DNA of 27,274 bases from a virus, in IMG/VR virus record IMGVR_UViG_3300025127_000208, positions 1 through 27,274 of that record. One strand, given 5' to 3'. Made by a program: the position numbers and the translations under genes. This document shows positions 1 through 27,274 of the stretch, in pieces. The notes beneath the pieces are model-generated. The model ran no database searches, was not told where the DNA came from, and saw only the letters and a list, made by a program, of their open reading frames with translations. How positions within the stretch are numbered: the stretch's first letter is position 1; every line of letters starts with the position of its first letter.

Positions 1-2
1 AT

Positions 3-155
3 CTAGAATATACAGCACTGAAGGACCAATGTATGATAGAGCCTACTACATTGTATATAAATAAGGATCATGAGTTTTTATCAGAGTGGGATTACTTTGC
101 AAATGCTGATGGTTTAGAAGTAAAAGTAACAGAGGGAGAAACTACAATATGCTAG
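3..155 (+). CDS. Partial early gene, C-terminal 50 residues, unknown function
   Basis: The frame is open from the left edge of the window to a TAG at 153-155, giving the last 50 residues of a protein that begins outside the window. The fragment is mildly acidic (it contains DKDHEF-like and EWDYF-like stretches and ends TEGETTIC), with no motif I recognise. The reading frame is chosen because the other two plus frames close at once or by position 64, and because its stop overlaps a small downstream start at 149 in the coupled style seen throughout the window. The gene is probably the last or next-to-last one of an upstream plus-strand operon that ends before the promoter at 236. Confidence 0.5.
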   Translation, partial: LEYTALKDQCMIEPTTLYINKDHEFLSEWDYFANADGLEVKVTEGETTIC

Positions 156-232
156 ATGATGTATTATTTATAATGTCTTGTTTTTATGTGTTTTATTTAA
201 TAATAAGTATAATGTATAATATAACAAAATAA
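149..232 (+). CDS. 27-aa hydrophobic peptide, putative small membrane protein
   Basis: A 27-codon frame starts at ATG 149, overlapping the last seven bases of the preceding gene, and stops at TAA 230-232, four bases before the -35 box of the next promoter. After a short MLDD start, nearly the whole peptide is hydrophobic or aromatic (LFIMSCFYVFYLIISIMY), enough for one membrane-spanning helix. A purine-rich AGAGGGAG lies about 10 bases upstream of the start. The overlap and hydrophobic pattern favour a real gene, but at this length chance is possible in AT-rich DNA. No function can be assigned. Confidence 0.35.
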   Translation: MLDDVLFIMSCFYVFYLIISIMYNITK

Positions 233-235
233 CAC

Positions 236-264
236 TTGACTTTTATTCAAAAATGTGGTATAAG
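236..264 (+). promoter_or_regulatory. Sigma-70-like early promoter with extended -10
   Basis: TTGACT (236-241) is followed by a 17-base spacer and TATAAG (259-264). A TG pair sits one base upstream of the -10 (256-257), matching the extended -10 form TGnTATAAT. It lies 25 bases upstream of the 285-aa gene, which has an AAGGAGG ribosome site at 279-285. It is the obvious start of the leftward-located plus-strand operon (289-4570) and would be read by host RNA polymerase. Its first ten bases, TTGACTTTTA, recur in the minus-strand promoter at 23961-23988. Confidence 0.8.
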
Positions 265-288
265 CGAATCAACAATTAAGGAGGACAA

Positions 289-1146
289 ATGTCTGACAAT
301 GAAATAGTAAATATAAAACAAATGTCTGATGAGCAAATAATGCAAGCTATAGGACAAGACGATGGATCTAATGCAGGTAATAATATACCTAGATTAGCAA
401 TCAATCGTACACCAGAAGATGACGATGGTAATCAATTACCAGTCGGGCACTACTTTACTTATGATTCTACTGTTGGTCAAAATGTATTTGGTAAACCTGT
501 TACATTAAGACCATTTGTAAGTGCAATGCAGTATATGCACTATGACGCAGAGAAGGGTGAGTATATAAATCGATCTATTATATTTAAGAGTTGGAAAGAA
601 GAGGCTATAGATATACTAGGTGGTACTAAATGTGGTAAGATACCCTTTAAAGAAAGGTCAAGTCTTACTCCAGAACAACTAGAACAGCAAAGAACTATAA
701 GATGTTATAAGTTAGTGTATGGTTTATTATCTTTTAAAGATGGTAAAACTGCACAAGGTGAGCCGCATGTTGTAGAGAACTTACCTGTTCTATACAGAGT
801 AACTGGCACAGCATTTTCACCAGTTACATCAGCACTAGATCAATTGAAAAAAAGAAAAAAACTTATGTTTAATTGTACTTTTTCTCTTGATACTAAAAGG
901 CAGAAAAAGGGAGGCAATGTTTTCTATGTGCCAGAGATAGCTGTAAATGCAGATGCTAATCTACAATTATCTGATACGGATATGGAAACATTAAAAGTAT
1001 TTCAAGAATCAATTGATGTTGAAAACGCTGAGGTTGTTGATTTGTATAACACTGCAAAAACAAAACAACCAAATGTCTCTGATAAAATAGATGCTGAGAT
1101 CGTTGAAGATGTAGATGATGCACCAGAAAAAGTATTAGCCTCATAA
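289..1146 (+). CDS. Early protein with acidic tail, possible ssDNA-binding protein
   Basis: This 285-residue protein is the first gene after the early promoter and has an ideal AAGGAGG site four bases before ATG 289. It has a polar N-terminus, a central mixed alpha/beta region (about residues 35-225) including basic stretches such as LKKRKKLMF, and an acidic C-terminus rich in D and E (about residues 240-280, containing IVEDVDD). A basic core followed by an acidic tail is the layout of many phage single-strand DNA-binding proteins. Its stop overlaps the start of a Cas4-like nuclease by one base (TAATG), so the two are probably made together and could act in replication or recombination. No family motif was recognised, so the DNA-binding role is an inference from layout and neighbour. 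Confidence 0.6.
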   Translation: MSDNEIVNIKQMSDEQIMQAIGQDDGSNAGNNIPRLAINRTPEDDDGNQLPVGHYFTYDSTVGQNVFGKPVTLRPFVSAMQYMHYDAEKGEYINRSIIFKSWKEEAIDILGGTKCGKIPFKERSSLTPEQLEQQRTIRCYKLVYGLLSFKDGKTAQGEPHVVENLPVLYRVTGTAFSPVTSALDQLKKRKKLMFNCTFSLDTKRQKKGGNVFYVPEIAVNADANLQLSDTDMETLKVFQESIDVENAEVVDLYNTAKTKQPNVSDKIDAEIVEDVDDAPEKVLAS

Positions 1147-2051
1147 TGAATACTATACTTTTAAAGGTACAGAAATATTTAGATTCTATATCTAAACAAC
1201 CAGCGAAGTTAGATGAGAAACTTGTTGAGGAGTTTGGTGAGGCGTGTAAAAACGCCTTACTAAAACAGTTTCAAGAAGAAAGAAATACTAAATTTGAATT
1301 AAGAATGTCAAATGTAGGTAGACCATTATGTCAATTACAGATGGAAGCTAAAGGTATTAAAGGTGAGGGACAACCTTACAATAACAAAATGAGAAATACT
1401 TTTGGAGATTTAATAGAAGCACTAGCTATATTTGTTATGAAATCAGCAGGAGTAGATGTTAAGAATGAGCAGAAAAAAGTTACATACAAGTTTAATGGAG
1501 ACTCAATTGAGGGTAGACAAGATGTTGAGATCGATGAGAAAATATGGGATATTAAGAGTGCGTCACCTTATTCCTTTGAGAAAAAGTTTGGTGAGGCAGG
1601 AGGTTTTACGGAAGTTATCAAAGATGATTCCTTTGGTTATGCATCACAGGGATTTCTATATGGCGAAAGTCAGAAAAAAAACTTTGGTGGATGGATAGCT
1701 ATTAATAAATCAACAGGTGAATGGACAGTTTGTGAGACACCATCTGTACATCACGATTATAAAAAGACAGCTATTGAATCAGCGTTAAAAAACGTAGAGG
1801 CTATAAAAAATAACAAACCATTTAAAAGATGCTATGATGATATAGCAGAAACTTTTAGAAGTAAACCTACTGGTAATAGAGTTTTGGGCTTTGTGTGTTC
1901 GTATTGCCCATACAAACTTCCTTGTTGGGGAAGCGATAAGTTGCAGTTGTTACCACAACAGCAATCGAAAGGTAAAAATCCTAAATGGGTTTGGTACACT
2001 TCTGTAACAAATCCAAAGAAAGATGATACCGTAGAGAATGGTGGGGAATAG
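1146..2051 (+). CDS. Cas4/RecB-like PD-(D/E)XK nuclease with probable Fe-S cluster
   Basis: This 301-residue protein carries the motif series of the Cas4/RecB nuclease family: FGDLIEA with E91, GRQD with D126, WDIKS with D135 and K137, and the QxxxY element SQGFLYG (Q168, Y172). Four cysteines sit where Cas4 and AddB place their 4Fe-4S ligands: C62 near the N-terminus and a C-terminal CSYCPYKLPC group (C251, C254, C260). In this family the core cleaves DNA ends with Mg2+ or Mn2+, usually as an exonuclease. There are no other CRISPR genes nearby, so a role in phage recombination, replication or DNA processing is more likely than spacer acquisition. The start ATG overlaps the preceding stop (TAATG), suggesting co-translation with the putative DNA-binding protein. 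Confidence 0.85.
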   Translation: MNTILLKVQKYLDSISKQPAKLDEKLVEEFGEACKNALLKQFQEERNTKFELRMSNVGRPLCQLQMEAKGIKGEGQPYNNKMRNTFGDLIEALAIFVMKSAGVDVKNEQKKVTYKFNGDSIEGRQDVEIDEKIWDIKSASPYSFEKKFGEAGGFTEVIKDDSFGYASQGFLYGESQKKNFGGWIAINKSTGEWTVCETPSVHHDYKKTAIESALKNVEAIKNNKPFKRCYDDIAETFRSKPTGNRVLGFVCSYCPYKLPCWGSDKLQLLPQQQSKGKNPKWVWYTSVTNPKKDDTVENGGE

Positions 2052-2081
2052 TTTGAGGGGTCTATTCTTCACCTGCTCTAT

Positions 2082-2273
2082 ATGATGTTATATTTTGTAG
2101 TGTTTAAACATAAAAAAGATAAGGAGTATAAATTGTTTACTAATATAGTATTTGATAAAGAAAATGAAGCAGAGGAGTTTGGTAAAAAAAGTATGAAAAG
2201 AAACTATGAACATAAAATTTTAGAATATAATAGTGAAAACTACGATAGGTATTGGAATGAAAAAGATAAATAA
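2082..2273 (+). CDS. Small charged protein, unknown
   Basis: A 63-residue frame begins with a double ATG (2082 or 2085). It opens with a short hydrophobic strand (MLYFVVF) and continues very rich in lysine, glutamate and asparagine. The N-terminal pattern of a hydrophobic strand and then FKHKKDKEYKLFTN looks like a small folded domain, but I do not recognise the family. There is no good ribosome site directly upstream; a GAGGGG at 2055-2060 is too far away. The gap from the preceding gene is 30 bases, and its 3' end overlaps the next gene's start by 17 bases. Confidence 0.6.
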   Translation: MMLYFVVFKHKKDKEYKLFTNIVFDKENEAEEFGKKSMKRNYEHKILEYNSENYDRYWNEKDK

Positions 2274-2592
2274 AGTTAGTGCAATTAATTCTGTTAAAGT
2301 AATAGTTAGCCCTTGGCAAAAGGGTTTTCATTGTGGTATTATAATGGATAGTAAATCTAAGATGACCACAGAGCAATATGAATTATGTTCTACAATAGCT
2401 AGAGGCATGATAAAGATGGCAACTTCTGACCCCCATTCAACGTTTCTGTGGGGACTTCGTGGATTTGCTGAAGATAAAAATAAAAGTGGCAAGGATATGA
2501 CAATCAGTTCTGTAGCAGAATTTGATGATGAGTCTAATGTCATAGACTTTCTAGAGTTCTTAAAAAAGAAACGAGATAAGGAGTTAAACTAA
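2257..2592 (+). CDS. Conserved-type early protein, unknown
   Basis: The frame could begin at GTG 2233, but ATG 2257 is preferred because TAGG lies seven bases before it and the extra eight residues add nothing recognisable. The product is 111 residues. It has a beta-like start (VKVIVSPWQKGFHCGIIMD), a helix with MTTEQYELCSTIARGMIKMA, a middle stretch HSTFLWGLRGFAED and a charged helix at the end (LEFLKKKRDKEL). It overlaps the neighbouring genes on both sides, the downstream one by a single base (TAATG), which fits a real operon member. No function is assigned. Confidence 0.7.
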   Translation: MKKINKVSAINSVKVIVSPWQKGFHCGIIMDSKSKMTTEQYELCSTIARGMIKMATSDPHSTFLWGLRGFAEDKNKSGKDMTISSVAEFDDESNVIDFLEFLKKKRDKELN

Positions 2593-3335
2593 TGGCAACG
2601 CACTTAGTTATAGGTGACCCTCATTGTACACCTAAAGCAAACAATGATAGATTTCTGTGGGCAGGTAGAGTGGCAGCAGATTATAAAGTTTCTCATGTAA
2701 TATGTATGGGTGACTTTTGTAGTATGGATTCTCTATCTAGTTATGATAGAGCAAAGAAATCCTTTGAAGGTAGAAGATATCAAAAAGATATGGAACATTC
2801 ACATCAAGCACTATCTTTATTTAACAAAGGATTAGGTAAACATAAACCTAAAAAGATTATGATACACGGCAATCATGAAGATAGGATTGATAGATTTGTA
2901 GATGACAATCCAGAATTAGATGGCACACTAAAAATTAGTGATCTTAAATTTAAACAATATGGTTGGCAAGAAGTTCCATATAAACAAATGAAGATTATTG
3001 ATGGTATATATTACTCACATCATTTTCCATCGGGTATTATGGGTTCAGCTATATCTGGAGAAAATATTGGCAGAACTCTATTGACAAAACACAAAGTTTC
3101 TGCTACAGTGGGCCATAGTCATTTGTTAGATTATGCTATATCTACATTACCAAATGGTAAAAAGATACACGGATTATCTGCAGGATGTTATCTAAATCAT
3201 ACAGAGCATTTTGCTAGAGATACACAGCATATGTGGTGGAGTGGTCTTATACTTAAAAGAGAAGTAAAAGATGGTAATTATAATATAGAAACAATTGATA
3301 TTAAAACTATTAGGAGAGAATATGGTAAAAAATAA
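2592..3335 (+). CDS. Calcineurin-like metallophosphoesterase
   Basis: This 247-residue protein has all the blocks of the calcineurin-like phosphoesterase fold in order: GDPH (D9, H11), GDF (D41), GNHED (93-97), a SHH near residues 142-144 and GHSH (174-177). These residues bind two metal ions and hydrolyse phosphomono- or diesters. Phage members act on nucleic acid ends, nucleotides or protein phosphates, and the sequence does not decide between them. The position in the early operon just after a nuclease suggests DNA processing or takeover of host metabolism. Length is normal for a single-domain member. The start overlaps the preceding stop by one base. Confidence 0.88.
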   Translation: MATHLVIGDPHCTPKANNDRFLWAGRVAADYKVSHVICMGDFCSMDSLSSYDRAKKSFEGRRYQKDMEHSHQALSLFNKGLGKHKPKKIMIHGNHEDRIDRFVDDNPELDGTLKISDLKFKQYGWQEVPYKQMKIIDGIYYSHHFPSGIMGSAISGENIGRTLLTKHKVSATVGHSHLLDYAISTLPNGKKIHGLSAGCYLNHTEHFARDTQHMWWSGLILKREVKDGNYNIETIDIKTIRREYGKK

Positions 3336-3621
3336 AAGAACATATCATTATAAAAAAGATCATAGTCATGATATGTCATACGAGAATGAGATAAGTTATG
3401 ATAATGTAAATGCACCTGCACATTATCTACATGGCAGAAAAGAAACTATTGATGTTATTAGTGATTGTATGACTGATGATGAATATCATGGATATCTAAA
3501 AGGTAATATATTAAAATATGTTTCTAGATACAAATTTAAAGGTGAGCCTTTAGAAGATTTACAAAAGGCACACTGGTATTTAAATAGATTAATACAGGAG
3601 GTCAACAATGGGTCAAGTTAA
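3322..3621 (+). CDS. DUF3310 / SaV-like protein
   Basis: ATG 3322 is chosen over 3295 because AGGAGAG ends four bases before it. The 99-residue product holds the family signature VNAPAHYLHGRKETIDVI (about residues 28-45), then GYLKGNILKYVSRYKFKG and EDLQKAHWYLNRLIQ. This pattern is characteristic of the DUF3310 family of phage proteins, which from memory includes phage T7 gene 1.7 (reported as a nucleotide kinase) and the lactococcal SaV protein linked to sensitivity to the abortive-infection system AbiV. A role in nucleotide metabolism is therefore possible but not shown. The N-terminal 25 residues are basic and histidine-rich. The gene overlaps both neighbours. Confidence 0.82.
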   Translation: MVKNKRTYHYKKDHSHDMSYENEISYDNVNAPAHYLHGRKETIDVISDCMTDDEYHGYLKGNILKYVSRYKFKGEPLEDLQKAHWYLNRLIQEVNNGSS

Positions 3622-3793
3622 ACAAGCAATAATAGAAGTAGAAGATTTCGTTGCAGGTTGTTTACGTCAAGGTAGAACGTTAAATCAAACCATACGAGAT
3701 GCCAGAGAATCTTTGGCAGCAAAAACTAATCCTTATTTTGATGATGAGGAATTAGTAGAAAATAAATACTACCAATTTAAAGGAGCAGAATAG
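3608..3793 (+). CDS. Small early protein, unknown
   Basis: This 61-residue protein starts at ATG 3608 after a strong AGGAGG (3597-3602) that lies inside the end of the preceding gene. The first 40 residues look helical (QAIIEVEDFVAGCLRQG, then TLNQTIRDARESLAAKT) and the end is acidic and aromatic (YFDDEELVENKYYQF). No family is recognised. It overlaps the preceding gene by 14 bases, and its TAG stop overlaps the next gene's GTG start by one base. Confidence 0.7.
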   Translation: MGQVKQAIIEVEDFVAGCLRQGRTLNQTIRDARESLAAKTNPYFDDEELVENKYYQFKGAE

Positions 3794-4014
3794 TGAGAGA
3801 TATATTTATGAGTGCCTTGAAAAAAAAGTATGAGGCAGAAGTAGATGTAGCTAAAGCTACAATAGAAGTATACCTACATAAAGCTGTAGGTATTGGTGAG
3901 CATCCACAGTTTGTTGACGAGATAGACAAACAATTAGAAATAATAGGATGTGCATTAGATAAATTAAGAGTGATAGAAAAATACTATCCTAATGAAGACG
4001 ATATACCATTTTAA
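3793..4014 (+). CDS. Small helical early protein, unknown
   Basis: The start is a GTG at 3793 that overlaps the preceding TAG stop. An AAGGAG at 3779-3784 with eight bases of spacing supports it over the in-frame ATG five codons later. The 73 residues are predicted largely helical (KKKYEAEVDVAKATIEVYLHKAV, then EIDKQLEIIGCALDKLRVIEK) and end in the acidic tail NEDDIPF. The amphipathic helices suggest a small helical bundle or coiled coil, perhaps a regulator or binding partner. I do not recognise the family. Confidence 0.7.
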   Translation: MRDIFMSALKKKYEAEVDVAKATIEVYLHKAVGIGEHPQFVDEIDKQLEIIGCALDKLRVIEKYYPNEDDIPF

Positions 4015-4025
4015 TAGGAGGATAG

Positions 4026-4214
4026 ATGGCTGAAGAAAAACCAAAGACACAACAACCTACCCCTAGAACATATTTTATAAGTTCAGAACAACTAATGGAT
4101 ATTATGAGATATTTAATGACAAGACCCTATGGTGAAGTTGTTAAGTTAATGAACTCTCTATCAACACTTACACCCGTAAACTCTGATGGAGGGAAAGATG
4201 TCGGAAAAAAATAA
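4026..4214 (+). CDS. Small early protein, unknown
   Basis: This 62-residue protein follows a clear TAGGAGGA ribosome site and ATG 4026. The N-terminus is polar and proline-rich (EEKPKTQQPTPRTY). The middle is helical, SSEQLMDIMRYLMTRPYGEVVKLMNSL split in two by the RPYGE turn, and the C-terminus is a short glycine/lysine tail. The helix-turn-helix-like spacing is too short to call a DNA-binding domain with confidence. It overlaps the next gene's start by 17 bases. Confidence 0.7.
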   Translation: MAEEKPKTQQPTPRTYFISSEQLMDIMRYLMTRPYGEVVKLMNSLSTLTPVNSDGGKDVGKK

Positions 4215-4434
4215 TTTAGATAAGTATACTGGTATATTATTTGAATTAAAAATAGGGTTAAATAAAGATAATGCTATTGTAATTGATTATGGTGGTAAAC
4301 CTGTAGGTAAAGTTAGAGAGGCCTTAAAAGGCTATCCCTATCATGGTAATCTATGTGCTGCTGTAATCAATCATGCTAATGCTGTTGGGAGAAAATTACA
4401 AGATGATATCAAACAACTTATACAGAAGGTTTAG
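4198..4434 (+). CDS. Small early protein, unknown
   Basis: ATG 4198 is preferred to the in-frame ATG at 4186 because GGAGGG lies at 4188-4193 with the right spacing. The 78-residue product has alternating beta-like and helical stretches (GILFELKIGLNKDNAIVIDYGG, then REALKGYPYHGNLCAAVINHANAVGRKLQDDIKQLIQ). No known motif was recognised. It sits near the end of the early operon. Confidence 0.65.
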   Translation: MSEKNNLDKYTGILFELKIGLNKDNAIVIDYGGKPVGKVREALKGYPYHGNLCAAVINHANAVGRKLQDDIKQLIQKV

Positions 4435-4438
4435 AAAA

Positions 4439-4570
4439 ATGTTTTGGCACAATAGAATTATGGATTTTGTTGAGAGATGTACTTCAAGATTCAATAGTTA
4501 TCTCTGGACAAAAAGATGGGGTGATAGATCGTTGTATCAATCAGACCAAAAAAAAAGACACCTAGAGTAA
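4439..4570 (+). CDS. Small basic, Trp-rich protein whose end encodes a terminator stem
   Basis: The frame is open from 4373. The likely start is ATG 4439, five bases after the previous stop, with AGAAGG about nine bases before it; ATG 4403 is the alternative. The 43-residue product is basic and aromatic (FWHNRIMDFVERCTSRFNSYLW, then KRWGDRSL), and looks like one amphipathic helix and a basic tail. The final codons (QKKRHLE and the TAA) lie in the A-run and left arm of the minus-strand terminator hairpin, and the stop codon is in its loop. So the last codons of this gene also serve the opposite strand's termination. Confidence 0.6.
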   Translation: MFWHNRIMDFVERCTSRFNSYLWTKRWGDRSLYQSDQKKRHLE

Positions 4571-4586
4571 ATACTCTAGATGTCTT
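4548..4586 (-). terminator. Rho-independent terminator for the minus-strand operon
   Basis: Bases 4555-4567 and 4574-4586 form a 13-bp stem (one C-A mismatch at 4561/4580) around the six-base loop TAAATA. On the minus strand the stem is followed directly by nine T residues (the A-run 4548-4556 on plus), which is the intrinsic-terminator form. It sits 40 bases downstream of the last minus-strand gene and should end the long late transcript. The stem lies in the 3' end of the last plus-strand gene. Confidence 0.8.
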
Positions 4587-4599
4587 GTGTTGCCTGTGT

Positions 4600-4627
4600 G
4601 GGGGAGTCTATATGGCTCCCCTTTTTT
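4600..4627 (+). terminator. Rho-independent terminator for the plus-strand early operon
   Basis: GGGGAGTC (4601-4608) pairs with GGCTCCCC (4614-4621), with one G-T wobble, around a TATAT loop, and six T residues follow (4622-4627). This is a GC-rich stem in very AT-rich DNA with a proper T-tract, pointing in the plus direction, 30 bases after the last early gene. The T-tract overlaps the stop codon of the minus-strand lysin gene (4626-4628). Confidence 0.88.
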
Positions 4628-5198
4628 ATTGTAGGTTATTCATTTGATCCGCTATAGGTTTTCTCCTAGGAATCAATACATTTTCTGTTTCTATTATTGG
4701 TTTAATTCTATCATTATATACATTTGCTAAAAAACTTGGATAGTCTGTTCTTTCTGCGTATGGACTCATACCTTTAAACATATCTTCTACTTTTTCTGTA
4801 GATTCCATAACACTTTTATATCTGTCATCTGTAGTGATTAAAGATAAAAAAGATCTTATACTAGCTTTACTGTCAGGAAAACTAGCTATATTAACACCAC
4901 CTGTAGTAGTAACAAAATCTTGATCACCTATTGGTTTCATTCCAAAATAATTATTACCTTTTTTAGCTGTTGGTGCACCTTTAAATTCAAAATTACCAGT
5001 CTCTGCAGCAGCTACTGTAGCGATAAATCCTGTAGGTACTTTTCTTTCAATAGAATCCTCAGGATATTCCTGACGAACCTCTTCTATTGCTTTCATAAAA
5101 TCTTTTGTATTTTTTATCTCAGCCATAGTAATACTACATATAATTAAACTAGCAATTCCAAGCCCTAAGAGCTTTATTAATTCTTGAATTTGGATCAT
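4626..5198 (-). CDS. Bax/glucosaminidase-like lysin with N-terminal membrane segment
   Basis: This 190-residue protein has a hydrophobic stretch at about residues 8-26 (LIKLLGLGIASLIICSITMA) followed by a domain of the Bax/endo-beta-N-acetylglucosaminidase type. The catalytic glutamate is probably E66 in AAAETGN, followed by the family's NNYFGMK (82-88) and a later repeat-like FPDSKASIRSFLSLI. Such enzymes cut the glycan strands of peptidoglycan. The weakly hydrophobic, Gly/Ala/Ser/Thr-containing segment resembles a signal-anchor-release or signal sequence, so the enzyme could reach the periplasm through the host Sec system without a holin. Start 5198 overlaps the preceding gene by 50 bases; a shorter start at 5126 would give a 166-residue cytoplasmic form. 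Neither start has a clear ribosome site. It is the last gene of the minus-strand operon. Confidence 0.75.
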   Translation of the reverse strand: MIQIQELIKLLGLGIASLIICSITMAEIKNTKDFMKAIEEVRQEYPEDSIERKVPTGFIATVAAAETGNFEFKGAPTAKKGNNYFGMKPIGDQDFVTTTGGVNIASFPDSKASIRSFLSLITTDDRYKSVMESTEKVEDMFKGMSPYAERTDYPSFLANVYNDRIKPIIETENVLIPRRKPIADQMNNLQ

Positions 5199-5382
5199 TA
5201 GCAGTTTTAGCAGATGTAAGTTTTTTCTTCATGCCTTTCATCCTTGCACAAAAGCTAGCTCTTCGTTTATTACCAACTTTTTTACTAGGTCTTTTTAAAT
5301 TAGCACCTGTAGTTCTTTTAAAATACCTACGACCTGCTTCGTTTAATCCTCCAGAGGGGTTTTGATATTTTTTAGCTACCAT
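5149..5382 (-). CDS. DUF6321-like basic protein
   Basis: This 77-residue, strongly basic protein carries the pattern KYQNPSGGLNEAGRRYFKRT, then GANLKRP, RRASFCARMKGMK and a C-terminal NKALRAWNC. I associate this pattern with the DUF6321 family of phage proteins (from memory). The function of the family is unknown. The density of Lys and Arg and the small size suggest a nucleic-acid-binding or packaging-associated protein. It begins with ATG 5382, overlapping the preceding stop by one base, and its 3' end overlaps the lysin gene by 50 bases. Confidence 0.8.
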   Translation of the reverse strand: MVAKKYQNPSGGLNEAGRRYFKRTTGANLKRPSKKVGNKRRASFCARMKGMKKKLTSAKTANDPNSRINKALRAWNC

Positions 5383-5516
5383 TATTTTTTCTTAACTGTC
5401 ATGGCAGCTCTCCTAAAATTAGCAGCAGTGGGTGCACCTTTAGCACCTTTCTTTCTCATCTTACCACCACGCTTTCTTTTAGCATGTATATTAGCGTATA
5501 GTCCTTTTCCTGGCAT
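5382..5516 (-). CDS. 44-aa very basic protein
   Basis: A 44-codon frame runs from ATG 5516 to a TAA at 5384-5382. The product starts MPGKGLYANIHAKRKRGGKM, is rich in Lys, Arg and Gly and ends MTVKKK. The MPG start is shared with the next gene upstream. One-base TAATG overlaps with genes on both sides strongly support it as a real coupled gene despite its size. Function is unknown; a charge-neutralising or DNA-binding role is plausible. Confidence 0.7.
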   Translation of the reverse strand: MPGKGLYANIHAKRKRGGKMRKKGAKGAPTAANFRRAAMTVKKK

Positions 5517-5668
5517 TATTTTTTACCTTTTTTAGCTCTTAACATAGCAAAGTCTTTCTTAGTAAGTTTACCATCTTTGTCCATGTCTAGTTTTTTTCTA
5601 TTGCCTGTTACTTTTTTACCTTTTTTCATTTTTTTATTTTTCATCATTTTTCCGTAGTGTCCTGGCAT
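5516..5668 (-). CDS. 50-aa basic protein with a single EF-hand loop
   Basis: The 50-residue product begins MPGHYGKMMKNKKMKKG and ends MLRAKKGKK, with Lys making up about a third of all residues. In the middle, residues 28-40 read DMDKDGKLTKKDF. This fits the canonical calcium-binding EF-hand loop, with acidic residues at positions 1, 3, 5 and 12, Gly at 6 and a hydrophobic residue at 8. A half EF-hand would need to dimerise or pair with another protein. TAATG overlaps link it to both neighbours. Calcium binding is inferred from the motif alone. Confidence 0.72.
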   Translation of the reverse strand: MPGHYGKMMKNKKMKKGKKVTGNRKKLDMDKDGKLTKKDFAMLRAKKGKK

Positions 5669-5916
5669 TAGCTGTACCTCCTATATTTAGCTGTTTTTTT
5701 TGCAATCCCTTTCGGTTGCTTCACAAACTGTTTGCCCTTTTTTGTTCCTTTTCGTTTTGCTCTTGTCGTTGCCGCATACTCCGCAGATGATAGAGCTTTG
5801 ATAGCTTTCTCTGGCAAATATCTTTCCCCAGTCTCCGAAGACTTCTTGCCAGATTTCGTTCTCCATTTCTGTTTGCTCCATGCTTTTAAACTCCTTTGAC
5901 TTTTAGCAAGTGCCAT
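5668..5916 (-). CDS. 82-aa basic protein of a conserved viral type (possibly DUF5872-like)
   Basis: This 82-residue protein begins MALAKSQRSLKAWSKQKW and continues RTKSGKKSSETGERYLPEKA, ALSSAEYAATTRAKRKGTKKGKQF and a basic tail ending in KYRRYS. The 'KSGK..S.TGERYLP.KA...LS..E.AAT.R.KR.G.KKGKQF' layout recalls small domains found in phages and large DNA viruses. I think of DUF5872, but this is from memory and unsure. The charge suggests nucleic-acid binding. One-base overlaps tie it to both neighbours. Confidence 0.75.
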   Translation of the reverse strand: MALAKSQRSLKAWSKQKWRTKSGKKSSETGERYLPEKAIKALSSAEYAATTRAKRKGTKKGKQFVKQPKGIAKKTAKYRRYS

Positions 5917-6203
5917 TATGTTTTTCTCCCTTTTCTTATACTCTCTTTACCTTTTTTAAATATAGATGCCACCTGTGTTTTACCCATAACCTTTGCTCTT
6001 TGCTCACCAACAGTTAATATTTGGATCTTTCTTGCAAATGGTTTAGATATCTTTTTAACTTTTGCAACAGTCTTACGAGCATCAGCAGGAGTCGCAAACT
6101 TAATACCAACAGTATCCTTAGGATTCTCATCTGTATAAAGCCTCCTACCAGATCCTTTTGGTTTTTTGCCTGTACCTACTTTAGGATCTCTTTTTTTTGC
6201 CAT
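5916..6203 (-). CDS. 95-aa basic conserved phage protein
   Basis: The 95-residue product begins MAKKRDPKVGTGKKPKGSGR and continues RLYTDENPKDTVGIKFATPADARKTV in two stretches, with a helical KISKPFARKIQILTVGEQRAKVMGK region and a basic tail. The 'GTGKKPKGSGRRLYTDENPKDTV' pattern is one I associate with conserved phage hypothetical proteins of unknown function. The fold looks like a short alpha/beta domain with basic ends. Its start overlaps the preceding gene by 23 bases, and its stop overlaps the next start by one. Confidence 0.8.
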   Translation of the reverse strand: MAKKRDPKVGTGKKPKGSGRRLYTDENPKDTVGIKFATPADARKTVAKVKKISKPFARKIQILTVGEQRAKVMGKTQVASIFKKGKESIRKGRKT

Positions 6204-6309
6204 AAGATTTCATTTCTTTAATATGTTTTTCAATAACTTTACTCTGCTTCTTATGTAAAGCAGATGCTTTTTTTAGTGCCTTAGCTACTTTTTTTATTTT
6301 TTTTACCAT
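6181..6309 (-). CDS. 42-aa lysine-rich helical peptide
   Basis: This 42-residue frame from ATG 6309 encodes a peptide starting MVKKIKKVAKALKKASALHK and ending YGKKKRS, with about 40 percent lysine. It can form one long cationic helix. There is no clear ribosome site, but the start lies inside the preceding gene (28-base overlap) and the end lies inside the following one, as for its neighbours. Chance is a possible explanation in A-rich DNA, but the position in an unbroken overlapping chain supports it. Confidence 0.5.
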   Translation of the reverse strand: MVKKIKKVAKALKKASALHKKQSKVIEKHIKEMKSYGKKKRS

Positions 6310-6427
6310 TTTTTTTCTTTGCTTTGCTTGGTAATAAACCTTTATTTACTGCACGAGCACGTTCACTAAATCCTAGTTTCTTACCTTTTTTTATTTTATC
6401 TTTAATTGTTGATACTTTTGCTACCAT
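6281..6427 (-). CDS. 48-aa basic protein
   Basis: The 48-residue product starts MVAKVSTIKDKIKKGKKLGF and has a middle SERARAVNKGLLP and a lysine/asparagine tail. It is strongly basic and probably helical in its first half. It overlaps the 39-aa gene upstream by 26 bases and the 42-aa gene downstream by 29 bases. Function is unknown. It is part of the chain of small basic genes between the lysis region and the lysin. Confidence 0.55.
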   Translation of the reverse strand: MVAKVSTIKDKIKKGKKLGFSERARAVNKGLLPSKAKKKNGKKNKKSS

Positions 6428-6521
6428 TGTATTTTTCTCGCCAATAGTTTTTTCTTTCAAGTAATCTAATTTTATATTCTAAGTTATCTATACCTAAAAT
6501 CTTTTTAATAAAAGATATCAT
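6402..6521 (-). CDS. 39-aa helical peptide
   Basis: This 39-residue frame begins at ATG 6521, overlapping the preceding stop by one base (TAATG). The product reads MISFIKKILGIDNLEYKIRL and then LERKNYWREKYNG. A short hydrophobic N-terminus is followed by a heptad-like charged helix, suggesting a small membrane-associated or coiled-coil peptide. It is less basic than its neighbours. Function is unknown. Confidence 0.55.
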   Translation of the reverse strand: MISFIKKILGIDNLEYKIRLLERKNYWREKYNGSKSINN

Positions 6522-6700
6522 TACTTGTATCCTCCACCTGCAGCCTTGTACCGTTTAGCTAGCATCTGGGCTTTTCTCGCTGACCATTGTCCAGGTTTTC
6601 CACCCTTTGATCCAGCCATGATAGAGTTAAACATACGTTTTCTCATACCAGGTTTTGTATAGTTACCTGCTTTATTTACTGTGCTTTTTTTCTTCGCCAT
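6521..6700 (-). CDS. 59-aa basic conserved phage protein
   Basis: The 59-residue product starts MAKKKSTVNKAGNYTKPGMR and continues KRMFNSIMAGSKGGKPG, then QWSARKAQMLAKRYKAAGGGYK. The 'VN.AGNYTKPGMRK.MF..I.AGSKGGKPGQWSARKAQ.LA.RYK' pattern is one I associate with conserved small phage proteins of unknown role. It starts at ATG 6700 inside the 222-aa gene (29-base overlap), and its stop overlaps the next ATG. The basic charge and glycine-rich tail suggest nucleic-acid contact. Confidence 0.78.
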   Translation of the reverse strand: MAKKKSTVNKAGNYTKPGMRKRMFNSIMAGSKGGKPGQWSARKAQMLAKRYKAAGGGYK

Positions 6701-7340
6701 CCTTTATCTCCTTGTAGTCATAATCATAACTGCCTTCTTCGTTCTCATCAGTTATCCATTTTGATGTGTCTTCCACAGACCATATTCTAGTATTAACTAA
6801 TCTATGTATAAGAGGTTTGCTAGGGTCAGCTGCCATAGATGGATCAAAGATCCTTAGTCTATTGTTGGGTTGAATTGCATAGTTGCCATCATCTAATTCT
6901 ATCACATGTCCACACTTGTGTTGATCTGGTTTTTCTGCATAACCAAAATCTAATTCATTATAATCACCAGCACACCAATCTATTGTAAATAGATATGTTC
7001 CTTCTCTTTGTTTTTTTCTTCTAGATGTATATATCATCTTACATCCTTGTAGTTGATAGAATCTAGTAACACTTACATTATAACTAAATGAATCCCATAA
7101 CATTAATTCATTTAGAGGTAATTCTTTTACACCAGGTTTTTTACAAAATGCAGATACTGGTGCTCTCCACCAGATACCACCATCAGTCATCATGTAATGA
7201 AATAAAGGCACTTGCTTTGGTATAGATGTAAAACCAAATACAACACACTCAAAGTATTTATCATGAGAATCTTTCTGATCTCTTAGATAATTACCTCTTA
7301 CATAACACTCTATTGGGGGTATATTAGCATTTAAATACAT
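6672..7340 (-). CDS. 222-aa phage protein, unknown
   Basis: This 222-residue soluble protein has an ATG at 7340 with AGAGG eight bases before it. It begins MYLNANIPPIECYVRGNYLR, is rich in aromatic residues and cysteines (for example FAGDYNELDFGYAEKPD-like turns and CAGDY), and ends in a highly charged tail (YDYDYKEIKDGEEKKHSK). Stretches such as PPIECYVRGNYLRDQ, GGIWWRAPVSAF and QPNNRLRIFDPSM recall a protein conserved among marine phages, but no function is known to me. It opens the overlapping gene chain that runs to the terminator at 4548. Confidence 0.7.
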   Translation of the reverse strand: MYLNANIPPIECYVRGNYLRDQKDSHDKYFECVVFGFTSIPKQVPLFHYMMTDGGIWWRAPVSAFCKKPGVKELPLNELMLWDSFSYNVSVTRFYQLQGCKMIYTSRRKKQREGTYLFTIDWCAGDYNELDFGYAEKPDQHKCGHVIELDDGNYAIQPNNRLRIFDPSMAADPSKPLIHRLVNTRIWSVEDTSKWITDENEEGSYDYDYKEIKDGEEKKHSK

Positions 7341-7343
7341 ATT

Positions 7344-7436
7344 TTAATCCTCTAATTTTTTTAAGTTATATTTTTTTCTATTATATATTTTTTTACTATT
7401 TAATCTATGTTGCCTAAATCTTGCATCTCTTAACAT
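7344..7436 (-). CDS. 30-aa basic peptide, tentative
   Basis: A 30-residue frame starts at ATG 7436 and stops at TAA 7346-7344, just before the 222-aa gene. The product (MLRDARFRQHRLNSKKIYNR and a lysine-rich end) is very basic. It fills an otherwise empty 106-base gap in an almost gapless region and resembles the small basic genes nearby. There is no convincing ribosome site. Confidence 0.4.
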   Translation of the reverse strand: MLRDARFRQHRLNSKKIYNRKKYNLKKLED

Positions 7437-7446
7437 CTTTGCAAAA

Positions 7447-7659
7447 TTATTTAGATAAGATAATCTTTTTAATACTCTTTTCACCTAAATAAATCTCTGT
7501 TTCTGCCTCACCTTGCCAGCATTTGTAAGATACTGACTCAGAATACTGACGTTCTGCTACACGTTTTGCACGAAGACACGATGCCATAGAATCTTGTATT
7601 CTATGCTCTTTGATCTCTCCGTTTATAAACATTAATAATCCTACTACAGATTCTATCAT
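7447..7659 (-). CDS. 70-aa conserved small protein with hydrophobic N-terminus and cysteine pair
   Basis: The product begins MIESVVGLLMFINGEIKEHR, with a short hydrophobic start. It continues with a helix DSMASCLRAKRVAERQY and a strand SVSYKCWQGEAETEI. The two cysteines flank the middle of the protein, as in the exported protein at 8207-8428. The pattern is one I associate with small proteins conserved across marine phages. It overlaps the spanin-like gene by four bases (ATGA). Its place in the lysis region suggests an envelope role, which is inference only. Confidence 0.7.
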   Translation of the reverse strand: MIESVVGLLMFINGEIKEHRIQDSMASCLRAKRVAERQYSESVSYKCWQGEAETEIYLGEKSIKKIILSK

Positions 7660-8078
7660 TGACTATTACCATTTGTATATTTAAATTCTCTGTTTTGATC
7701 TTTTAATCTTTCAATATCCTCTAAAACTTTATCCATTTGTTTTCTTAAAAATTCTATGTTTACTTTATTTAATGCCATAGATTCTATGTGTTTATTTAAT
7801 TTATCTGTAGTTTTATAAAGATCCTCAATCATCATGAATTGTTCACTATCTGCGGGTAATGCACCAAGTTGGCCCCGTGGCCATTTTATTCTAAACTCTG
7901 TATTTTCTTGTAAATCTTTTTCCATTATCTGAATACGAGTGTCTGCTATATTTAAACGTTCTACCATCTGAAAATATCCCATAGTTCCAAGTGCTACGAT
8001 AATTATTAGACTGGCAACAGTCTTCATAGGCATCTGTACAGCTGCTTCTTCAGATATATTTAATGGTTTTTTACTCAT
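7656..8078 (-). CDS. Spanin-like protein: one membrane helix plus coiled coil
   Basis: This 140-residue protein has a short cytoplasmic N-terminus, a membrane segment at about residues 20-38 (TVASLIIIVALGTMGYFQM) and then about 100 mostly helical, charged residues with heptad-like spacing (DTRIQIMEKDLQEN, later FLRKQMDKVLEDIERLK). This is the layout of inner-membrane spanins (Rz type), which help disrupt the outer membrane at lysis. No classical outer-membrane lipoprotein partner was recognised, so the call is by layout and neighbourhood. Alternatively it is a structural membrane protein. Its start overlaps the preceding stop (ATGA), and its end overlaps the next gene the same way. Confidence 0.6.
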   Translation of the reverse strand: MSKKPLNISEEAAVQMPMKTVASLIIIVALGTMGYFQMVERLNIADTRIQIMEKDLQENTEFRIKWPRGQLGALPADSEQFMMIEDLYKTTDKLNKHIESMALNKVNIEFLRKQMDKVLEDIERLKDQNREFKYTNGNSQ

Positions 8079-8203
8079 TTTTTTCTCCCCATATAATGAT
8101 CACCAGGTTCATAGTTCCATTTCTTACCATGATGTCCTCTGATATCTGCATACCACATTCTTAGTTTAACAACCCATTTAAAAAATTTAGTTGGTTTAGT
8201 CAT
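8075..8203 (-). CDS. 42-aa small basic aromatic protein
   Basis: A 42-residue frame runs from ATG 8203 to a TGA at 8077-8075 that overlaps the next ATG (ATGA). The product starts MTKPTKFFKWVVKLRMWYAD and continues IRGHHGKKWNYEPGDHYMGRK. It combines a hydrophobic-aromatic helix with a His/Trp/Tyr-rich second half. The distinctive, non-repetitive sequence and exact coupling make it a likely real gene of unknown function within the lysis region. Confidence 0.65.
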   Translation of the reverse strand: MTKPTKFFKWVVKLRMWYADIRGHHGKKWNYEPGDHYMGRKK

Positions 8204-8206
8204 TAA

Positions 8207-8428
8207 TTATGTATTTTCCTCATCTATATTTTCAAGGCAAACAAATTTAACATATATTTGGTTTTCATTTACCTGTTCTGGTCCAGAGGTTTCTAAAAAT
8301 TCTTTAGATTGTGTATAACCTGCAATCATACAATCATGCCAATTATTATATTCTAAACCAGTATGCATTGGAGGCATACAAGTAGATTGTATTGCAGAAC
8401 ATAAAATAAGTATTAGAGATAACTTCAC
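8207..8428 (-). CDS. Short exported cysteine-containing protein
   Basis: The start is best taken as GTG 8428, since GTGA overlaps the stop of the 25-aa gene upstream; TTG 8437 is an alternative. The 73-residue product begins with a signal-peptide-like stretch (KLSLILILCSAIQSTC). The mature part has a WHDC motif and a final YVKFVC, so the cysteines could form a disulfide in the periplasm. A lipobox is not convincing. The mature layout parallels the 70-aa protein at 7447-7659. It probably acts in the envelope at lysis or in superinfection control. Confidence 0.65.
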   Translation of the reverse strand: MKLSLILILCSAIQSTCMPPMHTGLEYNNWHDCMIAGYTQSKEFLETSGPEQVNENQIYVKFVCLENIDEENT

Positions 8429-8502
8429 TTTTGCCAACTAAAAAGCCAGGCAACGAATTTATCCCAAAGATTTTTTATCTTTTCCAATATCTTCTTTATC
8501 AT
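8425..8502 (-). CDS. 25-aa cationic amphipathic peptide, possible lysis or membrane-active factor
   Basis: A 25-codon frame begins at ATG 8502, six bases after a perfect GGAGG (8509-8513) embedded in the end of the preceding coiled-coil gene. It ends in a TGA that overlaps the next gene's GTG. The peptide, MIKKILEKIKNLWDKFVAWL plus a five-residue tail ending in WQK, has hydrophobic residues every three or four positions, three tryptophans and a net charge of about +4. That makes a cationic amphipathic helix of the kind that inserts into membranes. It lies among holin, amidase and spanin-like genes. A membrane-active role is an inference from this, and no family is recognised. Confidence 0.62.
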   Translation of the reverse strand: MIKKILEKIKNLWDKFVAWLFSWQK

Positions 8503-8695
8503 TCTTCTCCTCCAGTTTTTTTATTTTTTTAATAGCTTCTTCTAAATCTTGATTTGTGTGTTCTAATTTTTGTAAACATCTTTTATTAGCTGCATCCTTA
8601 GATTTACCAGCATCCTGTAATTCAGCTACTTCTTGTCGAAGTATACGAATCTGTTCCTTGTATTCGTTTAATAATTCAGAACTGTTTTCAGACAT
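8459..8695 (-). CDS. Small coiled-coil protein
   Basis: This 78-residue protein is almost entirely charged and helical with heptad spacing (YKEQIRILRQEVAELQ, LEHTNQDLEEAIKKIKKLEEK), typical of a coiled coil. There is no signal peptide or membrane segment. It starts at ATG 8695, overlapping the holin-like gene's stop (TAATG). Its 3' end contains the ribosome site and first half of the 25-aa peptide gene. It could be a regulator or partner of the lysis proteins, but the sequence does not show which. Confidence 0.7.
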   Translation of the reverse strand: MSENSSELLNEYKEQIRILRQEVAELQDAGKSKDAANKRCLQKLEHTNQDLEEAIKKIKKLEEKNDKEDIGKDKKSLG

Positions 8696-9081
8696 TATTT
8701 TTTTCCGTTACGGAATATCTGTGTACCTTTAATACCAAAAATACTAGCAACAACTAAAATCCAAAGATTGGTAAACCAACTTGGAAGTGTTGAAAAGTAT
8801 TCAAAAAATAATTTTACTTTATTCATTGCCTCGGGGTCATCACTTATGACTGCCCAAGCAAGTACAACGATAGGAGCCGAGAGAATAAGCAAAACGAATT
8901 CGTCTTTCCAGTCCGATTGTCGTGCCTCTAAAAGTTTACCCTGATAAGCCTCCTCACCCCTAGCCATCTTTTCTGCATGCATAAGCTGTGCATCTGACAT
9001 AGCCATCTTTGTTTTCTGTCGGTTGGAATAAATTTTACTTCCAGCCTGTAATGCTATTTTTGCTAAACTAAACCAAGCCAT
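8695..9081 (-). CDS. Two-helix holin-like membrane protein
   Basis: This 128-residue protein has an amphipathic N-terminus (MAWFSLAKIALQAGSKIYSN), a charged helix and two membrane segments at about residues 61-80 (FVLLILSAPIVVLAWAVI) and 99-117 (PSWFTNLWILVVASIFGI), ending in a basic tail (FRNGKK). Two membrane helices with a basic C-terminus next to an amidase gene is the classical holin arrangement: such proteins permeabilise the inner membrane and release the lysin. The start overlaps the amidase gene by 14 bases. A tail or head membrane protein is the alternative reading. Confidence 0.68.
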   Translation of the reverse strand: MAWFSLAKIALQAGSKIYSNRQKTKMAMSDAQLMHAEKMARGEEAYQGKLLEARQSDWKDEFVLLILSAPIVVLAWAVISDDPEAMNKVKLFFEYFSTLPSWFTNLWILVVASIFGIKGTQIFRNGKK

Positions 9082-9496
9082 TTTTTTCTAACCATCCTGG
9101 CACATCAAATGATGGACATTCTTTCTTGTCATCAACTTGATAGTGTCCTATAATTTTTTCTATATTATATTTATCTTTTAACTTTAATAATATACTTTTT
9201 AATGTTTCAAACTGTACAGGTGTAAAATTATTTTCCCAACCCATACTTGGTGTGCCTCCTCCGACTAATGCTACACCTATTGATGTACCATTAACCTGTA
9301 CCGCATGTGCACCTGTAACATCTTCATCTCTTCCGACTTGTAGTGTGCCATCTCGTTTAATTAGATAGTGATATCCGATTGTATCGAAACCTCTATCTTT
9401 GTGCCATTGTGTAACTTTCTCTACATCAATATCCATATCTGCTGGAGTTTGTGTACAGTGTATTACTATTGTATCAGTTGTCTCTCTTTTGTCCAT
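9068..9496 (-). CDS. T7-lysozyme-like N-acetylmuramoyl-L-alanine amidase
   Basis: This 142-residue protein is a single amidase_2 domain, close in length to T7 lysozyme (151 residues). The zinc ligands are probably H13 (in IVIHCTQT), H118 (in IIGHYQV) and C127 (in KKECPSFD). Y42 or Y44 in GYHYLI and K125 occupy the catalytic Tyr and Lys positions. It cuts the amide bond between muramic acid and the peptide stem, opening the cell wall at lysis. In T7 the homologue also inhibits the phage RNA polymerase; no such polymerase is in this window. There is no signal peptide, so export would depend on the neighbouring holin-like proteins. Confidence 0.92.
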   Translation of the reverse strand: MDKRETTDTIVIHCTQTPADMDIDVEKVTQWHKDRGFDTIGYHYLIKRDGTLQVGRDEDVTGAHAVQVNGTSIGVALVGGGTPSMGWENNFTPVQFETLKSILLKLKDKYNIEKIIGHYQVDDKKECPSFDVPGWLEKNGLV

Positions 9497-9711
9497 TATG
9501 TAAATAGTCCTATTAGTGTTATTATTGTCGCCCCTAGCCCGCCCAGTATTGCATAAAGTAGCTTATCTACCTTTCCATGCAACTTATCCACATCTTGATG
9601 CAAATGCTTCAGATGATTATTTTTTATTGAAGAAACCTCTCTCTTTAATCCTGTGATATATCCATATAAGGATATTAAGTGTTCGCTAGTTGTTTTGGGT
9701 TGTTTAGGCAT
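9496..9711 (-). CDS. XhlA-like coiled-coil/C-terminal membrane protein
   Basis: The 71-residue product has a helical, coiled-coil-like region (HLKHLHQDVDKLHGKVDK) and a single C-terminal hydrophobic segment (LLYAILGGLGATIITLIGLF). This is the layout of XhlA/haemolysin-type small phage proteins that sit next to amidases and act with holins. It directly precedes the amidase, with one-base overlaps at both ends. The call rests on layout, not on a signature motif. Confidence 0.68.
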   Translation of the reverse strand: MPKQPKTTSEHLISLYGYITGLKREVSSIKNNHLKHLHQDVDKLHGKVDKLLYAILGGLGATIITLIGLFT

Positions 9712-12700
9712 TATCTCGATGATTCTGGTAGTAGGTTATCAAATTGATTGTACTCATCATAATCTTTATCTTTTCCGAATTCTTGTACTCTTTCTTTAAA
9801 AGCATCACTAAGTGCTTTAGGTATATCTGATATTATAGTTGGTTCTTTTAAATTTAAAGGTATACCTAATGCTTTTTTAAATGAATTTCTTATATCATAA
9901 AATTTATCTTTTAATTCTTTTATATTTTCTTCGTATTTATCTTTTGAAATTTTTCCATCTCTAAATTTTGAAACTTCACCACTAATTTGTTGTCTAATAC
10001 CATTTACTTTTCTTTGAAATTCAAAACCTTTTGCTGATCTTAATTTATTTATATTTACTTTTTGAAATTTTAAACCAACAGAATTTAAAAATGCAATTAA
10101 TTCACTTTCTTCAGATCTAAATGGAGTTTCTTTTCCCTTTCTAGCCCTTTCAATCCTTTGTGTAGAATATGATCCTGGAACAAAAGGAAAGTTAGGTATT
10201 ATTCTTTGAGATACAGCTTTTGCTCTAACTTTCAAATCGTCAAAATCTGATATACCCTGACCAGCTAATGCTTTTTTTCCAAATAAATCAAATCCAACTA
10301 AAGGAAATAATACATCACCCGCTATACCAAAATTAGGCTGTAAAGGTGCTGGAAGTCCAGGCATTAAATTTCCAGAACCTAAATCTAAAATATCACCACC
10401 TGGAACATATCTAGTTATATCCATGTATGCCCCACCCTGTTTATCTCCCATTAATGGAATCTTAACATTTCTATGTGGTAAAAATGGTAAACCAAAAACT
10501 CTACCTTGTTTTTGTTCAGGCATTGCTGCACGTTCTGCTTTAGTATCTCCACCACCTAATATATCACCACCATTGTTTAACATATATCCTAACACTGCGT
10601 ATTTAGCATATTTCCATGGTCTTACAAATGCAGTCTCTGCCAGTATAGGTATAACTCTATATGTATATGCTAAAAATGGAGTTGGAAATTGTCTCATCCA
10701 ATTTATAGCAGGTGCTGTTATGTTATAATCTATAAAAGATTTTCTAGCATCTTGAGCAGCTAAAACAGCAGAATAACCTTTATCTATTCTATCCATAAAT
10801 AAAGCTAATCTAAAAAGTTCATCCTCTCTTCTATACCAATCAGTTAAATTATCTAAACCAAATTTTGAACCTACTAGAGGTTTTACATAACCTCTATAAA
10901 ATTTATCGGCAATACTAACCCCTTGAACTGCTGTATTATTTTTTGGATCCACTGTATATATTTTTGATAACTTATCTATATTAGGTTGTCTAAGTCTTCC
11001 TAATTCTATCTCTGGTAAACTGGCATTAAAAACACCATGTTGCTCTGCTAATTCTACTACCTTTGATTTTTTACCTCTACCAGCTTGCATAAATGCATTA
11101 GCAGCTTTTGGTAAATATTTATAACTACCATCAACTAAATCTAGTAAAACAAGATTACTAATTATATTATTAACATGAACAGTTGGATTCCAAGCAGTTT
11201 TACTTACTTTCCATATTTGATTTAATTTTCTATAACCTTTACCAAAACCAGTTGTTGGTCCCTCAGCAATTTTATTCATTTGATCTAAATTAAAATATAC
11301 TTCTTCTGGGACAAATTTACCAGCTAATTTACCAAATGTTGGCTGTATGGTTCCTTTTTGTATAGTTGTCGGGACTTTGACATATTTTAAATCTAAAGCC
11401 TCTTCTCTAGATAGTTTATCTTTTGTGAATGGCTGCTCAGATAATCTAGCATAAAAATCATATCTAGGTAAAGTTGTAGCCATTAGTCTGCCAGTTTCTG
11501 CTATTGCAAATCCTGCATTTTCTATTTCACCCATACCTAAACGTTCTTGTTTAGTAAACTGCCATCTTGCATTTATAATTGGTTCATCAGCTTTTGTAGG
11601 ATCTTTAGCTAATTTTTTAACTTCATCTACAGTTGCTTTTTTACCAGTTACATTTCCCTTACTATCTAAAATATTTCCAAATAATTCCCAGCCATTATGA
11701 TCATCAACAGCTACTGGTTTTTTAGGTTCTAAAAATCTATACGCTTTTATTTTACTATATTCATTTATCCATTGTTTAGGTGTAATATTTTCTATGATAC
11801 CTCTTGCTTTTATTTCATCAGCAAATTTACCAATATTTTGACCAGCGTAAGATCTTCTTAGATATTTTTCTATGTTAGTTTTCATGGTTTCATCTGTTAT
11901 CAAACCAAGATCAACATATTTTTGACTTAACTCTGTAATTTTTGCACGACCTTCATCACGCATTTCATTTAAATATTTTGCTGGGACATCATACTTTATA
12001 TCACCTTCAAGCATATTATATAATACTTTATTTTCATCTGGAGTTAATTGTGCAGCTTTACCAGCTATTTTTGCTGCATCAATTAAAATCATATTTTCTA
12101 AACCTTTAAAAGATTGTGCCTCTATAATTTTAAATTCTTTAGGTAATTTATATCCATCTACAAAACCTCTAGCCAATAAACCACCTATTGTTAAATCAGG
12201 ATCATCTAACCATTTTTGTGTTACTTTATTAGAAACACCTACTGTTTGCCCTGCTGCTAATTTATCTGCTAAACTAAAAAATTTATTACTAATATTTTTA
12301 TTTCTTACAGCTAGTATACCTCCCGCACCAGCCATAAAACCTAGTACAGCTCTTCCAAATCTCTTAGTTATATTAGTTTCATCCTCAGGATCTAGTGCCT
12401 GCCCCGTTAAACCTTCTGTAGAAAATCCATAAGCACCACCAACTAATCCCCCGCCTAACTCTGGACCTAATTTACCAGTTGTTATGTAATCAAAAGCTGG
12501 TCTTCCAATATTTTTAGAGTATGTGTTTCTCACATCTCTCATAAATTCTAAAGGACCTCTAAGTAAAAAACTATTATTATTTTGTTTCTCTTTAGGTATA
12601 GTTACTGGTATATCATTAATTTCTTCTGGCACTTTTATTTTACCAGATATTGCAGCATCTGTTCTTACTTGTGCACTAATATCACCACGACCTTTTACTT

Positions 12701-13442
12701 TCTTACCAGTATCAAGTGTAGATTTTTGCCCAATAACTATATCCTCTTGTCCTGGTAATGGTATATTTACAAAATCTTTTTGTTTTAATTTAGCAAGTTC
12801 TTCAGGTGAAGGTCCTGATTGATCTAATCCAAAATCTTTTTTAAGTTTTTTTAATTTTATAAATTCTGCAGTTTTACCTATGACTGGTGATAAAACTCCA
12901 CCTGTAACAGCACCACCCAGTGCTTGTTTAGTTCTTGTATCAAAAAAACTTTGATCATCTACATAACCAAATGCTCCAGCTAATCCACCAGCTATTGCAC
13001 CTGATCTAGCCATCTGATATAAATTTCTACCTCTTAATACAGGTATAAGCCACATAGCAGGGTCTAAAATTAATCCACCAAAATAAGCAGCTTTCGCTAA
13101 CCCATCTCCATTTTCTAAAAGCTCTCTAATCCTTTGTTGATCTCTTTCCATATTTTGAAGATCAATACCAGCCATTTGTTTAACCCCACGATAAGTATCT
13201 TTTAAACCTAAAAAAAATGCCTCACCTACTCCTAATTCATGATCTTTAGTTCTTTCATAAATTTTTTCACCAGCAAAAGATCTAGAGGATTGTGGTATTA
13301 AATCATCAAACATATTAAATTCTTGTGGATTTCTTAATATAGTTTGTGGATCTGATTTATTTGTAATATTAAATGTATTTTGTAAGTTTAATTTTTGTGT
13401 TGACGATGGCAACAAATAATTAAACATATTTGCTTCAGACAT
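9711..13442 (-). CDS. Large internal virion / ejection-type protein with LPD-like region
   Basis: At 1243 residues this is the largest gene. The N-terminal third has hydrophobic, glycine/alanine-rich stretches (AAYFGGLILDPAMWLIPVL, then GAIAGGLAGAFGYV, and VLGFMAGAGGILAV near residue 370) that could cross a membrane. The centre and C-terminal half are charged and helical. A region with NLTDWYRREDELFRLALFMD and FPTPFLAYTYRVIP (about residues 880-960) resembles the large polyvalent-protein associated domains of phage ejection proteins. The short motif F-(D/N)-x-L-(L/I)-P-x-S-(S/T) occurs twice at the N-terminus and once as the extreme C-terminus (FDNLLPESSR). Position downstream of the tail genes and the size fit a protein ejected with the DNA. 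The ribosome site AGGAAA lies about ten bases before ATG 13442. Confidence 0.72.
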   Translation of the reverse strand: MSEANMFNYLLPSSTQKLNLQNTFNITNKSDPQTILRNPQEFNMFDDLIPQSSRSFAGEKIYERTKDHELGVGEAFFLGLKDTYRGVKQMAGIDLQNMERDQQRIRELLENGDGLAKAAYFGGLILDPAMWLIPVLRGRNLYQMARSGAIAGGLAGAFGYVDDQSFFDTRTKQALGGAVTGGVLSPVIGKTAEFIKLKKLKKDFGLDQSGPSPEELAKLKQKDFVNIPLPGQEDIVIGQKSTLDTGKKVKGRGDISAQVRTDAAISGKIKVPEEINDIPVTIPKEKQNNNSFLLRGPLEFMRDVRNTYSKNIGRPAFDYITTGKLGPELGGGLVGGAYGFSTEGLTGQALDPEDETNITKRFGRAVLGFMAGAGGILAVRNKNISNKFFSLADKLAAGQTVGVSNKVTQKWLDDPDLTIGGLLARGFVDGYKLPKEFKIIEAQSFKGLENMILIDAAKIAGKAAQLTPDENKVLYNMLEGDIKYDVPAKYLNEMRDEGRAKITELSQKYVDLGLITDETMKTNIEKYLRRSYAGQNIGKFADEIKARGIIENITPKQWINEYSKIKAYRFLEPKKPVAVDDHNGWELFGNILDSKGNVTGKKATVDEVKKLAKDPTKADEPIINARWQFTKQERLGMGEIENAGFAIAETGRLMATTLPRYDFYARLSEQPFTKDKLSREEALDLKYVKVPTTIQKGTIQPTFGKLAGKFVPEEVYFNLDQMNKIAEGPTTGFGKGYRKLNQIWKVSKTAWNPTVHVNNIISNLVLLDLVDGSYKYLPKAANAFMQAGRGKKSKVVELAEQHGVFNASLPEIELGRLRQPNIDKLSKIYTVDPKNNTAVQGVSIADKFYRGYVKPLVGSKFGLDNLTDWYRREDELFRLALFMDRIDKGYSAVLAAQDARKSFIDYNITAPAINWMRQFPTPFLAYTYRVIPILAETAFVRPWKYAKYAVLGYMLNNGGDILGGGDTKAERAAMPEQKQGRVFGLPFLPHRNVKIPLMGDKQGGAYMDITRYVPGGDILDLGSGNLMPGLPAPLQPNFGIAGDVLFPLVGFDLFGKKALAGQGISDFDDLKVRAKAVSQRIIPNFPFVPGSYSTQRIERARKGKETPFRSEESELIAFLNSVGLKFQKVNINKLRSAKGFEFQRKVNGIRQQISGEVSKFRDGKISKDKYEENIKELKDKFYDIRNSFKKALGIPLNLKEPTIISDIPKALSDAFKERVQEFGKDKDYDEYNQFDNLLPESSR

Positions 13443-13454
13443 TAATTATATTTC

Positions 13455-14675
13455 CTATGGAGCTAGTGGACCACCCATTGTTTCTTTTGGAGGTGGGCCT
13501 AATTCTTGTTTCTTCTTTTGAACCGCTATTTCTAACGTTTTTATTGCTGCTTCTCTTTGTTCATCAGTTAAAGCAGGATCCGCTAATATTTTAGCTACAC
13601 CATTTGAAAATGATATATTTATTGCATCAAGTTTGAGTGCGTAATCTATATTTTGAGCTGACTCTAAATCACCAAATGCAAAAGCATCACCTCGTTGTTC
13701 TTTTGTAACACCAGATGTTTTAGTATCTAAACCAGCACTTTTAACTCTAGCTTCTCCTTTTTGAATATTTTCTTTAGCACGTTCATCAATTTTATCAACT
13801 CTAGAATCATAATTTATATTACTTAATTTAAATTGTTGTTTTGTATATTTTTCTCTATAATAATCTTCTTCAGTTCCAGTGTATCCAGCAAATTTTATGG
13901 CGTTGCTATAATCTTCTGCAAATTGTGGAAACACATTAGCAAATTCTTTATTATCTCTCATAATTCTATCAGTTACAACACTTCTAAAATCTTGTCTAAT
14001 ATCATCTAACTGGCTGTTGTGTTTTTTAATATCAAATTTTTCTAAATCAGTATCAGCATCTCTTAAACCTAATAAACTTGCAGCATCTGATGGTTCTGCT
14101 GGTTGAGGTGATGGGCCTTCTAATGCTTGAGTTAATCTAGCAGTAGCAGTTGCCTCATCTTTTCTACCCAAAGGTTCACCTATAAATCTAGCTAATCCTT
14201 TTGGTGCTTCACCTACCAATAAATCTTTAATATTTTTAGTATCTTTTAAAACAGAATCAATATAAGCACCTCTATCTTGTAGTGCAGATTTTCTACTACC
14301 TATAAATGACGTTTGAATTAATTGTTCATAATTTTTAGCATCAGCTTTATCAATTTTATTAGCTATACCCTCTATATTATATCTATCACCAAATCTCATT
14401 CTTATAGAATTGAATAAACCCTCTTCAGTTCCAGATTCAAATAATCCCATAGCATCCATACCATCTGCAACTTTCTGTCCATATGTTGTTGCATATTGAT
14501 TTTTTAAATTTTCTTGTGCTTTTATCAATTTTCTTTCTGCTGGTATTTCTACACCTAGAACATGCTTAGAAACATTATCTACTACACTTGCTGCTATCTC
14601 ATCGGATGCTCTTTTTTGTTCTTGTAGTTCAGTAAGTGCACCTGTTACAAAAGGCACTAAAAATCCATTTGCCAT
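13455..14675 (-). CDS. Probable internal virion protein, helical
   Basis: This 406-residue protein has a short hydrophobic start (NGFLVPFVTGALTELQEQK) and then long charged helical stretches, a proline-rich linker near residue 190 (GPSPQPAEPSD) and a C-terminal helix ending in PPPKETMGGPLAP. It lies directly before the 1243-aa ejection-type protein, with matching direction and close spacing, so it is probably another component of the virion interior. No family motif was recognised. The start ATG overlaps the preceding TAA (TAATG). Confidence 0.6.
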   Translation of the reverse strand: MANGFLVPFVTGALTELQEQKRASDEIAASVVDNVSKHVLGVEIPAERKLIKAQENLKNQYATTYGQKVADGMDAMGLFESGTEEGLFNSIRMRFGDRYNIEGIANKIDKADAKNYEQLIQTSFIGSRKSALQDRGAYIDSVLKDTKNIKDLLVGEAPKGLARFIGEPLGRKDEATATARLTQALEGPSPQPAEPSDAASLLGLRDADTDLEKFDIKKHNSQLDDIRQDFRSVVTDRIMRDNKEFANVFPQFAEDYSNAIKFAGYTGTEEDYYREKYTKQQFKLSNINYDSRVDKIDERAKENIQKGEARVKSAGLDTKTSGVTKEQRGDAFAFGDLESAQNIDYALKLDAINISFSNGVAKILADPALTDEQREAAIKTLEIAVQKKKQELGPPPKETMGGPLAP

Positions 14676-15196
14676 TATTTAGTCTCCTCTGGTTTAGCTA
14701 ATAAACCTTTTGCTTTTGGTTTAGCTTCTATAGCAGGTTTATCTATATTCATGTTTTCCATTTCTTTAGCTTCTTTTGCTTCTTTTAATTTTAACATATT
14801 AGTTTTAAATTCTTTGTTACCAGTATCCTCTAATGACATTTTTAAATTTTTAATACCAGCTCTCATACCTATCGCTGTTATCATTTCCATTATAGCTTCT
14901 GATAAAGTAAATCCTAAATCAGGAGTAAATTCACCTTCCATAAATCCTGCAAACACAATTGTTCTTGCTATACCTTCTACTGGTATACCTGCCTCTAATA
15001 AATATATCATTTCCTCAACTGCTTCAGGAGTTGTCATTGATCTCCATATTTCTTCTAAAACAATTTCAGGATCTGTCTGTCTTGGTGGATGTTCCCAAGG
15101 ATAGTTACCTGGTTCATCAGTAAGAGATTGACCTGGTACAGGTGTATTAAACGGATCAAACTCTGGTGGTAATGTATTATCTCCAATTGATTTCAT
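14675..15196 (-). CDS. 173-aa virion-associated protein, unknown
   Basis: The N-terminus is proline-rich and extended (LPPEFDPFNTPVPGQSLTDE, then PGNYPWEHPP), followed by a helical middle (ALEEIWRSM-like, LSEAIMEMITAIGMRAGIK) and a lysine/alanine-rich tail. The proline-rich opening recalls a virion protein of marine phages, but I cannot name it. A GMRAG-type glycine-containing helix might be membrane-associated. The gene lies between other putative internal virion genes and ends one base into the 406-aa gene. Confidence 0.62.
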   Translation of the reverse strand: MKSIGDNTLPPEFDPFNTPVPGQSLTDEPGNYPWEHPPRQTDPEIVLEEIWRSMTTPEAVEEMIYLLEAGIPVEGIARTIVFAGFMEGEFTPDLGFTLSEAIMEMITAIGMRAGIKNLKMSLEDTGNKEFKTNMLKLKEAKEAKEMENMNIDKPAIEAKPKAKGLLAKPEETK

Positions 15197-15202
15197 AAAT
15201 GT

Positions 15203-15679
15203 CTATGCCTTTAAGTATGCTTTTGATATTACAAAGTCTTTCATTCTTGCTCTGTTTTCTTTTAGTAATTTTTCTGGATCAGATTCTGTTATAGCACCAA
15301 AAGTACTACCCCTAGCCATTGATGGTCTTCTTTGACTCATAAATATTTTTGCATTTGAAAATCTAGGTCTATTTCTTTGTGCATTTGTTAAAATATTAAT
15401 TGTATTTTGGTATGCTTTCATATAATCTTCAGATCCAGCTTCTAAAAATGCTTCTTTAATTTGTTTTTTTAAACTTTTTTCACCTTCATATTGCTTTGTT
15501 CTTTGTGTATCTCTTGTATCTGGAAAGGGTAATCTACTTTTAGGTAAATCTATCTCAACATCACCATCACCTCTCGGTCTTCTTCTAGGAACCTCTTCTC
15601 CTTCACTATATAAAGATCCAAACTCTTTTGTAACATTTGATATTGCATTTCTAAATAATTTTTTTGTATTGTATGCCAT
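15203..15679 (-). CDS. 158-aa basic virion-associated protein, unknown
   Basis: The product has a basic, polar sequence with an arginine-rich stretch (EVPRRRPRGDGDVEID), a helical middle (KQIKEAFLEAGSEDYMKAYQ) and a C-terminal ARMKDFVISKAYLKA. No known motif was recognised. Its position between the 459-aa and 173-aa genes suggests a structural or internal virion role. Spacing to both neighbours is under ten bases. Confidence 0.62.
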   Translation of the reverse strand: MAYNTKKLFRNAISNVTKEFGSLYSEGEEVPRRRPRGDGDVEIDLPKSRLPFPDTRDTQRTKQYEGEKSLKKQIKEAFLEAGSEDYMKAYQNTINILTNAQRNRPRFSNAKIFMSQRRPSMARGSTFGAITESDPEKLLKENRARMKDFVISKAYLKA

Positions 15680-15688
15680 TAATTACCC

Positions 15689-17068
15689 CTATGTATTATT
15701 TTGTAAAAATTTAGTAAACATATTCATACCAAACTGACCTAGCATTGCATATAATGCAGATGTCTGTGCAGAGTTTTGTAAATCAAACGCTGTAGTTCTT
15801 TCTAGTGCTGCAACTGCAAGGTTATGATTTCTGTTCATTTCATTTTCAGAAGATTGATTAACCCAAGATGCCTCATCTCTCCACTGTTGCCACAATGATG
15901 ATAATGCAAAGTTACTTATATTTAATAAGTTTTCTGCATTAGTCTGATTAGCAGCATTTACAGCAGCTGTATTAGCTGTATTAATCTGTCTTCTCCAAGT
16001 TACATTTGATTGGTCAATAACTCTTTGATTCTCTACATTAAATCTTTCTCTTTGACTTTCAAGTGTAGCATTGAATTGATTTAGTGCAGCTGTTCTTTGT
16101 GCGTTTGCATCAGCTATGGCTGTAGCATTTTTTGCATTTAATGCTGCAACTTTATTTGCTTCTGCATTATTAAACTGTGCTAGTGCATCTGATCTTCTAG
16201 CGTTTTGTTCTTGAATATTTGTATTTAATGTGTCGTAGAATTGATTAACTTGATTCTGACTTGTAGCATTAAATTGTAACGCAGCATTTCTAGCAGCATT
16301 GTCAGTTAATAATTGTTGTTGTTGTGCCTGTAAATTCTGTAAATTAGCTTGCTGATTGTTTGATAGATTAGCCATATCCATTTGTAGATATGATTGTGCA
16401 TTTATAACAGCAGCCTGTTGATTGTTAGCTAGGTTTTGAAATATAACTTGTTTATATGTATTTGCATCAGCTTGTGCTATTGGTATTGATGATCTTAATA
16501 TACCTTCAGCTAATGCCTCAGCTAACATTGTAGAGGAACCTAATCCTCTAGCTTGCATAGTAGCTTTAGCAGCCTCAGCAGCACCTCTTGCAAATGCAGG
16601 TAATGGCGAGCCTGTGCTTAAAGATTGCTGTATATCAGATGATATATTTTCTAATTGGCCTTGTACTGTTGCTTTAGGATCTAATGTTGCTAATGATTGT
16701 GTGACACCTGTCATAGGAGCCGTTACAGTTCCCTGTGCAGCAGTCATTGTAGGTGCTGTACCAATAGTTGCAGCTGTAAATTGAGATGCAGTTTGTGGTG
16801 TAGCAGTTGCTACTTGTTGTCCTGTCGCAGGTGTAACTGCAGTTGCAGTTGGGGCCGTAGCAGTGGGTATAGCTGCAGCTACAGTTCCAGTAACACCTGG
16901 TGTTGCTAATAATTCATTTGTTTGTACATTTTGTACTGTTGGTGTTATTGAAGCACCCTGCGGTAATGTAGGTGTGCTTAATAAACTATCTATTAAACTA
17001 ACAGCTTTTTTACTACTAGTCTGCTCTGACTGTGTTGGTGTTAGTGTACCTGTCGGTAGTGTCGCCAT
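15689..17068 (-). CDS. 459-aa low-complexity Ala/Thr/Gln-rich virion protein
   Basis: The first 140 residues are a Thr/Ala/Pro/Val-rich linker (for example TAAIPTATAPTATAVTPATG). The rest is a long Asn/Gln/Ala-rich helical region with repeated NQ..A..N..AQ patterns (NNQQANLQNLQAQQQQ, then NAQRTAALNQFNATLESQ), ending in a hydrophobic helix (ALYAMLGQFGMNMFTKFLQ). This layout suits an elongated internal virion or tail-tube-lining protein. GGGGAG four bases before ATG 17068 supports the start. The biased composition limits any family call. Confidence 0.65.
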   Translation of the reverse strand: MATLPTGTLTPTQSEQTSSKKAVSLIDSLLSTPTLPQGASITPTVQNVQTNELLATPGVTGTVAAAIPTATAPTATAVTPATGQQVATATPQTASQFTAATIGTAPTMTAAQGTVTAPMTGVTQSLATLDPKATVQGQLENISSDIQQSLSTGSPLPAFARGAAEAAKATMQARGLGSSTMLAEALAEGILRSSIPIAQADANTYKQVIFQNLANNQQAAVINAQSYLQMDMANLSNNQQANLQNLQAQQQQLLTDNAARNAALQFNATSQNQVNQFYDTLNTNIQEQNARRSDALAQFNNAEANKVAALNAKNATAIADANAQRTAALNQFNATLESQRERFNVENQRVIDQSNVTWRRQINTANTAAVNAANQTNAENLLNISNFALSSLWQQWRDEASWVNQSSENEMNRNHNLAVAALERTTAFDLQNSAQTSALYAMLGQFGMNMFTKFLQNNT

Positions 17069-17193
17069 TATCTCCCCTGTCTATTATATTTTTTAAACAT
17101 TCGTTTCTCTGATTTATTTTTATTTTTCTTATGTACTCTTGGTCTCTTTTTAGGTTTAGGTCTTTCAACAAAATCTTTAAACCTACGAGCCAT
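17068..17193 (-). CDS. 41-aa very basic protein
   Basis: A 41-residue frame starts at ATG 17193 and ends in a TAA at 17070-17068 that overlaps the next ATG. The product begins MARRFKDFVERPKPKKRPRV and continues HKKNKNKSEKRMFKKYNRQGR. About half of it is Lys or Arg. The 'KRPR.HKK..NKSEKR..KKY..QGR' pattern is one I associate with conserved small phage proteins. One-base overlaps with both neighbours confirm a coupled gene. It is probably nucleic-acid-binding. Confidence 0.75.
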   Translation of the reverse strand: MARRFKDFVERPKPKKRPRVHKKNKNKSEKRMFKKYNRQGR

Positions 17194-17480
17194 TATGGTT
17201 TAGTTGGGAACGTAGCATTATTACATTTCTCAACAGTGTCCTTACCCTCAGGCAGGTCTCTTAACTCCTGTCTGTATGTTCTCATGTCATCCGACATAGT
17301 AACATCAGATAAAGCATAGAAGTCAGTCTCAGCTAATAGTTGATTTCTTCTAGATCTAAGACTAGCCTGTGCTCTTCCTAAAGCACCAGCTTCCCAAGCA
17401 GCCTCTTCGGCATCTCTAGCAGCCTCTTCTGCAGCTGTGAACTGCACTCTTTCACCATTTATGTTATGATATCTTGGCAT
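17193..17480 (-). CDS. Tail-fibre-assembly / chaperone-like protein
   Basis: This 95-residue acidic, helical protein begins MPRYHNINGERVQFTAAEEA. It contains RNQLLAETDFYALSDVTMS followed by MRTYRQELRDLPEG. The 'R..LLA.TD...L.D.......YRQ.LRDLP' pattern is typical of small phage tail-fibre-assembly or tail-assembly-chaperone proteins that accompany fibre genes. It directly follows the second triplet of fibre-like genes. The ribosome site AAGGAG lies 6-7 bases before ATG 17480. Confidence 0.72.
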   Translation of the reverse strand: MPRYHNINGERVQFTAAEEAARDAEEAAWEAGALGRAQASLRSRRNQLLAETDFYALSDVTMSDDMRTYRQELRDLPEGKDTVEKCNNATFPTKP

Positions 17481-17509
17481 TGTTTCTCCTTTATTTTTGT
17501 TTATTATTA

Positions 17510-18124
17510 TTAATTAATTCCGTAAAGGCAAATATCTCCAGCATCTATGTTGCCTGAAGTCATTTTAAACTGCACCGCATCTATTGCACTTGTTGTATTC
17601 ATATATCCACCTACATTTACTTCTTGTGTATAATCTCCTGAATATGCATTACCTCTTGATATAAAATGTTTTACAAATGTTGTAGAACTTGGATTAAATA
17701 AGTGTAAATATCCACTACCACATTCATCATTTGCATTTCCTGAAGCAACTATTAGAGGTTGAAAAGATGTTGATTGTGCTAAATCCTCTGATGCATAATA
17801 TCCTACACCTTGTCCACCAGCATTTTCTGCTTGATAAGAATAAAATGCTGTTGTTGTTTTTGTAACATTATAGTTTGAACCAGAATCTGTTGAACCATTA
17901 AAGGTAAGTTTGGTATTATCAGTGGCTGGATGAATATTATTAAATGTAAATAAATATTCTTTATAAGTATTATCTAATACAACATCACTAGAGCCATCGA
18001 CAAAAGATAAGGTTGCAGAACTAGAGGCTGTTAATTTTTTAATAAAAGTCATAGCACCACTACTAAGACTACCAAATGCAGTTACCGATCTAACCCCTCT
18101 ATTATTTAGTTTAACTATGCTCAT
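17510..18124 (-). CDS. Fibre-like paralogue, subtype 3, short N-terminus (block II)
   Basis: This 204-residue protein is one of six paralogues. It has a short N-terminus of about 23 residues (MSIVKLNNRGVRSVTAF...GAM), then the common domain, here opening with MTFIKKLTASSSA, continuing with VVLDNTYKEYLFTFNNIHPA, FNPSSTTFVKHF and NTTSAIDAVQFK, and closing with LYGIN. The marks MTFIKKLTASSS, NNIHPATD and the LYGIN end pair it with the protein at 20615-21271. The beta-rich, Ser/Thr/Asn-rich composition fits a receptor-binding tip or fibre module. Start overlaps the preceding stop (TAATG). Confidence 0.72.
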   Translation of the reverse strand: MSIVKLNNRGVRSVTAFGSLSSGAMTFIKKLTASSSATLSFVDGSSDVVLDNTYKEYLFTFNNIHPATDNTKLTFNGSTDSGSNYNVTKTTTAFYSYQAENAGGQGVGYYASEDLAQSTSFQPLIVASGNANDECGSGYLHLFNPSSTTFVKHFISRGNAYSGDYTQEVNVGGYMNTTSAIDAVQFKMTSGNIDAGDICLYGIN

Positions 18125-18762
18125 TAACTATCCTTTATTCCATAGAGCTTTATTGTACCAGCATCTATGTTACCAGCACCACCAGTTCCCTCTGTGCATT
18201 TAAATTGTATAGCATCAATTGCTGACGTTGTATTAAAATATCCAGAAGTTTTAAATATTACAGAATTATTACCACTATTGTAAATTTGCATATTAGACAT
18301 AAAGTGTTTTACAAATGTGGTACTACTTGGATTAAATAAAAGTAACTCACCTGATGTAGACTGATCATTATCATTTCCTAAATCATCTACAATATCTTGA
18401 AAAGATGTGCTTTGTGCTTCATCTCTTGATGTGCTATAAGTTAATGAAGTTGAAGAACCTCCTTCATCGTGATACGCTAAATGAACTGCAGAGGTAAGAG
18501 TCACACCATAAGAACTTCCAGTATTTGTAGACCCTTGAAATCCTACTTTTACATCATCGTTAGACGGATGAATATTTATAAGTTTAAACATATAAATAGG
18601 ATATGTGCTATCCAAGACCACGTCTGAACTACCATCTACAAAAGATATTGTTGAATCAGAACTAGCCGTTATGGTTTTAATTAATGTCATTGCACCAGCA
18701 GGAAAATTAGGAGCACTTGTCACACTACTTAAACTGTTATTATTATATTTAACTAACGCCAT
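18124..18762 (-). CDS. Fibre-like paralogue, subtype 2, short N-terminus (block II)
   Basis: This 212-residue paralogue has the short N-terminus MALVKYNNNSLSSVTSAP followed by GAMTLIKTITASS. Subtype marks are TYPIYMFKL in place of the KEY form, GELLLFNPSSTTFVKHF and the final YGIKDS. These match the protein at 21271-21924. The C-terminal part contains an insertion, EGTGGAG, before GNIDAGTIKLYG. It overlaps the preceding gene by 14 bases. A role in host recognition is inferred from its position among fibre genes. Confidence 0.72.
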   Translation of the reverse strand: MALVKYNNNSLSSVTSAPNFPAGAMTLIKTITASSDSTISFVDGSSDVVLDSTYPIYMFKLINIHPSNDDVKVGFQGSTNTGSSYGVTLTSAVHLAYHDEGGSSTSLTYSTSRDEAQSTSFQDIVDDLGNDNDQSTSGELLLFNPSSTTFVKHFMSNMQIYNSGNNSVIFKTSGYFNTTSAIDAIQFKCTEGTGGAGNIDAGTIKLYGIKDS

Positions 18763-19360
18763 ACATTTTTATTGTTCCTGAATCTATATTGCCACTAGAC
18801 ATTTTAAACTGCACCGCATCAACTGCACTTGTAGTGTTTCCATATCCAGCAATATATGAATTCATTTGAAAATCAGATGTTGAATTAAAATTTGTTGTTG
18901 CTATATAATGTTTTACAAAAGTTGTATTGCTAGGATCAAATAAATGTAAAGTTCCCGATAAAGATTCATCATTTTCAATTCCTAAAGAACTTAAAACAGT
19001 TAATTTTTGAAATGCTGTAGATTGTGCTAAATCTTGAACAGTTCCATAACTTACTGCTGATTCAACACCATTTTCACCATGATAAGCTGCAAATGTAGAA
19101 GATGTTTTAGTAACATTATAATTTGAACCACTATCTGCACTTAAATTAAAATCAAATGAAACAGAATCAGTACTTGGGTGTATATTTATAAACTTAAATA
19201 TATACTCTTTATAAGTAGAGTCTATCCCTGAAGTAAAATCTATTGTAGATGAACTACTAGCAGTTTGAGTAGAGATAAGAACTAATGATCCCCCACCGAC
19301 ACCACTGGGTAGACTTGTGATTGCCGACATAGAGTTATTATTGCACACATTAATTGACAT
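18749..19360 (-). CDS. Fibre-like paralogue, subtype 1, short N-terminus (block II)
   Basis: This 203-residue paralogue starts MSINVCNNNSMSAITSLPSG, with SLVLISTQTASSSS, and lacks the VDGSSDVVLD insert found in subtypes 2 and 3 (it reads FTSGIDSTYKEY). SADSGSNYNVTKT and the MYGVS end match the protein at 21924-22577. An AAGGAG site lies about eight bases before ATG 19360. It opens the second triplet, directly after the chaperone-like 111-aa gene. Confidence 0.72.
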   Translation of the reverse strand: MSINVCNNNSMSAITSLPSGVGGGSLVLISTQTASSSSTIDFTSGIDSTYKEYIFKFINIHPSTDSVSFDFNLSADSGSNYNVTKTSSTFAAYHGENGVESAVSYGTVQDLAQSTAFQKLTVLSSLGIENDESLSGTLHLFDPSNTTFVKHYIATTNFNSTSDFQMNSYIAGYGNTTSAVDAVQFKMSSGNIDSGTIKMYGVS

Positions 19361-19363
19361 GTG

Positions 19364-19699
19364 CTACTCCTTTGGATTATCTGATCTTACTTTATCACAA
19401 TGATCTTTAAATGTTGATGTGCCATTTTTTTGATCTTTATAAATCATTTCTATTTGCTCTTGCCATGATCCATACTGAGATCGCCTAGTTTCATCTATAC
19501 CATCATTTGTTTCAGCAGTGTTACCTGCAGTTTCATAAGACGCTAGTTGAGAATCTGTTGGTTTTGTGATATCAAGATTCCATTCTTTAATATATGGACC
19601 ATCCCCAATATCTTCTAGTATAACATCTTTTAAAAAATCTATATTTGAAACACCATTTGCTTCTGCATATAATTCTATTTTTTTACTTAACTGTGCCAT
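19364..19699 (-). CDS. Tail-assembly-chaperone-like protein
   Basis: This 111-residue, acidic, helical protein contains PTDSQLASYETAGN and then ETRRSQYGSWQEQIEMIYKD followed by KNGTSTFKDHCDKVRSDNP. The 'RR..Y.S..EQ..MIY.D.KNGT..F.D....VR...P' pattern is common in small phage proteins encoded beside tail-fibre genes, which are thought to assist fibre assembly. AGGAG lies eight bases before ATG 19699. It sits between the C1q-like fibre and the second triplet of fibre paralogues. Confidence 0.75.
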   Translation of the reverse strand: MAQLSKKIELYAEANGVSNIDFLKDVILEDIGDGPYIKEWNLDITKPTDSQLASYETAGNTAETNDGIDETRRSQYGSWQEQIEMIYKDQKNGTSTFKDHCDKVRSDNPKE

Positions 19700-19700
19700 A

Positions 19701-20606
19701 TTATGCTCCTATTATTCTAAATCCACCAAAATGTGTTTCATGATTTGCACTTCCATCACCTGTAACACTAACACTTGAACCACCTTTATTATTATAATAA
19801 AATACCTCAAAATAATCGTCTGTATCAGAATCTACCATACAGTAAATTGAATTTGTATCATAAGATGTATTTGGTGTACCTGTGTGTGCAATAGCACTTC
19901 CATTCTTTCTAATTTGAAGAAAAGAACCAGTGTAACTAGTACTTGAGTTTGGTCTTAGCTGTGCATATAAAAAATATTTACCAGCAACTCCTGGTGTAAA
20001 TCTGTAATTAGATGAACTATCAAAAGCATTATCACTATCAAAAGTTTCACCATTAAAATTTATTTTTACATAAGTTACATTTGCACAATTTTGATTATTT
20101 GCTAAATATGCTTGAAAGGCTGGAGTATTAACACCACCAACACCAGATAAGAAATTTGACCTAGTCATTTTTCTTAACGCACTAGCAGAGTCATCATGAA
20201 TTATGATAGTATCAGCGTCAGCAGCAGAAGTTTCTGCAGTTTGTCCTGTGATTGCTGTTACATCTAGATGCTCATCAGATACAGCATCGTCAGCTATTTT
20301 AGCGGCTGTTACAGTATCATCTGAAGGTACACCCAGGTCGAGCACATTACCTAATATTTGAACGAAGTCGATAACGTCACCTGTCGCTAGATTACTAGCA
20401 AAGGTCATAGTAGAACCAGAGATAGTGAATGAACTACCTGGTTTTTGTAAAATACCATTTAAACTAACCAACATATGATTAGCTGATTCTGGTGCAACGT
20501 TAACACCCCCTACCTGTAGGGTGTAAGCTGCCTGTCCGTTTACGACTGATATCGCATCACAGACTTGAAAGTTTCCCACAGTGGGTGTTTTTCCTATATA
20601 GGGCAT
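19701..20606 (-). CDS. Tail fibre with C1q-like C-terminal domain
   Basis: This 301-residue protein begins MPYIGKTPTVGNFQVCDAIS, the fibre N-terminus also used by the 326-aa protein at 22588. The middle contains a repeated ADDAVSDEHLDV-type linker and an ILGNVLDLGVP hinge. The last 140 residues run NTPAFQAYLANNQ, then RFTPGVAGKYFLYAQL, and finish HFGGFRIIGA, which is the layout of C1q/TNF-like jelly-roll domains that trimerise and often bind ligands. It is probably a receptor-binding or fibre-tip protein. A strong AAGGAGG stands four bases before ATG 20606. Confidence 0.8.
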   Translation of the reverse strand: MPYIGKTPTVGNFQVCDAISVVNGQAAYTLQVGGVNVAPESANHMLVSLNGILQKPGSSFTISGSTMTFASNLATGDVIDFVQILGNVLDLGVPSDDTVTAAKIADDAVSDEHLDVTAITGQTAETSAADADTIIIHDDSASALRKMTRSNFLSGVGGVNTPAFQAYLANNQNCANVTYVKINFNGETFDSDNAFDSSSNYRFTPGVAGKYFLYAQLRPNSSTSYTGSFLQIRKNGSAIAHTGTPNTSYDTNSIYCMVDSDTDDYFEVFYYNNKGGSSVSVTGDGSANHETHFGGFRIIGA

Positions 20607-20614
20607 GTTCCTCC

Positions 20615-21271
20615 TTAATTAATTCCGTATAATGTTATTGTTCCAGCATCTATATTGCCTGTATTAAATTTAAATTGTACTGCATCTATCGCAGCTGTTA
20701 CATTACAATATCCTGCAACATATATATCAAAAGAAAAATCTGCATCAGTCATCTGTTGAGTTCTTGCTATAAAATGTTTTACAAATGTTGTAGAGGATGG
20801 ATTAAACAAATGTAGAAAACCACCCAAACAAGCATCATTTTCATTTGCTAACGATTGAGATAAATATTGAAAACCAGTTCCATTTGCTAAATCATAACTA
20901 GTATTATGAGCAAGTTGTGTATCTGAATTTCCCTCATCGTGTCTTGATTGGAAATAAGTTGTTGTTTTTGAAGCATCATAATCTGTGCTACCATCTCTAA
21001 AACCTACACTAAAAAATGCACCATCAGTGGCTGGGTGTATATTATTAAAATGAAATATATATTCTTTATAAGTATTGTCTAATACAACATTACTAGACCC
21101 ATCTACAAAACTTAATGTACCACTGGAACTAGCAGTAAGTTTTTTAATAAAAGTCATAGCACCACCTGCAGATCCAGTCTCGAATCCATTAGCACTGCTA
21201 TTAAATTTTAGTGCTTCATTAGCAGCAGGTGTAACATTTATACTATTAAATTTTAATTTATTAAGTGCCAT
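20615..21271 (-). CDS. Fibre-like paralogue, subtype 3, long N-terminus (block I)
   Basis: The 218-residue product has the long N-terminus MALNKLKFNSINVTPAANEA, then KFNSSANGFETG, followed by the subtype-3 marks MTFIKKLTASSSG, VVLDNTYKEYIFHFNNIHPA and the LYGIN end. These match the protein at 17510-18124. The middle loop (YDASKTTTYFQSRHDEG) is the most divergent part, which is where a receptor contact would be expected. Overlap with the preceding gene is TAATG. Confidence 0.72.
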   Translation of the reverse strand: MALNKLKFNSINVTPAANEALKFNSSANGFETGSAGGAMTFIKKLTASSSGTLSFVDGSSNVVLDNTYKEYIFHFNNIHPATDGAFFSVGFRDGSTDYDASKTTTYFQSRHDEGNSDTQLAHNTSYDLANGTGFQYLSQSLANENDACLGGFLHLFNPSSTTFVKHFIARTQQMTDADFSFDIYVAGYCNVTAAIDAVQFKFNTGNIDAGTITLYGIN

Positions 21272-21924
21272 TAGCTATCACTTATCCCATAGAGTTTTAT
21301 CGTACCTGAATCTATATTACCAGTGCTCATTGAAAATTGTATTGCATCAATAGCAGATGTGGTATTAAAATATCCAGCGGTATAACTATTAACAGATTGA
21401 GCATTAGAACCATTAGCAGTTGCTATATAATGTTTTACAAATGTGGTAGAAGACGGATTAAAAATATATAACTCTCCAGAACCACTACTATCATTGTCTG
21501 TTGCTAGTGTACCAATTAAGCCTTGTGTTCCTGTTCCTTGTGCAAGATCTTGATAAACATTATAAGACAGTGCAGTTGAACTATCATCTTCTTTGTTAAG
21601 AGCATAAAATGAACTTGATGTTTTTGCAACATTATAATTGCTACCAGTATCAATAGAACCATTAAAAGCTAATGTACTAGCAGCTGATGGGTGACAGTTA
21701 ATATATTTAAATAAATAAACAGGATATGTATTATCTAGAACAACATCTGAACTTCCATGCACAAATGACAATGTAGAACTAGAACTAGCAGTTAGAGTTT
21801 TAATTAATGTCATGGAACCAGGATTAATAGTAGAAAAACCATTAGCACTGGCATTAAATCCAAGTCCTTTACTTGCAGCTGATGTTACATCAAAACTATT
21901 AAAATTAAATTTTGTAAGTGCCAT
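21271..21924 (-). CDS. Fibre-like paralogue, subtype 2, long N-terminus (block I)
   Basis: The 217-residue product opens MALTKFNFNSFDVTSAASKG, then GFNASANGFSTINPG. Subtype-2 marks are MTLIKTLTASSSS, TYPVYLFKYINCHPS, SGELYIFNPSSTTF and the end YGISDS, matching 18124-18762. The domain has the shared FNPSSTTFVKHYIA and NTTSAIDAIQF elements. It is coupled to both neighbours by TAATG overlaps. Confidence 0.72.
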   Translation of the reverse strand: MALTKFNFNSFDVTSAASKGLGFNASANGFSTINPGSMTLIKTLTASSSSTLSFVHGSSDVVLDNTYPVYLFKYINCHPSAASTLAFNGSIDTGSNYNVAKTSSSFYALNKEDDSSTALSYNVYQDLAQGTGTQGLIGTLATDNDSSGSGELYIFNPSSTTFVKHYIATANGSNAQSVNSYTAGYFNTTSAIDAIQFSMSTGNIDSGTIKLYGISDS

Positions 21925-22577
21925 TATGTAACTCCATACATTTTTATTGTTCCTGAGTCTATGTTGCCTGATGAAAATTTAAACTGTATAGCATCAATAG
22001 CAGAAGTTGTATTAAAATACCCAGCTATATAATTAACAGTTACATTTGGATCAGATGTTGAATTAGTTGTTTGAGCATTAATCATAAAATGCTTTACAAA
22101 AGTTGTAGAACTAGGATTAAATAATCTAACAGTTGCAACTAAACAATCATCATTATTGTTAGCTGAAGAACCAGATGTAAAATTTTGAAATCCTGTTCCT
22201 TGAGCTATATCGCTTCCTGTATCATAACCAAATCCTGTACTACCATCATCTTCTTCATGGTATGCTTGAAAAAAAGAAGTTGTTTTTGTTACATTGTAAT
22301 TACTACCACTATCTGCACTTCCATTAAATTGAAAAGATACTGCATTGTTAGAAGGGTGAATATCTATAAACTTAAAAACATATTCTTTATAAGTAGAATC
22401 TATACCACTTGTAAAAGAAATTGCAGAACTACTACTAGCAGTCTGCTCTGATATTAATACCATAGCACCACCAACGTCTCCTGCCTCTAATCCATTATTA
22501 TTAGAATTAAATTTAACTACTTTACTAGCAGTTGGTGTTAAGTTTAAGCTATTGAAGTTAACCTTAGAGAGTGCCAT
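21924..22577 (-). CDS. Fibre-like paralogue, subtype 1, long N-terminus (block I)
   Basis: The 217-residue product opens MALSKVNFNSLNLTPTASKV, then KFNSNNNGLEAGDVGG. Subtype-1 marks are MVLISEQTASSSS, FTSGIDSTYKEYVFKF, SADSGSNYNVTKT and the end MYGVT, matching 18749-19360. It is the first of the triplet and carries the strong ribosome site of the group (AGGAG in a small hairpin loop, 22583-22587). Confidence 0.72.
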   Translation of the reverse strand: MALSKVNFNSLNLTPTASKVVKFNSNNNGLEAGDVGGAMVLISEQTASSSSAISFTSGIDSTYKEYVFKFIDIHPSNNAVSFQFNGSADSGSNYNVTKTTSFFQAYHEEDDGSTGFGYDTGSDIAQGTGFQNFTSGSSANNNDDCLVATVRLFNPSSTTFVKHFMINAQTTNSTSDPNVTVNYIAGYFNTTSAIDAIQFKFSSGNIDSGTIKMYGVT

Positions 22578-22592
22578 GGGTTACTCCTTAAC
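22578..22592 (-). promoter_or_regulatory. Ribosome site in the loop of a small hairpin
   Basis: On the minus strand GGTTA-AGGAG-TAACC lies at 22593-22579, two bases before ATG 22577. The five bases on each side pair (GGUUA with UAACC) and hold the Shine-Dalgarno AGGAG in the loop. The TAA stop of the preceding fibre gene is in the left arm. It could present or modulate the ribosome site of the first triplet gene. The stem is only five pairs, so the effect may be slight. Confidence 0.35.
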
Positions 22593-23568
22593 CTTTTAAT
22601 CCTATTAATGTAAATTCGCCTTCTTCAATATTTCCTGTGTGCATCGATATCCTAATACCATCATGTGCTTCAGGAGACGCATAAACACCACCACCTATTT
22701 GATTGTTGACTTGATCTTCTGTATTACCACTTCCATCTATTGCTTGTGATAATAATTGAGCAGTTGTATTTAAACTTGAATCTGACATATTATAAAAAGT
22801 CATTTCGGCATTTGATCTTTGGTCACTTGCATTTTGAGTTCCTCCTGTTCCCACTAATATATTAGTTGTAGAGTTAGTTCTTGAAGTTCCACCACTATAA
22901 TATGATCTAAAAACTTCTGCTAAATATCCTGATGTTCTAAAAGTGCCACTATTTGATACTCGCACAGCTAGAACAGCACCATTGGTGCTTGGTCGCCAAG
23001 TAAAAAGAACTTTATAGTATCTATAAGTTGAATCAATAACAACACCACCAGTGCCATGTACAAAATCAACACTTGAAGTTGCTGAAGTAACATTTGTATG
23101 TGCAATTTTAGTCCAATCTCCACCTTTAATGTAACTATAATCAACTCTTTTAAGAACACCTGCATCTGATATAAGTAATTCGTCTGTGTCTGCAGGTTCA
23201 GCTCCTAAAGCAGTTTGTGCTGAAATAACATCGGTATTTAATTTTGCACCTGTAATTGCATCATCAGAAATCATAGCGGATGTAATACTATTGGTTGCAG
23301 GATTTACAGTTTGTAATGCTCTACCTAGAAATACACAATACATTGTATCTGTCGAAGCCGTGGCCGCAGATAGTGTCAACGCTGTGCCTGTAGCAGTATA
23401 TGCTTTACCAGATCCAGGTTGTTGTCTTACATTATTAATAAATAATGCTATCTCATTTTCATTTGTTACTGCATGATTTAGAGTGTAGGAGGTAGTTGCA
23501 CTCGTAGAAAACTCCTGCGTAGCAAAAGAAGTAAATGATTCTGAAGGTTGATTTCCAATATATGGCAT
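22588..23568 (-). CDS. Tail fibre with N-terminal MPYIG module and a seventh copy of the fibre-like domain
   Basis: The 326-residue product begins MPYIGNQPSESFTSFATQEF and has an ALFINNVRQQPGS-type fibre body (residues 1-120) and an AEPADTDELLISDAGVL linker. Its C-terminal domain of about 170 residues starts WTKIAHTNVTSATSSVDF and ends TGNIEEGEFTLIGLKG. This domain parallels the six smaller paralogues (VDFVHGTGGVVIDSTYRYY against FVHGSSDVVLDNTYPVY). It is thus a fibre fused to the same domain the paralogues carry alone. Confidence 0.75.
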   Translation of the reverse strand: MPYIGNQPSESFTSFATQEFSTSATTSYTLNHAVTNENEIALFINNVRQQPGSGKAYTATGTALTLSAATASTDTMYCVFLGRALQTVNPATNSITSAMISDDAITGAKLNTDVISAQTALGAEPADTDELLISDAGVLKRVDYSYIKGGDWTKIAHTNVTSATSSVDFVHGTGGVVIDSTYRYYKVLFTWRPSTNGAVLAVRVSNSGTFRTSGYLAEVFRSYYSGGTSRTNSTTNILVGTGGTQNASDQRSNAEMTFYNMSDSSLNTTAQLLSQAIDGSGNTEDQVNNQIGGGVYASPEAHDGIRISMHTGNIEEGEFTLIGLKG

Positions 23569-23569
23569 C

Positions 23570-23935
23570 TTATGTGATCTCCATTATTGACAATGTGCCT
23601 GATAGTTTATCTGCAACTGAACAATCTATTTGAATTTTATCTCCAGCTTCAAGAACTACTTTACCACCAGATAATATTTCAAGCGAACTGCCTGTTGGTA
23701 TACTTACATCTTTAATTAAAAATGATGTACCATTTGCAACATTATTAGCACCACCTCTGCTTGATGTTGTACTAACAAGTTCTACCTCTGCAGTGACTGC
23801 AGTTGTATTTATGTTAGACAATACCAATCCAAGCACAACTGCTGTTGTACTAGATGCTACTGTATACATTACATATGGCGTTCCAGCTGAAGCAGGTTCT
23901 GCTGCAAAGGTTACTACCTTAAAAGTATTTGCCAT
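23570..23935 (-). CDS. 121-aa beta-rich virion protein
   Basis: This 121-residue protein begins MANTFKVVTFAAEPASAGTP and is made of alternating beta-strand stretches (YVMYTVASSTTAVVLGLVLS, then SLEILSGGKVVLEAGDKIQI) ending LSGTLSIMEIT. The composition and position before the fibre genes are typical of small virion or tail-decoration proteins in marine phages. It is the first gene downstream of the minus-strand promoter at 23961-23988 and has an AGGAGG site six bases before its start. Confidence 0.7.
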   Translation of the reverse strand: MANTFKVVTFAAEPASAGTPYVMYTVASSTTAVVLGLVLSNINTTAVTAEVELVSTTSSRGGANNVANGTSFLIKDVSIPTGSSLEILSGGKVVLEAGDKIQIDCSVADKLSGTLSIMEIT

Positions 23936-23960
23936 TTATTTCCTCCTATTTACTATATAT

Positions 23961-23988
23961 ATTATATCGTTAATTTTTTAAAAGTCAA
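23961..23988 (-). promoter_or_regulatory. Sigma-70-like promoter for the adsorption cassette
   Basis: On the minus strand TTGACT (23988-23983) is followed by 16 bases and a perfect TATAAT (23966-23961). The -35 and following bases TTGACTTTTA are identical to those of the early promoter at 236-245. It lies in the 59-base gap between the 601-aa fibre and the 121-aa gene and can start a separate transcript for the fibre cluster and genes beyond. No terminator is seen in the gap, so read-through from upstream is also expected. Confidence 0.8.
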
Positions 23989-23994
23989 TGATTA

Positions 23995-25800
23995 TTATCC
24001 TAAAGCTATAGCTAAAGCTGTAGGATCATCTGTACTAAATCCTGCACTAGATAGATAGGTTTTAACATCTGTTAATGCTACCTGTTTCATAGTACCATTA
24101 TCGTTTGTGACTACTCTATCAGCATCTACTAAAGTTGTAGAACTAGCTGATGTATCACCATCCATTATGTTTAATTCACTAGCCGTAGATGTAACACCAT
24201 CTAAAATGTTTAATTCATCTGTCGTAACTGTCGCACCATCTAATATCTCTAATTCTGCTTCAGATATACCTGCAGATCCAATAGTTACTGTTCCTGCAAA
24301 AGTTACATTAGCACCACTAAATGTCATAGCAGTTGTAGGTGTAGATCCTGATTTAATTACAAGTTCTCCACTAGAATTTGTTAAACTACCAAAAGTCGTA
24401 CCATCATCTTTAAGTGTGACATCTGCCCCACCTGCATCTAAAACTATATCTGTAGTTGCATCTAACGTAATAGTAGATCCTGAATCTATTTCTGTGATTA
24501 CAGGTGTAGTTAAAGTTTTATTAGTTAATGTAGCAGTTGAAGATGTTGATACTAATCTAGCATCTCCACCAGTGCTTGGTAGGGTTAAAACATTATTAGC
24601 ACTTTCTGAGTGTGGTGCAGCTACTATTTGCTGACCATGAGAATTATTTTCACAATTAAGCTGAAGAGTACCTTGATTAGTATTACCTTTAATAGTTACA
24701 TGCCCTGTACCATTTGGTGCTAATTCAATATCTGCATTTGATGTAGTAACAATATCTTGACCATTCATATCAAGATTACCACCTAATTGTGGTGTAGTGT
24801 CTTCAACTACATTTGATATCGCACCTGATGTAGCTAACCCTGCAACTACTGCTGATCTTGCAATCTTTTTAAGACCACCACCAGAAGTATCAACTGCTAA
24901 GAATACATCATCATTAGCAACTGTAGATATCTCTGATAATGAACCTACTGCTACAGAATTAAAATTTGTACCATCTGCAATTAATAAATTACCTGCAGTA
25001 TTAGTGCCCATGATAATATCATCGCCAGTTACTGTAAGATCTCCGCCAACAACTACATCACTATTAAATGTTGCTTTACCTGCTTCACTACCATCAATAG
25101 TTAAAAAAGTTGTATCTGATCCACCATCAGTTCCTTTTAAAATAATATCTGTATCACTACCCTGTGCATCTATTGTAATATTACCTGCACTAGTTTCTAA
25201 ACTAATAGCTGCATCACCTGTAGAAATATCATCTGCTGCTATAGCTGCTGCTGTAACACCAGTTTGAAAATATGTTTTAAATGTAGCGGCACTTGTAACT
25301 CGCATAGTACCACCATCATTATGTATAATACCATCGCCATCAACTACTGCTGTAGTTCCAACTGTAGCACCACCATCTATTAGATTAATCTCTGCACCTG
25401 TAGCTGTAATAGCTGTACCATCTAAACTTAGTGTGTCTATATTAGCTGTGCCATCTATAAATAAATCTTTAAACTCAAGAGAGGAAGTTCCTAAGTCTAT
25501 ATCATTATCTGTTACAGGTACGATAGCACCATCTTGTATTTTAACTTGCTCTACTGCAGCGGAAGATACTTCTACATAAAATTCTAAATGATTATTAGTT
25601 GTGTCTACTAATATTTTATTATTACTATCAGCATCTCTAAGAGTGCTAATAGGTCCACCTTCACCCGCAGTACCATCATGCGAGTGCCCTGTAGTTGCGT
25701 GAAATGCAGCCAATACTTGGTTAAACTCATCATTAGAATGAGCTGCAAGTATAGTATCACCTGTAGTGAAACTTGACTGTCGTGCTGAATAACCTGCCAT
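23995..25800 (-). CDS. Repeat-bearing tail fibre protein
   Basis: The 601-residue product begins MAGYSARQSSFTTGDTILAA and has a histidine motif TGHSHDGTAGEGG (38-49), a feature of marine phage fibre N-termini. The body is a Thr/Asp/Gly-rich, beta-repetitive fibre. Near the end three adjacent ELxILDG repeats of about 13 residues occur (about 525-555). A module of about 40 residues, E(I/L)N..DG..T....VD.D...ND.GTM....KTY, occurs twice, at about 137-177 and 542-582. No enzymatic or lectin domain is visible. The stop is just before the promoter at 23988. Confidence 0.75.
   Translation of the reverse strand: MAGYSARQSSFTTGDTILAAHSNDEFNQVLAAFHATTGHSHDGTAGEGGPISTLRDADSNNKILVDTTNNHLEFYVEVSSAAVEQVKIQDGAIVPVTDNDIDLGTSSLEFKDLFIDGTANIDTLSLDGTAITATGAEINLIDGGATVGTTAVVDGDGIIHNDGGTMRVTSAATFKTYFQTGVTAAAIAADDISTGDAAISLETSAGNITIDAQGSDTDIILKGTDGGSDTTFLTIDGSEAGKATFNSDVVVGGDLTVTGDDIIMGTNTAGNLLIADGTNFNSVAVGSLSEISTVANDDVFLAVDTSGGGLKKIARSAVVAGLATSGAISNVVEDTTPQLGGNLDMNGQDIVTTSNADIELAPNGTGHVTIKGNTNQGTLQLNCENNSHGQQIVAAPHSESANNVLTLPSTGGDARLVSTSSTATLTNKTLTTPVITEIDSGSTITLDATTDIVLDAGGADVTLKDDGTTFGSLTNSSGELVIKSGSTPTTAMTFSGANVTFAGTVTIGSAGISEAELEILDGATVTTDELNILDGVTSTASELNIMDGDTSASSTTLVDADRVVTNDNGTMKQVALTDVKTYLSSAGFSTDDPTALAIALG
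24055..24230 (-). repeat. Tandem ELNILDG repeats in the fibre gene
   Basis: Coding repeats for three consecutive copies of about 13 residues around ELxILDGxT in the last fifth of the 601-aa fibre, ending in the second copy of the VNDNGTM module. Similar short repeats form beta-spiral or trimeric shafts in other fibres, and they are common sites of length change by recombination. Confidence 0.6.
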
Positions 25801-27274
25801 TATCTTCTTCCTCCTGGGGTAAATTCTAATTGAAATCCTTTAACTGAAAATGAGTCTGCACTATTTTGATCATCTATCTGTAGTGCTACTGCAAATCCAG
25901 ATCCTTCTACTGTTTGTCTTACTAATGGAACACCTGAGGCATCATACAATGAACTGCCATAACTTGCTGCTCCATATTGTCCAGCACCACCTACACTAGG
26001 CAATGCTATCTTTTCTGGTTGTGGACTATTCTGGTCATCATAATTATATCTAAGAGCTAAGTTTGCATCAATAGATGTTCCCTCACCTTCATAGTTTAGA
26101 TTAACTCTTTGCATGTATTTTCTAATACCTGGATCTCCCATTACCATATCTGGTGATCTATACACTGCTTGAATAGTAGTTGTAGTTGATCCTGTTGCAA
26201 AAGTATTACCAGTTTCCATTTTATAGATGAATCCATCATAACCACCAAATACTTGTGTTTCAACAGCACTAATAAAATCTGAATCTGTGCATGCTGGTTT
26301 AATACCTACCATATCTGCATATTCAAATCCAATAGATCTAGTATTTGGATTATTTTTTAATACACCTATAATTCCTTTTGATGATAGTTGTCCTCTTGCT
26401 GTAACTGGATAAAATAATCTATATTGTGATTTATCTCTTATAACTAAAGAACTTATTCTATCTAATGTTATATCATCAATTCTAGATTGTATCTGTCTAG
26501 ATATAGATCCTAGTTCAACGTCACCAATTCTTGCCGTACCTGCGATAGTTCTTAAACCATCAGGTGCTAAAAATATAACATCACCACCAATCTCTTGAAT
26601 ACTACCACCATCTCTACATCCAATATTTCTTGTAACTTCTTGCACTGCAAATGTACTAGATGATGTTCCCGTTAGTTTATATATTCTATCTTCGCAGAAT
26701 ATAATTAATTCATTCCTAAATACTTTTAATCCAACAACAGTAGAGTCAACTTTAAATGAACCTGCACCACTAGCAGTCGTAAAATTATCCTCTTCAAATG
26801 GTACACTAAATATAACTTCTTGTGAATTAGTTGCACCAGCATAAAACATATGATTTTGAAATGCTTTTACAAATTTAGGATTGCTTGGAGCTGTACCACC
26901 ACCTGTTGCATTTACAACATCAACTGCAAAACTAGAATTAATTATCTGTGCGGGTGAGTGTCCTGTAGCAATAACTAATTTATCCGTACCATTAAAATTA
27001 AATTTTTCAAAGTCATATGCTCTAGTGGATGTACCTAATCCAGTTGTTAGAGTTGTAAAACTACCTGATGTAGTTCCTCTATGAATGTCACCACCTCTAG
27101 CAGCTATAATCTGACCATTAAATATTATAGAACAATCAACAGTTAAGCTACTATTACTAGATCCCTGTGGCACTATAGTGCTATTATATAATGCTGTTCC
27201 ACTAACACGTCTATATCCACCTTTTATATCAGGTTCAAAGTTTTGTAGTATAAGAGCTTCACCAGGAGACATAG
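25800..27274 (-). CDS. Tail nozzle / stabilisation-like protein, N-terminus beyond the window
   Basis: The frame is open to the right edge, so the first Met at 27272 is probably internal; the start MSPGEALILQNFEPDIKGGY has the form of an interior 'SPGEAL.L.NF.PD..GGYR...G' element of such proteins. At least 490 residues remain. The middle has repeated beta-blade-like strands (FVKAFQNHMFYAG, LIIFCEDRIYKLTG, GGDVIFLAPDGLRTI), suggesting a beta-propeller like that of podovirus nozzle or stabilisation proteins. The C-terminus is beta-rich and ends FTPGGRR. It overlaps the fibre gene start by one base. Confidence 0.65.
   Translation of the reverse strand, partial: MSPGEALILQNFEPDIKGGYRRVSGTALYNSTIVPQGSSNSSLTVDCSIIFNGQIIAARGGDIHRGTTSGSFTTLTTGLGTSTRAYDFEKFNFNGTDKLVIATGHSPAQIINSSFAVDVVNATGGGTAPSNPKFVKAFQNHMFYAGATNSQEVIFSVPFEEDNFTTASGAGSFKVDSTVVGLKVFRNELIIFCEDRIYKLTGTSSSTFAVQEVTRNIGCRDGGSIQEIGGDVIFLAPDGLRTIAGTARIGDVELGSISRQIQSRIDDITLDRISSLVIRDKSQYRLFYPVTARGQLSSKGIIGVLKNNPNTRSIGFEYADMVGIKPACTDSDFISAVETQVFGGYDGFIYKMETGNTFATGSTTTTIQAVYRSPDMVMGDPGIRKYMQRVNLNYEGEGTSIDANLALRYNYDDQNSPQPEKIALPSVGGAGQYGAASYGSSLYDASGVPLVRQTVEGSGFAVALQIDDQNSADSFSVKGFQLEFTPGGRR

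Follow-up and report, generated by a model that had tools for sequence, protein, structure and literature searches.

We analyzed the window, by which we mean the whole 27,274-base virus record and which is possibly a fragment of a genome, around an open reading frame encoding a 326-aa protein with an N-terminal MPYIG module (Table 1). A short linker (residues ~87-148) joins this module to the C-terminal domain. PHROGs assigned residues 154-325 to phrog_14820 (E 3.4e-10, profile positions 27-206 of 206), a family listed there as of unknown function, and residues 20-132 to phrog_21412, annotated as a tail fiber protein (E 5.3e-10). The 326-aa protein matched 17 phage records, 13 of which aligned from residue 1.

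Table 1. Genes and domains in the region of the window studied
Feature	Coordinates	Strand	Evidence or remark
326-aa MPYIG protein, C-terminal phrog_14820 domain	22588..23568	minus	ORF, ATG start, PHROGs, hhalign and family search
N-terminal MPYIG anchor module, residues 1-~86	23311..23568	minus	phrog_21412 and phage-record matches
C-terminal beta-sandwich domain (predicted), residues 149-326	22591..23124	minus	phrog_14820, hhalign, model
Triad 1 position a, 217 aa, tag MALSKVNFNS	21924..22577	minus	phrog_14820 E 1.7e-71
Triad 1 position b, 217 aa, tag MALTKFNFNS	21271..21924	minus	phrog_14820 E 4.5e-74; 1-base overlap
Triad 1 position c, 218 aa, tag MALNKLKFNS	20615..21271	minus	phrog_14820 E 2.4e-77; 1-base overlap
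Second MPYIG protein, 301 aa, unrelated C-terminal domain	19701..20606	minus	phrog_18673 tail fiber protein
XkdW-family protein, 111 aa	19364..19699	minus	PF09636 E 2.7e-13, above curated cut-off
Triad 2 position a, 203 aa, tag MSINVCNNNS	18749..19360	minus	phrog_14820 E 1e-83
Triad 2 position b, 212 aa, tag MALVKYNNNS	18124..18762	minus	phrog_14820 E 1.3e-81; overlaps a by 14 bases
Triad 2 position c, 204 aa, tag MSIVKLNNRG	17510..18124	minus	phrog_14820 E 1.9e-89; 1-base overlap
Phage tail assembly chaperone-like protein, 95 aa	17193..17480	minus	PF16778 Phage_tail_APC E 2e-10, above curated cut-off
121-aa protein directly upstream of the 326-aa gene	23570..23935	minus	phrog_1276 E 1.5e-10
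Candidate main tail fibre, 601 aa	23995..25800	minus	upstream of the putative adhesin module

The earlier note had claimed that a domain found in six stand-alone proteins of the window occurs a seventh time at the end of the MPYIG protein, which it took for a long fibre with a shaft. A profile made from the six stand-alone copies matched residues 149-325 of the 326-aa protein by hhalign (probability 96.0, E 3.8e-9, 172 columns, 24% identity), and the motifs quoted in the note are present in the open reading frame. The same comparison with the second MPYIG protein (19701-20606) gave a probability of 1.3, indicating that the MPYIG anchor alone does not yield a match; that protein was accordingly rejected as an eighth copy. 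A family search located phrog_14820-type domains at exactly seven places in the whole record, so the seventh copy was confirmed, and the presence of seven copies in the window is well beyond chance. The long-fibre reading had to be dropped, since just ~60 residues lie between anchor and tip. Pfam and NCBIfam yielded no family above cut-off for the phrog_14820-type domain; weak matches to TgMIC1 (Pfam, E 0.0027, for 18124-18762) and DUF4766 (E 0.004, for 21924-22577) are leads only. Among PDB sequences the 326-aa protein had no matches other than weak ones of its residues 2-92 to antibodies (E 0.008 and worse), which were judged to be due to chance.

We compared structure models of the fused and stand-alone domains. 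The model of the stand-alone protein encoded at 17510-18124 (minus its first residue, 64 sequences) had a pLDDT of 90.2, a pTM of 0.84 and thirteen strands, with the first ~20 residues of the monomer at pLDDT 55-59 and without a strand. The model of the 326-aa protein (18 sequences) had an overall pLDDT of 67.5; by ten-residue blocks this was 83-94 in residues 151-210, 85-92 in 301-326 and 47-82, low to middling confidence, in 211-300. Ten strands of the fused model (152-160, 166-170, 184-193, 198-206, 215-224, 252-259, 272-279, 287-296, 304-311 and 314-324) line up in order with strands of the stand-alone model (24-32, 37-41, 55-65, 70-77, 88-98, 134-142, 151-161, 164-174, 182-187 and 192-202), and three middle strands are absent from the fused model. 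The closest solved structures also agreed. The C-terminal sandwiches of GH32 enzymes gave the best Z of 8.2 for the fused model, its best to any chain, and of 7.9 for the stand-alone model; endo-inulinase 3sc7 aligned with Z 8.1, rmsd 3.3 over 123 residues (fused) and Z 7.9, 3.2 over 125 (stand-alone). Galectins followed at Z 6.3-6.8 (fused) and 6.2-7.2 (stand-alone) among the best 50 matches listed, below the level that the tool calls clear, and galectin-8 N-CRD aligned with Z 6.8, rmsd 3.3 over 120 residues and Z 7.0, 3.1 over 119, respectively. Overall, the fused domain (~150-326) matched sandwiches of the galectin, GH32 and legume-lectin type at Z 6.3-8.2. Z scores this low may reflect merely a common strand arrangement, and a galectin-like predicted fold does not show sugar binding.

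Thus the two forms of the domain have the same predicted fold in good agreement, and the differing folds that the earlier note named as evidence against its claim were not seen. The agreement is not fully independent, since the scores are in the middle range and stand-alone copies make up 7 of the 18 rows in the alignment behind the fused model. Among predicted viral structures the fused model had 142 matches at E <= 0.001; most of those listed were unnamed or uncharacterised phage proteins, and a small number bore the label tail fiber or side tail fibre. A Foldseek search of the PDB with the stand-alone model returned no match at E <= 0.001, and the stand-alone profile matched no PDB chain sequence at E <= 1.

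The six stand-alone proteins (phrog_14820 in PHROGs, E 1.9e-89 to 1.7e-71) are encoded by two sets of three consecutive genes, at 22577-20615 and 19360-17510, which we refer to as triads with positions a, b and c. The second MPYIG gene stands between the two triads, a point absent from the earlier note, and residues 1-217 of its product belong to the tail fiber protein family given in Table 1 (E 2.1e-54). A C1q-like label for its C-terminus was discarded, as the c1q-labelled protein of phage Lederberg aligned with the N-terminal module only. In HTVC010P, the gene in place of that at 17193..17480, after the triad, is labelled tail fiber assembly in RefSeq. The 121-aa protein upstream of the 326-aa gene has a 116-aa look-alike, judged by eye, in the same place in contig L015 (5479-5829). 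PHROGs and Pfam/NCBIfam searches found no N-terminal module common to annotated tail fibres in the stand-alone copies. Together with their short tags and galectin-like predicted fold, this lack of a recognised tail-anchor domain would suit proteins that decorate the capsid or are secreted to bind glycans, leaving the fused form alone on the tail. We consider this highly unlikely, because the genes lie inside a tail-fibre block and are flanked by tail-assembly chaperone-like, XkdW-like and MxYIG tail-fibre-type genes.

The nearest annotated phages were pelagiphages, which makes SAR11 the probable host. HTVC033P was 88.7% identical over 1.8 kb across tail genes (window 25436-27266). The start of the 601-aa gene falls in this stretch, the two genes of which are annotated in HTVC033P as a putative tail fiber and a putative tail structure protein. 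HTVC033P (L010, 6660-13022) is without the adhesin module of window 17193-23568 and has other genes at that site, namely a putative ferrochelatase, two 2OG-Fe(II) oxygenase family proteins and two long hypothetical proteins; the flanking gene order looks similar by gene sizes. The adhesin module seems to be a swappable block. Elsewhere in the window, possible cell-wall enzymes are encoded at 4626-5198 (an amidase, PF01510, E 1.2e-20) and at 9068-9496 (glucosaminidase-like by eye only).

We then surveyed related phages for the number of stand-alone copies per run. The first survey covered 88 sources (the best 80 loci, L015, L016, four isolate records, one spring-water record and the window) and contained 60 uncut runs, with three copies in 56, six in three and one in a single case; 40 more runs lay at an edge. 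After two more scans there were 160 uncut runs, 139 of them distinct, with three copies in 130, six in 7 and one in 2. The single-copy run of L081 proved to be a MAYIG fusion with its start placed at a TTG. With this misclassified fusion removed, three or six copies were present in 137 of 138 distinct uncut runs, in loci chosen as the best matches (best 80 per scan) to the window or L071 copies, a choice that under-samples divergent single-copy phages. A further 128 of the 288 runs lay less than 400 bases from a locus end and were left uncounted; their copy numbers, from one to seven, are those expected of truncated runs. Neighbouring genes were spaced by -1 base in 139 of 191 pairs and by -14 bases in 33, overlaps that are expected for coupled translation.

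The real exception to the triad rule was Lederberg EXVC029P, which has a single diverged stand-alone copy. A scan with that copy brought up two contigs, one (L242) with an ordinary triad and the other (L241) with three diverged copies up to the contig edge. Five loci came from cellular genome assemblies; like L241 and L242, these (L236-L240) are excluded from the 138 runs. Three of the five (L236, L237 and L239) carried triads, and L240 had a fused copy. In L238, a Roseovarius MAG contig, there were two copies, and the phage-like sequence abruptly meets a gene inside position b; we read this case as an assembly join, the joined gene looking chromosomal by eye. The fused copy of L240 (1977-4274, binned as a Bathyarchaeota MAG) ends a long protein, and the contig may be that of a virus binned with an archaeon. 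In Manatee Spring podovirus ct7QV12 (L012, 4497-5513), from spring water, the domain is fused to a non-MPYIG N-terminus, so it reaches beyond marine pelagiphages.

The triads fell into five tag families, of 83, 31, 11, 9 and 4 members, and within every family the three tags differ from one another. In the 50 triads of the family of window triad 2, information on position lay towards the two ends, in columns up to ~78 at the N-terminus and in the final ten, and any block of ten columns in between had at most 0.12 bit per column. We call the N-terminal tag, the first strands and the last strand the frame, and the strands between them the body. We compared frames and bodies in 138 non-redundant triads (414 copies, <90% identical) out of 144. 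The nearest neighbour in another locus occupied the same position in 93% of cases for the tag, 96% for the first strands and 89% for the last strand but in 52% for the body, with a label-shuffle null of 33-34%. On trees, position labels changed 13 times for the frame (mean 196 with labels permuted within triads) and 153 times for the body (mean 195), the latter count being inflated since body trees are poorly resolved. The body thus retains some position signal (52% against 33%; 153 against 195 changes).

Because of this poor resolution, direct pairs of bodies carry more weight. Different positions were involved in 14 of the 41 body pairs that come from different contigs and have an identity of 80% or above. 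At the DNA level, the bodies of L123 b and L117 a were 97.6% identical over 510 bp, and those of L032 b and HTVC034P a were 91.1% identical over 471 bp with first strands just 46% identical. The body of window triad-1 c was 96-97% identical to copies in L167, L062 and L174 that carry the tag of the other family, MSIIKLNNRG, and the body of window triad-1 b was 97% identical to an L179 copy bearing a position-a tag. Between the window and L016, which has the same module, tags and first strands at the same position were 71-90% identical and bodies 42-52%; for five of the six positions the body was matched better by another L016 copy. Bodies have therefore been exchanged between positions, families and contigs. 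Two side observations concern cysteines: position c is nearly the only one to carry a cysteine in the last strand (45 of 50 triads, including window 17510-18124), and the position a tag has Cys or Ala, a possible inter-chain contact.

We also looked for complementary features within triads. A proline at frame column 54, after 'TY' in the third strand, was present in exactly one copy in 117 of 138 triads (shuffle mean 60.7, maximum 79); 20 triads had no such copy and one (L123) had two. The Pro copy was at b in the two commonest families (78/83 and 28/31) and at a in another (10/11), and the two smallest families mostly had none (2/13 have one). The larger families thus keep one of each and not a fixed order. 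With unsupervised classes of the frame, 91 of the 138 triads had one copy from each class (null 26, maximum 39); with the same clustering of bodies, 16 had (null 15). The 47 triads missed by the frame classes are mainly explained by one cluster that takes 206 of the 414 copies and includes nearly all copies of two smaller families; that the figure of 91 was not higher is partly due to two families lying mostly in one cluster (8/9 and 10/11 triads). In L179, outside the 138 triads, b-type strands occur at position a. In the KYD tag family (L040, L046, L077 and L230), the frame order looks reversed by eye (c-, b- and a-like) in three of four, and L230 differs.

These patterns bear on whether a triad encodes one complex or three. 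Phage fibres are usually homotrimers, and a, b and c could form three homotrimers at different sites or stacked on one axis, the frame serving as the address and the body as the binding face. Position-specific tags would serve equally as addresses of sites, and the sequence pattern left by three homotrimers, each at its own attachment site, would be almost identical. This is the main rival to a heterotrimer, and we judge it rather doubtful, since it leaves unexplained the near-absence of uncut runs with one, two, four or five copies, the occurrence of five unlike tag families all in threes, and the maintenance of one of each although the place of the Pro copy differs by family. A need for three different receptors would be expected to make the bodies, not the frames, position-specific. 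Since bodies circulate between positions, it is the frame and not the body that would have to be kept three-fold, as a heterotrimer would demand.

The relation of triads to MxYIG genes was assessed in single-triad runs with such a gene upstream. The triad-2 family was accompanied by the GNFQVCDA class in 61 runs plus one variant, and the triad-1 family by the ESFTSFA class in 16 plus three variants; no crossed pairing was seen among single-triad runs of these two main classes. The counts refer to clear rows only and leave out seven six-copy runs, six unclassified runs and a few false or other labels. Within 1.5 kb upstream, an MxYIG gene was not found in 37 of 137 runs, 14 of them with a locus extending further. 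RefSeq gives the label tail fiber protein to the MxYIG genes of both HTVC010P and HTVC019P.

The earlier note had further suggested that the stand-alone copies bind to or replace the fused tip as interchangeable caps and so vary host range. Its premise stands, as the domain does occur both in six stand-alone proteins and in the 326-aa fusion, with the same family and predicted fold, and most triads in the two main families have an MxYIG gene upstream. The bodies do not fit such a replacement. A survey of 229 sources yielded 32 fused domains, some of them near-duplicates, the bodies of which were at most 48% identical to any stand-alone body, except for one pair whose partner is, by gene order, itself a fused copy truncated by the end of its contig. 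The best value for the 326-aa protein of the window was 30%, while stand-alone bodies 80-98% identical to each other occur at different positions of different contigs. With no recently exchanged body between fused tips and stand-alone copies, replacement is without support. Moreover, the window's other MPYIG protein is accompanied by a triad even though its tip is unrelated. We therefore give the cap reading hardly any credence; triads beside a matching MxYIG protein, as in the two main families, make better sense as components that belong together than as spare copies. The fused tip itself had a close relative (80% identity) in L015 on another, shorter MAYIG N-terminus, and the start of L016 falls within a copy that is 94% identical to the final 64 residues of the 326-aa protein and is followed by the same module. 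The L015 and L016 copies, with the body identities, indicate that the fused tip moves between anchors and has no bodies in common with the stand-alone copies.

We propose, giving it slightly better than an even chance, that the module encodes one fused homotrimeric adhesin and, from the triads, two 1:1:1 heterotrimeric adhesins with fixed frames and exchangeable bodies. The 326-aa protein would serve a pelagiphage-like podovirus as a short tail-appendage adhesin, probably a homotrimer and fixed to the virion by its MPYIG module, with the short linker leading to a galectin-like beta-sandwich tip. The six stand-alone copies would be subunits of two further adhesins, the three consecutive overlapping genes a, b and c most likely giving one heterotrimer, and each triad class of the window travels with its own MxYIG class. 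Within a chain, the frame would decide its place in the trimer and the body would carry the binding face. Recombination moves bodies from one position, triad family or phage to another and leaves the frames in place, so that recognition could change without disturbing assembly. The N- and C-terminal strands of galectin-1 make its dimer interface, which fits a role for the first and last strands in holding the assembly information. Receptor or glycan binding, location on the virion, and homo- and heterotrimerisation are what we infer from sequence comparisons and models.

Among cultured pelagiphages, HTVC010P, HTVC019P and HTVC034P each have one three-copy phrog_14820 set in the tail region, deposited as hypothetical proteins; their copies are up to 67, 61 and 50% identical, respectively, to position c of window triad 2. 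These phages have one triad, whereas the window has two of different tag families and the fused form, and their records make no mention of triads, frames or heterotrimers. A three-gene heterotrimer is described for mycobacteriophage Mysterious, in which gp35, gp36 and gp37 are beta-sandwich proteins with an N-terminal beta-hairpin arm docking on the tail (cryo-EM preprint, Res Sq 2026, PMC13252515). As in Mysterious, the triads are three consecutive genes for proteins of similar size, one copy of which was modelled as a beta-sandwich; the likeness is one of gene layout and predicted fold, as known from our sequences and monomer models. The Mysterious proteins are on the baseplate, and the available part of the preprint reports neither tandem families across phages nor body exchange (PMC13252515). 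The heterotrimeric part of Anabaena phage A-1(L) was rejected as a precedent, being, in the part of the source available, a baseplate wedge and not a fibre (PMC10966104).

Variability of pelagiphage receptor-binding proteins is itself already published. Metaviromic islands of HTVC010P-like phages contain C1q-domain receptor-binding proteins (Mizuno et al. 2014, PMC3909814), the genes of which adjoin the tail fibre; their N-terminus is better conserved and the binding domain variable, and XkdW and tail-fibre assembly genes are listed (PMC3909814). The C1q proteins are single proteins, and the accessible portion of that paper mentions neither triads of genes nor bodies exchanged among paralogues. 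Polarivirus skadi is likewise reported to have a hypervariable region that includes a structural protein with a lectin domain (PMC10504331, as far as its available text goes). In the open-access literature, as far as its text was available, we found no pelagiphage description of triads, of a split into frame and body, or of body exchange.

The usual picture of a phage tip is a homotrimer that varies at one end. A strict three-gene set in which assembly frames are fixed and bodies move freely would, if true, be a different way to diversify recognition. Pelagiphages in culture (HTVC010P, HTVC019P and HTVC034P) have the three-gene set, and the heterotrimer reading directly predicts a 1:1:1 complex. 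It would also give meaning to marine phage genes deposited only as hypothetical proteins. We regard as evenly balanced the wider proposal that many SAR11-type phages carry an obligate heterotrimeric adhesin made of three tandem paralogues, the frames settling the place of each chain, with three different, independently replaceable faces reshuffled combinatorially by recombination. If true, host recognition in this very abundant group of marine viruses would be diversified in a manner resembling antigenic variation.
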